The notes under the pieces were generated by a model. That model had not been told where the DNA came from, did not search any database, and was given only the letters and a program-made list of their open reading frames with translations. Shown here piece by piece: positions 1 to 61,838 of a stretch of 61,838 nucleotides of DNA. The translations under genes and the position numbers were made by a program. The first letter of the stretch is position 1. Each line of letters begins with the position of its first letter. The stretch is from Desulfatibacillum sp. Lineage in GTDB: Bacteria; Desulfobacterota; Desulfobacteria; Desulfobacterales; Desulfatibacillaceae. The DNA is taken from NCBI GenBank assembly GCA_016342355.1, contig JAEINP010000031.1, positions 1 to 61,838 on the forward strand. The letters run 5' to 3'.

Positions 1-300
1 GGCAAAGGCAGTGGTGTCCTTATACGTCTCCTTCAGAACATCCAGGACCTTAAGGATAATCCTTATTCTTTGCTCTTTTGCCCTGAAATTGCTCCAGGGT
101 TCGCGCCTGCCGGAAAAGATTTCGGAAGCATGAAACTCCACTAAGCCGGGATTGTCTGGCTCAATTTCCCGGGCAAGTTTATCTAGCTGGGATGTTATCC
201 AAAAAACCGTGTTTTCAGGGACACATATTCCGCCCAATACAAAGTATTCCTGAGTGGGGTCGTCAACCGATCCGGAATCATCAAGACAAAGAAGGTACAT
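1..300 (-). CDS. DUF3800 domain protein, N-terminal 100 codons (cut by window edge)
   Basis: The minus strand is open from an ATG at 298-300 to the window edge, so only the first 100 residues are visible. The protein begins MYLLCLDDSGSVDDPTQEYF and continues with VLGGICVPE, then a helical stretch with EFHASEIF. A short N-terminal strand with acidic DDSG followed by an FVLGG strand is the usual opening of DUF3800 proteins, a family with an RNase H-like fold often found near mobile or defence genes. The function is unknown. It lies downstream of the small RNA terminator, so it is probably transcribed separately. The family call is fairly good; the role is not determinable from this fragment. 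Confidence 0.75.
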   Translation of the reverse strand, partial: MYLLCLDDSGSVDDPTQEYFVLGGICVPENTVFWITSQLDKLAREIEPDNPGLVEFHASEIFSGRREPWSNFRAKEQRIRIILKVLDVLKETYKDTTAFA

Positions 301-322
301 TATCCCTCCCGCTGCAAGACCC

Positions 323-356
323 AAAAAAACCCCTCCAAGATCAGATCCTGGAGGGG
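323..356 (-). terminator. Rho-independent terminator of the small RNA
   Basis: An 8-bp perfect stem CCCCTCCA/TGGAGGGG (330-337 with 349-356) is followed on the minus strand by seven T residues (323-329). It ends the small RNA and insulates the DUF3800 gene. Confidence 0.85.
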
Positions 357-484
357 TGTGTATTCGAGTTAGGTGGAGCATCACTCCAACAGACCATCGC
401 AAGGGGGCCTTCCCAACCAACTGCAGCCAAGTGAGCATACACTCAACGGTCCGGCTAATGCAGACCTCTCAGCCGTCTTATGAC
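323..484 (-). ncRNA. ssrS: Stand-alone small RNA, 6S RNA (SsrS)-like candidate
   Basis: No convincing ORF exists here, yet the strand carries a promoter (489-517), about 160 nt of structured sequence and a factor-independent terminator (323-356). Read 5' to 3' on the minus strand, an apical arm forms with AGCC/GGCT and TGAG/CTCA pairs around a TGTATG loop. It is followed by TTGGGAAGGCC, which resembles the TCCGAGAAGCC strand of 6S RNA. Near the 3' end is a small local hairpin, TGGAG-TGATG-CTCCA, comparable to the short hairpin on the 3' side of the 6S central bubble. Length and architecture fit 6S RNA, which binds the sigma70 holoenzyme. That it is an independent small RNA is well supported; the 6S identity is inference. 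Confidence 0.6.
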
Positions 485-488
485 TAAT

Positions 489-517
489 AAAATAGACATT
501 TCCACTGGTTATGTCAA
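489..517 (-). promoter_or_regulatory. Sigma70-type promoter for the small RNA
   Basis: On the minus strand a perfect -35 TTGACA (512-517) is separated by 17 bp from TATTTT (489-494). Transcription would begin near 482-484, which gives a transcript of about 160 nt up to the terminator. Confidence 0.7.
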
Positions 518-547
518 GACATTTTCAATGAAACTCAATTAACGCCA

Positions 548-1066
548 CTAACCCTCTTCCACGGTGATGCTGTTGACTTTCACGGGTGTTTTGGGGCGAT
601 CCGTGGGTCCGGTTTCCACCTTGCCGATTTCCTCCACCACTTCCATACCTTCAATGATCTTGCCGAACACGGGATGCTTTGAGCGACCAGGGGTGAACCA
701 ATCCAGGAAGTCATTGTGAACCAGGTTGATGAAAAACTGGGACCCGCCGGTATTGGGCATGCCCGTATTGGCCATGGAAAGAGTTCCGGGTTCATTGGAA
801 AATTTGGCTTTTTCCGGAAACTCGTCCTTGATGCAGCCGCTGTCCGGTCCGCCGGTTCCGCACCGGGGGCTAAGAGGGTCTTTGCTGTGGGGGCAGCCAA
901 ACTGGATCATAAAATCAGTAATGACCCTGTGGAAATGCAACCCATCGTAATAGCCGCTCTTGGCCAGGGTTAAAAAATTCCCGGCAGTAACAGGCATTTT
1001 GTCCTTGAAAAGCTCGGCTTTGAAGGAGCCCATGCTCGTATCGAAGGTGGCAATAGGATTGGCCAT
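548..1066 (-). CDS. Cyclophilin-type peptidyl-prolyl cis-trans isomerase
   Basis: This 172-residue protein should catalyse proline isomerisation during protein folding. It shows the cyclophilin core: [15 protein letters not shown] at the N-terminus, the [21 protein letters not shown] segment (catalytic Arg and Phe), [20 protein letters not shown] and [13 protein letters not shown]. No signal peptide is visible, so it is likely cytoplasmic. An upstream in-frame ATG at 1084 is possible, but the ATG at 1066 (MANPIATF) has AAGGAA about 9 nt upstream and gives the normal family length. It follows nifJ on the same strand, with a terminator between them, so it probably has its own transcription signal. 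Confidence 0.93.
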
Positions 1067-1110
1067 GGTGATGTTTCCTTTCAAAAATTTAAAAAATTGG
1101 CGAAAAACCT

Positions 1111-1143
1111 AAAACGGGGAGGCCCGTGAGCCGGGGCTCCCCG
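1111..1143 (-). terminator. Terminator downstream of PFOR gene
   Basis: The stem CGGGGAG/CTCCCCG (1115-1121 with 1137-1143) is extended inward by CCC/GGG past one bulged base. On the minus strand it is followed by TTTTAGGTTTTT, a good factor-independent terminator 18 nt past the nifJ stop. Confidence 0.75.
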
Positions 1144-1161
1144 CTTGTTAGTCATGAGATG

Positions 1162-4704
<3,543 letters not shown>

Positions 4705-4837
4705 TTAATCGGGGTTTGTCGTCTTGCGCAAACTTACTGATTGCGGTGCTTTACATGCCATGCCGCGTTGGGGGGACCGTCGGCAAGCAGGCCAGTGCAG
4801 CCGGAAATGCACCGCACGATTCAACTTAGAACTTCAA

Positions 4838-4867
4838 ATTGTAAAAAAAAACCATGGGTAAAGTCAA
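4838..4867 (-). promoter_or_regulatory. Promoter for the PFOR gene
   Basis: On the minus strand TTGACT (4862-4867) lies 18 bp from TACAAT (4838-4843), giving a leader of about 140 nt. An inverted repeat CCCC-TTTA-GGGG (4868-4879) abuts the -35 element upstream and could bind a regulator or be a weak terminator of the gene before it. The leader itself contains no clear structure. Confidence 0.6.
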
Positions 4868-4896
4868 CCCCTTTAGGGGCAAAATGTCCGGCTGCT

Positions 4897-5757
4897 TCAA
4901 AAATTTTGTTTTATGACCTTCCTGGAATACAGGGCTGGCTTTCGCCGCGAAAGAAAAGAGGTCATTCGGTGGTTACGCACCTGATTCAATAAATCGGCCC
5001 GCAAATCAGCAATCAGAAGGCCTTCGTCCCCATGAAAACGGGCCTCCACCCTGCCCAGGGGATCCAAAACCAGGGCAAGGCCAGGAAAGGACAGACCTGC
5101 CTGATTTTCCCCGGATTGGTTTACAGCTACCACATACAGGCCGTTGTCAAAAGCCCTGGCCGTCAGGTGCCGCAGCCAGCTATCCTCCTTTTCCCGGGAG
5201 GTGCCTCGGGGGGAGGCGTGGGGAACAAACAGGGCATGAGCCCCTGCCAGGGCCATATTGGTGGCCAACTCGGGAAAATGCGCTTCGTAGCAAAGCTGGA
5301 TACCGAAAGAAAAAGAACGATCACTGAAAACCGCAATATCAGAGCCAGGGGTAAGCCAAGCCTCCTCCACAGTGCTAAGATGGGTTTTTCTGTGGGAAAA
5401 AATTCTGCCGTCAGGAAGGCAGACCAATTGGGTGGCATATTTTCGGCCCTTGGGGTCGGCTTCAGCCAAACCTACCAAAAGCGTCATTTTTTTGTAACGG
5501 GCGATTTCAGAGAGGGCACGGTATTCCGGGGCGTCCCGGGCAAGGGCTGCGGGCAGTGGTTCCGAGGCTGAGTACCCGGTGAGGGCCATTTCGGGGAAGA
5601 CCAGTACATCGGCGTTCTGGCTGGCTGCCTCTCGGGCATATCCTTCCACCTTTTCCAGGATCAGATCGGTCTGCCACAAGGGGCAGTGCATGGTGACCGC
5701 TGCAACGCGCACATCCTTTTGCATAGGAGAAAAACCGTTTAATGGAACGTTTGCCAT
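4897..5757 (-). CDS. Carbon-nitrogen hydrolase (nitrilase superfamily)
   Basis: This 286-residue protein carries the Glu-Lys-Cys triad of the nitrilase superfamily: VFPEMALTGY (Glu near residue 56), FSHRKTHLS (Lys near 123) and GIQLCYEAHFPE (Cys near 155). It should hydrolyse an amide or nitrile C-N bond, but the substrate cannot be read from the sequence. No signal peptide is seen. The start is uncertain: neither the ATG at 5757 nor the ATG 11 codons later (MQKDVRV) has a good Shine-Dalgarno. It lies 23 nt downstream of the siroheme decarboxylase gene on the same strand and probably shares its transcript. Confidence 0.88.
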   Translation of the reverse strand: MANVPLNGFSPMQKDVRVAAVTMHCPLWQTDLILEKVEGYAREAASQNADVLVFPEMALTGYSASEPLPAALARDAPEYRALSEIARYKKMTLLVGLAEADPKGRKYATQLVCLPDGRIFSHRKTHLSTVEEAWLTPGSDIAVFSDRSFSFGIQLCYEAHFPELATNMALAGAHALFVPHASPRGTSREKEDSWLRHLTARAFDNGLYVVAVNQSGENQAGLSFPGLALVLDPLGRVEARFHGDEGLLIADLRADLLNQVRNHRMTSFLSRRKPALYSRKVIKQNF

Positions 5758-5780
5758 GGGGGAAATAGAACCATTAGGGG

Positions 5781-6248
5781 TTAAAGCTCGAATTGAGCCC
5801 GGATTTTGTACACGTTGGTTGCAGGAAGATTGAGGATATCCTCCACCCCTGTTTTGGCGGCGATTTCCTCCAGATTGGCTTTTATTTCGTCCATGGACGG
5901 AGAAATAAAGGTAAACCAGACATTGTAATCGTTCTCCCGCAAATAATTGTGGGTCACGCCCGGGTATTTGTTAACCGTGTCCGTGAACATTTGAAACTTG
6001 TCCTCCGGGACCCTTGCGGCGCACAGGGTGCTCACAAAACCCAGTTTATCCGGTACAAAATTCCCACCGATCCTGCGGATGATTCCTGATTTCTTTAATC
6101 TGGCCACCCGTTCAATGATCTGGGATTCGTCCAGGCCCAGTTCTTTTCCAATTTCGGCAAAGGGCCTTTCGGTCCTGGGAAAGTCGGACTGAATGCGATT
6201 GATAATGGCTTTGTCTGTGTCGTCCATGGTGAGATTGTCCCGATTCAA
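5781..6248 (-). CDS. AsnC/Lrp-type siroheme decarboxylase subunit (AhbA/AhbB family)
   Basis: This protein of about 155 residues has an N-terminal winged helix (TDKAIINRIQSDFP, EIGKELGLDESQIIERVARLKKSGIIRRIGGNF) followed by a RAM-like domain with GFVSTLCAARVPED and HNYLRENDYNVWFTF. This layout is characteristic of NirDLGH/AhbAB proteins, which decarboxylate siroheme in the alternative heme pathway of sulfate reducers, rather than of DNA-binding Lrp regulators. AhbA and AhbB normally act as a pair, and no partner is in this window. A TTG at 6248 has AGGA 5 nt upstream; the ATG at 6227 (MDDTDKAI) or at 6254 could be used instead. I cannot tell AhbA from AhbB with confidence; AhbB seems likelier. 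Confidence 0.8.
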   Translation of the reverse strand: MNRDNLTMDDTDKAIINRIQSDFPRTERPFAEIGKELGLDESQIIERVARLKKSGIIRRIGGNFVPDKLGFVSTLCAARVPEDKFQMFTDTVNKYPGVTHNYLRENDYNVWFTFISPSMDEIKANLEEIAAKTGVEDILNLPATNVYKIRAQFEL

Positions 6249-6284
6249 TGTCATCCTGTTTGATACCCGGCCTTTCAGGCCTGG

Positions 6285-6671
6285 CTATAAAAAGGCGATC
6301 CTGACCTTACGGGTCCTGGGGCCGTCAAACTCGCAGAGGAAAACACCCTGCCAGACGCCCAGAGCCAACTTGCCCCCGGCGATTTCAATCAAAACCGAGG
6401 AGCCCATGAGGGATGCTTTGACGTGGGCCGGGGAATTTCCCTCAGCGTGGCGATAATCCAGGGTTTCAGACACCAGGGTGTCCAGGGCCATAAGCATATC
6501 CCTTGCCACGTCCGGGTCGGCCGCCTCGTTGATGGTCACCCCCGCCGTGGTATGGGGAACAAAAACCATGGCTACGCCGTCCTGGATTCCCTGCTCCCTC
6601 ACCAAGCCCTGGACCCGGGAGGTGATGTTCACCAGTTCCGCCTTTCGGCTTGTGGGAACATTCAATTGCAT
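6285..6671 (-). CDS. YjbQ / UPF0047 family protein
   Basis: This 128-residue protein has the UPF0047 hallmarks: FVPHTTAGVTINEAADPDV, NSPAHVKASLMGSSVLIEIAGGKLALGVWQGVFLCEFDGPR. The conserved His residues sit in a metal-site-like arrangement. Family members show weak thiamine-phosphate-synthase activity and were named secondary thiamine-phosphate synthases; the physiological role is unsettled. It sits between dsrC and the siroheme decarboxylase gene on the same strand, separated from dsrC by a terminator. GAGGC upstream of the ATG is a modest ribosome binding site. Confidence 0.9.
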   Translation of the reverse strand: MQLNVPTSRKAELVNITSRVQGLVREQGIQDGVAMVFVPHTTAGVTINEAADPDVARDMLMALDTLVSETLDYRHAEGNSPAHVKASLMGSSVLIEIAGGKLALGVWQGVFLCEFDGPRTRKVRIAFL

Positions 6672-6690
6672 AGTTGAGCCTCTGCCTCAA

Positions 6691-6722
6691 ATAGAAAAAG
6701 CCTTGCGCTGGGCAAGGCTTTT
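6691..6722 (-). terminator. Terminator downstream of dsrC
   Basis: AAAAGCCTTGC/GCAAGGCTTTT forms a stem of about 10 bp with a 5-nt loop. On the minus strand it is followed by TTTTTCTATTT. It separates dsrC from yjbQ. Confidence 0.85.
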
Positions 6723-6750
6723 CCACACTACCAAACTAAAAAACTTAAGA

Positions 6751-7068
6751 CTACACGCAGCCCGTGGGTTTGGGAAGGCCAGCCATTTTACAGGCTCCCT
6801 TGCCGGGTCCGGACGGGAACAGCTCGTAGATGTGCTTCAGTTTGAAGCCGGTGACCTTGGAAAGTACGCGAACCATAGGAGCGATGCCGTTCTTTCTGTA
6901 GTAGTCTTGCAGAACGTTGATCACTTTCCAGTGTTCTTCGGTCATCTCATCGATGCCCTCAAGACCTTTTACATAGGTGACCCAATCTTCGGTCCAGTTT
7001 TCAAAGGAGTCAATGAATCCATCTTCATCAACACTAAAGGATTTTCCTTCAAACTCGATTATTGCCAT
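6751..7068 (-). CDS. dsrC: DsrC/TusE-family sulfur carrier, dissimilatory sulfite reductase partner
   Basis: The 105-residue protein has the exact size of DsrC from sulfate reducers. Its C-terminal swinging arm GACKMAGLPKPTGCV keeps both reactive cysteines, the penultimate one and the one about ten residues before it. These form the trisulfide product of DsrAB that DsrMKJOP reduces. The N-terminal FEGKSFSVDEDGF and the central IAPMVRVLSKVTG are also typical. The upstream in-frame TTG (7074) is too close to the GGAGG; the ATG at 7068 lies 9 nt from it and is the better start. It has its own promoter and terminator and stands apart from dsrAB, as is usual. Confidence 0.97.
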   Translation of the reverse strand: MAIIEFEGKSFSVDEDGFIDSFENWTEDWVTYVKGLEGIDEMTEEHWKVINVLQDYYRKNGIAPMVRVLSKVTGFKLKHIYELFPSGPGKGACKMAGLPKPTGCV

Positions 7069-7147
7069 GTCCAACTACCTCCTTTTATACAGGATTTATC
7101 AATCTGGCTTTCTCGCCATTACATGCCTGAGTAACTTCTGTGGATTT

Positions 7148-7174
7148 AATATAGGACCGGATGGTCAATGTCAA
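7148..7174 (-). promoter_or_regulatory. Promoter for dsrC
   Basis: The minus strand has TTGACA (7169-7174) followed 15 bp later by TATATT (7148-7153); shifting the -10 to the overlapping TATTAA gives 17 bp. The 5' leader would be about 70 nt and contains the strong AAAAGGAGG site of dsrC. Confidence 0.5.
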
Positions 7175-7279
7175 TAACAAAAATCATTGTTCTTCGCCCT
7201 CGGCGACCGAAAAGACAAAGCAACCAGAGACCTTTCAAAGCCCTTGCAATCCCTTGCAGGAACCGCTAAAAATCTCCCC

Positions 7280-7912
7280 ATGAATAGAATGGAAACACAT
7301 GGTCAGGGTTCTTCTTTGCAAAACTCCTGCGCGGCCGCCATCCTTGCCGGAGGGGTGAATTCTCGCATGAAGGGCCGGAACAAGGCCTTTCTGAATATTC
7401 AGGGCCGACCGATAATCGACCATCTGACCGAGCGGCTTGCCGGGTTTTTCAGGGAGATCATTATAATCAGCAACGATCCCCTTCAGTACCTGGACTATGA
7501 TTATCCAGTGTACTCAGATCTTTCTACCCGCCGGTGTTCCCTAAACGGTGTGCACACCGCTCTAAATTGCGCTGTTTTGCCAAATGTATTTATGGTTCCC
7601 TGCGACCTGCCCTTTTTGCAGGCTGGAATGGTGAAGTTGCTGCTAACCGAGCAGGACCCGAAATTTGACATAATCATTCCCCAAACCCCGGCAGGATTTG
7701 AACCCCTCTGCGCCATCTATTCCAGGAAGTGCCTCAAGCCCGCCGCCAGGATGCTAGAGACCCGCAACCTGAGCATTCGGAGTTTTTTTTCCCAGGTACG
7801 AGTTAAGGCGATTCCGGAAGGCAAACTCCGGGCTGCAGACCCGGAGTTGTTATCTTTCATGAATGTGAACACCCCCCAGGACCTGGAAAATGCCCGGACC
7901 AAGGAGGCTTGA
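7280..7912 (+). CDS. mobA: Molybdenum cofactor guanylyltransferase
   Basis: This GT-A-fold nucleotidyltransferase should transfer GMP to molybdopterin to make the bis-MGD cofactor needed by formate dehydrogenases and related enzymes. The signature AAILAGGVNSRMKGRNKAFL (nucleotide binding) and VPCDLPFL (metal-binding Asp) are clear, with GFEPLCAIYS further on. The frame is open from 7187, but the first 31 codons look like non-coding leader. ATG codons at 7280 and 7289 are both plausible and neither has a strong ribosome binding site. The stop TGA abuts the moaC ATG (TGAATG), so translation is probably coupled. Confidence 0.9.
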   Translation: MNRMETHGQGSSLQNSCAAAILAGGVNSRMKGRNKAFLNIQGRPIIDHLTERLAGFFREIIIISNDPLQYLDYDYPVYSDLSTRRCSLNGVHTALNCAVLPNVFMVPCDLPFLQAGMVKLLLTEQDPKFDIIIPQTPAGFEPLCAIYSRKCLKPAARMLETRNLSIRSFFSQVRVKAIPEGKLRAADPELLSFMNVNTPQDLENARTKEA

Positions 7913-8392
7913 ATGGCTGATTTTTCCCATCTTGATGCACAAGGCAGAGTTCAAATGGTGGATGTTTCCCATAAGGAGGCCACCGAGCGCCTGGCCATCG
8001 CCGTAGGCGTCTTGGTCATGCAGCCGGAAACCCTGGCTGCTATCCTGGACCAGGCCTTACCCAAGGGAAATGTGTTGGAAACAGCCCGTATTGCCGGGAT
8101 TATGGCCGCAAAAAAGACATGGGAACTCATCCCCATGTGCCACCCCCTGGAACTGACCCATGTGCAGGTGGATTTTTTTCCTGCCCCGGCAACCTCCACC
8201 ATCCGCATCGAGGGCCAAGCCCGGGTTGCGGGCCGGACCGGGGTGGAAATGGAGGCCCTCACGGCAGTTTCGGTTGCCGCTCTAACCATATATGACATGT
8301 GCAAGTCAGCGGACAAGGCCATGTCCATTGAGAAAATTCACCTTGTGCGTAAAACCGGCGGAAAAAGCGGGGAGTTCGTCAACCAGGGATAG
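7913..8392 (+). CDS. moaC: Cyclic pyranopterin monophosphate synthase
   Basis: This 159-residue MoaC converts the MoaA product to cyclic pyranopterin monophosphate in molybdenum cofactor biosynthesis. Family motifs are present: MVDVSHKEATERLA, GNVLETARIAGIMAAKKTWELIPMCHPL and GVEMEALTAVSVAALTIYDMCKS. The active-site Lys and His lie in these motifs, and the length is standard. It starts immediately after the mobA stop, forming a two-gene Mo-cofactor operon. It converges on the following minus-strand gene with only 17 nt between stops. Confidence 0.96.
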   Translation: MADFSHLDAQGRVQMVDVSHKEATERLAIAVGVLVMQPETLAAILDQALPKGNVLETARIAGIMAAKKTWELIPMCHPLELTHVQVDFFPAPATSTIRIEGQARVAGRTGVEMEALTAVSVAALTIYDMCKSADKAMSIEKIHLVRKTGGKSGEFVNQG

Positions 8393-8409
8393 GCTGGTTG
8401 GGTTGAGTC

Positions 8410-9423
8410 TCAAACCAGGATTGTTTCCCGAGCTGGTCCGGAGTAAGCCATGAGTTTATCGTGGTTCAATTCTCCCAGGGTGATGGACAAGGCTTCATCC
8501 CGGCCCTTGGCCAGCCTGAACCAGTTTCCCAGCTCCGCCAGCAGGTCCTCTTCCCCTACCCCTTGGGAGGGAACCCTGTCCCCTATATTATTGTCCATCC
8601 TGCCCGAATTGATATAGGTCCACTGGTCATCCCTGGAGGCCACCACGCCTGTATGCCCGCGAGACCGTGTAGATAAAGAAAGTATTCCCCCATGCCTGAG
8701 GAGAGGCCCCAAGGAGTCATAGACCTCCTTGGCCAGGGCCTCCGGGTCTTTAATATTCATGTAGGCGCCGCTGAACAGATTTGTCCCGCAGGCGGAAACA
8801 AGCCCTTCACCCGTAAGAAAGGCGTTTGGCGGGCGATTGGTCGCCAGGGCCTTGTTCATGAGGGCTTCCTTGAGGCCTCCCCTGCCCCCATAACGAATGC
8901 CCAGGCTGGATAGACCTTTTACCACCAGTTCGTAGCAATCCACGTCTTCGTAATTTTTTCCAATTTCCCGGCTCACGGCCAGGACCAGATCATTGGCCAG
9001 GTTATTGGTTTCCGGGGACAACTCAGGGGAATGCTTTACCAGGATAGTTTTCCTGGTTTCACCGGTTGACCCGGCAGGTTTTTCCCTGTCCCAGGTAATT
9101 TCCAGGGTTTCCGGGTTCAGCGAGACCCGGGTGCCTGGTTCCATTTTGGTGAAGTCCTTGTCTCTATTTGCCGGATTGTGTATGATATCCCAAGTATGGG
9201 CCGCATATTTCCTGTTTTGGAACAGCAGGTGAGATACTGTGTAATTTTTAGAGGTTATAACGCCGAGTTCTTCCCGGGGACTTTGGCTGACCCCGGAATC
9301 GCTGCTTTTTTGGCTGGCCTGAGCCAGTAGAAGCGAGAAATTCTTCTCTTTTTCCAGGGCCTTGGTGACAGAGGATTCCGAGACAGTGCCGGATTGGGGT
9401 CCTATGCGGGATATGACGGACAT
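8410..9423 (-). CDS. Putative LysM-like plus NlpC/P60-like cell-wall hydrolase, unassigned
   Basis: I do not recognise this 337-residue protein as a named family. A disordered Ser-rich N-terminus (residues 1-55) leads into a LysM-like stretch around 59-110 (NYTVSHLLFQNRKYAAHTWD, then GTRVSLNP). A C-terminal region has DCYELVVKGLSSLGI (candidate catalytic Cys near 162), GHTGVVASRDDQWTYINSG (candidate His near 257) and spacing that recalls NlpC/P60 or CHAP amidases. No signal peptide is present despite the wall-directed look, so export by a flagellar-type or other route is possible. AGGAG 7 nt before the ATG supports the start. A cytoplasmic cysteine hydrolase is the alternative. The enzymatic class is inference. 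Confidence 0.55.
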   Translation of the reverse strand: MSVISRIGPQSGTVSESSVTKALEKEKNFSLLLAQASQKSSDSGVSQSPREELGVITSKNYTVSHLLFQNRKYAAHTWDIIHNPANRDKDFTKMEPGTRVSLNPETLEITWDREKPAGSTGETRKTILVKHSPELSPETNNLANDLVLAVSREIGKNYEDVDCYELVVKGLSSLGIRYGGRGGLKEALMNKALATNRPPNAFLTGEGLVSACGTNLFSGAYMNIKDPEALAKEVYDSLGPLLRHGGILSLSTRSRGHTGVVASRDDQWTYINSGRMDNNIGDRVPSQGVGEEDLLAELGNWFRLAKGRDEALSITLGELNHDKLMAYSGPARETILV

Positions 9424-9542
9424 GGGGCTTCTCCTATGGGTTGTTTTACCGAGGCCGCGCCAGCCTCAGTGTAATTGTGAAGCATCTTTCGTGCCAATTT
9501 CCCCAAAACAAAAGGATTGCCACAAAAGGTTCCAACTGATGC

Positions 9543-9571
9543 TTGACAAAAGGGACTAACCGTGGTGTAGT
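9543..9571 (+). promoter_or_regulatory. Promoter for the rpmH operon
   Basis: A perfect TTGACA (9543-9548) lies 17 bp from TGTAGT (9566-9571), giving a leader of about 95 nt before rpmH. A GC-rich segment at 9582-9631 can fold in the leader. The rest of 9424-9542 shows nothing recognisable. Confidence 0.5.
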
Positions 9572-9672
9572 TGCTGGTCTTTGTATAGGCCGGGGCGGGC
9601 CCGGGGAAGCGAGCATGTTCCGGCCCCCGTAAACACGATAAATATTATTGATTGAATGCAGGAGACACCAAT

Positions 9673-9807
9673 ATGAAAAGAACGTACCAACCCAGCAAGA
9701 TAAAACGCGCCCGTACCCACGGATTTCTCAAGAGAATGTCCACCAAAGGCGGACGCAACATCATCAACCGGAGAAGGGCCAGGGGCCGGAAGCGCCTGAG
9801 CGCATAA
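9673..9807 (+). CDS. rpmH: 50S ribosomal protein L34
   Basis: A 44-residue ORF reads [18 protein letters not shown] and continues [27 protein letters not shown], which is unmistakable L34. It is a small, highly basic component of the 50S subunit. It is preceded by AGGAGACACCAAT, a good ribosome binding site, and is followed after 4 nt by rnpA. This is the conserved order rpmH-rnpA-yidD-yidC-jag-mnmE. Confidence 0.98.
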
Positions 9808-9811
9808 AGGC

Positions 9812-10168
9812 ATGGCATCGTTCTCCTACACCAAGGAGCAGCGCCTTCGTAAAAGGCCCCAGTTCCTGGCGCTTGGAGAACGGGGAAAACGGGTTCAAAA
9901 CGCCAGTTTTATAGCGATTTTTGCCCTAGCCCCGGGGGATGGATCCCGATTGGGCATCACCGTGACCAAAAAGGTCGGAGGCGCCGTCACTAGAAACAGG
10001 ATCAAACGTTGCGTCCGGGAGCATTTTCGCCGGAACCAGCATCGACTCAAAAACCCAGTGGACGTCAATGTGATTGCCAAAAAGGCTTGCTGCCAGCAGG
10101 ATTTTTCCTTGCTGGCAGCCGCCCTGAACAACCTGTTCAACAGGGTTTCGGAGGGCTCCCGCCATTAA
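9812..10168 (+). CDS. rnpA: Ribonuclease P protein component
   Basis: This 118-residue basic protein should bind RNase P RNA and help it remove tRNA 5' leaders. The RNR signature appears as [19 protein letters not shown], with [13 protein letters not shown] before it, both diagnostic of RnpA. It starts 4 nt after rpmH, so it is probably translationally coupled. Its UAA stop lies inside the likely AUU start of yidD (overlap AUUAA). Confidence 0.95.
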
Positions 10169-10373
10169 GAATTTATTAATTTTGCCAATCCGCATCTACC
10201 AGCGTTTTGTTTCCCCGTTGTTGGGTCCTCATTGCCGTTTTTACCCCAGTTGCTCCCAGTACGCCGTAGAGGCGATTGAAACACATGGCCCGGCCAAAGG
10301 ACTTTGGCTGGCAATTCGCAGAATTTTACGGTGCCATCCCCTGAGCTCAGGGGGGTATGACCCGGTGCCCTGA
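10164..10373 (+). CDS. yidD: Membrane protein insertion efficiency factor YidD, probable AUU start
   Basis: This is a YidD-family protein (about 69 residues) assisting YidC-dependent membrane insertion. The core [20 protein letters not shown] followed by [10 protein letters not shown] and [10 protein letters not shown] is diagnostic. The only conventional start is TTG at 10182, but that removes the conserved hydrophobic N-terminus and has no ribosome binding site. Reading from ATT at 10164 gives (M)[14 protein letters not shown], the normal family N-terminus, and GGAGGG (10150-10155) lies exactly 8 nt upstream. No ATG, GTG, TTG or CTG occurs in frame between the previous stop at 10125 and 10182. 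I therefore place the start at AUU. The start overlaps the rnpA stop by 5 nt. Confidence 0.85.
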
Positions 10374-10414
10374 CCGGGGCAAATGCTTGATTTGCCCCCA
10401 GGAGTTTAGGTAGC

Positions 10415-12076
10415 ATGGATAACTTACGTTTGACCCTGGCCATCGTGCTTTCCATGGTGGTTTTCTTTTTGTACCAGTACTTCTTTGTGCCCAGACCAGA
10501 TGTCAATCTGCCCGGGGAAGCCCAGCAGATCGAAGAAGTGCAAGCCGCCAGTGTGCCTTCTGCGGAGCCTGTGTCTTCCTCAGCGCCCCCTGCGCCAGCA
10601 TCAACCTTTACACCGGCATTGGAGCAGGCTTCCGTGCGTGCGGCCCGGGAGATTATGGTGGACACGCCTTTGTACAGGGCGATTTTTACGGAACAGGGCG
10701 CCGGGCTTGTCAGCCTGACCCTCAAAAAATACAGGGAAGCCCAGAACAAGGATTCACAGCCCAAGCAGGTGGTGAATTTGCCTCCGGGGATAGGCACCCT
10801 GCTCACCACCATGGAAAAAGGCAGCCTGGGCAACCTGGAAAGTGCAGTGTTCCATGCCCGGGATATTGACAACATTTCAGTACAGGACCAGGCCAGAAGC
10901 CTGGTATTCACATGGACCGCACCTTCCGGCGTTCTGGTGGAAAAGACCTATACCTTTCACCCCGAGACCTATGTCATGGACTGCCAGTTCTCTTTAGCGA
11001 ACAACACAGTCAATCCTATCAATGACAGGCTGTCGGTCATCCTCGCCAACACCATCCCTACAGACAAGTCCTCTAGTATTGTGTTTAACGGGCCTGTCGC
11101 GCTCGTGAACCACTCCTTGGATGAAATCAAGGTCACGGAAAAAAAGCCTCTGAACACCCAGGAGGGGGTAACAGGCTGGATTGGCCTGACCTGGCGCTAT
11201 TTCATGTCCGCCGTGGTTTTTGAAGAAGCCAGGGAGGGTAATGTAAGAGCCACGCTGGACCCCGTGGACAATGTGGTCCAAACCCGTTTTACAGGCCAGG
11301 CCGTGGTGGTTTCTCCGGGCCAGACATTCACATCCACCCACAAAGCGTTTTTCGGGCCCAAGGAATCGCATGTTCTGGATCAGGCAGGCCTGGGCAAGGC
11401 CCTGCATTTCGGTTTTTTCCATGTCATCGCCAAGCCCTGCCTGTGGCTCATGAATCAGATGTACCGGTTCATTCCCAATTACGGTATTGCCATCATTCTA
11501 TTGACCCTGCTCATCAAGATTGCCTTTTGGCCCCTGGGCAACAAGAGCTACCGGTCCATGGAAAAAATGAAAAAGCTCCAGCCTCTCATGACGGAGCTTA
11601 GGGAAAAGTACAAGGACGACAAGCAAAGGATGAACCAGGAGGTTTTTGCTTTATACAAAACCTTCAAGGTAAATCCCATGAGCGGATGCCTGCCCATGGT
11701 CATTCAGATCCCGGTATTTATCGGTCTGTACAAAATGCTGTACTCAGCCATCGAACTGCGCCATTCTCCCTTTTTCGGATGGATCACAGACCTGTCGGCG
11801 CCTGACCGCCTCTTCCATCTGCCCTTTGCAGTGCCCTTTATGGCAGAGCCTTACGGCATTCCCGTGCTCACGCTCATAATGGGCGCCAGTATGCTGCTGC
11901 AGCAGAAGATGTCCCCTCCTCCAGGGGATCCGACCCAGGCCAAGATGATGATGCTGTTGCCCCTTGTCTTCCTGTTTATCTTTATCAATTTTCCGTCAGG
12001 ACTCGTCCTTTACTGGCTGGTTAATAACGTGATCTCCATTGCCCAGCAGTATTACATAGGGAAGACCAGTTCCTGA
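10415..12076 (+). CDS. yidC: Membrane protein insertase YidC
   Basis: This 553-residue protein has the proteobacterial layout. TM1 is at residues 5-22 (TLAIVLSMVVFFLYQYFFV), a Pro/Ala-rich linker follows, and then a large periplasmic domain to about residue 340. The conserved five-helix core includes YGIAIILLTLLIKIAFWPL, NPMSGCLPMVIQIPVFIGLY and the final FINFPSGLVLYWLVNNVISI. It inserts inner-membrane proteins with or without SecYEG. GGAG lies 9 nt before the ATG. It is followed closely by jag, as in most genomes. Confidence 0.97.
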   Translation: MDNLRLTLAIVLSMVVFFLYQYFFVPRPDVNLPGEAQQIEEVQAASVPSAEPVSSSAPPAPASTFTPALEQASVRAAREIMVDTPLYRAIFTEQGAGLVSLTLKKYREAQNKDSQPKQVVNLPPGIGTLLTTMEKGSLGNLESAVFHARDIDNISVQDQARSLVFTWTAPSGVLVEKTYTFHPETYVMDCQFSLANNTVNPINDRLSVILANTIPTDKSSSIVFNGPVALVNHSLDEIKVTEKKPLNTQEGVTGWIGLTWRYFMSAVVFEEAREGNVRATLDPVDNVVQTRFTGQAVVVSPGQTFTSTHKAFFGPKESHVLDQAGLGKALHFGFFHVIAKPCLWLMNQMYRFIPNYGIAIILLTLLIKIAFWPLGNKSYRSMEKMKKLQPLMTELREKYKDDKQRMNQEVFALYKTFKVNPMSGCLPMVIQIPVFIGLYKMLYSAIELRHSPFFGWITDLSAPDRLFHLPFAVPFMAEPYGIPVLTLIMGASMLLQQKMSPPPGDPTQAKMMMLLPLVFLFIFINFPSGLVLYWLVNNVISIAQQYYIGKTSS

Positions 12077-12089
12077 ACGCGGAGGAACC

Positions 12090-13061
12090 ATGAACACGAA
12101 CCTGGAATTTGAAGCAAAAACAGCGGAGGACGCTGTAGATGTTGCTTGCAAGGAACTAGGAGTCAACAAAAAACAACTTAAATATGATGTATTATCCCAT
12201 GGGTCTACCGGTATTTTTGGTCTGGTAGGAGTAAAAAAGGCCCGCATTCGGGTATATCCCTCCTCTGCCGAGGCCGCCTCCGCCAAGGCCGAGCCCAAAA
12301 AAGGGCGAAAGCCCGCCGGACCCAGGAACAAAGGCAGAAACAAAAAGGCGCTGGAGACCAAGGACGCGCCCCTGCCTGTTGAGCAAGAGCCTGTATCGCT
12401 GGAAACGGAACCGGTTGCCATTAGCCCGGGACCGGAAACGGCCCTGGCCTCAGAGGTGGCAAAAGAGATTGCAGAGGAGACAGAGCTCGTAATGGCGCAG
12501 GAACCCATGGAGTCGTCCTTGATTCAGGAGGAGGAGGAGAATGGGGAAGCGCCTTACGTGGCGGCAGCCGAGGATGATCCCAACATTGAGCAGTGCATGG
12601 ACTTGGCTGTGGAAGCCTCGGTTACAATGGCTCGCACCATTGCGGAAGAGACCACAGGCGCCGCCAAGGTCAATGAAGATGGGGACATCATTGTGAGTCT
12701 GGACTGCGAAAAGCCTGCGGTTCTCATAGGTCGCCGTGGCCAGACCCTGGATGCCATCCAATATCTGGTGGAAAAGATTGTCAACCGGGCTCGCAGCACC
12801 AAGCTCCGTGTGCGGGTTGATGCTGGAGATTATCTGGCCAAGCGTGAAGAGACCCTGACTCAACAGGCCCAACGCCTGGGTATCAAGGTAATGAAAACCG
12901 GCAAACCTGCCAGTTTCAGCCCCATGAGCGCCCATGACCGGCGGATAGTTCATCTTGCCCTCAAGAACGAAACGGGTCTCAGGACCCAGAGCCGCGGTTC
13001 GGGATATTTACGCAAACTCATTATTTTCCCCCAAAAGGATCCGTCTCGCAATTCATCCTGA
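12090..13061 (+). CDS. jag: RNA-binding protein Jag/KhpB (Jag-N, KH and R3H domains)
   Basis: This 323-residue protein has three parts. A Jag-N domain occupies about residues 1-52 (KTAEDAVDVACKELGV, HGSTGIFGLVGVKKARI). A long acidic, low-complexity linker rich in Glu, Pro and Ala runs over roughly 60-175. The C-terminal half has a KH domain (LIGRRGQTLDAIQYLVEKIVNR) and an R3H domain (MSAHDRRIVHLALKN). Such proteins bind RNA and are linked to cell-wall synthesis and division; the exact targets are unknown. GGAGGAACC precedes the ATG by a few bases, 13 nt after the yidC stop. The linker is longer than in the shortest homologues but not abnormal for this phylum. Confidence 0.93.
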   Translation: MNTNLEFEAKTAEDAVDVACKELGVNKKQLKYDVLSHGSTGIFGLVGVKKARIRVYPSSAEAASAKAEPKKGRKPAGPRNKGRNKKALETKDAPLPVEQEPVSLETEPVAISPGPETALASEVAKEIAEETELVMAQEPMESSLIQEEEENGEAPYVAAAEDDPNIEQCMDLAVEASVTMARTIAEETTGAAKVNEDGDIIVSLDCEKPAVLIGRRGQTLDAIQYLVEKIVNRARSTKLRVRVDAGDYLAKREETLTQQAQRLGIKVMKTGKPASFSPMSAHDRRIVHLALKNETGLRTQSRGSGYLRKLIIFPQKDPSRNSS

Positions 13062-13070
13062 CCCTAATTT

Positions 13071-13100
13071 CCCGGGCCTTATCAAAGGCCCGGGTTTTAT
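13071..13100 (+). terminator. Terminator or attenuator between jag and mnmE
   Basis: A 10-bp GC-rich stem CCCGGGCCTT/AAGGCCCGGG with a 4-nt loop is followed by TTTTATATTT. It lies only 10 nt before the mnmE start, so readthrough would be needed for mnmE to be expressed from the rpmH promoter. Confidence 0.8.
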
Positions 13101-13110
13101 ATTTGGAACC

Positions 13111-14499
13111 ATGAACCCTTCCCAAACCATTGCCGCCGTAGCCACTCCCCCGGGAGTGGGAGGGATTGGCATTGTACGGATTTCAGGCAGCCAGTCCTTA
13201 TCCATTCTGAGACAACTGTTTTTCCCAATGATAGCCAACTCCCGCAATTGCTTTCAGGATAGCCCTTTCAGGCTGATTCGGGGGAGGATTGCGCACCCCG
13301 AATCCATGGAAATCGTGGATGAGGTATTGGCGGTATTTATGCCAGGCCCCAGGACGTACACGGGGGAGGACGTGGTCGAAATCCAGGGCCATGGCGGGCC
13401 TGTTGTTTTAGGCCGGGTGTTGGAATTGGTCCTGGACCGAGGAGCGCGGCTGGCCCAGCCCGGGGAGTTCACCCGCCGCGCCTTTCTGAATAATCGAATG
13501 GACCTGTCGCAGGCTGAGGCCGTGGTGGACCTTATACACGCCCGCACTGCCACGGCAGCCCGGATTGCCGCAGCCCACACCGGAGGGGCCTTAGGAGCGC
13601 GGGTCAGGGGCATTTTGGATTCGGTGTACCAGTGCCGCACCCTGTTGGAGGCAGCCCTGGACTTTGGGGAGGATACTGGGGAGGGGGATGTTTCCAGGAT
13701 TATCGGGATTATGGACCATAGCATATTGCCAGGATTAGAAGAATTGGCGGCCAATGCGGAATTGGGCAAGGCCTATCTTCGCGGCATCTCGGTTGCCATT
13801 GTAGGGCGGCCCAATGTGGGCAAGTCCAGCCTTATGAACGCCCTGGCTGACGAGGACCGGTCCATTGTTACGGACGTGCCAGGCACCACCCGGGACGTGG
13901 TGCGGGAGCCCGTGCTGATCCGGGGATTCAATTTTATTTTGTCGGACACGGCAGGCTTGCGGACTTCTTCTGACAAAGTGGAACAAGTGGGCATCCGGAA
14001 AACGCGGGAAGCCATGGACGCGGCAGACCTGATCGTATTGGTTGCTGAGGCGGGAGAGGGTTTTACGGAAGAGGACATAGACTTGCTGGCCCAAGCCAGG
14101 GAAGCGTGCAGCCGTGTGATTCTGGTGTTCAATAAGATGGACCTTTGCCCGACCTATGAGCTGCCTTCGATTTTTGGGGAAAACACACCCTTCTTGTGCA
14201 CCAGCGCCCGGACAGGGGAAGGCCTGGATCAATTGCGGCAGGCCATGGAATGCGCCGCCCATGGCCCCGGATCTGTGGAGCAGATTCCGGAATTAGTACC
14301 CAACCTTAGGCAGAAACAGGCCCTGGAAACCGCCCTGGATGGTATTGGCTCTGCCCGGGACCGCGTGAGTGAAATGGCCTGGGAACTGGCTGCCGTGGAC
14401 CTGGACATCGCCCAAAAGTCTCTGGAGGAGATTTTGGGCATCGGGGCTTCCCCGGATATTCTTGACGCCATTTTCGCGGGTTTTTGCATCGGAAAATAG
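13111..14499 (+). CDS. mnmE: tRNA uridine-5-carboxymethylaminomethyl modification GTPase
   Basis: This 462-residue GTPase acts with MnmG in modifying the wobble uridine of several tRNAs. It shows the N-terminal tetrahydrofolate-binding domain (AAVATPPGVGGIGIVRISG, QGHGGP), an embedded G domain with [29 protein letters not shown] and NKMDL, and the invariant C-terminal FCIGK. The frame is open upstream to 12955, but those codons overlap jag and the terminator, so the ATG at 13111 (MNPSQTIAAV) is right. Its ribosome binding site (TTGGAACC) is weak. mnmG is not in the window. A parS site follows 3 nt after the stop. Confidence 0.97.
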   Translation: MNPSQTIAAVATPPGVGGIGIVRISGSQSLSILRQLFFPMIANSRNCFQDSPFRLIRGRIAHPESMEIVDEVLAVFMPGPRTYTGEDVVEIQGHGGPVVLGRVLELVLDRGARLAQPGEFTRRAFLNNRMDLSQAEAVVDLIHARTATAARIAAAHTGGALGARVRGILDSVYQCRTLLEAALDFGEDTGEGDVSRIIGIMDHSILPGLEELAANAELGKAYLRGISVAIVGRPNVGKSSLMNALADEDRSIVTDVPGTTRDVVREPVLIRGFNFILSDTAGLRTSSDKVEQVGIRKTREAMDAADLIVLVAEAGEGFTEEDIDLLAQAREACSRVILVFNKMDLCPTYELPSIFGENTPFLCTSARTGEGLDQLRQAMECAAHGPGSVEQIPELVPNLRQKQALETALDGIGSARDRVSEMAWELAAVDLDIAQKSLEEILGIGASPDILDAIFAGFCIGK

Positions 14500-14502
14500 G
14501 AA

Positions 14503-14518
14503 TGTTCCACGTGGAACA
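14503..14518. promoter_or_regulatory. Chromosomal parS site (ParB-binding palindrome)
   Basis: TGTTCCACGTGGAACA is a perfect 16-bp palindrome and matches the near-universal bacterial parS consensus TGTTtCACGTGaAACA with symmetric C/G substitutions that are known in Pseudomonas. It lies just after mnmE, close to genes that are usually origin-proximal. ParB bound here would load SMC and guide segregation. Confidence 0.88.
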
Positions 14519-14630
14519 AAATCTTTCCCCCTTTCCGGCTGAAACCAACATTGACAACCCCCGTGGCGCCCTTACCTTGTAAGGGAAAGGGCTTTGGCCC
14601 TAACCAGCAACGGAAAAGGATACATAACCC

Positions 14631-15305
14631 ATGTCTTTAGAAACCAAGGAAGATGTTTTAAATAGGATTTTGAACGCGCCCGTTCCTATCTGCCCCCATT
14701 GCGGAGAACCCATGAAGTTGTGGGAAGAGCCTCCGGTTAATTTTTCCGATGGCCTGGGGTGGGGCGAGCCCTACCTGTATATGTGCTTTAACAACCAATG
14801 CCCCCCCTTTGTGTCAGGCTGGGCTCATTTTGAGGAAAACCACGGCCATTGCGCTTCCACGCGGTGTTTTTGCTATCCCAGTTCAGGCAAATTCGAGTTC
14901 ATGCCGGTTTTCTCCAAAGACGGAGGCACGGGCCAGATCATCGACGAGGAAATGCTTGAAAAGCAGGAGCAAGAAAAAATCGCCATCAAAGAAGGCTTTG
15001 TCGCCCTGGCCCAGGCCTATGCAGACCGGGACAACAAAAAGCCCCTGGAGTTACTACTGGACGCCGCCTCCCCGCCCCGGGTGCGCCTGAAGGCCGCGGA
15101 TATGTTGGAGGAACTGGGGGACGAGACCTCCCTGGAACCCATGTTAAACAAGAAATTCGGAAATCGCATCCTGGACGAGGCCATGGTGAAAGCCATTAAG
15201 GCTATCCAGGAACGTACGTTTACCCGAGAGTGCCCCTATTGCGCGGAAATCATCAAGGTGCGAGCCAAGGTGTGCAAGCATTGCGGCAAGAATCCCCATG
15301 AGTAA
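14631..15305 (+). CDS. Uncharacterised protein with zinc ribbons at both ends
   Basis: This 224-residue protein belongs to no family I can name. The N-terminus carries CPHCGEPM (residues 21-28) and a second Cys pair in a Trp/Tyr-rich block (YMCFNNQCPPF, then HCASTRCFC). The middle is helical and HEAT-like (residues 115-190, with RVRLKAADMLEELGDE). The C-terminus has a classic zinc ribbon, CPYCAEIIKVRAKVCKHCGK. No signal peptide or membrane helix is seen. The protein looks soluble, metal-binding and possibly nucleic-acid- or protein-binding. It is monocistronic between parS and a bidirectional terminator. Confidence 0.75.
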   Translation: MSLETKEDVLNRILNAPVPICPHCGEPMKLWEEPPVNFSDGLGWGEPYLYMCFNNQCPPFVSGWAHFEENHGHCASTRCFCYPSSGKFEFMPVFSKDGGTGQIIDEEMLEKQEQEKIAIKEGFVALAQAYADRDNKKPLELLLDAASPPRVRLKAADMLEELGDETSLEPMLNKKFGNRILDEAMVKAIKAIQERTFTRECPYCAEIIKVRAKVCKHCGKNPHE

Positions 15306-15332
15306 ACCCGTACGATCCTTGCCTTAAAAAAC

Positions 15333-15366
15333 CCAAAGGGCCGGAAGAAATCTTCCGGCCCTTTGG
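15333..15366. terminator. Bidirectional terminator between convergent genes
   Basis: A 16-bp perfect stem CCAAAGGGCCGGAAGA/TCTTCCGGCCCTTTGG with a 2-nt loop is flanked by AAAAAA on the left and CATTTT on the right. It can end transcription both from the zinc-ribbon gene and from the nadD operon on the other strand. Confidence 0.9.
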
Positions 15367-15415
15367 CATTTTAACAAGATGCTGAATTTTGCTTTAAGCC
15401 TGGAAGCCCTTGGGG

Positions 15416-15958
15416 TCAGGCCTTTCGGACTACATTCACATTGTCCATATCATAGGACCGGAAAATGATCCGCTCCCTGGCAAGGATCTTTTCAGGCAAT
15501 TGTCTGGGTACGTACCGGGACAGGATTTCCAGGGCTTTGTTCCGGGAAGGAACCGCTTCCAAGCCCTGCCCCACGGCCTTGCCGGTGTTCACATCCCAAA
15601 CCAGCCAGTCCCTGCCATCGGACGCCGCTGCCAGGGGGGGCGCGGTTTCAAGACAGACCCGGGCTGCCGCCAGAACCTCTCTTTCCCGGGAACCCAGGGA
15701 AGCTGCCGCGCATTTGATGACCATAACGGGTTTCCCTTCAACGGAAACCACCAAGTCCAATGCCGAGTGGTAGGAGATTCCATTAGCCTCTATTGCCACA
15801 GGGGTATCCACGGCAATATCTCCGGGGGCGTACCCCTTGATCTCCATGAGGACTTGTTCCACTTCCTGGCGGTTTGCCTCTGCGCCCACATTGGGCACGG
15901 ACAGGCCAGTCACCTTGTCAGTGAGCATTTCATAGGGCTTTTGGGTGTTCTCAGTCAC
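15416..15958 (-). CDS. HSDR_N-type (type I restriction N-terminal) domain protein
   Basis: This 180-residue protein resembles the small stand-alone HSDR_N_2 proteins, a PD-(D/E)xK-fold family widespread in Deltaproteobacteria. Recognisable parts are EQVLMEIKGYAPGDIAVD, YHSALDLVVSVEGKPVMVIKC and a C-terminal DGRDWLVWDVNTG. The catalytic motif appears eroded: the usual E-x-K is V-I-K here, so nuclease activity is doubtful. The start is a GTG at 15958 with AAGGAGG 9 nt upstream, overlapping the rsfS stop in GTGACTGA. The frame runs further upstream, but only as a shadow of rsfS. It is the last gene of a nadD-rsfS operon. Confidence 0.75.
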   Translation of the reverse strand: MTENTQKPYEMLTDKVTGLSVPNVGAEANRQEVEQVLMEIKGYAPGDIAVDTPVAIEANGISYHSALDLVVSVEGKPVMVIKCAAASLGSREREVLAAARVCLETAPPLAAASDGRDWLVWDVNTGKAVGQGLEAVPSRNKALEILSRYVPRQLPEKILARERIIFRSYDMDNVNVVRKA

Positions 15959-16334
15959 CGGAATCCGCCTCCTTTTCCTCTCCCCGGGATACCGGGTAAT
16001 ACTTTTTGGCGTCAGCCCACAAGCCTTCCAGGTCGTAAAAATCCCGGGTGGAGTCCTGGAAAATATGGACCACCACATCCCCGAAATCCAAAAGAACCCA
16101 CTGTCCTTCCCGGAGGCCTTCAATACCCAAGGCCTTGTTTTTGCGCTTTTTCATCTGCCGGGCCACATGTTCCCCCATGGCAGTCACCTGCCGGTTGGAC
16201 ATGCCGCTACAGACGATCATGAAGTCGGACACGGAGGATATGCCTCTCACGTCCAGACCTACCAGACCCCTGGCTTTTCTCTGGCCCAAGGCCTCGAAAA
16301 AGGGGATCAGTTCTTGCGGTAAGTTTGTGCTCAT
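15951..16334 (-). CDS. rsfS: Ribosomal silencing factor RsfS
   Basis: This 127-residue protein binds L14 on the 50S subunit and blocks subunit joining when nutrients are low. Family motifs include VGLDVRGISSVSDFMIVCSG, RQVTAMGEHV, GIEGLREGQWVLLDFGDVVVHIF and YDLEGLWADA. The ATG at 16334 overlaps the nadD stop by 4 nt (ATGA). Codons upstream in the same frame belong to nadD in another frame and are not part of this gene. The nadD-rsfS order is conserved in many bacteria. Confidence 0.96.
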   Translation of the reverse strand: MSTNLPQELIPFFEALGQRKARGLVGLDVRGISSVSDFMIVCSGMSNRQVTAMGEHVARQMKKRKNKALGIEGLREGQWVLLDFGDVVVHIFQDSTRDFYDLEGLWADAKKYYPVSRGEEKEADSGD

Positions 16335-16981
16335 ATATATAACCCTGCCTTCCTGATGTAATTTTCTATGGTTGCAGGAACCAAAAAGTCTATGCTTTTC
16401 CCCATTGCCACCGTCTCCCGAATACGGGTTGCTGAAATATCCATGGCAGTGGTTTGGGCGAAAAACAAATGGTTCCCGGTGTGTTTGACTGCAAATTTTC
16501 CATCGCATGAAACCGGATCAACCAAGTGGGACAGGCGATTCCGGACAAATTGTTCCATGTGGAACAATTCCGCCCTGGCCTGATTCCAGGGCCGGGACAG
16601 CACGACAAAATGGGCTAATGAAAAAAGGTTTTCATAGTTTTTCCAGGTATGGATCTCTAAAAAGGCATCCAGACCAAGGATAAAAAAGTTCTCCTGCTCC
16701 GGGCCTTTGAGGGCCTCCAGGGTTGTCACTGTATAGGAAGTGCCTCCCTGACGGACCTCCATATCCGAGGATTCCAATCCCGGGGTATTTTCTACAGCCA
16801 GTTCCACCATTGCCAGGCGATCCTTGGCCGAAGCTCCGGGTTGTCCGGCTTTATGGGGTGGATAATGGCAGGGTATGAGCAAAACCTTGTCCAGGGCGAA
16901 CAACTCCCGCACTTCCACGGCCATACGCAAATGGGCTATATGGATGGGATCAAAAGTACCCCCGTAAATTCCTGTTCTCAT
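16331..16981 (-). CDS. nadD: Nicotinate-nucleotide adenylyltransferase
   Basis: This 216-residue NadD adenylylates nicotinate mononucleotide to deamido-NAD. It has the N-terminal GIYGGTFDPIHIAHLRMA with the HxxH-type nucleotidyltransferase signature, LGLDAFLEIHTWKNY, and the C-terminal DISATRIRE (ISSTxxR-type motif). Length and motifs are normal. AGGGA lies about 7 nt before the ATG. The gene contains a parS-like sequence at 16551-16566 in its LFHMEQF codons. Confidence 0.96.
   Translation of the reverse strand: MRTGIYGGTFDPIHIAHLRMAVEVRELFALDKVLLIPCHYPPHKAGQPGASAKDRLAMVELAVENTPGLESSDMEVRQGGTSYTVTTLEALKGPEQENFFILGLDAFLEIHTWKNYENLFSLAHFVVLSRPWNQARAELFHMEQFVRNRLSHLVDPVSCDGKFAVKHTGNHLFFAQTTAMDISATRIRETVAMGKSIDFLVPATIENYIRKAGLYI
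16551..16566. promoter_or_regulatory. parS-like site inside nadD, one mismatch
   Basis: TGTTCCATGTGGAACA differs from the perfect parS at 14503-14518 by a single base in the central CACGTG (C to T). It lies 2.05 kb from that site and is constrained by coding for LFHMEQF. ParB binding is plausible but weaker. Confidence 0.5.
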
Positions 16982-17304
16982 CGTGTATCCCTGGATATTT
17001 TATTCCTGCATCGCAAGAAGCAGTAAGGGGGCCTTTGTCCGCCTCCTGAATTCAAGAGTGTAGAATACCCTAAATAGGGGAAAATGAAAAGGAAAACCCT
17101 GGAATGGCGTGGTAATGGCCCCACATAAAATGTCGCCCATGGGTACAAGATATGTACAGGCAGGGGGAAAAATCCTGGCCTCCGGTCCCGGACCCGAAGA
17201 TTAACTGGCTGAAACCACATGATTTTGGGAAACCTTTCTGCTTTGGCACATAGATTGCCATGCAATACCACCAAAGTACCTAACCCATCAACCAGGAGAT
17301 TGAA
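16982..17304. other. Intergenic region between divergent nadD and GNAT genes
   Basis: This 323-bp gap between divergently transcribed genes should hold the promoters of both. I see no conserved RNA, no strong -35/-10 pair and no repeat. A minus-strand frame (16978-17835) runs through it but continues as antisense of the acetyltransferase and has no protein-like features. Confidence 0.6.
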
Positions 17305-17898
17305 ATGCAAGCTGACGATGAAATATCCATCTGTGTGGGGTTGCCTGAGATGTATCGAAGACAGGTTGCCGAAACCTATGTGCGGACATTCCCTCACAAA
17401 TATGAAACCATCATGGGTCCCACGGAAAAAGCCTGCCGCGTACTGGAAAGGGATATGAACCCGGACTGCGCCATAGTGGCTTCGTCCAAGGGCAAATTTG
17501 CAGGGGTGGCGGGTATGAATTTTGGGGATGCCCGCCTTGTAAAAACTCGCAAACGAACTTTTGTCCGCACGTTTGGAATCCTGGAAGGTCTCTGCCGTTT
17601 TGGGGTGTTTCGGGCCGTTTCCAGAAAAACGGAGAAAAAAGTATTGCGCTTTGATGGCTTGGTGGTTTCTGAAAACATGCGGGGCAAGGGCGTGGGCTCC
17701 CGACTGCTTCAGGGGGTGAAGGACTATGCCAAGGACAGGGGTTTTTGGACCATCAAACTGGATGTCCTGGACACCAACCCCCGGGCCAGATGCCTGTACG
17801 AACGCCTGGGTTTCAAACCTGTGAAAACCGAGCATTACCCTTATCTGTCTTCTTTAGGGTTTTCCGGGGTAACAACTATGGCCTTGACTGTGGGATAG
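17305..17898 (+). CDS. GNAT-family N-acetyltransferase
   Basis: This 197-residue protein has the acetyl-CoA-binding motif A of GNAT enzymes, FDGLVVSENMRGKGVGSRLLQGV (R/Q-x-x-G-x-G), near residues 117-140. Motif B follows with LDVLDTNPRARCLYERLGFKPV. An N-terminal extension has YVRTFPHKYETIMGPTEKA and a basic central segment. The substrate is unknown. AGGAGATTGAA before the ATG is a good ribosome binding site. It appears monocistronic. Confidence 0.88.
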   Translation: MQADDEISICVGLPEMYRRQVAETYVRTFPHKYETIMGPTEKACRVLERDMNPDCAIVASSKGKFAGVAGMNFGDARLVKTRKRTFVRTFGILEGLCRFGVFRAVSRKTEKKVLRFDGLVVSENMRGKGVGSRLLQGVKDYAKDRGFWTIKLDVLDTNPRARCLYERLGFKPVKTEHYPYLSSLGFSGVTTMALTVG

Positions 17899-18059
17899 AC
17901 TGGACACCAGAAAAGCCCTATTTGGGAAAAACTCTTGTGTTTGAAGGAAAAAATGCCATAAGTGTGAATAATATCATAGCGTTCATGGTTTTGATATGAT
18001 ACCGCCTATGGATGGAAGTCATGTCCCTATTCCCTGACCCCGAACACAGGAGACGCACA

Positions 18060-19166
18060 ATGAGGCTTAGAAACCTTTTGTCCTTGTTGGAAAATGCAGA
18101 CCTGGACGGCCTGCAGCTTAATGCAAAGCAGCTTGATTCCGGGTATTCCTTCACTGGCGTCCAGACCTTTAAAAAGGCCATGGATTCGTTGGCCGCTATT
18201 TCGGCTTTTGAGGCTCCCATCAAATCTTTGCAAAACTCCGCCTTGGGTGCTGAGGAAAAGGATTACCTGGACCAACGGAACCAGGCGGCGGCCGACGACA
18301 TAAGGGAGTCCTCCCAGGCCCTCTTTCACGGCGCCCGCGCCCTTTTGGTCACGCTTAGGGAGATGATGCCGGCGGACAACGCAGATGTCTTGAATGTTTG
18401 CATCCCTGAACCCGTGAATATCAAGAAGCTAATCTACGTTTGCGGAAAACTGGAAAAGGCGCTCCAGGGATCGGTGGTGGGAGATTACACTAAGGGCAAG
18501 TCGGCCATCCGCCACATTGACCCGGGCGCAAACTGGATTGAGATTGATGTGGGAACTGAGGCAGCTCTTTGCCTGGCGGCTGATTTAATCTGGTCTGCAG
18601 CGGTGGTTTACGGCAAATACCAGGAAGCCAAGATTTTTGAGGAGCATGTACGGGCCCTGAAGCTCAAAACCGAAAGCCTGGAGGATATCCGCAAGGGTCA
18701 GAACGAGGCCATTGTGCGCCTTATCCATTCTGAAAGCCGGAGCCTTGTGGAAAAACACCTCAATGGCAACGGAGGGCAGTTGGAACGGTTGAAGGTTCCC
18801 ATCAAGCTCATGGCCGACCTCATCAAAGACGGTGTGAGGATTTACCCGCCGGATTCTGCACCAGACAATGTAAAGGCCTTATTCCCGGATTTTGACGGTT
18901 TGGGCTCCATTGCGTCCAGGGCCTCCAAGGCCGAGGCCTCAGTGAAACCGGAACCACAAGCTGAAGTTGAACTGGACCTGACGCCCGAACCCATTGAGGA
19001 GGAACCTGCAAAGGACAACGGCCCGGAGTCTGCCAAGGCGGAGGCGCCCAAAGAAGACAAGCCCCAACATGCGGCCGAACCCAAGCCTGTGGCCGAACCC
19101 AAGCCTGTGGTGCCTGTCCTCCCCAAGCAAGCCAGCTTTAACGATACCGTGGATTTGGAAGTGTAA
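18060..19166 (+). CDS. Uncharacterised helical protein with acidic Pro-rich tail
   Basis: I do not recognise this 368-residue protein. Residues 1-260 look soluble and mostly helical (RLRNLLSLLENADLDG, then LFHGARALLVTLREMM, GTEAALCLAADLIWSA and KTESLEDIRKGQNEAIVRL). From about 280 on it is a disordered, Pro/Glu/Lys/Ala-rich tail containing an exact duplication of AEPKPV. There is no signal peptide. An upstream ATG at 18012 exists, but the ATG at 18060 has CAGGAGA 8 nt before it. Its stop is 4 nt from the start of an AAA ATPase gene, so the two probably work together. A filament, scaffold or regulatory partner is possible but unproven. Confidence 0.7.
   Translation: MRLRNLLSLLENADLDGLQLNAKQLDSGYSFTGVQTFKKAMDSLAAISAFEAPIKSLQNSALGAEEKDYLDQRNQAAADDIRESSQALFHGARALLVTLREMMPADNADVLNVCIPEPVNIKKLIYVCGKLEKALQGSVVGDYTKGKSAIRHIDPGANWIEIDVGTEAALCLAADLIWSAAVVYGKYQEAKIFEEHVRALKLKTESLEDIRKGQNEAIVRLIHSESRSLVEKHLNGNGGQLERLKVPIKLMADLIKDGVRIYPPDSAPDNVKALFPDFDGLGSIASRASKAEASVKPEPQAEVELDLTPEPIEEEPAKDNGPESAKAEAPKEDKPQHAAEPKPVAEPKPVVPVLPKQASFNDTVDLEV
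19073..19108 (+). repeat. 18-bp perfect tandem duplication in coding sequence
   Basis: GGCCGAACCCAAGCCTGT occurs twice back to back (19073-19090 and 19091-19108), encoding two copies of AEPKPV in the disordered tail. It keeps the frame and could vary in copy number by slippage. Confidence 0.9.
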
Positions 19167-19170
19167 TCAA

Positions 19171-19890
19171 ATGCACGTTACTGAGGTATGCCTGAAGGCG
19201 GACATTTTCCCGGACGTGGATGCTTATCCCTTTAACCTGGATGTCTTAAGAAAAACAGAACGCCTGGAATTCAAGCGGCCCGTGACCTTTTTTACCGGGG
19301 AAAACGGTACGGGAAAATCCACGCTGCTAAAAGCGATCTGTCAAAGGTGCGGCATCCACATATGGGAAGGACCTCACAGGGTGCGCCTGGAAAACAATCC
19401 CTGGGAAAAAACCCTGTGGAAGGCAGTCCAGGTAACCTGGACCAAGGGCCGGGTTACCGGTTCCTTTTTCGGGTCCCAGATATTCCAGAATTTTGCCTTT
19501 CTGGTGGACGAGTGGGCCAGCTCCAGCCCGGGCATCCTGGAATATTATGGCGGCAAGTCCCTGGTGACCCAGTCCCACGGCCAGTCCCTTATGTCATTTT
19601 TTTCCGCCGTTACAAAAAGGCCGGGGCTGTACTTTCTGGACGAGCCTGAAACAGCCCTCTCTCCCAAGACCCAGTTGGTGTTGTTGGATTTACTGGCCAA
19701 GGCCAATGAGGAAGCCCATTCCCAATTCATCATCGCCTCCCACTCCCCTATTCTCATGGCATGCCCCAAGGCCGACATATTCAGTTTTGACCATGCGCCC
19801 ATCAGCGCCATTGCCTATAAGGATACAGAGCACTACAGGGTGTATGCCGATTTCATGAAAAAGATACAGGAAAACCATCATCCCGACTGA
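19171..19890 (+). CDS. AAA/ABC-type ATPase of the COG3910 (predicted ATPase) kind
   Basis: This 239-residue single-domain ATPase has Walker A FFTGENGTGKSTLLKA (residues 40-55), a short insertion with QSHGQSLMSFF in the place of an ABC signature, Walker B GLYFLDEPETALSP near 150 and the H-loop IIASHSPIL near 187. This combination places it with small SMC/OLD-like predicted ATPases of unknown role. The real start is the ATG at 19171. The frame is open from 18994, but those codons overlap the previous gene. It forms a pair with the unknown protein before it; the B12-radical SAM gene follows after 62 nt. Confidence 0.85.
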   Translation: MHVTEVCLKADIFPDVDAYPFNLDVLRKTERLEFKRPVTFFTGENGTGKSTLLKAICQRCGIHIWEGPHRVRLENNPWEKTLWKAVQVTWTKGRVTGSFFGSQIFQNFAFLVDEWASSSPGILEYYGGKSLVTQSHGQSLMSFFSAVTKRPGLYFLDEPETALSPKTQLVLLDLLAKANEEAHSQFIIASHSPILMACPKADIFSFDHAPISAIAYKDTEHYRVYADFMKKIQENHHPD

Positions 19891-19952
19891 CTGCTCTCCC
19901 TGCCTGTTAAAGCCTGCTTGACACTAAGCCCGTGCTGTGTTCTGGATGGGAC

Positions 19953-21644
19953 ATGAAAATTCTGCTCATATATCCTCCTTTTCTGAACCCAAGGGTTTCC
20001 TCCGATGATGTGGCTTCCGTTCCCATAGGGCTGTATCATGTGGCGGCTGTATTGAGGCACCAGGGCCACGATGCTCAGGTGGCCAATTGGCACACCCCTG
20101 GTTTGGACCTGGAAAAGGCGATGAAGGCCATCGAGGATTTTAGTCCCCAGGTAGTGGGCTTTTCCATAGTGAATGGGAACCGTTTCGGGGGCCTGGACAT
20201 GGCTGCATTGATAAAGGAAAAATGCCCGTCCATGGTCACGGTGTTTGGAGGCATAGGGGCAACCTTCTTATGGAAGCATCTGCTCACCCATTTTCCCCAG
20301 GTGGATTATGCCGTAGTGGGGGAAGGCGAGGAGGCCATGGCCTCCTTAGTCAAATGCCTGGAACAGAGAACCCCGGATAGAATTTGGAAAATCCCTGGAG
20401 TGGCCTTGCTGGCAGATGGCGTTCCGGTTCTTTCTGAGCGCCAGGGGTACATAAAGGATATAGACGCCCTGCCCCGCCCTTCCAAATATTATAAATACCA
20501 GCACCTTTCCTTATCCCGTGGCTGCCCCCACAATTGCACCTTTTGCGGCTCCCCAAAATTTTGGGGTCGCACCATGCGTTTTCATTCCCAGGACTATTTT
20601 CTCCGGCAGTTGAAAACTTTGTCGAAGAATGGAATCCGGCTTTTCTATATCTCGGATGACACCTTTACCCTGAAAAAGGATCTGGTGATTTCCGTGTGTA
20701 AGGAAATCATAGACGCGGCCCTGCCCATAACCTGGAATGCCATTAGCAGGGTGGACCGGGTGGATGAGGACATCCTATACTGGATGCGTAAGGCAGGATG
20801 CATCCAAATCAGTTATGGTGTGGAAAGCGGCTGCGAACGCACCCGGGATTTGTTGAACAAGAACATGGCCACCGGGGATATTTTGCGGGCTTTTGAGTTG
20901 ACTACCGGTTTTGGCATTCTTTCCAGGGCCTATTTCATTTATGGTTGCCCGGGAGAGGGACCGGAGGTTCTAAAATCCAACATAGGCCTTATGGACGCCA
21001 TCAAGCCTTTGGGCGCCATTTTTTATATACTGGACATGTTCCCTGGCACCAGGCTGTATGAGGATTATCTACAGCAAAACAATTTGACAGACGACATCTG
21101 GCTCAAAAGGCAGGAGGACATCATGTACTGGGAAACCGATCCTGCCCTCACAAAGGAGATAATTGCGGAAACCGGGGATGCCCTCCGTGACCATTTTTAC
21201 AAAAATCTGCCCGCCTACGTTTATGATGTAAGATTGTTGGATGACCCGGGTTTGGCAAAAGAGCACGGAGATTTTTGCTCCCGCCTGGGCATGACATTCA
21301 CTGTGGGTGATTATGCCGCTGATTCCCGCATCCCCGAGCCCGCACAGGTGGCGGCTTACCTTTTTGAAAAGGCACTGGCCTATCACCAGGACCCCAGAGC
21401 TTACCTTGGCCTGGGCCTTTTGCGGCAAAAGAGTGGGTCTTTTAACGAATCCGCCAATATATTGGAGAAGGGTCTGGAGCTATTTCCGGACGATGAGCAA
21501 ATCCGCTTGTGCCTTGCCACCAACCTCATGAACCTGGGCGACTTTTCCCGGGCCTTAAAGCATCTTGAGCCTCTTTCGCACCTGCCCCAGGCCAAGTCCT
21601 TGGCAAATCATTGCAGAGGGCGCCTGACTGGCGCCTCCCGGTAA
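19953..21644 (+). CDS. B12-binding radical SAM protein with C-terminal TPR repeats
   Basis: This 563-residue protein has an N-terminal cobalamin-binding domain (MKILLIYPPFLNP, VVGFSIVNGNRFGGLDMAALI, VFGGIGATF). A radical SAM core follows with SLSRGCPHNCTFCGSP near residue 187 (the CxxxCxxC cluster), and then TPR-like helices from about 460 (PRAYLGLGLLRQKSGSFNES, EKGLELFPDDEQIRLCLATNL). The class includes methyltransferases and methylthiotransferases acting on lipids, peptides or RNA; the substrate is not deducible here. The ATG at 19953 is preceded by GGATGGG; an in-frame ATG at 19932 is less likely. The TPR tail suggests it acts on or with a protein complex. Confidence 0.88.
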   Translation: MKILLIYPPFLNPRVSSDDVASVPIGLYHVAAVLRHQGHDAQVANWHTPGLDLEKAMKAIEDFSPQVVGFSIVNGNRFGGLDMAALIKEKCPSMVTVFGGIGATFLWKHLLTHFPQVDYAVVGEGEEAMASLVKCLEQRTPDRIWKIPGVALLADGVPVLSERQGYIKDIDALPRPSKYYKYQHLSLSRGCPHNCTFCGSPKFWGRTMRFHSQDYFLRQLKTLSKNGIRLFYISDDTFTLKKDLVISVCKEIIDAALPITWNAISRVDRVDEDILYWMRKAGCIQISYGVESGCERTRDLLNKNMATGDILRAFELTTGFGILSRAYFIYGCPGEGPEVLKSNIGLMDAIKPLGAIFYILDMFPGTRLYEDYLQQNNLTDDIWLKRQEDIMYWETDPALTKEIIAETGDALRDHFYKNLPAYVYDVRLLDDPGLAKEHGDFCSRLGMTFTVGDYAADSRIPEPAQVAAYLFEKALAYHQDPRAYLGLGLLRQKSGSFNESANILEKGLELFPDDEQIRLCLATNLMNLGDFSRALKHLEPLSHLPQAKSLANHCRGRLTGASR

Positions 21645-21665
21645 TCTCCCTTTTGGATGTGGGTC

Positions 21666-21693
21666 TTGACACCTGTTTTAAAATAACTATAAC
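21666..21693 (+). promoter_or_regulatory. Promoter for the phosphate transporter operon
   Basis: TTGACA (21666-21671) lies 16 bp from TATAAC (21688-21693). A second TTGACT occurs near 21737 without a good -10. The leader of about 140 nt is AT-rich. No Pho-box-like direct repeat was recognised with confidence. Confidence 0.6.
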
Positions 21694-21831
21694 AACATGA
21701 TTTTATTATTATTTTTAGATATTCCAGGATAGCTCTTGACTTCCTACCCGATTCGTAACAAAACTCTAATTTGAGGCGCCCATTTAATTTTGGTTAAAAA
21801 TAACACCATCTAGGTTTAGGAAGCAATCAAT

Positions 21832-23055
21832 ATGCAGGAAACAGTAATCTTGATCGCAGGCTTTTTGCTGGGTTTTTACATGTCCTGGAACATAGGCGCC
21901 AATGATGTGGCGAACTCCATGGCCTCGGCTGTGGGGGCCAAAGCGATAACTGTGCGTCAGGCGGTTGTGATAGCGGGGATACTGAATATTGTGGGAGCGG
22001 TGTTTATTGGTTCCCATGTTACCCAGACCATCCGTAAGGGGATCGTGTCCACGGAGGTTCTTGCTGACCCGCACCTGGCTTTGGTTGGGGCTATATCGGC
22101 GTTGTTAGCGGCATCTTTATGGATCAGTTTTGCCACTTGGCGTTCCCTGCCGGTTTCCACCACCCATTCCATCGTGGGCGCCATGATCGGGTTTGGGATC
22201 ATGGCTTCGGGTTTTTCGGTAATCAACTGGGGCAAGCTGGGTCAGGTAGTAGCGAGTTGGGTCATTTCTCCCATATTTGCCATGGTGCTTTCCTTTTTGA
22301 TGTTCAAATTTATTGTGGCGTTGGTATTAGCCAGGGACAATGCGTTTGAAAAGGCCATCCGATGGTCGCCCCTGTTTGTGGGAATCGCTTTTTTTGTGAT
22401 CTTCCTTTGCTTTTTATTCAAAACCCCCTTGGGAACCACCTTGAACATAAGCACTCCCGTGGCTCTGATAGCGGCGTTTACGCTGGCCTTTATCTTTGGA
22501 TTTACAGGCAAGTTCTTGCTTGCAAAATATATCTCGGCCGATAACCCGGACGGAACCGAGGAAGTATTCCGAAAAATCCAGATTGGCACTTCCTGCTATG
22601 TGGCCTTGGCCCAGGGCGCCAATGATGTGGCGAACGCCATCGGTCCTTTGGCCCTGGTTTACTTTTTGGTCAAGGACGGCAATGTGGGCGCCAGCTTGCC
22701 AGTGCCCTGGTTTCTTCTAATGTTTGGAGGAATTGGGATTGCCCTGGGTATTGCCATGGCAGGGGAACGGGTCATGACCACCATTGGGGAAAAGATCACC
22801 ACCCTTACCAATACCCGGGGGTTTGCGGTTGATTTCTCCGCTGCCACCACGGTCATGGTGGCTTCGAAGTTGGGGTTGCCTGTATCCACCACCCATGCTG
22901 CTGTGGGAGGAGTGCTGGGAGTAGGTTTTGCAGGCGGTGTGGAAGCGGTGAACTTGGGAATTGTAGGTAAAATTATGCTGTACTGGGTGTTGACGGTTCC
23001 GGCTGCTGCGCTTACCAGTATGTTTCTGTTCCTGATTTTAGAACCATTAATATAA
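21832..23055 (+). CDS. PiT-family inorganic phosphate transporter
   Basis: This 407-residue membrane protein has the duplicated PiT signature: SWNIGANDVANSMASAVGA near residue 20 and LAQGANDVANAIGPLALV near 260. These are the two inverted halves of the transporter, with about ten hydrophobic helices overall. It should import phosphate (often as a metal-phosphate complex) with protons or sodium. AGGAAG lies about 8 nt before the ATG. It is followed after 12 nt by the PhoU-like DUF47 gene, the usual partner. Confidence 0.95.
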   Translation: MQETVILIAGFLLGFYMSWNIGANDVANSMASAVGAKAITVRQAVVIAGILNIVGAVFIGSHVTQTIRKGIVSTEVLADPHLALVGAISALLAASLWISFATWRSLPVSTTHSIVGAMIGFGIMASGFSVINWGKLGQVVASWVISPIFAMVLSFLMFKFIVALVLARDNAFEKAIRWSPLFVGIAFFVIFLCFLFKTPLGTTLNISTPVALIAAFTLAFIFGFTGKFLLAKYISADNPDGTEEVFRKIQIGTSCYVALAQGANDVANAIGPLALVYFLVKDGNVGASLPVPWFLLMFGGIGIALGIAMAGERVMTTIGEKITTLTNTRGFAVDFSAATTVMVASKLGLPVSTTHAAVGGVLGVGFAGGVEAVNLGIVGKIMLYWVLTVPAAALTSMFLFLILEPLI

Positions 23056-23067
23056 AAGGAGATCTTC

Positions 23068-23736
23068 ATGCGTATTCCATTTTCAAGTCTCTTTGTTACA
23101 TCCCCTTTTGAAGGGCTTCAGGAACATGCGGAAAAGGTAAAGGAATGCGCCTGGGCCTATCAGCAAGGTATTGAATGCTATGTATCGGACAAGTGCGACT
23201 CATTCGAACGATTTCGCCATGAAATCATTCGCCTGGAACACGAGGCCGATGCCATCAAGCGGCGTGTGCGCGGCCATTTGCCCAAAAACACCATGCTGCC
23301 TGTGAGCAAGTTCCTCATTTTCAGGTATATCCGTGAGCAGGATGCTGTTTTGGATTCGGTAAAGGATTCCTTGAACTGGCTTTCGTATCGGCCCCAAAAC
23401 GCCATTCCCAAAGAGTTGGAAAAGGATTTCTTTATGCTGGTTGATTCGGTGGTGACTCCCATCGAGGAACTTTCCGCCATGGTTAAGGAAGCCAGGGAGT
23501 ATTTTAACACCTTCTCGGAAAAACAACGGATCAAGGCCAAAGAGATTATCGCCACCATGCGCAGCCTGGAGCATGAAGCGGATATTTGCGAGGATCGCCT
23601 GAACCGGAAAATATTTTCCTGCCAGACCGACCCCATCACTGTAATGCACATGCTCAAGCTGACCGAGATGACCGGCGCTATTGCGGACCATGCGGAAAAC
23701 GCAGGCGATATGATGCGGGCCATGCTGGCCAAATAA
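23068..23736 (+). CDS. TIGR00153/DUF47 PhoU-like protein
   Basis: This 222-residue all-helical protein shows the PhoU-like pattern of two related repeats with acidic metal-binding clusters: RLEHEADAIKRRVRGHLPKN and SLEHEADICEDRLNRKIF. It starts MRIPFSSLFVTSPFEGLQEH, typical of TIGR00153. Family members accompany PiT transporters and probably regulate them. AAAAGGAGATCTTC gives a strong ribosome binding site. It is the last gene of the pair and is followed by a terminator. Confidence 0.94.
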   Translation: MRIPFSSLFVTSPFEGLQEHAEKVKECAWAYQQGIECYVSDKCDSFERFRHEIIRLEHEADAIKRRVRGHLPKNTMLPVSKFLIFRYIREQDAVLDSVKDSLNWLSYRPQNAIPKELEKDFFMLVDSVVTPIEELSAMVKEAREYFNTFSEKQRIKAKEIIATMRSLEHEADICEDRLNRKIFSCQTDPITVMHMLKLTEMTGAIADHAENAGDMMRAMLAK

Positions 23737-23740
23737 AAAA

Positions 23741-23777
23741 ACCGGACAGGTTTTTCTGGCCTGTCCGGTTCTGTTTT
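23741..23777 (+). terminator. Terminator after the phosphate transport operon
   Basis: ACCGGACAGG/CCTGTCCGGT forms a 10-bp stem with a 9-nt loop, followed by TCTGTTTTTC. The AAAAAA on the left side may let it also act on the minus strand. Confidence 0.85.
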
Positions 23778-23829
23778 TCTATCTTCATTTTTAAGGCCTT
23801 GGATCAACAGGCCGCACCTTGCAATAATC

Positions 23830-25086
23830 CTAACTGCGTACCTGCCCCTGCCCTTCCACCACAAACTTGGTGGCTGTCAGTTCCTCCACCCCCATGGGAC
23901 CAAAGGCATGGAGTTTGGATGTGCTAATGCCTATTTCCGCTCCCAGGCCCAACTGGCCGCCATCATTAAAACGGGTGGAGGCATTGACCATAACGGCTGA
24001 GGCATCCACCTCCCGGCAAAAACGTTTGGCGTGTCCATAATCATTGGTGATGATGGTTTCGGTATGGAGCGAACCGTACTTGGCGATATGGTCCATGGCT
24101 TCGTCCATGTCCTTGACCACTTTGACCGCCAGGATCAAATCCAGAAACTCCGCAGGCCAGTCTTCTTCCCGGGCGGGCACGGCGTTTTTAAGGATTTCGC
24201 AAGTCCTGGGGCAACCCCGGAATTCCACGCCATCATTTTGAAGGACCGCAGCCACCTTGGGCAAAAAAGCCTGAGCTTCGGCTTCGTGGACCAAAAGCGT
24301 TTCCAGGGCATTGCACACCCCGGGCCTTTGCACTTTGGAGTTTTGGCAGATATGGACCGCCATGTCCAGATCAGCCCCCTGGTCCACGTAAGCATGGCAG
24401 ACGCCCTTATAGTGCTTGAGGACGGGGATGCTGGAGTTTGCCACCACAAAGCGGATAAGGCCCTCTCCTCCCCGGGGAATAACCAGATCTATGTATTCCT
24501 CCTGCTTGAGCAGCTCCTTGACCGCTTCCCTGTCCGTGACCGGAACAAGCTGCACCACGGTTTCGGGAAGCCCGTTTTTAGCCAAGGCCTTGGCGATGAC
24601 CTGTCCCAATGCCTTGTTGGAATGAATGGCTTCCGAGCCGCCGCGCAAAACCACGGCGTTGCCAGCCTTGAGGCATAGCCCGGCCGCATCTATGGTCACA
24701 TTGGGCCGGGACTCGTAAATCATGCAGACCACGCCCAACGGGATGCGCATTTTTCCTACGGAAAGGCCGTTGGGCCGCTGCCACATTCTGACCATGGATC
24801 CTATGGGATCGGGCATGGCCGCCACTTCCAATAACCCTTGGGCCATGGATTCTATGGTGGATTCCTTGATTGTCAACCGGTCGATCATAGCCGGACTAAG
24901 GCCCTTTTCCCTGGCGGTTTCAAGGTCCTTGGCGTTTTCAGCGTACAAAAACCCGGATTCCTCTTTCAACAGGGCGGCAATGTCTGTGAGTACCTGATCC
25001 TTTACCTGGCCAGAACACCTGCCCACTTCCCGGGCGGCAGCCCTGGCTGCCTGGGCCATATTGAGTATGATTTCATTTACACTCAC
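23830..25086 (-). CDS. proA: Gamma-glutamyl phosphate reductase
   Basis: This 418-residue ProA reduces gamma-glutamyl phosphate to glutamate semialdehyde in proline synthesis. Diagnostic segments are PLGVVCMIYESRPNVTIDAAGLCLKAGNAVVLRGGSEA, VIPRGGEGLIRFV, HYKGVCHAYVD and KVQRPGVCNALETLLVH (catalytic Cys). Its start overlaps the proB stop by 4 nt, so the pair is translationally coupled. It is the last gene of the operon running from the radical SAM gene at 32137. Confidence 0.97.
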   Translation of the reverse strand: MSVNEIILNMAQAARAAAREVGRCSGQVKDQVLTDIAALLKEESGFLYAENAKDLETAREKGLSPAMIDRLTIKESTIESMAQGLLEVAAMPDPIGSMVRMWQRPNGLSVGKMRIPLGVVCMIYESRPNVTIDAAGLCLKAGNAVVLRGGSEAIHSNKALGQVIAKALAKNGLPETVVQLVPVTDREAVKELLKQEEYIDLVIPRGGEGLIRFVVANSSIPVLKHYKGVCHAYVDQGADLDMAVHICQNSKVQRPGVCNALETLLVHEAEAQAFLPKVAAVLQNDGVEFRGCPRTCEILKNAVPAREEDWPAEFLDLILAVKVVKDMDEAMDHIAKYGSLHTETIITNDYGHAKRFCREVDASAVMVNASTRFNDGGQLGLGAEIGISTSKLHAFGPMGVEELTATKFVVEGQGQVRS

Positions 25087-26273
25087 GGATTTTCCTCCTG
25101 GTCTTCATAAATGACTACTAAGTTATCCCTATGTATCACTTCGTCATAGGCCTTGTGCCCAAGTATGTTTTCAAGCTGGGAGGTTGAGCAGCCTTTGATC
25201 TTGCGGGCGTCCGCCGAGGAATAATTACTAAGACCGACTCCCAGCACCTGGCGGTCCGGACCCACGACTTGAACCGGGGCGCCCACTCCAAAACTGCCTT
25301 CCACAGCTTGAATTCCAACAGGCAAAAGGCTCTTTCCGTTGCTGACCAGGGCTTTGGCCGCCCCCTGATCTACAACAAAAACGCCTTTGGGATCCGCGGC
25401 GAATCCAAGCCAACATTTTTTTCCCGGCATTTTTTTGTTTTTAGGGGCAAAGAAGGTTCCCACCTCCTGGCCGGAAAAAATAAGCTGTAGGATGTCCGGG
25501 GTTGCCCCTCCCGCAACAATCATGGGAATACCGGCGGCGTTGGCCTTTTTGGCAGCAGTAACTTTGGAGGCCATGCCTCCGGTGCCGTGCTTGCCAGTAT
25601 GGCAACTGGCGGACTGCTCCAAGGCGGGAGTGATTTTTTCCACATAGGGGACGATTTTGGCGTCTGTGCAGGTTCGCGGGTCGCCGGTATAGAGGCCGTC
25701 AATGTCTGTCAGGTTGATGAGAACATCGGCGTCCAGCAATTGGGCGATCATGGCGGATAGATTGTCGTTATCCCCGAATTTCAGTTCAGCGACCACCACG
25801 GTATCGTTTTCGTTTATGATGGGCAGCACTTTCCAGGAAAGCAGCGTCTGGAGTGCGTTGCGGGCATTAAGGTACCTGCGCCGCGCCGCCAGGTCGTCCC
25901 GGGTGAGCAATACTTGGGCCACCTTTACTGCCTGCTTTTCAAAAGCGATTTCGTACTCATTGATCAAGCTGGCCTGGCCTACTGCGGCTGCCGCCTGCTT
26001 TTCGGGGATCTCGGTGGGCCGCTTGGCCAGGCCCATCTTACTGACTCCAGCGGCCACAGCGCCCGAAGAAACCAATATAACTTCGCGCCCTGAATTGTGC
26101 AGTGCAGCCAATTGACGGGACAAATTTCTAACCGTGTCGAGGTTGAGGCCGGTTTCCTGAGTGAGAATGCCGGAGCCTACCTTGACCACCACTCGTTTGA
26201 CGCAGGAAAAAAACTCCTTGCGGTGGCTGATGTCAAAATTAGTTAAACCTGTGTTGTTGGTTTGGCCTTGCAT
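25083..26273 (-). CDS. proB: Glutamate 5-kinase with C-terminal PUA domain
   Basis: This 396-residue protein phosphorylates glutamate, the first step of proline synthesis. The amino-acid-kinase domain shows VVKVGSGILT, ILVSSGAVAAGVSKMGL, INENDTVVVAELKFGDNDNLSAMIA and TGGMASKVTAAKKANAAGIPMIVA. The last 100 residues form a PUA domain (FVVDQGAAKALVSNGKSLLP). Feedback inhibition by proline is usual for the family. The first 20 residues are not conserved, so the start might lie slightly downstream; AGGTACAATC precedes the ATG used. Confidence 0.96.
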   Translation of the reverse strand: MQGQTNNTGLTNFDISHRKEFFSCVKRVVVKVGSGILTQETGLNLDTVRNLSRQLAALHNSGREVILVSSGAVAAGVSKMGLAKRPTEIPEKQAAAAVGQASLINEYEIAFEKQAVKVAQVLLTRDDLAARRRYLNARNALQTLLSWKVLPIINENDTVVVAELKFGDNDNLSAMIAQLLDADVLINLTDIDGLYTGDPRTCTDAKIVPYVEKITPALEQSASCHTGKHGTGGMASKVTAAKKANAAGIPMIVAGGATPDILQLIFSGQEVGTFFAPKNKKMPGKKCWLGFAADPKGVFVVDQGAAKALVSNGKSLLPVGIQAVEGSFGVGAPVQVVGPDRQVLGVGLSNYSSADARKIKGCSTSQLENILGHKAYDEVIHRDNLVVIYEDQEENP

Positions 26274-26336
26274 GATTGTACCTGATTTCTAAATGGACTA
26301 AAAACAATGCGGGCTACCGGCCTGAAAATGTGGAAA

Positions 26337-27347
26337 TCAGGATGGTCGCGGGTCCTCTTCACGAAGAATGGCGGAAATCCGATTTATGAGGTTCTCCAGT
26401 CCCTCCCCCGATATTGCTGAAATCTGCAACACTTCCAGATTCCCACAAGCTTGCTTAAAAAGGCAAGCTCCTTCTTTGGATTCGGGGAGGTCCATTTTAT
26501 TTAGCACCACGATCTGGGGTTTTTCGCCCAGAGCCTGGTTGTAGGACCGGAGTTCATTATTGATGGTCAAGTAAGAGGCCAGAGGGGATTCGGCCGAAAT
26601 CTGGGATGCGTCAATAAGATGGATAAGTACGCGGTTGCGTTCCACATGGCGCAAAAATTGGATGCCCAGGCCTGCTCCCAGATGGGCGCCTTCGATAAGA
26701 CCGGGAATATCCGCTACCACAAAAGGCTCTCCGTAAGGGTCCTGCACAACGCCCAGGCTGGGCGAAAGTGTGGTAAAGGGGTAGGCCCCGATTTTGGGCC
26801 TGGCAGCGCTGAGAGAAGTAATCAGGCTGGACTTGCCGGCATTGGGCAGACCAACAAGGCCTGCGTCTGCCAGCAGCTTGAGCTCCAGTTTGAGGGTTCT
26901 TTCTCTCCCTGGCTCTCCATCCTGTGCGAAGCGGGGCGCCCGGAAGGTAGAGGAGGTGAAGTGCTTGTTTCCCTTGCCTCCCCTACCGCCCTGACAAATT
27001 ATAAAACGCTCGCCATCCGTGGAAAGATCAACAACCAGTTCATCGGTTTCCGCATCACGGACCATCGTACCCAAGGGTACCTCTATGAGGAAATCCTCCC
27101 CATCTTTTCCGTGACGGTTGGCCCCGCTGCCGTATCCTCCACGCTGCGCCTGGAATCGGTGTTTATAGCGGAAGTGATATAGGGTGCGTTTGGCGGAAGT
27201 AGCCACCAGGACCACATCGCCGCCCCTGCCTCCGTGACCGCCGTCGGGTCCTCCTCTTGGGATAAACCTTTCACGCCGGAAGCTAACACACCCTCTTCCA
27301 CCATCGCCTGATTGTACTACCAAGGTGGCTTCGTCTACGAATTTCAC
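26337..27347 (-). CDS. obgE: Ribosome-assembly GTPase ObgE/CgtA
   Basis: This 336-residue protein has the glycine-rich Obg fold ([34 protein letters not shown]) and a G domain with [33 protein letters not shown] and NKMDLPES. It lacks the long C-terminal extension of some homologues. The start is a GTG at 27347 that overlaps the rpmA stop (GTGA). The frame continues upstream, but only as a shadow of rpmA. Position after rplU-rpmA is the classical arrangement for this late 50S assembly factor. Confidence 0.96.
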
Positions 27348-27598
27348 ACCGGGTATACGCTCACTTTTTTCCTGTCTCGGTCTTTGCGTTCGTAGGTAAC
27401 CGTGCCATCTATGGTGGCGAACAAGGTAAAATCGCGGCCCATGCCCACATTGTTTCCGGGATGGATTTTGGTGCCTACCTGGCGCACCAGGATGCTGCCT
27501 GCGGGAACAACCTCTCCGCCGTAGCATTTGATGCCCCGACGTTGTCCCTGGCTATCCCTGCCGTTTCTTGAGCTACCGCCAGCTTTCTTATGTGCCAT
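27344..27598 (-). CDS. rpmA: 50S ribosomal protein L27
   Basis: The 84-residue protein begins [20 protein letters not shown], the canonical L27 N-terminus that reaches the peptidyl-transferase centre. It has no Firmicutes-type N-terminal extension, so no Prp cleavage is needed. The remaining GDIL-like strands ([22 protein letters not shown]) match too. It lies 21 nt after rplU and overlaps obgE by 4 nt. Confidence 0.98.
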
Positions 27599-27619
27599 GA
27601 CTCAATACTCCTGATATTC

Positions 27620-27937
27620 TTAGGCTCCGGCCTCAATCTTGCTGATTTTCAGCGCCGTGAAAGGCTGCCGGTGGCCTTGTTTTTTTCTGTAGCCCTTACG
27701 TCTTTTGAACCTAAAGACTAACACTTTTCTGGCTTTGCCCTGTTCCACAATTTGGGCATCCACAGCTACGTTTTCCACAGTGGGCTGGCCCACCTTGACA
27801 TTTTCTCCGTCGGAATAGAGAAGGACCTGGTCCAGGCGTATGGAATCTCCAACCTCTCCGGGAAGTTTTTCCACCCGGATGGTTTCGCCTTCACCCACCT
27901 TGTATTGTTTTCCGCCGGTAGCTATTACAGCATACAT
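27620..27937 (-). CDS. rplU: 50S ribosomal protein L21
   Basis: The 105-residue protein shows L21 features: [20 protein letters not shown], a central [10 protein letters not shown] and the basic end [27 protein letters not shown] lies upstream of the ATG. A strong promoter sits just before it, so the ribosomal genes can be transcribed independently of rng. Confidence 0.98.
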
Positions 27938-27992
27938 GATTATTTAAACCTCCTTGACTTCATTTCAATAAAACCGGTCAAGCAAAACCGAT

Positions 27993-28021
27993 CTTATAAA
28001 GACAAAAACCCAAGCTGTCAA
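27993..28021 (-). promoter_or_regulatory. Internal promoter upstream of rplU
   Basis: On the minus strand TTGACA (28016-28021) is 17 bp from TATAAG (27993-27998). The leader of about 50 nt contains CGGT/ACCG, a short hairpin that might serve autoregulation. The promoter lies just after the rng stop. Confidence 0.7.
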
Positions 28022-28032
28022 CGATAAAAAAG

Positions 28033-29622
28033 TTACCCCCCACATGTGGGCGCCGAATCCAGAAATTCGGTGATCTCAAAGCATTCCACATGTAAAGAAG
28101 GGTCAGCCTGGATCAATATGGGTGTTTGGATACGCTGTTCCAGGGAAAGCACCGTGACATTTTCTTCTTCCAAAAGAAATCTGGCGATCTCCGGATGGGT
28201 TTTGACCGATATACGGGACCCTTGAATGTCGTAAGACTGACGCAAAATTTCCCGATAAATATTATGACATATGCTTTTTTTGGAAAGGACAATCCCCTCT
28301 CCCTCGCAATACGAGCAGGGTTCGGACAATTGCTTATTGATATTTTCGCGGGTCCGTTTTCTGGTCATCTGGATAAGGCCCATTTCCGACATGGGCAGGA
28401 CATTGGTGGTGCTCCGGTCTTTCTTGAGCATTTCCACCAAAACCTGGTACACCTTATCCCGGTCTTCCAACTTCTCCATATCAATAAAATCAATTACTAT
28501 GATGCCGCCGATATCCCGCAACCGCAACTGGTAGGCGATTTCCTTCAAGGCTTCCAGGTTGGTTTTCAGGATGGTTTCGGACAGGTCCCCTTTTCCCACG
28601 TACCGGCCAGTATTCACGTCAACGGAAACCAGTGCCTCGGTCTCCTCTATGACAATATAGCCGCCGGACTTGAGCCAGACTTTTTTACGGCTCAGGCGGG
28701 ATATATCCCCTTCCAACTGGTAAGCATCAAATATGGCCTCGGGGCGGTTATAGTATTGGACCGCATCTCTAAGGCCCGGCATATTGGGTTCCAGAAAGTC
28801 CAGGATTTCCTTGTAGCCCCGTTCCGAGTCCACTACCAGTCGGTCCACCTCTTTGGTGAACAGGTCTCTTACCGCCCTGAGGCTGGCTGAGAGTTCTTGA
28901 TGTAACAGGGAGGGAGCCGATTTTTGCCAGTATCTGCTGACAGCTCTTTTCCAAACCCGGGTGAGAAACTGGACCTCATGGGCGATTTTTTCGGGCCCTA
29001 CTCCTTCGCAAACAGTACGCACTATATACCCGAAGGGCTCCTCACGGGATGCCATGAGTTGCTCCTTTAAACGGACGCGCTCCGAGGACTCGGTAATACG
29101 CCGGGATACCCCTATATGGTTGGTAGTGGGCATAAGAACCAAAAAACGCCCGGGAATGGTGATTCGTGAGGTTACCCTGGCCCCTTTTTTACCAATAGGC
29201 GACTTGGCAACCTGGACCATGATTTCCTGGCCCTCACGGATCATGTCCTCTATATTGGGGCGTATCTTTGGCGGCTTGATAATATGGGCGGCCTGCACAA
29301 TTTCATCCTCATCGTTTTCAGTATCCAGCAGGATGACCTCTTCATGGCCCTCTTCCTCTTGGATAAGAGGAGATCCGATTTCATCCGATGGAAAACCCAT
29401 GACCACATCATCCACATATATGAAGGCAGCCTGATCCAGGCCTATATCCACAAAAGCGGCCTGCATACCGGGTAATACCCGCATGACCTTGCCTTTATAT
29501 ATATTGCTGACAATTTCAGATTCTCCGGTACGCTCTATATACAACTCGGATAAAGCGCCGTCTTCCACCAAGGCTACCCTGGTTTCAAACCCTGCGTCAT
29601 TTATGATTAGCTTTTTTTCCAT
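28033..29622 (-). CDS. rng: Ribonuclease G (RNase E/G family)
   Basis: This 529-residue protein has an S1-like domain (SNIYKGKVMRVLPGMQAAFVDIG), the RNase-H-like/5'-sensor part and the DNase-I-like catalytic region with SVDVNTGRYVG and GGIIVIDFID, which carry the two metal-binding Asp residues. The Zn-link CSYCEGEG follows. It should cut structured RNAs, including rRNA precursors, at AU-rich single strands. A short acidic insertion after residue 70 (EEEGHEEVILLDTENDEDE) is specific to this lineage. It lies in the operon between the radical SAM fusion and rplU. Confidence 0.95.
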   Translation of the reverse strand: MEKKLIINDAGFETRVALVEDGALSELYIERTGESEIVSNIYKGKVMRVLPGMQAAFVDIGLDQAAFIYVDDVVMGFPSDEIGSPLIQEEEGHEEVILLDTENDEDEIVQAAHIIKPPKIRPNIEDMIREGQEIMVQVAKSPIGKKGARVTSRITIPGRFLVLMPTTNHIGVSRRITESSERVRLKEQLMASREEPFGYIVRTVCEGVGPEKIAHEVQFLTRVWKRAVSRYWQKSAPSLLHQELSASLRAVRDLFTKEVDRLVVDSERGYKEILDFLEPNMPGLRDAVQYYNRPEAIFDAYQLEGDISRLSRKKVWLKSGGYIVIEETEALVSVDVNTGRYVGKGDLSETILKTNLEALKEIAYQLRLRDIGGIIVIDFIDMEKLEDRDKVYQVLVEMLKKDRSTTNVLPMSEMGLIQMTRKRTRENINKQLSEPCSYCEGEGIVLSKKSICHNIYREILRQSYDIQGSRISVKTHPEIARFLLEEENVTVLSLEQRIQTPILIQADPSLHVECFEITEFLDSAPTCGG

Positions 29623-29647
29623 TATATGATTCCCTTATTACTAAGGG

Positions 29648-32137
29648 TCAACTCCCTTCAATCGGAGCAGGAATCTTGATTACCCGGAATCCTGCCAACG
29701 ATTGGGGAGCCTGTCCCAGTATATGACCGAGAATCTCCATGGGGCGAATGCTTTTTCCCGGAATATTTTTCGCTGCCATGGAATAATTTCCGTCCTCAGA
29801 TGATTGTATTTCAACCACCTGGGCCAGATCAAGCTCCCATTGCTTTCCCTTGTGATTCGTATGCGTTATAATATACTCTTTCGCTTTAGTAAAAGCCATG
29901 ATTTTTTCCCTGTATTCGGGTTCCGGAATAATTTGGTAATGCAATGTTTCCGGCTCTCCAGCGCGGATTCCCTTGGAAAACGGGACGCACCGGAGCACTT
30001 CAACCCCTTGTGGTAATTGATTTTTGAGACTTCTTACCAATTGTTCGGGTTGGACCCGGCTATCCGCAGTGATGACAAAATTCTCCTCCAGGCTTTCCAT
30101 ACCCACAGGCAGGGCCTGGGAAAAAGAAACTTTTGGCATAGGATGAAAACCTTTGGAATACATCATGGATATTTGGCTTCTCCGTAAAGCGCGGTGTACC
30201 TGGCTTATCAATTCCAAATGGCCAAGATGCCGTGCATTACCCGTTTTGGAGTAGAACACCAGTAACTTGCGGTAATTGATATTGCCGGAACCATCCCGGG
30301 AATCCATGTCTTCTGTTGGTGCAGGAACCGGAGAAAATATGGGCTGAATTTTGGAAAAATCGCACACTCCGCAGCCTGCACAACTTTCCTGGCTGCATCC
30401 GGGTGTACTAATAACCTCTTTGGCTTTTTCTAATTCCATTTGAAAGAATTTTTTAGTGGGACCCATGTCTACATGATCCCAAGGCAACGGATCATCCACC
30501 TGCCTGCCCCCAATGTAATGCTCCGGGTCTATGTGACAGGCTTCCATGGCTTCCTGCCACATGGTAAAATTAAAATGGTCGGTCCAACCGTCAAAACGGG
30601 CGCCCTGTTTCCATGCATGGACGAGCAGGGGCGCCAATTTTCTGTCCCCCCGGGAAAAAACCCCCTCCACCACGCTCACTTGGGGATTTTGCCACTTTAC
30701 CTTAATCCCGGGGCGCCGGAGTCTGTCCTTGATGTAATCAATACGTTCCCAGGCTTCCTTGATGGAAATCTGCCCGGCCCATTGGAATGGGGTATGCGGC
30801 TTGGGTACAAACACCCCTATGCTGGCCGTGATGTCCGCCTTGCGCCCTGCCATGTCCTTGAGCTTGTGAACCAGGTCAACAATACCTTGGACGTCCTCCT
30901 GGGTCTCTGTGGGAAGGCCTATCATGAAGTAGAGTTTAATCAGTTTCCATCCCATAAAAAAGGCGTCTGAAACGGTCTGGATAATTTCCTCTTCGCTTAT
31001 ATTTTTATTGATCACATCGCGCAGGCGTTGGGTTCCCGCCTCAGGGGCAATGGTAAACCCCGTTTTACGAACCTTTTTAATCTCTTCCATCAATGGCAGG
31101 GTGAGTGTTCCCGCCCGCATGGAAGGAAAAGAAACAGCCACCTGACGGGATTTGAATTCTCTCATGAGGCCGCCCATAAGCCAGTCAATACAGGAATAAT
31201 CTCCTACACTTAGGGAAAGAAGGGATATATCTTCGTATCCTGTGGCGTCCAGGGATTCCCGGGCAAGATCCATGAGTCTTTCCGGAGATCTCTCCCTGAC
31301 CGGCCTGTATATCATGCCGGCCTGGCAAAAGCGGCATCCCCTCCCGCATCCCCGGGATATTTCCAGGCGTAACCGGTCGTGAACGGGGTTGGAGTAAGGG
31401 ATAATGGGATCAATGGGAAAAGGTGCTTTGTTAAGGTCCGGCAGGATGGTTCTCTTGATCGTGGGCGCCTTTCCTTCTTTAGGCGACACCTTTCCGGTAT
31501 CCGGATCGAAATCAAAATGGGCGGGCACATAAACGCCCTGGATTTGCGCCAATCTATCCAGAAGATCCGCCTTGTTGGTATTGCTTTCATCCTTCCAGGC
31601 TAACCATGTTTTGGCCATATCCAACACAGCTTCTTCGCCGTCCCCAAGCAAAATGGCGTCAAAAAAGTCAGCCATAGGCTCAGGGTTGCAGGCGCAGGGG
31701 CCGCCGGCAATTATCAGGGGAAATTCATCCCCCCGGTCCTTGCTGAAAAAGGGAATCCCGGAGAGCTCCAGCATGGTGAGCACATTGGTATAATTGAGCT
31801 CATATAGGAGGCTGAAGCCTACCCAGTCAAATTCCTTGAGTGGCTTGGCGCTTTCCAGGGAAAACAGGCTGGACTGATTTTCTCGCAGGAGCTGTTCCAG
31901 ATCGTCGTCCGGCGCATATACTCTTTCCGCACAGATTTCTTTTTGTTCATTAAGGATATGATAAAGAATCTGGATCCCGAAATGAGAGGTGCCTATTTCG
32001 TAAAGGTCGGGAAACGCCAGGGCTACCTGAAGTTTTACATCCTCAGGGGACTTATGGACCGCGTTTATTTCGGATCCCAGGTATCTTCCCGGCCTGCGCA
32101 CCCGGGTCAATATTTTATCTCTTTCAAGTTTATTCAT
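29648..32137 (-). CDS. TIGR03960-type B12/radical SAM protein fused to DUF2344 (TIGR03936)
   Basis: The 829-residue protein combines two normally neighbouring families. Residues 1-600 form the TIGR03960 part: a B12-binding-like domain (VALAFPDLYEIGTSHFGIQI, IIAGGPCACNPEPMADFFD) and a radical SAM core (LEISRGCGRGCRFCQAGMIY). A Cys-rich knot follows, CSQESCAGCGVCDF, near 595. The last 200 residues are the DUF2344 domain (YRKLLVFYSKTGNARHLGHLELISQVHRALRRSQ, MPKVSFSQALPVGMES). In Firmicutes these are separate genes beside rng-rplU-rpmA; here they are one chain in the same neighbourhood. The function is unknown; the context suggests a rRNA- or ribosome-related modification. Confidence 0.9.
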   Translation of the reverse strand: MNKLERDKILTRVRRPGRYLGSEINAVHKSPEDVKLQVALAFPDLYEIGTSHFGIQILYHILNEQKEICAERVYAPDDDLEQLLRENQSSLFSLESAKPLKEFDWVGFSLLYELNYTNVLTMLELSGIPFFSKDRGDEFPLIIAGGPCACNPEPMADFFDAILLGDGEEAVLDMAKTWLAWKDESNTNKADLLDRLAQIQGVYVPAHFDFDPDTGKVSPKEGKAPTIKRTILPDLNKAPFPIDPIIPYSNPVHDRLRLEISRGCGRGCRFCQAGMIYRPVRERSPERLMDLARESLDATGYEDISLLSLSVGDYSCIDWLMGGLMREFKSRQVAVSFPSMRAGTLTLPLMEEIKKVRKTGFTIAPEAGTQRLRDVINKNISEEEIIQTVSDAFFMGWKLIKLYFMIGLPTETQEDVQGIVDLVHKLKDMAGRKADITASIGVFVPKPHTPFQWAGQISIKEAWERIDYIKDRLRRPGIKVKWQNPQVSVVEGVFSRGDRKLAPLLVHAWKQGARFDGWTDHFNFTMWQEAMEACHIDPEHYIGGRQVDDPLPWDHVDMGPTKKFFQMELEKAKEVISTPGCSQESCAGCGVCDFSKIQPIFSPVPAPTEDMDSRDGSGNINYRKLLVFYSKTGNARHLGHLELISQVHRALRRSQISMMYSKGFHPMPKVSFSQALPVGMESLEENFVITADSRVQPEQLVRSLKNQLPQGVEVLRCVPFSKGIRAGEPETLHYQIIPEPEYREKIMAFTKAKEYIITHTNHKGKQWELDLAQVVEIQSSEDGNYSMAAKNIPGKSIRPMEILGHILGQAPQSLAGFRVIKIPAPIEGS

Positions 32138-32198
32138 AATGGCTGAAGTTCGAATTCCTCCCTGACATATTACAAATAACAGGGATCTAAAAAATTAC

Positions 32199-32235
32199 AT
32201 TGGGGGAGACCCGTATCAAGGGTTCTCCCCCAAAA
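32199..32235 (-). terminator. Terminator downstream of gyrB
   Basis: TTGGGGGAGAACCC/GGGTCTCCCCCAA forms a long GC-rich stem on the minus strand, followed by TGTAATTTTTT. It ends dnaN-gyrB before the radical SAM operon. Confidence 0.85.
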
Positions 32236-32265
32236 TTTATGCTAAGGACTGAATGTGCGTAAATC

Positions 32266-35837
<3,572 letters not shown>

Positions 35838-36128
35838 GGCTTTCTCCAGAGTGTTATTATTTTAGTTTATTTATAAACTTCATAATAGAAACAAGGATAG
35901 TTCATATCCCTAAAAAAAGCAATAGGCCTTTAAAATAATTGAAAAAAGATTTTAAGAAATCTGTCAACATCCTTGTGTATTGACGGTTAAGAACCAAGGG
36001 CTTTTGAACAGTAAAAATTTCTTTGTCAATAAGTCCCGGGTAATGATTAAAATTGCTGACCGGGATGTGAACACCCATTTTTAGGCTCACATCCGGCACT
36101 CAAATATATACCATAAGACAAAAAAAAA
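35838..36128. other. AT-rich gap upstream of dnaN with an 8-bp inverted repeat
   Basis: This 291-bp gap lies after the DUF4301 gene and before dnaN. It contains GGATGTGA (36063-36070) and TCACATCC (36087-36094) with a 16-nt spacer, an operator-like repeat. It also has two TTGACA hexamers on the minus strand without convincing -10 partners, and a short AGATTT/AAATCT palindrome. I see no cluster of DnaA boxes, so I do not call an origin, although high AT and position make it worth checking. Confidence 0.5.
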
Positions 36129-37697
36129 TCATACGATATGGGAGGGTAGAAGGAGATCATTCACTGTTTTCACCGGATTAAAGGCTGCTTTGGAAACCTC
36201 CAGGAACACAGAATTCCAGCCTGACATGGACCCGTTCCACAAGCCGGGAAGTTCCAGCCCCCTGAGACTGCGCCCTTTCATGGATTTTTCCGAAATAAAA
36301 ACAGCCTCCTTATCCACAAATTTTTCCAGGTCGAATTTATTCCCTTCATAATCCTTGACGCCACAGACCACATCCACGGGATTAAAGTGGGTGGAGGCCG
36401 AGAAAATATCCACAGCCTGTTTTGATCTTTTGTTAATCTGGGCGCTTTCCACGATTTGAACGGTCAGATTGCCATCCATTTCCCGGGTCCAGAACGGGGC
36501 TCCGCCAGGGTCTCCTTGGTTTTTGACCATGCCGCAAATACGTACGGGGCGGTTGAGCAATTTTATGGCCATGGCCCGGGTTTCCAAGGGAGACAAATTG
36601 TGAAAGTAGGATTGCAATCCAAAAAACTCCGAGGCAAATTCCACGGCTTCTTTCACGAGAGCGGAGTTGGTATCCTCCCTGGACAGCATGGTAATAAATT
36701 TAAAGGTTCTTTCCTGTAAGAAAACCAAAAAGCCAGCCAAGGCCTTTTTCCAGCGGGCTCTTTCCGCCTTCAGGCGATCCGGAACCACGTTATCGATGTT
36801 GTTTATATATATAATATCGTGGTTGATGGCATTGAGGTTGCCCAGAAGGGCGCCGTGCCCCCCGGGACGGAACAGAATACTTCCGTCTTCCTGCCGAAAG
36901 GGAATGTTTTCGGGTGTAACGGCTATGGTATCTGTGGAAGAAGACTGGACAGTAAAATCCACGTAATACTCAACCCCTATAAAGTTTTCATAGGCTTCTT
37001 TCAGGGCTTCGAATTTTACCCGGAAATTGTCCAGATGGGTTTTGCTGACGGTATAATGCATGTGGCAATAGTGGCCGGCGCTTCTGCCATATTGGGCCGC
37101 TTCCACCAGATGCTCTTCAAAGGGGGTGCGCATGAAGTCGCCGTATCTGTGAAATTTAATAAGGCCCTTTGGAAATTGCCCGTAGCCCAAGCCGGAATCG
37201 TCCAAAACTGTATTGATAATATCCAGGCAATCTTCACTTGTATTTGTTGTTGGTACATCCCGGTTTAATTTTGCATACATTTTTTGAATAAGGGGATAAA
37301 AGGCAAACCTTCTGAGATTGGCAAGGAATTTTAAAATAAACAGGGCGTTTTTATCATCCTTTTTTGCCGCTTCTTCCAAGGGAAGGGCGGTTCCCTCCAA
37401 TTTATTCTTCCTCCATGTGAAAAGATCCTGAAACATGCGGGTGGATGCTCCGGATGCGGGGATGAATTTGGCTACTGTGCGGGTTTGTAATGCTTTTTCA
37501 TAAATCTGGACAAAATGCTCCACCTGGCCAGGTTCCAATAGGCGGATACCGTCCCCCTGGGTGCAAGGCCGAACTATATCCAAATAAGCGGGGCCTTTTT
37601 CAAAAATGGCCAATTGATCCTTTATGGTTTCCAATGAAACATTTCGAGCCCTGAAATGTTTGAGATCATCTTTGGTGAATTGGTTAGTCCCGGGCAT
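36129..37697 (-). CDS. DUF4301 protein with nucleotidyltransferase-like motifs
   Basis: This 522-residue protein is of the DUF4301 kind, characterised poorly at best. Several segments resemble UDP-N-acetylhexosamine pyrophosphorylases: FIPASGASTRMFQDL (residues 78-92, in place of the LAGGxGTRM loop), GGHGALLGNLNAI near 280 and DIIYINNIDNVVPDRLK near 298. An NDP-sugar pyrophosphorylase role is inference. The ATG at 37697 (MPGTNQFTKDD) has AAGGAA 6 nt upstream; the frame extends 28 codons further without support. It diverges from a glycosyl-phosphoglycerate synthesis pair and might make its sugar-nucleotide donor. Confidence 0.8.
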   Translation of the reverse strand: MPGTNQFTKDDLKHFRARNVSLETIKDQLAIFEKGPAYLDIVRPCTQGDGIRLLEPGQVEHFVQIYEKALQTRTVAKFIPASGASTRMFQDLFTWRKNKLEGTALPLEEAAKKDDKNALFILKFLANLRRFAFYPLIQKMYAKLNRDVPTTNTSEDCLDIINTVLDDSGLGYGQFPKGLIKFHRYGDFMRTPFEEHLVEAAQYGRSAGHYCHMHYTVSKTHLDNFRVKFEALKEAYENFIGVEYYVDFTVQSSSTDTIAVTPENIPFRQEDGSILFRPGGHGALLGNLNAINHDIIYINNIDNVVPDRLKAERARWKKALAGFLVFLQERTFKFITMLSREDTNSALVKEAVEFASEFFGLQSYFHNLSPLETRAMAIKLLNRPVRICGMVKNQGDPGGAPFWTREMDGNLTVQIVESAQINKRSKQAVDIFSASTHFNPVDVVCGVKDYEGNKFDLEKFVDKEAVFISEKSMKGRSLRGLELPGLWNGSMSGWNSVFLEVSKAAFNPVKTVNDLLLPSHIV

Positions 37698-37800
37698 GGT
37701 TGTTCCTTCCAGGGTATAAACCCACATTATTTTATAATAGTAATCTTTTGAGAGCATAACATAAAGACGGTTTTCAGCCAATAAAAACCCGTTCGGTCGA

Positions 37801-37830
37801 TTGACACCACGAGAGGTACTCCTGTATTAT
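37801..37830 (+). promoter_or_regulatory. Promoter for the glycosyltransferase-phosphatase operon
   Basis: TTGACA (37801-37806) is followed 18 bp later by TATTAT (37825-37830), giving a leader of about 80 nt that ends in AAAGGAGG. Confidence 0.65.
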
Positions 37831-37916
37831 CTCAGACACACGCGAGATATTTATTTTATTCAAATAATTCAAGTTATTTCAGGTTTCTATTGGTTTTTTA
37901 ACAAAGGAGGCGCCCC

Positions 37917-39287
37917 ATTTCTGAATTCACACAGACCCACAAATCGGTCATGACCCTGGAAATTTTGCTCAAACAGGATCGCACTAAATTAAAGGGGCAA
38001 TTGCGCCAAGCCGCCAAAACCAAAAAGCCCGTGCTGGTAATACCCTGTTTGGCGACAGAATTCACCCTTCCGGAAAACCGTCCTGTTTTTGAGAATATTC
38101 TGGAAAATTTACGGCAGGTTAAATATCTGCATAGGACAATTTTCGGCCTGGATGCAGCTAGTTTGGAGGAAGCCATGCTCCTCCGGGACCTCATCAGGCA
38201 ATATGAAATAAAGGACGCTTTGATCCAATGGAATTCGGGGCCAATTTTCTCCGGTATTTACGATACTCTTAACCTGGGAGGATTTGGGCTTACGGAACCA
38301 GGCAAGGGTAAAAACATGTTCCTCAGCTTTGGGCTGGCCCTGGCCTTGGGAGCGGGTTCCGTCGCCCTGGTGGACGCAGATATCCGCAGTTTCAACAGGA
38401 CGCAACTGGACAGGCTTTTGTATCCCCTGGTAGTCCTGGATTTTGATTTTTCCAAAGCCTTTTACACACGGGTTTCCGAGGGCAAGCTGTTCGGCCGGGT
38501 TACCCGGCTCATGCTTAAACCCTTGTTAACGGCCCTAAAACGGCGTTTTGTGGAATACAAGGAATTCAAAATGCTGGGCCTCATTGATTTTTTGATGCAG
38601 TTTAAATATCAGCTTTCCGGGGAAGTGGCCTTTGAAAGGGATTTGCTGCGGAAAATGCGTTTCGCCACCAATTGGGGGGTGGAGATATTTACTCTTATTG
38701 AGGTTTACAGAAAAGCCGCCGCTCCCGCCCAGGTGGAATTTTCCGATGAGGCCTTTGACCACAAGCATCAGATTGTTTCTCCCACGGATTCGGGCAAGGG
38801 CCTTAACCGCATGGCCGTGGATATTGTCACCACCCTTATGAACGCCATTGTCCGGGAAGAAGGCCTGGAAATAACAGACACGTTTTTTCGTGATATAGCA
38901 ACTACTTATCAAGGAGTTGCGGAAACAAGCATAAAACACTATTCCTATTTGTCCCGATTTAATAATCTCAAATACGATCGGGACCATGAGGAGTTTTTGG
39001 TGAAAGAGGTGTTTAAGAACTCCATTCTTCAGGCAGGGGAAATACTAACCGCCCGATCCAGAGTGGCGGAAAATTTTCTACGAGTGGTCCATACCTTTCC
39101 CGAATTCAAGCCGTTTTTGGAATCAGGTTTGGCCGACGCCATCCTGTCCATTGAATCCAAACTGGACCGGACTATTTTTGAAATTCCCCAAACCGTTTCC
39201 TGGGAAAGGGTGGAAACAAAAATACCCAACATTTATAACCAATTAAGAATGGCTATGAAGCAGGAAAAAGAGTTTTTCGGGCTATGA
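37917..39287 (+). CDS. Glucosyl/mannosyl-3-phosphoglycerate synthase-like glycosyltransferase, probable AUU start
   Basis: This GT-A glycosyltransferase (456 residues from the AUU) has LVIPCLATEF near the N-terminus, EPGKGKNMFLSFGLALALGAG and VALVDADIRSF (DxD-type metal motif near residue 153). These recall GpgS/MpgS enzymes that join an NDP-hexose to 3-phosphoglycerate. The next gene is a mannosyl-3-phosphoglycerate-phosphatase-like HAD, which supports this. The first ATG is at 37950 and has no ribosome binding site. AAAGGAGG (37903-37910) stands 6 nt before an in-frame ATT at 37917, with a stop at 37899 just upstream, so AUU is the best start. The donor sugar is not known. Confidence 0.78.
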   Translation: MSEFTQTHKSVMTLEILLKQDRTKLKGQLRQAAKTKKPVLVIPCLATEFTLPENRPVFENILENLRQVKYLHRTIFGLDAASLEEAMLLRDLIRQYEIKDALIQWNSGPIFSGIYDTLNLGGFGLTEPGKGKNMFLSFGLALALGAGSVALVDADIRSFNRTQLDRLLYPLVVLDFDFSKAFYTRVSEGKLFGRVTRLMLKPLLTALKRRFVEYKEFKMLGLIDFLMQFKYQLSGEVAFERDLLRKMRFATNWGVEIFTLIEVYRKAAAPAQVEFSDEAFDHKHQIVSPTDSGKGLNRMAVDIVTTLMNAIVREEGLEITDTFFRDIATTYQGVAETSIKHYSYLSRFNNLKYDRDHEEFLVKEVFKNSILQAGEILTARSRVAENFLRVVHTFPEFKPFLESGLADAILSIESKLDRTIFEIPQTVSWERVETKIPNIYNQLRMAMKQEKEFFGL

Positions 39288-40105
39288 TATCAGTCCCATA
39301 TCCGGTAATATTCACGGACCTTGACGGCACCCTGCTGGACCACCATACCTATGCCTGGGATAAAGCCATGCCCGCCTTGGAAAAATGCAAGGAAGCCAAC
39401 GCGCCGGTAGTCCTGGTTTCGAGCAAGACAAGGGCGGAAATGGAGCCCCTGCAAAGAGAGTTGGGACTGACCGATCCGTTTATTGTGGAAAATGGGGGAG
39501 GAGTTTTTTTTCCCCTAAAGGGTTCCCTGCCTCCCCCGGCAGGTTTGGAACAGGACGGCGGGTTTTTGAAAATGTCCCTGGGAGTCCCTTATCCTGCTTT
39601 GTGCAAAGCCTTGGACGAGGTGGCTGGGGTATTGGAATTAAAAGCCAAGGGTTTTTTTAAAATGTCGGTGAGTGATATTGCCGAACTCACTGGGCTTTCC
39701 ATGCAAGAGGCTGAAAAAGCGTCTAAAAGAGACTTTGACGAGCCTTTTGTGATTGATGATTCCACCCCTGCGGATGATGCCTTGTTACGGGCTGAGTTCC
39801 GAAAACGCGGCCTGGAACTCTCGATTGGCGGCCGCTTTTATCATGTTCATGGGAAGGCGGACAAAGCAACAGCACTTGACAAAGTTGTGGCTTGGTATAA
39901 AACGAACGGATTCCAGGTGATTTCTGTGGCCCTGGGGGATAGCCAGAACGATTTTTCCATGCTCAGGCGGGCGGACTATGCCTATTATTTGGGCAAAGGC
40001 CCCGCGCCTGTGGAGCAAGTCCCCCGAGTGATACAGGCGCCGGAGCCGGGTCCATCGGGTTGGAACCGGGTAATCCTGGATTTTTTCCATAACCTCCCCG
40101 CATAG
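39284..40105 (+). CDS. Mannosyl-3-phosphoglycerate phosphatase-like HAD-IIB hydrolase
   Basis: This 273-residue HAD phosphatase has motif I VIFTDLDGTLLD (nucleophile Asp), motif II VVLVSSKTRAEM, the HAD-IIB cap with RFYHVHGKADKATALDKVV (motif III Lys), and motif IV ALGDSQNDFSML. The PFIVENGGGVFFP segment is typical of the MPGP subgroup, which dephosphorylates mannosyl- or glucosyl-3-phosphoglycerate to the compatible solute. It overlaps the glycosyltransferase by 4 nt (ATGA), so the two enzymes form a two-step pathway. Confidence 0.9.
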   Translation: MISVPYPVIFTDLDGTLLDHHTYAWDKAMPALEKCKEANAPVVLVSSKTRAEMEPLQRELGLTDPFIVENGGGVFFPLKGSLPPPAGLEQDGGFLKMSLGVPYPALCKALDEVAGVLELKAKGFFKMSVSDIAELTGLSMQEAEKASKRDFDEPFVIDDSTPADDALLRAEFRKRGLELSIGGRFYHVHGKADKATALDKVVAWYKTNGFQVISVALGDSQNDFSMLRRADYAYYLGKGPAPVEQVPRVIQAPEPGPSGWNRVILDFFHNLPA

Positions 40106-40151
40106 GGGGAAACCAATAAACCCTAACCAAAAATGGAGCAAGGGGGATGAG

Positions 40152-41186
40152 ATGACAAAAGGCTGTAACACCGCGTTGGTGACACCCTTCTCTGCAAGTG
40201 GCCTGGATGTCGCCGGTTTGGAAAAACTGGTGGATTTCCAGATCGCCGCGGGTGTCGATGGCATCCTGGCAGTGGGCACCACTGGGGAAAGCCCCACACT
40301 GTCCTGGGAAGAGCATTTGCAAGTTATTAAAATCGTAGCCGAAAAAACCAAGGGAAAGGTCAAATGCATTGCCGGCGCCGGCAGCAACAATACTAAAGAG
40401 ACCTTGGAGGCCACGAAGCATGCTGCCAAAGCGGGTGTTGATGCAGTTTTGTTGGTTGATCCCTACTATAATGGCCCCAGCAGTCTGGAAATCCGGAAAG
40501 AATACCTGGAACCCACGGCCAAGGCCTTCCCGGATCTGGAGATCATTCCCTACGTGATTCCCGGCAGAACCGGCGCCCAGCTTTTTCCTGAAGACCTGGC
40601 CTTGCTTTACAAGGAATGCCCTAATGTAAGGACTGTCAAGGAAGCCACGGGCGACCTTGACAACATGCGCAAAACCCGTGCATTGTGCGGCGGGGACTAT
40701 ACTATCCTGTCCGGTGACGATGACATGACCCTGTCTATGATGATGGATCCGGAAATTCAGGCGGCGGGCGTGATATCTGTTGTTTCCAACGTGGCCCCCG
40801 TGGCTGTTTGTAAAATGGTAAGGGCTGCCGCTGCCGGAAATTCTGAAGAGGCCCAGGCTATCGCCAGGGCCCTCAAACCCTTGTTTGGCCTGGTGGTCGT
40901 AAAGACTACCGAGCAATCTCCTGTGGGACAGGTCATGTGCAGGGCGCGCAATCCTTTGGGCATAAAAACCCTTATGAAAATTATAGGTATGCCCTGCGGA
41001 CCATGCAGGCAACCTTTGGGAAAAATGACCCGGCAAGGGCTGGAGGTGGTAGTGAACGCCGCCAGGACTGTTTTGAAGAATAATCCGGAAATTTTGGCTC
41101 CCATGGCGGAATTTTTTAATGTGGATGTGGAACAAAGGCTAAATGATCCTGAGGTGCTAAAGGGTCTGGCCTACGATGCCTACTGA
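40152..41186 (+). CDS. DapA/dihydrodipicolinate synthase-family aldolase, long form
   Basis: The 344-residue protein keeps the class I aldolase features: GTTGESPTLSWEEH (Thr pair), VDPYYNGPS (Tyr), IIPYVIPGRTG (Tyr and Arg) and RTVKEATGDLDNMR with the Schiff-base Lys. The family norm is about 290 residues, so it has an added C-terminal segment of some 45 residues with MPCGPCRQPLG. The usual YNVPGRT is YVIPGRT here. It may be 4-hydroxy-tetrahydrodipicolinate synthase for lysine and cell-wall synthesis, or a related aldolase; I lean to DapA-like without fixing the substrate. It follows the solute genes on the same strand after 46 nt. Confidence 0.8.
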   Translation: MTKGCNTALVTPFSASGLDVAGLEKLVDFQIAAGVDGILAVGTTGESPTLSWEEHLQVIKIVAEKTKGKVKCIAGAGSNNTKETLEATKHAAKAGVDAVLLVDPYYNGPSSLEIRKEYLEPTAKAFPDLEIIPYVIPGRTGAQLFPEDLALLYKECPNVRTVKEATGDLDNMRKTRALCGGDYTILSGDDDMTLSMMMDPEIQAAGVISVVSNVAPVAVCKMVRAAAAGNSEEAQAIARALKPLFGLVVVKTTEQSPVGQVMCRARNPLGIKTLMKIIGMPCGPCRQPLGKMTRQGLEVVVNAARTVLKNNPEILAPMAEFFNVDVEQRLNDPEVLKGLAYDAY

Positions 41187-41214
41187 TAGTCCGAAACTAT
41201 CGCTTGGGTGATAA

Positions 41215-41493
41215 ATGTTTGATATTAAAATAGTTTTTTCCACATTTATAATGGTGTTTCTGGCGGAACTGGGAGACAAGACCCAGTTGGCGACTATGGG
41301 CTTTGCCGCTGAATCCAAGTCCATGTGGTCTGTTTTTGTTGGTTCCGCCCTGGCATTATGTTTGTCCAGCGCCCTGGCCGTTCTAGCCGGGGCCTGGCTG
41401 GCCAAACATGTTTCTCCTGAAACCGTAAGACTGACCGCCGGGGGGCTTTTTGTGGTCCTGGGTATTTGGATGTTGGCTTTTTCGGGCAGATAG
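41215..41493 (+). CDS. Single-repeat UPF0016 (Gdt1/TMEM165, MneA-type) membrane protein
   Basis: The 92-residue protein has one copy of the signature FLAELGDKTQLATMGFA in the first helix and three hydrophobic segments in all. Full-length members have two such repeats and export Mn2+ or Ca2+. A single-repeat form would have to dimerise. It starts 28 nt after the dapA-like gene, with GGGTGATAA before the ATG. No second half was found next to it. Confidence 0.88.
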   Translation: MFDIKIVFSTFIMVFLAELGDKTQLATMGFAAESKSMWSVFVGSALALCLSSALAVLAGAWLAKHVSPETVRLTAGGLFVVLGIWMLAFSGR

Positions 41494-41527
41494 CGTAGCA
41501 GGGTCTTTGGATAAATCCAAAAATCCG

Positions 41528-41556
41528 TTGACAATACGTTAATCAGGGGGCATAAA
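41528..41556 (+). promoter_or_regulatory. Promoter for tRNA-Pro
   Basis: TTGACA (41528-41533), 17 bp, CATAAA (41551-41556). Predicted initiation is about 18 nt before the mature tRNA. Confidence 0.6.
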
Positions 41557-41580
41557 GGGTGGCTGTTTGTTTTGTGGTTG

Positions 41581-41657
41581 CGGGACGTGGCTCAGCCTGG
41601 TAGAGCGCACGGTTCGGGACCGTGAGGTCGCTGGTTCAAATCCAGTCGTCCCGACCA
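41581..41657 (+). tRNA. tRNA-Pro (anticodon CGG)
   Basis: The 77-nt cloverleaf has acceptor strands CGGGACG/CGTCCCG, a D-loop with GGCTCAGCCTGGTAGAGC, anticodon arm ACGGT-TTCGGGA-ACCGT (anticodon CGG, reading CCG), T-arm with GGTTCAAATCC, discriminator A and encoded CCA. It stands alone. Confidence 0.97.
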
Positions 41658-41729
41658 CAAGCCCCTTTTGTCCTACCTGAGTTGTATTCCCGCGTATTTG
41701 TGGCAGCTTAAAAAAAAAGGATTCAATTC

Positions 41730-42707
41730 ATGAGGATACTTATTACCGGCGGCGCCGGATTTATTGGGTCACATCTTGCCGAAGCCTATCTCAGGCAGGG
41801 GGATGAGGTGTATATCATCGACGACCTGTCCACAGGCTCCCTGGACAATCTCGCCCATCTCCAGGCCAACAAAGAATACGCCAGCCGCCTTTTTGTGCAT
41901 ATAGACACCATCCTGAACCGCGATATCCTCCTGGAACTGGTGGGCACTTGTGAAGTTGTTTTTCATATGGCCGCCGCCGTGGGCGTCCAGTACATTCTGG
42001 ACAATCCCCTGCGTTCCATTCAGATCAATATCCAGGGCACGGAAAAGGTCCTGGACATGTGTTCCAAATTCAAGAAAAAGGTTTTGATCGCCTCTTCCTC
42101 CGAGGTCTATGGCAAGCATCTTCACGCTCCTTTGGTGGAAACGGACAACATCATCTACGGTCCGTCCTCCAAATTCCGGTGGAGTTACGCCGCGTCCAAG
42201 CTCATGGATGAATTCACAGCCCTGGCCCATTACCGGGAAAGCGGATTGCCGGCCATTGTGGTGAGGCTTTTTAACACGGTGGGACCCCGGCAGACAGGCA
42301 CGTACGGCATGGTTATTCCGCGCTTGGTGAGCCAGGCCCTGGCAGGGAAGGACCTGACCGTGTATGGCGACGGCGAGCAGTCCCGGACTTTCACCTATGT
42401 GGAAGACGTGGTTCACGCCCTTATGTTGCTGGCGGCCAGTTCCGGCGCTCATGGCGAGGTGTTCAATATCGGCGGAGTGGAGGAAATCAGTATTAAGAAC
42501 CTTGCTTACCGTATTGTGGAAATGACGGGTTCTTCTTCCCGGGTAAAGTTCATTCCTTATAAAGAGGCTTTTCCGGCGGATTTTGAGGACATGCAGCGCA
42601 GGCTCCCCAGCATCGCCAAACTGAAAAATCTTACCGGGTACTCCCCCACCACAGACCTGGAAACCATACTTACCAAAGTCATCGAGTTTTTTAAGGCCAA
42701 GGCATAG
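41730..42707 (+). CDS. NAD-dependent sugar-nucleotide epimerase/dehydratase (extended SDR)
   Basis: The 325-residue protein has the Rossmann motif ITGGAGFIGSHLAEAYL, VFHMAAAVGVQYIL, IASSSEVYGKH (active-site Ser/Thr region) and the catalytic YAASK near residue 155, followed by VRLFNTVGPRQTGTYGMVIPRL and GDGEQSRTFTYVEDVV. The closest look is UDP-glucuronate decarboxylase or a UDP-glucose-4-epimerase relative; the exact reaction cannot be assigned. AAGG precedes the ATG. Confidence 0.92.
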   Translation: MRILITGGAGFIGSHLAEAYLRQGDEVYIIDDLSTGSLDNLAHLQANKEYASRLFVHIDTILNRDILLELVGTCEVVFHMAAAVGVQYILDNPLRSIQINIQGTEKVLDMCSKFKKKVLIASSSEVYGKHLHAPLVETDNIIYGPSSKFRWSYAASKLMDEFTALAHYRESGLPAIVVRLFNTVGPRQTGTYGMVIPRLVSQALAGKDLTVYGDGEQSRTFTYVEDVVHALMLLAASSGAHGEVFNIGGVEEISIKNLAYRIVEMTGSSSRVKFIPYKEAFPADFEDMQRRLPSIAKLKNLTGYSPTTDLETILTKVIEFFKAKA

Positions 42708-42720
42708 GAATTCTGTAAAC

Positions 42721-42744
42721 GGCCCGGCGGATAGCCACCGGGCC
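42721..42744. terminator. GC-rich hairpin between convergent genes
   Basis: GGCCCGG/CCGGGCC form a 7-bp stem with a 10-nt loop, without a clear T-run on either side. It lies between the stops of the epimerase and the exported deaminase and may slow or end transcription. Confidence 0.45.
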
Positions 42745-42798
42745 AGGGACAGGGGACGCCGGGTATAATCCTTGTTTTCAGTTAGGCCAAGATATAAT

Positions 42799-43695
42799 CT
42801 AAAAAGCCACCCCCAGGTTTCGATCGTGACTTTGACCCGCCTCTGTCACCAACCCCTTGGCCTTGTCGTAAAATTCCTGGTTTTCTGTTTCATATTGAAC
42901 TGTATAGTGGATAAATGTGCCGTATATGTCTTCGAACAAGCTTCGCACAGGTCCCCAGTATAGGTAGTCAACCATGCAACCCCTTTCAGGATCACATTTT
43001 TGTTGAACCTTATATATCTGATATCCTTCCTCAAGTAGGAGCCCAAAGTTGTCCCAAAAGGCGGTAATTTGAATGGGCTGGGTAAAACCGGTGGTTTTCG
43101 GAAAGGGCTGTTCCCAACAATACTCGGTTTGGGTAGACTCCAGGGTGACACATGGCGAAATCCGGTCCTTGTCGCCGTTCAACCGGACCATGGTGCCGCC
43201 GTACTCCCGGTCGTCCTGGCCCCACACCACCCGATCTATGCCCAACATGGCAGCCATGCCCGAACACTGGGCGCATGGCTCCAGGGTTCCGTACAGGGTA
43301 TAACCGGTCAAATCCTTAAGATTCTCCTGGAAAGAGTACCCCATAAGGGTGCGCACTTCCCCGTGTTGGGTTTTGTTGTTCACGAAATTGACTGAATTCC
43401 TAGCCCAATAAACAGGCAAAGCATCCTCCCCCCCATTGTTTACCAATACGCAGCCGATATTATACCCCCGGGGGTGCGTATCCGCTGTTTGCCAATCTGT
43501 ATAGACCACGCTGAACGCAGCCATGAGCCCAATGTAATCCCTTTCTTCTTGCCAGTTCGCGTGTCCCAGTATTTGGCTTTTCGGAATTGCCTGGCGAGTT
43601 TCCTGGGCGTTCAGGCCTTGGAAGCCCAGGCAAGCGGCGAATAAAAACAAATGAATGACCAGCAGGGTTTGGAATATCTTTTTAAAATGATTCAT
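42799..43695 (-). CDS. Exported cytidine/dCMP deaminase-fold protein
   Basis: The 298-residue protein starts with a typical export signal (KK at 5-6, hydrophobic stretch 10-25, cleavage probably after LNA at 30; a lipobox-like FAAC ends at 22). The mature part has a zinc-deaminase site: HGE at residues 111-113 (His ligand and catalytic Glu) and EPCAQC at 139-144 (two Cys ligands), preceded by YNIGCVLVNNGG. These are the CDA-fold signatures seen in cytosine, guanine and tRNA adenosine deaminases, all cytoplasmic enzymes. About 120 further residues of unknown nature follow. The substrate is unknown. It is a single gene with an operator-like repeat in its promoter. Confidence 0.82.
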   Translation of the reverse strand: MNHFKKIFQTLLVIHLFLFAACLGFQGLNAQETRQAIPKSQILGHANWQEERDYIGLMAAFSVVYTDWQTADTHPRGYNIGCVLVNNGGEDALPVYWARNSVNFVNNKTQHGEVRTLMGYSFQENLKDLTGYTLYGTLEPCAQCSGMAAMLGIDRVVWGQDDREYGGTMVRLNGDKDRISPCVTLESTQTEYCWEQPFPKTTGFTQPIQITAFWDNFGLLLEEGYQIYKVQQKCDPERGCMVDYLYWGPVRSLFEDIYGTFIHYTVQYETENQEFYDKAKGLVTEAGQSHDRNLGVAF

Positions 43696-43760
43696 GGCTG
43701 CCTCCTTTGAATGAGGTTATGGCGAGATGCTGGCTTACGGAAAATGATTTATCTTTCTCG

Positions 43761-43800
43761 GTGTGTATTATGTATTACACACTAATTATTATATGGTCAA
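43761..43800 (-). promoter_or_regulatory. Promoter with overlapping inverted repeat for the exported deaminase
   Basis: On the minus strand TTGACC (43795-43800) is 17 bp from TAATAC. The perfect inverted repeat GTGTGTA/TACACAC (43761-43767 with 43776-43782, 8-nt spacer) covers the -10 and start region, as expected of a repressor operator. No regulator gene is adjacent. Confidence 0.5.
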
Positions 43801-43933
43801 GACAAATATCCAACATCCACCATGGTCCGGCCAAAAACAAGATTTGAGGCAGGCAGAAATTTTCAAAGGTAAAAATTGAAAATGGAAGAGATACTGCTCA
43901 GAAGGACATGGCCTGTATTTATGGCAACAGGGC

Positions 43934-45250
43934 TCAGGACTTTTCTTTTTTAATCCCGGCCCAGTGATCCATGCGTTTTTTGATGACGCTTTCGTATCCT
44001 CTGGGCGTGGGCTTGTAAAAGGAGGTTCCTTCCAGGCCTTCGGGTAAATATTCCTCGGGCACATAAGCGCCCTCGTAATCGTGGGGATACTTGTATTCGG
44101 CACCGTAACCCAGTTCTTTCATGAGGCCGGTGGGGGCGTTACGGATATGCATGGGCACGGGTTTGCCGCCGGTTTGGGATATTTTTTTCCGAACCAGCTT
44201 TTGTGCCATGTAGGCGGCATTGCTTTTAGGAGCGGTGGCCAGATACAAACAAGCCTGGACCAGTGCCAGTTCCCCTTCAGGAGAGCCAAGGAACTGGTAT
44301 GCCTGGACCGCGGCCATGGAGACGACCAGGGCATGGGGATCGGCGTTGCCCACGTCCTCCGAGGCAAACCGGACCATCCTGCGGGCCACGTACAGGGGGT
44401 CCTCTCCGGCGGAAAGCATGCGCATGAGCCAATACAGGGAGGCGTCGGGATCGCTTCCACGCATGCTTTTATGGAGGGCGGATATAATGTCGTAATGCTG
44501 TTCCCCGTCTTTGTCGTAATTGAGCTGTTTTTTTTGCCAGGCCTGGGCCACGTGTTCGGCTGTGACTACCCGGCTGCCCGATTCCTCCGGCCTTGCCAGG
44601 AAAACGGCAAGCTCCAGGGTATTTAGGGCTTTCCTGGCATCCCCGTCTGCGCCTTGGGCCAGGAGTTCCCTGGCCTCCTCTTCCAAAATAATCCGGTATA
44701 CGCCCAGGCCCCGATCCTCGTCCTCCACGGCGTGTTGGATAACGGTTTTCATATCCTCGGAGGAAAGGGGACGAAGGACCACCACCCGGCACCGGGAAAG
44801 GAGGGGGGAGATGACCTCGAAGCTGGGATTTTCGGTGGTGGCGCCAATCAGGGTGATGACTCCGCTTTCCACATGGGGAAGGAATCCGTCCTGTTGGGCC
44901 TTGTTGAAACGGTGGATTTCGTCCACGAACAATATGCTTTTCTGAGCGTGAAAATCCCGCCGGTTTTTGGCTTCCTCCACCACTTCCCGGATCTGTTTTA
45001 CCCCGGAGCCGACTGCGGAAAGCTGCATGAAATGGGATTTGGTGGCGTTGGCCATGATCCGGGCCAGGGTGGTTTTGCCGCATCCCGGGGGACCCCAGAA
45101 GATCATGGAAAAAATATGGTCCGCCTCCACGGCCCGGCGCACTATCCCCCCCTGCCCTACCACGGCTTCCTGGCCGATAAACTCGTCCAGGGTCTGTGGC
45201 CGCATTTTTTCAGCCAGGGGCTCGTCATTTTTTCGTTCAAAAAGCGACAT
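43934..45250 (-). CDS. rarA: Replication-associated recombination protein RarA (MgsA)
   Basis: The 438-residue AAA+ ATPase has MRPQTLDEFIGQ at the N-terminus, Walker A FWGPPGCGKTTLARI, Walker B ILFVDEIHRFNKAQQD, sensor GATTENPSFEV and the C-terminal oligomerisation domain (HKSMRGSDPDASLYWLMRML, PHDYEGAYVPEEYLP). It acts at stalled replication forks. It is the third gene of der-M20-rarA and starts 7 nt after the peptidase stop. Confidence 0.97.
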   Translation of the reverse strand: MSLFERKNDEPLAEKMRPQTLDEFIGQEAVVGQGGIVRRAVEADHIFSMIFWGPPGCGKTTLARIMANATKSHFMQLSAVGSGVKQIREVVEEAKNRRDFHAQKSILFVDEIHRFNKAQQDGFLPHVESGVITLIGATTENPSFEVISPLLSRCRVVVLRPLSSEDMKTVIQHAVEDEDRGLGVYRIILEEEARELLAQGADGDARKALNTLELAVFLARPEESGSRVVTAEHVAQAWQKKQLNYDKDGEQHYDIISALHKSMRGSDPDASLYWLMRMLSAGEDPLYVARRMVRFASEDVGNADPHALVVSMAAVQAYQFLGSPEGELALVQACLYLATAPKSNAAYMAQKLVRKKISQTGGKPVPMHIRNAPTGLMKELGYGAEYKYPHDYEGAYVPEEYLPEGLEGTSFYKPTPRGYESVIKKRMDHWAGIKKEKS

Positions 45251-45257
45251 TTTGGCC

Positions 45258-46526
45258 TCAAAAGCCTAAATAATAGACCAGCTCCTTGGTCATGGAGAGA
45301 AGGTCTTCCACGTATGTGAACTCATCCGGGCAATGGGCCAGCATGTTATCCGCCCGGAACAAGCCCATGATGGCCACTTGCAAGTCCTTGGACGGAATGT
45401 TTTGGGCCACAAACCCCAGGTCTGAAGAGGCGGATATGCCTCCCTGAACAATGGGCGCCTGACCGTACACTGCCTTGCGTCCCGCCCGGGCTTTTTTGGC
45501 CGCCGGGTTTTCGGGATCAATTTCCACAGGAGGATACATATGGATGAATTCCACCTTTGCATCCAGCAGGCTGGATTGTTCCCTGCCCCGGGCCACTGCT
45601 TCCCGGATTTCGGCTATCACGTCCTCATAGACCTCATCCACGGTATAGCGCCGGTTGATTACCAGATGGCACTTGCCGGGCACGATGTTTTCCTTGATCC
45701 CGGCGTTGATGATAGCCAGATTAAACATGGGCGTGAGTTTGTCATGGGGGTTTCTGGGGTCGGGAAAACACGGAAGATGAGACAGGCGGGCCTGAACCTG
45801 TTTTTTTAAAACCAGTAAGTGGTTGAGGATGGGAACCATTTCTTCAATGGCGTTCACACCCAGGTAGTTCATGCCTGAATGGCAGCTTTTGCCTATGGCG
45901 GTGATGTGGGCCTGAACCGACCCGGCAGTGCCAATGGTTTCCATGTGCACACCGGGCCTGAGAAATCCCAACTCCAGCCAAAGGAGATGGTTTGAAAAAT
46001 AGCCTTGTTCGGCCAGGTATCTTGCCCCCGGATAGACACCGATTTCCTCATCCGTGCACAACAGGCAATCCACGGAGAATTTCGGCTCGACGCCCAGTTC
46101 CTTCAGTACCTTCATAGCCCCTAAAAAACAGGCTATGGAGCCTTTCATATCCACCGTGCCCCGGCCATAAACTTTGCCATCCTCCACTTTGCCGCTAAAG
46201 GGATCACGGGTCCATGGATCGTCTACGGGAACCACATCCATATGGGCGTAGGCCGAGACCCTGGGCTTGCCGTTATCCAGGGAAGCCGCCAGGTTTTCCC
46301 GGGGTCCGGTGAGTTCCAGGGGGATTTGCCGGACAAGCTCGTCCGGCACAACCACCCGTTGGGTGGAAAAACCCAATTCCTTAAAACGGGGTTCCACCAC
46401 ATTGAGGAATTGCCGGTAATTCCTCCCTGGAGGCAGGGAGGTATCCACGGCAAGGAGTTCCTGAAGGGTTTTGACTATATAATCCTGATTGGCATCCACA
46501 GCCTCAAAGGCTTGTGATAGATCCAT
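45258..46526 (-). CDS. M20-family metallopeptidase (ArgE/DapE-like)
   Basis: The 422-residue protein has the di-zinc amidohydrolase motifs: VSAYAHMDVVPVDD (first His and Asp), VYGRGTVDMKGSIACFL (bridging Asp) and LLCTDEEIGVYPGARY (general-base Glu pair), plus a dimerisation lid domain (GKSCHSGMNYLGVNAIEEM). Most related enzymes hydrolyse N-acyl amino acids or dipeptides; the substrate is not clear. GAGG lies 6 nt before the ATG. It sits between der and rarA in one transcription unit. Confidence 0.9.
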   Translation of the reverse strand: MDLSQAFEAVDANQDYIVKTLQELLAVDTSLPPGRNYRQFLNVVEPRFKELGFSTQRVVVPDELVRQIPLELTGPRENLAASLDNGKPRVSAYAHMDVVPVDDPWTRDPFSGKVEDGKVYGRGTVDMKGSIACFLGAMKVLKELGVEPKFSVDCLLCTDEEIGVYPGARYLAEQGYFSNHLLWLELGFLRPGVHMETIGTAGSVQAHITAIGKSCHSGMNYLGVNAIEEMVPILNHLLVLKKQVQARLSHLPCFPDPRNPHDKLTPMFNLAIINAGIKENIVPGKCHLVINRRYTVDEVYEDVIAEIREAVARGREQSSLLDAKVEFIHMYPPVEIDPENPAAKKARAGRKAVYGQAPIVQGGISASSDLGFVAQNIPSKDLQVAIMGLFRADNMLAHCPDEFTYVEDLLSMTKELVYYLGF

Positions 46527-46580
46527 GACTGCCTCGCTGGTATTGTTAAATCAAAAAAAGGCGCCCGGGAAATATGGTGT

Positions 46581-47918
46581 TTAGCCCCCGCTTTTCAGGA
46601 CGTTGAGGGCCTTGCGCTCCCGCTGGCGGAAAAGCAGGCGCAAAGGCGTTTGGTCCAGGCCGGTTTCCTGCCGGATATAGTTTACCAGATATCTATGGTA
46701 AGAAAAATGTACAACCTCGGGATGATTCACAAAACACACTATGGTAGGCGGTTTGGTGCTGACCTGGGTGGCGTAATAAAACTTGAGCCTGTGGCCTTTG
46801 TGATAGGGCGGTTCGTGGCGCTCGACAGCTTTCGTCAGTATGCGGTTTAATATCCCGGTGGATATGCGGGCGGAATACTGTTCGTAGACCTTGTCCACCA
46901 GTTCGAAGATGCGGTTAACCCGTTGGCCGGTGACGGCGGAAATAGTCATGAAAGGGGCGTAATTGAGGAACTTGGCGTTCATGCGCACTTCTTCCTTCAG
47001 TCTTTTTAGCGCCTTTTCCCTGTCTTCCACCAGGTCCCATTTATTTGCGATGAAAATGCAACCGCATTTTCGCTCTTCTGCGTAACCGGCAATATGGACG
47101 TCCTGGTCGGTTATGCCTTCGGAGGCGTCCAGTATGACCAAAGCCACGTCGCAGCGTTCCAGGCCTTTAAGCGCCCGCATTACGGAGTATTTTTCCAACC
47201 TTTGTTTTACCTTGCCCTTACGGCGGATTCCCGCCGTATCCAACAGGAGATAGGGCTTGCCGTTCACTTGGCAGATAGAGTCCACGGCGTCCCGTGTGGT
47301 GCCCGGGGTGTCGCTGACCACAAGTCGTTCCTCTCCCAGGATTTTGTTTATGAGGGAGGATTTTCCTGCATTGGGACGGCCTACCACGCCGATGCTGATC
47401 ATCTCCCTATCGGGCTTGGCTGGCCCGTTGGGCAGTCTTTTTATGAGAAGATCCAGAAATGTGGGAATTCCGTATCCGTGCTCCCCGGAAACCGGATGCA
47501 GGGGGCCTACCCCCAAGCGGGCGAAATCGGCCATGCGATATTCGAGGTCGCCGGAATCGATTTTGTTTACCAGATAAAAGATGGGCTTTTTGAGAGGCCT
47601 GAGCAGGGATAAGAGGTCCTCGTCAAAAGGGGAAGGCCCTTCTTTTCCGTCAAAAACCATGGCGATGGCATCGGCTTCTTCTATGGCTTGGCGCACCTGA
47701 AAATGTATCAGGTCCACGAATGCGTCCGGGTCGTTTTTGGAAAAACCGCCCGTATCCACAACAGTAAACTCCTCACCGTCGTGTTCAGCCTGGGCGTAGT
47801 TGCGGTCCCGGGTTACGCCCGGGCTGTCGTCCACCATAGCTTTTTTGCTTTTGGTGATTCGGTTGAACAATGTGGACTTGCCCACGTTGGGGCGTCCCAT
47901 AATAGCCAGGAGAGACAT
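46581..47918 (-). CDS. der: Ribosome-assembly GTPase Der/EngA
   Basis: This 445-residue protein has two consecutive G domains ([18 protein letters not shown] with VVDTGG, and [19 protein letters not shown] with LLDTAG and NKWDLVED) and the C-terminal KH-like domain ([26 protein letters not shown]). It is needed for 50S maturation. The ATG at 47918 follows GAGGAAATAAA; a longer frame to 48041 has no support. Confidence 0.97.
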
Positions 47919-48046
47919 TTTATTTCCTCGACAAAGTAAATTATTCAGGGCTTTTGCAACCCCCTTACCTCTAATAACACATTCCATGCCAAAACCAAAT
48001 TGAAAGAAAAAAAACAAAGAATTTGCCCATTTTGTTTTCAATGGGT

Positions 48047-48075
48047 AATATTGGAAATATCAGCAATATTGGAAA
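48047..48075 (+). repeat. Direct repeat upstream of the Memo gene
   Basis: AATATTGGAAA occurs at 48047-48057 and 48065-48075, 18 bp apart, just before the ribosome binding site. A CCCATT/AATGGG hairpin (48026-48045) precedes it. This could be a regulatory site; nothing more is visible. Confidence 0.4.
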
Positions 48076-48087
48076 AAGGGGATGGAT

Positions 48088-48936
48088 ATGGATATTCGCA
48101 GGGCGCAATTCATGGGAAGCTGGTACCCCGCCTCTGACAAAGAGTGCGAGGCGAAAATTTTGGACTTTATATCGGACATGCCCGAGGTGGAGCCTGGCAT
48201 AAAACGGCTTGGGGGGATTGTGCCCCATGCGGGCTGGGTTTATTCCGGGATGATTGCCGCCCAGGTTATTGCGGCCCTGAAAGGGGACACACCCCCGGAC
48301 GTCATCGCTGTTTTTGGTATGCATCTGGCGCCCCGGCATCCCAATTTTATTATGGCCAAGGGCGCCTGGGAAACCCCTTTCGGTCCCTTGGAGATTGCCG
48401 AGGACGTGGCGGGCCAGCTTGCCAAGGGCTTTACGTTTGAAATCGAAAGCGCCGATCGGCATGTCCAGGACAACACCATTGAGCTGCAATTGCCCTTTAT
48501 CAAATATTTTTTCCCTAAAGCGCGCATCGTGCCCATTGGCGTGCCCCCCACGGACCGTTCCCTGGCCATTGGGGAAGCCTTTGTGGATGTTGCCGGGCGC
48601 CTGGGCTATTCGGCAAAGGTCATCGGGTCCACGGACCTCACCCATTACGGCTCCAATTACGGCTTTTCTCCGGTAGGCTCGGGCCCCAAGGCTATTCAGT
48701 GGGTTAAGCGGGAGAACGACAGGAAGGTCTTGGAGAGAATCATGGCCATGGACCCCCGGGGACTGATTGATCAAGCCCTGGAAAATTCCAATGCCTGTTG
48801 CGGGGGGGCCGCTGCCACGGCCATTGCCGCTGCCAAGCGCCTGGGCGCGGAGCGGTCCCAGATTCTTGCCTACTCCACCAGCTATGATATTACCCCGGCG
48901 GAAAGTTTTGTGGGGTATGTGGGAGCGGTTTTTTAA
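48088..48936 (+). CDS. Stand-alone Memo/AmrB family protein
   Basis: The 282-residue protein belongs to the MEMO1/LigB-like family (AmmeMemoRadiSam protein B): MDIRRAQFMGSWYP, GGIVPHAGWVYSGMIAAQV, IAVFGMHLAPRHPN, DNTIELQLPFIKYFFP, STDLTHYG and a late Cys pair (NACCGGAAA). The His positions of the LigB-type site appear conserved. It has no signal peptide, unlike its paralogue 4 kb away. AAAGGGG lies 6 nt before the ATG at 48088; an ATG at 48082 lacks spacing. A redox or RNA-modification role has been proposed for the family; neither is established. Confidence 0.9.
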   Translation: MDIRRAQFMGSWYPASDKECEAKILDFISDMPEVEPGIKRLGGIVPHAGWVYSGMIAAQVIAALKGDTPPDVIAVFGMHLAPRHPNFIMAKGAWETPFGPLEIAEDVAGQLAKGFTFEIESADRHVQDNTIELQLPFIKYFFPKARIVPIGVPPTDRSLAIGEAFVDVAGRLGYSAKVIGSTDLTHYGSNYGFSPVGSGPKAIQWVKRENDRKVLERIMAMDPRGLIDQALENSNACCGGAAATAIAAAKRLGAERSQILAYSTSYDITPAESFVGYVGAVF

Positions 48937-49032
48937 CCGTTCAGGCTTCAAGAATATATAAAAAAGCTCTGTCAAAAAAAGATGCTTCAAATTTTTTTAC
49001 ACAGACTCTCCCGCCGACAAATTTGGGAAAAT

Positions 49033-51324
49033 ATGAAAACCAAGCTCAAAATCGGTATGTCCATGAATCGCCCGATGGGAATCACAGTCACTGTTTGCCT
49101 AATATTTTTGGGCCTTTGTTTGGGAATCGGAATTTGTGGAGACTTGGTTCTTTCAGGCTCAAATTCAGTTGACGGCCTGGTTATCAATGAATTCATGGCG
49201 GATAACGATTCCACTACTGCTGATCCTGCCGGGGATTACGACGACTGGATTGAGCTGTACAATAACGGAAGTTCCACCATCTCTTTGAAGGGCTATTTTC
49301 TTTCGGACGATGCGGACGATCCTGAAAAGTGGACTTTTCCGGACGTAACCATCGAGGCGGGCGGAACCCTTTGCGTTTGGGCTGATGAGGACGAGGATCA
49401 GGACGGGGTGCATGGAAACTTCAAACTGTCCAAGTCAGGAGAAACCATTATTCTTTCCGCTCCGGGCGGAGGAGTGGTGGATCAGGTTGTCTTTGGGGTT
49501 CAGGATACAGATGTGAGCACCGGGAGATACCCGAACGGAACCGGAGGATTTGTTAGGATGACGCCCACCTTCGGGGCGGAAAATATCGAGAAATCCCTCC
49601 AGGAGGGAGACGTGGACGGGAACGATTCCGTGGCGTTGAACGATGTTGTGCTGGCTTTGCAGATCATGGCAGGTGTGGAGCCGGACGCCGCAATATATAC
49701 GGGTGCGGACGTGGATGGCGACACAAACATCGGCCTCCAGGAAGCCTTGTACGGGTTGCGGTACACGGGAGTCACCTACATCACGCTGCAAACCAACTCC
49801 ATAACTGTGCATGGGAGGGGTGCAAGCGTGGACGGCAGTGTGGTGACCATCGGTTCTGCTGGAACGTACAGGATTAGCGGAACTTTGGTTGATGGCCGGA
49901 TTATCGTGGATACCAGTGATTCGGACACGGTTTTCCTTATTTTCAACGGGGTCTCTGTCGCCAGCACCATATCCGCCCCCTTGTTTATTGCGGACGCCGG
50001 GAATGTTGTTATTGAATTGTGTGAAAATACGGAAAATTATTTTACAGATAGCGCCAGTTATATATACGGCGACCCGGAGGAGGACGAGCCCGACGCTCCG
50101 GTTTTCAGCAAGTCCGACCTGACTATCCAGGGCAGCGGCCTGCTTTCGGTGGACGCCAATTATAATGACGGCATCAAAAGCAAGGACGGGCTCACTATCC
50201 TGGGCGGGACCATTGTTGTCAGTTCGGTGGATGACGGCATCCAGGGCAAGGATTATCTGAATATTCAGGGCGGAACATTTACCCTGGACGTAGGCGGCGA
50301 CGGTTTAAAATCCAGCAAGGAGGGAGATCCGGACCTGGGTTACATAAATATCAGCGGCGGGATATTTATCATTGATTCGGGAGGCGACGCCATCCAGGCC
50401 GAAACCAATATCAATATTTCCGGCGGGGTTTTTACCCTGACCTCGGGCGGGGGCAGCAATGCCATCATAAGTGCAGACGACTCGGCCAAAGGGATCAAGG
50501 CCGTGGTGGGAATAACCATCGACGCGGGAACCTTCACCATAAACACGGCGGACGATTCCATTCATTCGGACAAGGACATAACCATCAATGGAGGCGTTTT
50601 TTCCATTGCGACCGGGGACGACGGAGTTCATTCGGATTCGACCATCACCATCACCGGAGGGGAATTCGATATAACCGATTGCTACGAAGGTATTGAAAGC
50701 ACCATTATTACGATCAACGACGGGAATATTCATATAGTTTCCCGCGATGACGGGGTGAACGTGGCCGGTGGAACGGATGATTCGGACGGTGGAGGTTTTC
50801 CCACCCCCCAGAACTATTTCCTGTATATAAACGGCGGCTACATTGTGGTGGATTCCTATGGTGACGGTATTGACGTGAACGGCTCCATTGTAATGACAGG
50901 GGGCGTGGTGCTTGTTAACGGCCCCACCGTCATGAATAACGGGCCTCTTGATTATGATCTGTCGTTTACCATTTCCGGGGGATTCCTCATAGCCGTGGGG
51001 AGCACGGGCATGGCCCAGGCTCCCAGTCCGATCTCCACCCAGTATTCCGTATTGTTCAGATCCTATGTCACTAAGCCGGAGGAAACCCTGGTTCATGTGC
51101 AGGACAGTTCCGGCAATACTGTTTTTACCTTTGCCCCTGCCAAGCGGTATCAGTCTGTTTGTTTTTCCATGCCTGCCCTGACTCACAACGCCTCCTATGA
51201 CCTTTATTGGGGCGGGACCTCCACAGGCACGGCCACGGATGGGCTTTACGAGGGCGGCGTCTACACCCCGGGGACCAAATACACCACCTTTACCGTGCAT
51301 GACATGGTGACAAACATCAACTAA
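49033..51324 (+). CDS. Secreted beta-helix carbohydrate-binding protein (Cthe_2159/DUF4353-like) with lamin-tail and dockerin-like repeats
   Basis: This protein of about 763 residues has an N-terminal export signal (hydrophobic MGITVTVCLIFLGLCLGIGI). A lamin-tail domain spans about 50-180 (VINEFMADNDS, DDWIELYNNGSSTISLKGYF). A dockerin-like pair of calcium loops follows (GDVDGNDSVALNDVVLALQI, ADVDGDTNIGLQEALYGLRY, about 192-250). From about 290 on it is a beta-helix of repeated GI-x-SKDGLTILGG-type turns (NDGIKSKDGLTILGG, DDGIQGKDYLNIQGG, DDSIHSDKDITINGG), as in the Cthe_2159 family that binds acidic polysaccharides. Its role is probably adhesion or cell-surface polysaccharide binding. GGGAAAAT precedes the ATG at 49033; another ATG lies at 48982. 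Confidence 0.82.
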   Translation: MKTKLKIGMSMNRPMGITVTVCLIFLGLCLGIGICGDLVLSGSNSVDGLVINEFMADNDSTTADPAGDYDDWIELYNNGSSTISLKGYFLSDDADDPEKWTFPDVTIEAGGTLCVWADEDEDQDGVHGNFKLSKSGETIILSAPGGGVVDQVVFGVQDTDVSTGRYPNGTGGFVRMTPTFGAENIEKSLQEGDVDGNDSVALNDVVLALQIMAGVEPDAAIYTGADVDGDTNIGLQEALYGLRYTGVTYITLQTNSITVHGRGASVDGSVVTIGSAGTYRISGTLVDGRIIVDTSDSDTVFLIFNGVSVASTISAPLFIADAGNVVIELCENTENYFTDSASYIYGDPEEDEPDAPVFSKSDLTIQGSGLLSVDANYNDGIKSKDGLTILGGTIVVSSVDDGIQGKDYLNIQGGTFTLDVGGDGLKSSKEGDPDLGYINISGGIFIIDSGGDAIQAETNINISGGVFTLTSGGGSNAIISADDSAKGIKAVVGITIDAGTFTINTADDSIHSDKDITINGGVFSIATGDDGVHSDSTITITGGEFDITDCYEGIESTIITINDGNIHIVSRDDGVNVAGGTDDSDGGGFPTPQNYFLYINGGYIVVDSYGDGIDVNGSIVMTGGVVLVNGPTVMNNGPLDYDLSFTISGGFLIAVGSTGMAQAPSPISTQYSVLFRSYVTKPEETLVHVQDSSGNTVFTFAPAKRYQSVCFSMPALTHNASYDLYWGGTSTGTATDGLYEGGVYTPGTKYTTFTVHDMVTNIN

Positions 51325-51504
51325 AAGAGCCCCGGGGCTGGCAAGGACTGAGACCGGAGGACGGTCTCCATCCCACAAAACCCTGGAAATCGTGCCTCGT
51401 AAAGTGTAAGGTTGGCACATTGGATAACCATGGAGGCATGCCTAGACAGGGGCCTCTCTGATGCCCGAAATTTAGGCTGACATTTCCCGAGGCGCCTGGG
51501 GCTT

Positions 51505-52242
51505 ATGAAACTGAAGGAACCCAAATACAAGATCCTGGAAACCGAACTGAAGAAAAACATCATGGCGGGAAAATGGAAGCCAGGCGCCATGATTCCCACC
51601 GAGTCCGAGTTGTGCAAATCCACAGGCACCAGCCGGGTCACGGTGAGGAGGGCTCTTTCAAATCTGGAAGCTGAGGGTCTGATCACCAGAAGCCCTGGCA
51701 GGGGAACCCTTGTCACGGATTTTCGGGATGGGAGAAATGTTTGGAACGTAAAAGGCCTGATAGGCCATTATATTTTTACGGAAGATTTTAATACGGAGCT
51801 TTTGGGGGTGGACAGCGTGATCCCCTCCCCTGCCGATTACATATTCAAGGGATTTGACGATGCGGAGAGCATCACCAGATTTCGGCTTTTGCGCAAATTG
51901 AAGGACACCCCGGTTTCGTTGGTAAATACCTATATTTCCTCAGAATACACAGAAAAGGTGTTGAGCCTTTTCGACCCGGAGCATAATAGTTTTATTTTTC
52001 AGATTATTGAACAAATTACCGGCAAGTTGATTCACAGGGTGGAGGATATCCTGGACATAGAACCTGCTGCGGGAGATGTGGCCAAATGGCTTAAGGTCCC
52101 GGAAGGGACTCCCTTGTTTCACTTGACCAGCATATTAACGGACGAGGACGACCAGCTTGTCCAATTGACCAGACTGTACCTAAGGCCGGATATTCAAAAA
52201 CTTTCCGTGGTCTTTGAAAAGAATATGGTCAGTCGCGGGTGA
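51505..52242 (+). CDS. GntR-family transcriptional regulator with UTRA effector domain
   Basis: The 245-residue protein has an N-terminal winged helix (LKKNIMAGKWKPGAMIPTES with CKSTGTSRVTVRRALSNLEA, then GLITRSPGRGTLV) and a UTRA ligand-binding domain (ITRFRLLRKLKDTPVSLVNTYI, IHRVEDILDIEPA, GTPLFHLTSILTDEDDQLVQL). This is the HutC/FarR subgroup, which often senses sugars or acyl ligands. It may regulate the neighbouring secreted protein or the convergent operon; no operator was identified. The 180-bp gap before it holds a GAGACCG/CGGTCTC hairpin near 51350-51368. Confidence 0.93.
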   Translation: MKLKEPKYKILETELKKNIMAGKWKPGAMIPTESELCKSTGTSRVTVRRALSNLEAEGLITRSPGRGTLVTDFRDGRNVWNVKGLIGHYIFTEDFNTELLGVDSVIPSPADYIFKGFDDAESITRFRLLRKLKDTPVSLVNTYISSEYTEKVLSLFDPEHNSFIFQIIEQITGKLIHRVEDILDIEPAAGDVAKWLKVPEGTPLFHLTSILTDEDDQLVQLTRLYLRPDIQKLSVVFEKNMVSRG

Positions 52243-52261
52243 TGAAAAATATTCCGTCAAT

Positions 52262-52657
52262 TTAGGGCACCCGGCCCCCCCATTTGGCCTTGACCACGGT
52301 TCCGTCTGGCTGGATACTGATGACGCGTTCCTGCTCCATGTTTTGTATGAAATCCACAATCACAGCCCGGTTTCCCTCCAGGTTTGCGCCCCGTTTGCTT
52401 ATGGGGGTGAGGTAGGTTACCAGTTGTTCCACGTCCACCCTTCCCTGGTTTTTCCGTATATACGAAAGGGCCTTTCTTCGCACATACCAGGGGGCGGAAA
52501 TACGTATCACGGCAAAGGCCACCCCGAAGGTGACAAAGGGCAGAAGCACCACCCCCAAAAAGGCATGGAGCTTCCACGCGAGAAACTCGATGAAAACCAG
52601 GATAATGGCCGCGGCGGCTAAAATCCTGGTGGGTTCAGGCTGATTAATGGATTGCAT
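52262..52657 (-). CDS. Small membrane protein with helical C-terminal domain
   Basis: This protein of about 131 residues has two hydrophobic helices (ILAAAAIILVFIEFLAWKL and FLGVVLLPFVTFGVAFAVI) and a cytoplasmic-looking C-terminal part that resembles a winged helix (EQLVTYLTPISKRGANLEGN, FIQNMEQERVISIQPDGTV). I recognise no family. It is the last gene after the Memo-AMMECR1 fusion, 38 nt away on the same strand, so it may belong to that operon. The start is unsure (ATG at 52657 or TTG at 52693). Confidence 0.65.
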   Translation of the reverse strand: MQSINQPEPTRILAAAAIILVFIEFLAWKLHAFLGVVLLPFVTFGVAFAVIRISAPWYVRRKALSYIRKNQGRVDVEQLVTYLTPISKRGANLEGNRAVIVDFIQNMEQERVISIQPDGTVVKAKWGGRVP

Positions 52658-52695
52658 AACGAACCGATTTTTTGAGATTATTGGAAAGCCCAAGC

Positions 52696-54207
52696 CTATT
52701 CACTGTGCTCGGAAAAATATTCAGCTTCATAAACTTCCACTTTGACGCCCGGATCCTGCCAGCACCCGGGGGACATTCCCCCCTTTTTGCAAAGTTGGGT
52801 CAGGAAGTTCTGGGGATTGGAAAGCTGCTCCCACACCTGGGGCAAAAAGGTGGACCGATTTCTGCCCTTGCTCAGGATAACCCCGTGGACCCCGGGTTTT
52901 ATTTTGGTTAAAAGGTCTTTTCCATCTGTAAATTGAATTTCTTCCGGTACGGTGAGTACGCTCACCTCCACTTCGATGTCATCCAGTTCCTGGGCGGTCA
53001 AAGGAGAAAACCGGGGATCCCTGAAGGCCGCGTTATAGGCGTTGGATTCCACCCCTTCCATAAGTGACTGGATAGGCTCAATGGTGCCAATGCATCCCCG
53101 CAACTGGCCGTTTTTGTGTATGGTTACAAAGCAGCCCCGCTTTTCCATAAGAAGGGGCGAGGGCGCCTCGGGCCGCTGGATTTTCGTATCGGTCAGCCTG
53201 GAAGCCATGACACTGCGGGCCAGTTGGAGCAAATCAGTCTTATCCTGCGGCGATGTATGGGACGGCATGGCGTATTCTCCTTTAATGTCAGTAAATGCTA
53301 TAGCGGCGTATCCTACAACCTTGTCCTTGGCGCCTGTGGTGTCGCCGGAGTTCCGGTAATCCAGCAGGGTTCCTGTCCAGCCCAGTTTTTCTGCCACTTT
53401 CATAACGGTGACTGTGGGAACCCATGCGCAGGCCTGACAGTTTTTCATGGCCTGAAAGTCAAGGCTGGGAACAGCCTGACAGCAAGTGGCGTCCAGGTTT
53501 CGGGCTTTTTCATAGGGATAGTAGTGGGAAAGATCGGTGCTGGCAATAATAAAGAATCCCTGGCGCACCAGGGGCAGCAGGATATCCGCCAGATCATCGG
53601 GGTTCACCCTTTGTCCCAGGAGGATGGGTATGAATTCGAAATTCCCCAGAACGACCTGCAAAAAAGGCAGTTGCACTTCAATGGAGTGTTCACCCTCATG
53701 GGCATGGCTGATGCTGGAAAAACCGGGCTGTCGCAAAAGAGCTTTGGCCTCCGGCGCTACCGGAACCCTTCCCAAAGGGGTTTGATAAGCGGATACATTG
53801 GGGATAGAAGCCCCGCTATAGCGCATCCGGTGGCTGGACCCGATGATAATGACCTTGCGGGTGGCCGGAGGAATTGTGTTGTAGGCAGCGCCTGCCACAA
53901 TTCCTGAATACACATACCCGGCATGGGGGGATACCAGGGCGCGCACTGTGCCTTTGACCCGGGTTTGTTTTGCGTCCCGCAAAAATTCTTTGACCTGGGC
54001 TTTCAGCGTTTGGGGATCGCCAGGATAAAACCTGTCCGCCACGGCTGGCTTTCGCACATCGTCAATGCCTTCCATGGCAGGAATTTCCCGGGCAAAAAAA
54101 CATGCCATGATAATCATACAGGCAAAAGGCGCGATTCTGAAAAGGCTTTTACGAAGTCCATGCCCAAAGGAATGCGAATACCGCTTACTATTTATATCTT
54201 TGTTCAT
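52696..54207 (-). CDS. Memo-AMMECR1 fusion protein (AmmeMemoRadiSam proteins B and A) with N-terminal signal/anchor
   Basis: The 503-residue protein joins two AmmeMemoRadiSam components. Residues 22-40 are a hydrophobic segment (SLFRIAPFACMIIMACFFA, possibly with a lipobox IMAC). About 50-320 is a Memo domain (RFYPGDPQTL, SPHAGYVYSG, IIIGSSHRM, HSIEVQLPFLQVVLGNFEFIP, ASTDLSHYYPYEKA). About 330-500 is AMMECR1 with LRGCIGTIEPIQSL near 369. All conserved His and Cys residues are present. It starts 1 nt after the ICMT-family gene. The family is usually soluble and cytoplasmic, so the N-terminal signal is notable. The function is not established. Confidence 0.9.
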   Translation of the reverse strand: MNKDINSKRYSHSFGHGLRKSLFRIAPFACMIIMACFFAREIPAMEGIDDVRKPAVADRFYPGDPQTLKAQVKEFLRDAKQTRVKGTVRALVSPHAGYVYSGIVAGAAYNTIPPATRKVIIIGSSHRMRYSGASIPNVSAYQTPLGRVPVAPEAKALLRQPGFSSISHAHEGEHSIEVQLPFLQVVLGNFEFIPILLGQRVNPDDLADILLPLVRQGFFIIASTDLSHYYPYEKARNLDATCCQAVPSLDFQAMKNCQACAWVPTVTVMKVAEKLGWTGTLLDYRNSGDTTGAKDKVVGYAAIAFTDIKGEYAMPSHTSPQDKTDLLQLARSVMASRLTDTKIQRPEAPSPLLMEKRGCFVTIHKNGQLRGCIGTIEPIQSLMEGVESNAYNAAFRDPRFSPLTAQELDDIEVEVSVLTVPEEIQFTDGKDLLTKIKPGVHGVILSKGRNRSTFLPQVWEQLSNPQNFLTQLCKKGGMSPGCWQDPGVKVEVYEAEYFSEHSE

Positions 54208-54208
54208 T

Positions 54209-54904
54209 TCACCATATTCCGGGAATCAGCCTGCTTCTTGTCTTTTGGGCGTATGCGGCGTACCCTTCCAGTTCGTTTTGCAGCATTCGGTCTTCAAGGG
54301 CGGTACGCACAATGACAGCAATGACAGCGCAGCCTGCGGGAATCAAAGCATAAGCTGTTCCGATGATCAATGGGTCGGCAAGTGCGGTAAGAATCATGGC
54401 CACATAGCCTGGATGCCGGACAAACCGGTACGGTCCCTGGGTGATTACCTGGTGTTCCCGATCTTTTTGGATGCGGGAGGAACTTTCGAAGTGGCGGTTG
54501 GTCAGCATGGCCCAATGGACTATCACAAAAAAAACCAGATAAAACACGATGCCTATGATCTCAAACTCAAGCCCCAGCCTCGGCTGCGCAAGCCTTCCCG
54601 CCTCCAGACCGGCCACAAGAGGACTGGCGACCAAAACCATCAGGAAATATACCAGCAAGATAATCTTGTCCCAGGCCTTAGTTCCCTCGCCAAGGGAAGC
54701 CCGGCGGTTGGCCAGTCCGGGCGCCAATTTCGCCATTATCAGAGCACCAAGGACGCCCCCCATAAGATGAATTCCAAAAGCAAGCCATGCCCTGGGAATA
54801 TCCAGCCGTCCGGCCGCCAGGAAAAAAACGATCGCCATTATAAGGGTCCAGCGGATAGGGGCGCGCAGACTCCTGGCGCCTTTTTTGGTCAGTTTTTCTT
54901 CCAT
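54209..54904 (-). CDS. ICMT-family (isoprenylcysteine carboxyl methyltransferase-like) membrane protein
   Basis: This protein of about 231 residues has some five hydrophobic helices and the ICMT/PEMT signature QGPYRFVRHPGYVAMIL near residue 150, then EDRMLQNELEGYAAYAQKTR. This signature binds S-adenosylmethionine in integral-membrane methyltransferases of lipids or isoprenylated groups. The substrate is unknown. GGAGA lies about 10 nt before the ATG at 54904; the frame runs 20 codons further upstream without support. It lies tightly between amrS and the Memo-AMMECR1 gene, so it is probably part of the same pathway. Confidence 0.85.
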   Translation of the reverse strand: MEEKLTKKGARSLRAPIRWTLIMAIVFFLAAGRLDIPRAWLAFGIHLMGGVLGALIMAKLAPGLANRRASLGEGTKAWDKIILLVYFLMVLVASPLVAGLEAGRLAQPRLGLEFEIIGIVFYLVFFVIVHWAMLTNRHFESSSRIQKDREHQVITQGPYRFVRHPGYVAMILTALADPLIIGTAYALIPAGCAVIAVIVRTALEDRMLQNELEGYAAYAQKTRSRLIPGIW

Positions 54905-54921
54905 GATTGATATGTCTCCAA

Positions 54922-56043
54922 TTAGGCCCACACGCCCTGGACTGGGGTGCTGCAGAAGGGGCACCGGCCATCCAGGACACCATTATAATCCAAATGGTAT
55001 CCATGTCGGTTGACCAGGGTTTTATGGCAGACGGAACATAGAACAGGATTATCCAATCCCGGAATATTCCCCAGGTAAACGTGTTTAAGGCCTTCTTTGG
55101 ACGCTGTCTGACCCGCTTCCTTCATGAAATCCACCGGGGTGGCGGCCAGGTGGACTAACCGGTAGTTGGGATAGAACCGGGAAAGATGAAACGGGGTTTC
55201 CTGCCCCAGGTTTTGAGCCACCCAGTGGCAAACCCGTTTTATTTCATCCAGGTTATCTGTATAGGTGGGTACCACCAAATGGATGATTTCCACCCACACA
55301 CCGTTGTCTTTGTAGGTTTTAATAGCCTCCTGGACCGGGGCCAGGTGTCCGCCGTTAAGGTCCATGTAAATTCTATCGGACAAGGACTTTAGATTGAGGG
55401 CGGCGCCGTCCATATATTGGCTAAGGCGGCGGGCCGGGTCCGGGTTGATATAGGCGTTGGAAACCAGGATATTTTTTATTCCCTGTTCCCGGGCGAGTTT
55501 AGCCGTATCCAGCATATATTCGTAATAGGTGGTGGCCTCCGAGTAAGTGTAGGCTATGCTTGTACACCCGTTCTTGATGGCGTGGGCGACAATATCTTCA
55601 GGCGGTTTGTAGTAGTTTCGGGTTTTATCCGGAGTGGTTTGGGAGATTTCCCAGTTCTGGCAGTTGAGGCAGGTAAAGTTGCAACCTGCCACGGCCAGGG
55701 AAAAAACCCGGCTTCCAGGCTGGAAATGGTACAAGGGTTTTTTTTCAACAGGGTCTACGTTCAGGGCGCAGGGGTTGGCGTAGGAAATGGAGTAGAGCCG
55801 TCCTTTCATGTTAATTTTTGCGCCGCATTTGCCGCGTCGGTCCGGAACGATGAGGCAGGTGTGGGGGCAGGTGAGGCACTGGACCGTTCCCTGGCCCAAG
55901 GCTTTGTAGAAGTAGGCCTCCTTCATGGTTCTGGAGTCCCACTCCAGGTCCTTGGCTGCCCAGGTACTACTCAGGGGGAGCAAGAGACCCTGGCCAGCCG
56001 CCGCCGCAGCTGCTTTAAGGAATGTGCGCCTCGTTGGCGCCAT
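54922..56043 (-). CDS. amrS: AmmeMemoRadiSam-type radical SAM protein with Tat signal
   Basis: The 373-residue protein carries an N-terminal twin-arginine signal MAPTRRTFLK followed by an Ala-rich stretch to about 30. Next are a Cys cluster CLTCPHTC with GKCG (residues 56-73), the radical SAM motif CNFTCLNC at 121-128 with an aromatic NW after it, and a C-terminal zinc-ribbon-like pair (CSVCHKTL and CPFCSTP). The arrangement matches the AmmeMemoRadiSam system radical SAM protein. A Tat signal implies transport of a folded, cluster-loaded protein across the membrane, which is unusual for radical SAM enzymes. Whether SAM and an electron donor are available outside is unknown. It begins the three-gene operon amrS-ICMT-Memo/AMMECR1. 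Confidence 0.9.
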   Translation of the reverse strand: MAPTRRTFLKAAAAAAGQGLLLPLSSTWAAKDLEWDSRTMKEAYFYKALGQGTVQCLTCPHTCLIVPDRRGKCGAKINMKGRLYSISYANPCALNVDPVEKKPLYHFQPGSRVFSLAVAGCNFTCLNCQNWEISQTTPDKTRNYYKPPEDIVAHAIKNGCTSIAYTYSEATTYYEYMLDTAKLAREQGIKNILVSNAYINPDPARRLSQYMDGAALNLKSLSDRIYMDLNGGHLAPVQEAIKTYKDNGVWVEIIHLVVPTYTDNLDEIKRVCHWVAQNLGQETPFHLSRFYPNYRLVHLAATPVDFMKEAGQTASKEGLKHVYLGNIPGLDNPVLCSVCHKTLVNRHGYHLDYNGVLDGRCPFCSTPVQGVWA

Positions 56044-56199
56044 GGCGCCCCTCCTAGTTACGTTTGGACTCCGGTAAAAGGCTAAGGAACAGCGGGGTGG
56101 AAATGAAGCCTCAAAAAAGCCCGTTACTCTAAAACAGGCATAGGCTTGAAGCTGTCAAAGCCAAAGGGGTCAGGGCAAGGCCACCGTGTGGAGCTCACC

Positions 56200-56433
56200 C
56201 TACAAATAGGTTTTCCAAAAATAAAACCATCCGCCAAGGATGCCTATGGCTACGGCAAACCAGACGTAGGCTTTCCATTTGCCGGGAATGATTGCAATGC
56301 CGTGTTTGTCCGGGTCTCCCACCTTGCGGTGGCAGGCATGGCACTTCGTGTCTGCCAGGGTCAGGATGGTGGAGCAATACGGGCATTTTTTCGAAAAAAT
56401 TTTTGCGGAAGTTTGGGAACCCTGAGTTGTCAT
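56200..56433 (-). CDS. Small zinc-ribbon membrane protein
   Basis: The 77-residue protein has a zinc ribbon CPYC (17-20)/CHAC (31-34) and a C-terminal transmembrane helix (AYVWFAVAIGILGGWFYFW). GAGG lies 8 nt before the ATG. It lies 156 nt upstream of the Tat-radical SAM gene on the same strand and could be its co-transcribed partner. I recognise no family beyond the zinc ribbon. Confidence 0.75.
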   Translation of the reverse strand: MTTQGSQTSAKIFSKKCPYCSTILTLADTKCHACHRKVGDPDKHGIAIIPGKWKAYVWFAVAIGILGGWFYFWKTYL

Positions 56434-56516
56434 TGGTCAATCCTCAATACGGGGTGTAGCACACACTTTGCCATGGGGGGGCGACCCCATGGCAAAGCAC
56501 ATTATTTTTATGATGA

Positions 56517-58409
56517 TCAGCTAACGGGGATGAACTGTTTAACTTCTCCCCGTTCTCTTAGGGCTGTCAGGGCTTCTTCCAGAATTCTGCCCCTTTTGCC
56601 CATAAGAAGTTGTTGTTTGATTTCTTCCTTTTTGTCCTCAAAACCCTCAGGGGAAGGATACTTTTCATCCGTTGAGCAGGTTATGAAGACACCCTTGACG
56701 CCCTCCACAGGGGCCTCTGGATAGGGGTGTTGGGTGTCAGCCATGAAAGCGGCGGCGACCACAGCGGGTTCGTTGCCCATGTCCGGGATGTAGCCACCCC
56801 GCTTGAAAAAGCCTGTATTCTTGACTGTGACGTTAAAACGGGTTGCGGCTTCTTCCATATTTTCACCGCCCTTGACGGCAACCAGGAATTCAGCGGCCTT
56901 TTCCTTGGCGGTCCTCAACTTAGCCACTTCCTTGACGTCTGCTTCCACCCTGGCCCGGACCTCTTCCAGTTCAGGAATGATCGCCGGTTTTTTATCCAGG
57001 ATCCAAACGACATAAAAGCCTTCATCGTATTGGAGAATGTCGGAAAAGGAGTCCTTGTGCATGTCAAAGACTTCTTCAGCAAGCGGCGTGGCGCTTGGGA
57101 GGAGATCCTTGGGACCCTGTTTGGTAAAAAAGCCTGTGGTTTTCAGTTCCACGCCCGAGGCTTCTGCTGCCTTGGTCATGTCCATTTCCGCCAACAGGTT
57201 ATCAAAGGCCTTTTCCGCAGTGCTGTAGGCTGCGTCCAGGGCCATTTCCTTGGCTATCTTTGTGCGAATGGATTCGGCCACTTCTGCCAGTTCTTTGGTT
57301 CTGGCTTCCCTGATTTCTTCCACCTTGATGATATGCCAGCCAAAATCCGTGCGCACAGGCTCGCTGATTTCACCGGCTTGCAGGGCGAAAGCGGCGTCTT
57401 CGAAGGGCTTGACCATCCTATTACGGGTGAAAAACCCAAGGTCTCCGCCTTTTGGGGCAGTGGGGCCGTCCGAAAACTCTTTGGCCAGTTCGGCGAAATC
57501 CTCCCCTGCCTTTGCCTTAGCTTCCACTTCCCTGGCCTTGGTAAGGGCTTTTTCCACCTGCTCGGGGGTAGCTTCCTTGTCCAGGGTTATGAGAATGTGG
57601 CGGGCATGGACCGCGGTATCCTCAAAGTAGGTATCCATATTTTCGTCGTAGTAGGATTCGATTTCTTCCTGGGGCGCCTTCTGGCTTTCAACAAAGTCGT
57701 CCGGGTTGAAATATAAGTAGGAAATCTTGACCATGGGTTGGGTTTCGTAATCCTGGTTGTTTGCTTCATAATAGGCCAGGATTTCTTCATCGGTCACGGC
57801 AACATCAATATAGGAGGCTGGCTCGAATACAGCGTATTTTATGCTAACTTCCTTGCCGTTCCAATTGTACCATTGCCTGGCTTCCTGGTCCGAAATCTGG
57901 GCCAGGGCCGAGATAAAGGACCGGATTTTAGAGGACAGCATGGCCCGCTGCTTTTCCTTTTCATACTCCTTATCGGACGTGCCCATTCGGCCCAAGATTT
58001 GCTGGAATCTGGCCTTGTCAAACTGGCCGCTCTGATTCTGGAAGGCAGGAGTCTGGACAATGTCCTGAATGAGTTCCTGTTGGGTGACCTGCATGCCAAG
58101 GTCGGAGGCATGCTGGAGAATGAGCACGTCGTCCACAAGCTGATCCAGAACATTCTGGCGCAGGTTGAGGGAAGCCAGAAGTTGGCTGTCTATATCCTTG
58201 CCGAATTGTTGGCGGTAGAATTCCAGGGTTCTTTTATATGATTGTTCATAGGTGCTTCGGGAGATGGTGTCGCCGTTGACGGTAACCACGCGGTCCCCCT
58301 TGCTTTGAAAGGAGCTGAATCCAAATGAAAAAACAAAGACCAGAACAATGACTCCAAGAATAATTTTAATAATCCAAGAAGTTGCGTGCTCCCGCATCAT
58401 GCTAAGCAT
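56517..58409 (-). CDS. ppiD: PpiD/SurA-like periplasmic peptidyl-prolyl isomerase
   Basis: The 630-residue protein has an N-terminal membrane anchor (IIKIILGVIVLVFVFSFGF), a SurA_N-like chaperone region, and one parvulin domain around 265-360 (HARHILITLD, FAELAKEFSDGPTAPKGGDLGFFTRNRMVKPFEDAAF, VRTDFGWHIIKVEE). It should help fold proteins leaving the Sec translocon. AAGGA lies 9 nt before the ATG at 58409; a longer frame upstream has no support. A terminator precedes it (58442-58474), so it has its own promoter. Confidence 0.93.
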   Translation of the reverse strand: MLSMMREHATSWIIKIILGVIVLVFVFSFGFSSFQSKGDRVVTVNGDTISRSTYEQSYKRTLEFYRQQFGKDIDSQLLASLNLRQNVLDQLVDDVLILQHASDLGMQVTQQELIQDIVQTPAFQNQSGQFDKARFQQILGRMGTSDKEYEKEKQRAMLSSKIRSFISALAQISDQEARQWYNWNGKEVSIKYAVFEPASYIDVAVTDEEILAYYEANNQDYETQPMVKISYLYFNPDDFVESQKAPQEEIESYYDENMDTYFEDTAVHARHILITLDKEATPEQVEKALTKAREVEAKAKAGEDFAELAKEFSDGPTAPKGGDLGFFTRNRMVKPFEDAAFALQAGEISEPVRTDFGWHIIKVEEIREARTKELAEVAESIRTKIAKEMALDAAYSTAEKAFDNLLAEMDMTKAAEASGVELKTTGFFTKQGPKDLLPSATPLAEEVFDMHKDSFSDILQYDEGFYVVWILDKKPAIIPELEEVRARVEADVKEVAKLRTAKEKAAEFLVAVKGGENMEEAATRFNVTVKNTGFFKRGGYIPDMGNEPAVVAAAFMADTQHPYPEAPVEGVKGVFITCSTDEKYPSPEGFEDKKEEIKQQLLMGKRGRILEEALTALRERGEVKQFIPVS

Positions 58410-58441
58410 TGGCAGATTCCTTCCCTCATAGGCGCTGAGGC

Positions 58442-58474
58442 AAAAAACCCGGAGGATGCGGATTATCCTCCGGG
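58442..58474 (-). terminator. Terminator downstream of aconitase
   Basis: On the minus strand CCCGGAGGAT/ATCCTCCGGG, a 10-bp stem with a 7-nt loop, is followed by TTTTTTG. It lies 9 nt after the aconitase stop. Confidence 0.85.
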
Positions 58475-58482
58475 GGTTGGGT

Positions 58483-60408
58483 TTAACTGTCTTGTTGGGA
58501 CCGGTACCAGTTGAGTTTTCCCCCGGCTGAGAGAACCTGCCGTTCAAAGGGGTTGAGATCAATTTTTACAATAATGGCCTTGCCAGTGGTTGTGTTTTCC
58601 AGTTCAAAACCGTCTTTTTCCAGGATGTTTTCACGGGCGTTGCGAAGCACAAGGGAGTCCCCCTGGCTGATGGCTTCCAAAGCCCGGGGATCTTCCAGAA
58701 TAAGGGGAAGTATCCCGAAATTGATAAGATTAGCCCTGTGAATTCGGGCAAAAGAGGCGGCGACAACCCCCCGAATACCCAGAAACATGGGGGCCAGGGC
58801 CGCGTGTTCCCGGCTGGACCCCTGCCCGTAATTATCCCCGGCCACAATGAACCCGCCTTGTTTTTCCCTAGCCCTGCGGGAAAACTCCGGGTCCACATGG
58901 GAAAATACATATTTGGAGATTTCGGGAATATTGCTGCGAAAGCTCAATATATGGGTTCCGGCTGGCATAATGTCGTCGGTGGTGATGTTGTCCGGCAACT
59001 TGAGCAGAACCTCGCCTGAAACCTCCTCGCCCACGGCCTGTCCTAAAGGCAGGGGTTTGATGTTGGGTCCCCGAAGGATTTCCACACTGCCACCATCCAG
59101 GGCGGGAAAGACAAAACCGGCTTCCTGGACAGGGAACTTTTTGGGCAGAGTAATTTCCGGAGGTGCACCCAGGTCCCTGGGATCGGCGAATGCCCCGGCC
59201 AGGGCCGTGGCAGCAGCGGTTTCCGGGCTCACCAGATAGGTTCCCGCGTCTGCGGTTCCGCACCTGCCCTTGAAATTACGGTTCATGGTCCGTACGGTGA
59301 TTCCGCCGCTGGGCGGAGCCTGTCCCATGCCAATACAGGGGCCGCAGGCGCATTCCATAATCCGGGCGCCGGCCCTTATAAGGTCGGTAAGTTCCCCGTG
59401 GTCTGCCAGCAAGGTCAGGACCTGCCGGGAACCGGGTGCAATGACCAAGCTGGTTTCCGGCGGTATTCTTTTGCCTTTGACCATAGCGGCTACGGTTGCC
59501 AGGTCCTTGTAGGAGGAATTGGTGCAAGATCCTATGACCACCTGGTCCACCTTGGTTCCGGCAAGTTTTCCCACCTCGGTAACCATGTCAGGCATGTGAG
59601 GGCATGCGGCCAGGGGGACAAGTTGGGAAAGGTCGATTTCAATTTCCCGGGTGTACCGGGCGTCCGGGTCGGGTTCCAGGCGGATCCACTGGTCTTCCCT
59701 GCCTTGGGATTTAAGAAAAGCCAAGGTGCCGTCATCACTGGGAAAAATGGAGGTAGTTGCACCCAGCTCCGCACCCATATTGGTGATGGTGGCGCGCTCC
59801 GGGACCGAAAGAGAGGCGACTCCTGGCCCGGTGTATTCGTATACCCGGCCCACTCCTCCTTTTACGGTTTCCCGCCGCAGAACCTCCAGGATCACATCCT
59901 TGGCAGCAACCCAGGGGGACAGTTCGCCTGTAAGCCGAACTGACACCACATTGGGCATAGGGAGGGTGAACGGTTCTCCTGCCATGGCCATGGCAACGTC
60001 CAGGCCTCCGGCGCCAATGGCTATCATGCCTATGCCGCCGCCAGTGGGCGTATGGCTGTCCGAGCCCAAAAGGGTGCGGCCCGGCACGCCAAAGCGTTCC
60101 AGGTTCACCTGATGGCATATGCCGTTTCCCGGTTCGGAAAAAACCATGCCATACTTGGCGGCGATGGTGCGAAGAAAACGGTGGTCGTCAAAGTTAAAAT
60201 ATCCGGACTGGATGGTGTTATGGTCTACATAGCTGACGGAAAGGTCTGTCCGGACCCGGTCTATTCCCAGGGCTTCGAACTGGAGGCATGCCATGGTGCC
60301 TGTGGCGTCCTGGGTCAGGGTCTGGTCAATGGTCAATCGAATAGGGGTCCCGGACTCGGGTATGGGATCAATTCCGTGAATGGACAGAATTTTTTCAAAC
60401 AGGTTCAT
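58483..60408 (-). CDS. Aconitate hydratase (TIGR01342-type, short form)
   Basis: The 641-residue protein interconverts citrate and isocitrate. It has the 4Fe-4S Cys ligands in IGSCTNSSYKDLA and ECACGPCIGMGQAPPSG, plus NFKGRCG, and the swivel domain with NITTDDIMPAG and GDNYGQGSSREHAALAP. It is shorter than AcnA/AcnB (about 890 residues) and matches the compact form common in Desulfobacterota and Clostridia, as expected for an organism running the citric-acid cycle for acetyl-CoA oxidation. The ATG at 60408 has GAGAG about 8 nt before it; the frame extends 7 codons further. Confidence 0.93.
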   Translation of the reverse strand: MNLFEKILSIHGIDPIPESGTPIRLTIDQTLTQDATGTMACLQFEALGIDRVRTDLSVSYVDHNTIQSGYFNFDDHRFLRTIAAKYGMVFSEPGNGICHQVNLERFGVPGRTLLGSDSHTPTGGGIGMIAIGAGGLDVAMAMAGEPFTLPMPNVVSVRLTGELSPWVAAKDVILEVLRRETVKGGVGRVYEYTGPGVASLSVPERATITNMGAELGATTSIFPSDDGTLAFLKSQGREDQWIRLEPDPDARYTREIEIDLSQLVPLAACPHMPDMVTEVGKLAGTKVDQVVIGSCTNSSYKDLATVAAMVKGKRIPPETSLVIAPGSRQVLTLLADHGELTDLIRAGARIMECACGPCIGMGQAPPSGGITVRTMNRNFKGRCGTADAGTYLVSPETAAATALAGAFADPRDLGAPPEITLPKKFPVQEAGFVFPALDGGSVEILRGPNIKPLPLGQAVGEEVSGEVLLKLPDNITTDDIMPAGTHILSFRSNIPEISKYVFSHVDPEFSRRAREKQGGFIVAGDNYGQGSSREHAALAPMFLGIRGVVAASFARIHRANLINFGILPLILEDPRALEAISQGDSLVLRNARENILEKDGFELENTTTGKAIIVKIDLNPFERQVLSAGGKLNWYRSQQDS

Positions 60409-60535
60409 GGTTTGTTCTCTCGTTAACACAAGGCAATAAAATGAGGCGGCTACGAACCTCCTTATTTAACACCCTGCCTGGTTTTCGTCAACCGGTACAA
60501 GGGCGCCGGGAGCTTTCCTTGAGGAGGTGAATGGA

Positions 60536-61339
60536 TTAATGAAGAAGCCTTTGGAGGTCGTACCCGATAACGCTTTCTATTTGTACAAATATATAATCCC
60601 GTTTAATGTAGATTAAGGTGATCAGGGCGATCAGGTATATGAGTCTTCTAACGACAACCGTGTAATCCCAAAATTCCTTGAATTGGGCCCGCTTTTCCCG
60701 AACCCATCTCCACCGCTCCTTGCTCCTGGCCTTCCGGGCAGCTTGTTTCTGAGCTTTCCGGACCAGCCGTCGGTGCTTTTTCTGGGCCAGCCGCTCCCTG
60801 GCAGCGGCTGTTTTATCCAGCTTGGCCTTTTGCTTGGCCTGTTTTTTCAGGCGGCTTTTATGCTGCATTTCCCGGAAAGCATGGCCAGGGCTGGCAAGCC
60901 AGTGGGCAAAGGCTTCTGATTTTTCGTTGAACCCCTGCACAAACCGTTCGCCAAAGGGCAGTTTTCCCTGGCGGGCAGCTTCCGCTGCAAGGAGTTTGGC
61001 CTCCTTCTTGGCCTGCTTCAGGTGTTTTTTTTCAATGCGTTTGAGGGCCTTGGCCTCAAGAATAGGGCGCATTTTTTCAATTTTGGCCTTTTTCCTTGCC
61101 TTACGGGCCTTCTTGGCCTGAACAAGGGCGTCGTGGATGGCGTGTAGGGGCCGCATGAAAAACTCGCCAATAGTCTGGAAAAAATCGTTTAAGTATCCGA
61201 TTATTTTGGTTATAATGCTGGGCTTCTTGACTCTTTGGGCAAGCTGGAGTTTCTTTTCTTCTTCCTTTTTCTGAAGCTCTTGCCAGCGTTTTTGAACAGC
61301 GGCTATTTTTCTTGCTTCTAAATCGGCATCCTTTGCCAT
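60536..61339 (-). CDS. Very basic coiled-coil protein with C-terminal membrane helix
   Basis: I do not recognise this 267-residue protein. It is extremely rich in Lys, Arg and Ala, with long predicted helices (LVQAKKARKARKKAKIEK, LKRIEKKHLKQAKKEAKLL, LVRKAQKQAARKARSKERW). A short amphipathic block is near 50-65 and a C-terminal hydrophobic segment (LIYLIALITLIYI) is near residue 240. GGAGACCGTACCA precedes the ATG. The role could be a DNA- or membrane-associated structural protein; that is speculation. Confidence 0.7.
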   Translation of the reverse strand: MAKDADLEARKIAAVQKRWQELQKKEEEKKLQLAQRVKKPSIITKIIGYLNDFFQTIGEFFMRPLHAIHDALVQAKKARKARKKAKIEKMRPILEAKALKRIEKKHLKQAKKEAKLLAAEAARQGKLPFGERFVQGFNEKSEAFAHWLASPGHAFREMQHKSRLKKQAKQKAKLDKTAAARERLAQKKHRRLVRKAQKQAARKARSKERWRWVREKRAQFKEFWDYTVVVRRLIYLIALITLIYIKRDYIFVQIESVIGYDLQRLLH

Positions 61340-61762
61340 TGGTACGGTCTCCTGTATGAAAGTACTCCTTAAACAATATCGGGAAGTTGTTTAAAATGCA
61401 AGCAGGAAGCTCAAGGGATGGACGGATAAAATACCGCGGTCAGTTAAGAATAGCAAGCCGCCCTTGAGGAGCGGAAGGCTGCCAGGTAAGGGAAGTGTCG
61501 GGTCCTTAGGTGTAAGTTGTTGAGAAAACGACTATTTTATGCAATTACGCTACGCTTTCGCGCAAATAAATTGTAAAATCGGCTGTCAGGGGGGGGGCAT
61601 TTCGATGTGCTTGAAAGATGGTTCCAATGAGCCGCACGGATAGGCCCGTTACCATGCAGGACCTGGGAGGCAGGAGGAGAATTTTAACAATCTTTGAAGA
61701 CAGGGTGGAAATAAGGCTTGACACAGGGGCTATCTTCCTGGTACTTGCTTGTTCCGTTGCAC
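61340..61762. other. 423-bp intergenic region before tRNA-Ala
   Basis: No ORF of substance is visible. The region contains a run of nine G residues (61589-61597), an AT-rich patch with GCAATTACGCTACGCTTTCG near 61541-61560 and the tRNA promoter. A structured RNA might lie here, but I cannot assign one. Confidence 0.5.
61718..61747 (+). promoter_or_regulatory. Promoter for tRNA-Ala
   Basis: TTGACA (61718-61723), 18 bp, then TACTTG (61742-61747) with a TG one base upstream, resembling an extended -10. Initiation is predicted about 10 nt before the tRNA. Confidence 0.5.
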
Positions 61763-61838
61763 GGGGCTGTAGCTCAGCTGGGAGAGCACATGACTGGCAG
61801 TCATGGGGTCAGGGGTTCAAGTCCCCTCAGCTCCACCA
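61763..61838 (+). tRNA. tRNA-Ala (anticodon GGC)
   Basis: The 76-nt cloverleaf has acceptor strands GGGGCTG/CAGCTCC, D-loop TAGCTCAGCTGGGAGAGC, anticodon arm CATGA-CTGGCAG-TCATG (anticodon GGC), T-arm with GGTTCAAGTCC and encoded ACCA. It ends exactly at the window edge. Confidence 0.97.

Follow-up and report, generated by a model that had tools for sequence, protein, structure and literature searches.

An AmmeMemoRadiSam branch with putative export signals and a candidate carrier partner in Desulfatibacillum and its relatives

We analysed a window of 61,838 nt from Desulfatibacillum sp. that encodes all three AmmeMemoRadiSam domains together, each above its curated cut-off (TIGR04335, TIGR04336 and TIGR04337). 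All three parts carry putative export signals, and in related genomes they occur with a fusion of an MFS carrier and a spermidine-synthase-fold domain (hereafter the partner). We read these data as an extracytoplasmic radical SAM system in which the carrier would provide SAM or take up a by-product, with a probability of roughly 0.58. Export of the AmmeMemoRadiSam parts is well supported by sequence, and the catalytic set (AmrS and Memo-AMMECR1) probably lies outside the cytoplasm. The assignment of the partner as an adenosyl carrier is tentative. Computation shows the signals and their covariation, the co-occurrence of the partner, its predicted fold and its lost residues; from these we infer actual export, the side on which the partner domain lies, SAM supply by the partner, its ligand, the direction of transport and the kind of substrate.

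The initial annotation had described a tight minus-strand operon, and this was confirmed, with gaps of 17 and 1 nt between amrS, the gene for an ICMT-type methyltransferase and the Memo-AMMECR1 gene. The features are as follows.

56200-56433, minus strand: small zinc-ribbon protein with a C-terminal transmembrane (TM) segment, upstream of amrS
54922-56043, minus strand: AmrS radical SAM protein, 373 aa (TIGR04337, 305.8 bits, cut-off 220)
55954-56043, minus strand: putative twin-arginine leader of AmrS, MAPTRRTFLK... (TIGR01409 and PF10518 above cut-off, ribosome-binding site before the ATG)
54209-54904 (from its own ATG), minus strand: ICMT/PEMT-type membrane methyltransferase, 231 aa, ~5 TM by hydropathy (PF04140 and PF04191 above cut-off)
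52696-54207, minus strand: Memo-AMMECR1 fusion, 503 aa, with a hydrophobic N-terminal leader (TIGR04336, 240.2 bits, cut-off 26; TIGR04335, 209.6 bits, cut-off 99)
53299-54048, minus strand: Memo domain of the fusion, residues 54-303 (PF01875)
52714-53229, minus strand: AMMECR1 domain of the fusion, residues 327-498 (PF01871)
52262-52693, minus strand: small two-TM protein (hydropathy)
48082-48936, plus strand: second Memo, a leaderless paralogue outside the operon, for comparison (TIGR04336, 225.5 bits; PF01875)

Downstream of amrS, the intergenic gaps are 17, 1 and 2 nt. Membrane proteins had been placed on both flanks of the operon. The two-TM protein fits this description; it matched no family at E 0.001 and, besides the window, was found in locus L011 only. 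The zinc-ribbon protein is also present, but its gene may form a separate unit because 156 nt with a hairpin and T run (56139-56119; consensus match only) precede amrS. This gene lies upstream of amrS in 6/6 members of the window's subclade, and phmmer matched its product in L002, L011, L017, L035, L036 and L037 and in none of the other loci searched.

The proposed twin-arginine signal of AmrS (TRRTFLK) was borne out by both curated Tat models and by the ribosome-binding site at the start ATG. The first 45 residues scored 22.8 with TIGR01409 (cut-off 16.7) and 23.0 with PF10518 (cut-off 22.7); the same region of the leaderless paralogue L001 matched neither model. No TAT model was matched in whole-protein scans at E 0.001. 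AGGAGG lies six bases ahead of the start ATG, and the internal Met40 has no AGGAGG-type site at the usual distance. The window genome contains tatC (G000:C104, 1.3e-73). AmrS has a CxxxCxxC motif at residues 121/125/128 plus four N-terminal and four C-terminal conserved cysteines. All of these were kept in 105/105 leadered rows, apart from a gap at the last two in one row. Its nearest solved sequence relative is the pyruvate formate-lyase activating enzyme (3c8f, 4.3e-7). Unlike 3c8f, AmrS has extra N-terminal and C-terminal cysteine motifs and an export leader.

The leader of the Memo-AMMECR1 fusion holds a possible lipobox (IMAC). The Memo metal-site residues H95, H126, D225, H228 and C260 are kept in the fusion, and these positions were conserved in 62/62 leadered rows, some of which are near-copies or were fetched twice. 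In a search of the window genome, the AMMECR1 domain of the fusion was the sole AMMECR1 match; the genome also encodes one leaderless AmrS and one leaderless Memo. The fusion domains are sequence relatives of human MEMO1 (3bcz, 7kq8) and archaeal AMMECR1 (1zq7, 1vaj). Those are single proteins, whereas the window encodes one leadered fusion.

We assessed the distribution of leaders in two sets of loci. For set A (L011-L090) we took the 80 best among 460 relatives of a leadered query, so that it leans to leadered AmrS; contig ends truncate many of these loci. Set B comprises 75 loci, about every second row among the better matches listed. The archaeal records of set A and many of the rest are metagenome bins, in which foreign contigs are possible. 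AmrS leaders of RR, KR or RK type were present in 78/80 set-A loci, the remaining two (L034, L085) being cut by the contig start, and in 27/75 set-B loci. By motif alone, RK occurred in 22/79 leaders of set A plus the window. No TAT model was matched by the leader of Bacteroidales L072 or by the RK-type leader of L040, and the leaders of L036 and L062 fell below the TIGR01409 cut-off. TatC was found in 45/49 genomes; it was not found in the single-contig, 99% complete G038, in G042, which is 67% complete, or in the L052 and L077 genomes. The leader rules combine motif and hydropathy, and they miss stretches with a charged residue or His (L089; by eye, L100 and the Memo of L186).

The AmrS tree separates 46 rows, all leaderless, from a group of 113 rows (support 97) that holds all 105 leadered rows. 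Leadered AmrS thus fall in one tree group, from Desulfobacterota, Bacteroidales and a few archaeal bins. The 8 rows of this group scored as leaderless comprise three contig-start cuts, three that are leadered by a looser rule than the stricter one used for tree scoring (L128, L150, L087) and two truly without a leader (L096, L097).

Leaders on the other parts mostly followed those on AmrS; N-terminally cut rows (in set A, Memo of L073 and AMMECR1 of L055 and L058) were excluded from these counts. Near leadered AmrS in set A, the fused Memo-AMMECR1 was leadered in 39/40 loci, with a signal seen by eye in the 40th (L089), and single AMMECR1 in 12/12. In set B the rule gave 7/8 for Memo and 2/3 for single AMMECR1. 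Among the 30 best matches each within the phylum by AMMECR1 and by Memo (samples C and D, with some genomes in both), 3/15 single AMMECR1 and 1/25 single Memo were leadered. Leadered fusions were seen in 8 genomes, each with two or more AmrS, and four unbroken leaderless fusions in 4 genomes with one AmrS each.

Homologues lacking signals in a like context, named in the initial annotation as grounds for refutation, do exist in part: leadered AmrS lies beside leaderless Memo in L044, L049 and L065, and the basal sisters L096 and L097 pair leaderless AmrS with leadered Memo (in L097, AMMECR1 is leadered as well). Most others carry signals, and the leaders of the three parts tend to be present or absent jointly. 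The tree and the covariation do not favour repeated chance gain of a leader. Export targeting of all three parts, as originally proposed for the window, is supported by sequence on 80 set-A and 75 set-B loci. Because L096 and L097 pair leadered Memo with leaderless AmrS, we slightly lowered our estimate for a catalytic set outside the cytoplasm.

Compared with the known AmmeMemoRadiSam system, this branch has the same domains over the same cut-offs (TIGR04335/04336/04337) and keeps the cluster and metal residues. It differs in its N-terminal export signals on every part, its own group in the AmrS tree and its carrier partner.

In the window genome the partner gene (G000:C78:30347-32434) is unlinked to the amrS operon, which is why the initial annotation did not include it; in most set-A relatives it lies directly upstream of amrS. 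The partner was in the locus for 62/78 leadered AmrS of set A and 11/27 of set B, and for 0/48 leaderless AmrS (one, L115, cut by the contig start). By genome, a full-length partner (>200 bits) was found in 26/27 genomes with leadered AmrS versus 3/22 with leaderless AmrS only (p 1.5e-9); by family group, the counts were 19/19 and 3/17. The sole leadered miss, G041, is 85% complete, and one of the three exceptions, G239, is 68% complete. No partner was found in the genome of L036. In two of the three exception genomes, the partner adjoins another radical SAM gene (PF04055) whose product has a Tat-like leader by eye. Kinship as the mere cause of this co-occurrence was rejected, as the same division was seen within both mixed family groups: 2 leadered against 3 leaderless-only genomes in f15, and 1 against 1 in f57. 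No recurrent gene for a small secreted substrate was seen near amrS among ORFs of at least 60 residues.

The partner model (pLDDT 89.4) showed an MFS fold in the membrane part (4iu9, compared over the whole length; Z 28.2, rmsd 3.1, 332 aligned) and a spermidine-synthase fold in the soluble domain (6bq6; Z 26.8, rmsd 2.9, 262 aligned). The charge pattern of inner and outer loops held in 37/37 and 25/25 rows, the loops having been assigned after the charges were known. With 1.4 and 2.1 K/R, the loops adjoining the soluble domain leave its side undecided, so that its placement rests on two extra helices being transmembrane. The SAM-type domain is predicted to sit outside the membrane, between these two helices.

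We observed E300 in 61/62 partner rows and D327 in 62/62, which we take to be adenosine-site residues of the spermidine-synthase fold, and a new N355-R356 pair in 62/62. The acid of the GGG[DE]G motif (position 281) was absent at its place in all 62 rows (0/37 and 0/25), with a Glu two places on, at 283, in 9/37. Asp345 was kept in 27/62 (24/37 and 3/25). The GGG[DE]G acid and the catalytic Asp345 are residues of aminopropyl transfer. By its sequence, the partner appears to keep the adenosine site and to have lost the residues for aminopropyl transfer; an ordinary spermidine synthase was rejected on this basis. Solved spermidine synthases (1uir, 3anx, 6qmm, 8iyi) share its fold and adenosine site; the partner differs from them in the missing acid and the patchy catalytic Asp. 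The fused MFS/spermidine synthases of NF037959 and the TM-type polyamine aminopropyltransferases of NF002956/PRK03612 likewise combine a membrane part with a spermidine-synthase domain. Five partners scored 29-48 bits with NF037959 (cut-off 40, 2/5 over) and 87-155 bits with NF002956 (cut-off 472). Unlike both families, the partner has its domain predicted outside between two extra helices and lacks the aminopropyl-transfer residues.

Under the extracytoplasmic reading, AmrS would fold and acquire its iron-sulphur cluster in the cytoplasm before export by Tat, and the Memo-AMMECR1 fusion would be exported via its own N-terminal signal. The two would act jointly on a target beyond the cytoplasmic membrane, where the partner may move or present SAM to AmrS, or take back 5'-deoxyadenosine.

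This reading must postulate SAM and reductant outside the cytoplasm. SAM is not known to be available there, and no such case was named in the titles and abstract openings of the open-licence PubMed Central papers listed. These listings, which exclude subscription journals and preprints, gave no description of an exported AmrS or of the MFS/spermidine-synthase partner. A 2019 JBC paper on the Memo superfamily reportedly ties Memo to the modification of nucleotide bases and of aliphatic isoprenoids; some of the contexts described here may appear in it.

The strongest alternative, to which we give about one chance in four, also exports the set but makes the partner an enzyme: its outer domain would use a SAM-like donor to add a group to a lipid or wall precursor, which AmrS and Memo-AMMECR1 would then modify. 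The kept adenosine-site residues and the invariant N355-R356 pair are consistent with this, whereas the universal loss of the GGG[DE]G acid and the frequent loss of Asp345 argue against it. We consider it rather unlikely that AmrS instead completes its chemistry on the cytoplasmic side, ahead of Tat export or in its course, and that what reaches the outside is only a modified product or the spent enzyme. In favour, Tat exports folded proteins, the cytoplasm offers both SAM and reductant, and in L096 and L097 the AmrS next to a leadered Memo is leaderless; against this, Memo and AMMECR1 mostly carry their own signals and therefore would not meet AmrS there.

The ICMT-type methyltransferase had been proposed as a functional partner and taken as a hint that the substrate is a lipid or protein bound to the membrane; co-occurrence of the export signals and this gene in other genomes had been suggested as a check. 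The tight operon and the Pfam matches (PF04140 at 44.2 bits, cut-off 24, and PF04191) agree with a partnership. The leaders do mostly covary, but the ICMT gene adjoins amrS only in the window genome and in L011 (Desulfatibacillum alkenivorans); it was not found beside amrS in the other 79 set-A loci or in the 75 set-B loci. The protein also scored far below the curated equivalog for protein-S-isoprenylcysteine methyltransferase (NF040696, 58.7 versus 160). With two genomes only, ICMT was rejected as a core partner and lost its value as a substrate clue, and a functional role in the pathway is improbable. Least probable of all is that the leaders are unused for export and that the proteins, as in the leaderless branch, have cytoplasmic targets such as RNA: the RK motifs and the genomes lacking a TatC match allow for it, but separate signals sit on three domains, mostly covary and are absent from same-genome paralogues.

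AmmeMemoRadiSam is a common radical SAM set (277/297 genomes of the window's phylum carry its radical SAM part) with no known reaction, none being named by its family models, and relatives of two of its parts occur in humans. If this branch works outside the membrane, RNA and most cytosolic molecules drop from its substrate list; we agree with the earlier suggestion that RNA inside the cell would be out of reach of a set that is exported. Radical chemistry would then occur where it is unexpected, by a set so far known from inside cells. More speculatively, Bacteria and perhaps some archaea might run extracytoplasmic radical SAM enzymes fed by a dedicated MFS/disarmed spermidine-synthase carrier, a carrier type that two radical SAM families with Tat-like leaders may share. 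Should a radical SAM enzyme be exported and accompanied by such a carrier, extracytoplasmic SAM becomes a directly testable question.

The initial annotation had described a minus-strand operon joining amrS, the radical SAM gene of the AmmeMemoRadiSam set, to an ICMT-type and a Memo-AMMECR1 gene, and the coordinates bear this out, with gaps of 17, 1 and 2 nt along the run of four genes:

56200-56433, minus strand, zinc-ribbon protein gene with one transmembrane (TM) segment, 156 nt upstream of amrS
54922-56043, minus strand, amrS, AmmeMemoRadiSam radical SAM gene
54209-54904 (counted from its ATG), minus strand, ICMT/PEMT-type membrane methyltransferase gene
52696-54207, minus strand, Memo-AMMECR1 fusion gene
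52262-52693, minus strand, small two-TM protein gene

The proposed export-type signals were also confirmed. The first 45 residues of AmrS exceed the cut-offs of curated TAT models from NCBIfam and Pfam, and the Memo-AMMECR1 fusion begins with a hydrophobic segment, as does its Desulfatibacillum alkenivorans relative (L011), in different letters. Because AGGAGG lies six bases before the leader ATG, and the next start, Met40 at the core edge, has no AGGAGG-like site at the usual distance, the AmrS leader is very likely translated. The genome holds two internal controls, a leaderless second AmrS on another contig (C11) and a leaderless second Memo in the window (48082-48936). Its single AMMECR1 match is the one within the fusion, and it has one tatC. 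We also observed in the window a cytidine/deoxycytidylate deaminase-type protein (PF00383; 42799-43695, minus strand) with an apparent N-terminal signal sequence; export would be unusual for a deaminase. Flanked by the genes for the leaderless Memo and a GntR/UTRA regulator, 48982-51324 (plus strand) encodes a protein that combines Cthe_2159 carbohydrate-binding and Lamin Tail domains.

The ICMT-type gene, put forward earlier as a partner of the system, proved to be local: among the loci compared, the window and L011 were the only two with this gene next to amrS. The zinc-ribbon gene lies upstream of amrS in 6/6 members of the window's subclade (L002, L011, L017, L035, L036, L037), and by this distribution its place at amrS is older than that of the ICMT-type gene.

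Set A comprises the best 80 of 460 relatives returned by a contig scan with the window's AmrS; by record title these 80 are mainly Desulfobacterota and Bacteroidales, and include two Theionarchaea and one Woesearchaeote bin. In 78/80 loci the AmrS N-terminus has a hydrophobic stretch preceded by an RR, KR or RK motif, and in the remaining two (L034, L085) the gene is cut by the contig start. AmrS is present in 277/297 genomes of the window's phylum. A less biased sample of 75 loci from these genomes (set B) held 27 AmrS with an export-type leader by motif and hydropathy rules (leadered) and 48 leaderless, one of the latter (L115) cut by a contig start.

In a FastTree phylogeny of 160 AmrS rows, one part of 46 rows is entirely leaderless and includes the C11 copy. 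A group of 113 (local support 97) contains all 105 rows scored as leadered. It also includes eight rows scored leaderless. Three of these (L034, L085, L115) are truncated by a contig start, and three (L128, L150, L087) are leadered by the rule used for the set A and B counts; this leaves just the basal sister pair L096 and L097 as truly leaderless. Leaderless L093 forms a long branch just outside. Among leadered loci we observed a tandem pair of amrS genes (L154, 2889-5143), adjoining DUF362 proteins (L127, 5249-6265, which matches a TAT model; L137, 5206-6132; L060, 3924-5282) and a further type of radical SAM protein, also with a Tat-like leader, beside AmrS in L098, L102, L104, L109, L130 and L167.

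Leaders on AmrS, Memo and AMMECR1 mostly go together, as judged from N-terminal sequences. Fused Memo-AMMECR1 proteins of set A with a readable start carried a leader in 39/40 cases by rule (the fortieth, L089, by eye), as did single AMMECR1 in 12/12. Near leadered AmrS in set B, Memo was leadered in 7/8 and single AMMECR1 in 2/3 cases. In two phylum samples, taken as the 30 best matches to AMMECR1 and to Memo, single proteins had leaders in 3/15 (AMMECR1) and 1/25 (Memo) cases, and fusions in 8/13 and 3/6, respectively. The genomes of the 8 leadered fusions in the AMMECR1 sample each have two to five AmrS matches; those of its 4 unbroken leaderless fusions (L180, L194, L195, L197) have one. 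Exceptions were L096 and L097, where leaderless AmrS accompanies leadered Memo (in L097 also leadered AMMECR1), possibly a half-way stage, and L044, L049 and L065, where a longer Memo variant without leader stands beside leadered AmrS. Downstream of the longer Memo, these last three loci encode an NMT1-like protein and what may be a TRAP-type uptake system. In one contig (L188 and L223), a leadered fusion apparently interrupted by a TAG stop adjoins leadered AmrS.

We clustered gene families within 6 kb of amrS in set A. A multi-TM protein of ~700 residues with a spermidine-synthase domain was found in 63 loci. Only Memo/AMMECR1, in 57 loci, was comparably frequent; the third-ranking family reached 7. 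The gene for this partner ends <400 bases upstream of amrS in 61/80 loci. Within 9-kb loci of set B it accompanied 11/27 leadered vs 0/48 leaderless AmrS (P = 2.7e-6). By whole genome (presence, over 200 bits), it occurred in 26/27 with leadered AmrS vs 3/22 with leaderless AmrS only (P = 1.5e-9), and by family group in 19/19 vs 3/17, taking genomes or families as independent. The 22 leaderless-only genomes, each with one AmrS, were re-searched with every candidate scored.

The three exceptions include one genome (G239) of 68% completeness. In G024 and G195, the other two, the neighbour of the partner gene is a different radical SAM gene (PF04055, over cut-off), whose product has a Tat-like leader by eye. 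On the basis of these two genomes, the partner may be tied to the export of radical SAM proteins and not specifically to AmrS. The products of the two neighbouring genes are not AmrS; their best curated NCBIfam matches (24 to 27 bits) all fell below cut-off. A ~360-residue radical SAM protein of the further, Tat-like-leadered type (Pfam-assigned for L102, L245 and L246) lies beside the partner in L245 (3783-4886) and L246 (402-1487). The window's own genome carries the partner on an unlinked contig (C78; 52% identical to the L019 partner). In the window's subclade it was present in 5/6 genomes, once as a partial frame, and was not found in that of L036. A 99% complete single-contig genome (G038) has leadered AmrS and partner but no TatC match, a possible case of Tat loss or of another export route.

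The L019 partner model (pLDDT 89.4, pTM 0.88) combines an MFS-fold membrane part (4iu9, Z 28.2, rmsd 3.1, 332 aligned; SV2A, NorC and PepTSt also matched) with a spermidine-synthase-fold soluble part (6bq6, Z 26.8, rmsd 2.9, 262 aligned). The latter sits mid-MFS, with an extra hydrophobic helix on either side (187-202, 496-513). Positive residues fit termini and loops 6-7 and 8-9 inside in 37/37 sequences, with loops drawn after mean charges were known, and in 25/25 of a second set not used for the drawing, both halves holding separately each time. This pattern and the extra helices, provided both cross, predict a soluble domain outside the membrane; the loops touching it do not decide. E300 (61/62 rows) and D327 (62/62), the ribose- and adenine-binding residues of spermidine synthases, are kept. 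The GGG[DE]G acid is missing at its place in 62/62 rows (a Glu lies two places beyond in 9/37), the catalytic Asp is kept in only 27/62, and a new pair, N355-R356, is invariant (62/62). These residues make it probable that the partner binds an adenosyl compound and improbable that it transfers aminopropyl groups.

Leadered AmrS and Memo look intact at the residue level. Eleven conserved Cys, including CxxxCxxC, are present in 105 leadered AmrS rows (one gapped at the last two), and Memo H95, H126, E173, E177, D225, H228, D239 and C260 are kept in 62/62 leadered rows and H174 in 61/62. We propose that AmrS would leave by Tat, folded and cluster-loaded, that Memo-AMMECR1 would be exported via its own signal, and that the carrier partner would deliver SAM at the outer face or take away 5'-deoxyadenosine. 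The electrons would need a membrane or periplasmic source; polyferredoxin membrane proteins near leadered AmrS in three loci (L095, L112, L129; the last NapH-type, below that model's cut-off) are a possible route. A small TM protein accompanies them in all three. Among ORFs of at least 60 residues, no recurring dedicated substrate gene was seen near amrS, which makes a lipid, wall precursor or general protein seem a likelier target than a dedicated protein.

Overall, our data suggest that the catalytic set is quite likely extracytoplasmic, and we give the explanation as a whole, an extracytoplasmic AmmeMemoRadiSam branch with a proposed adenosyl carrier, a confidence of about 0.58, the carrier role by itself being somewhat less likely than not; L096 and L097 lower the odds of the extracytoplasmic place and of the whole. 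In the open-access literature searched, we found no description of coordinated export of the whole set or of the carrier link. The individual parts are members of known families; what appears new, against the literature searched, is the predicted joint export of all AmmeMemoRadiSam parts and their association with an MFS/spermidine-synthase-fold putative carrier.
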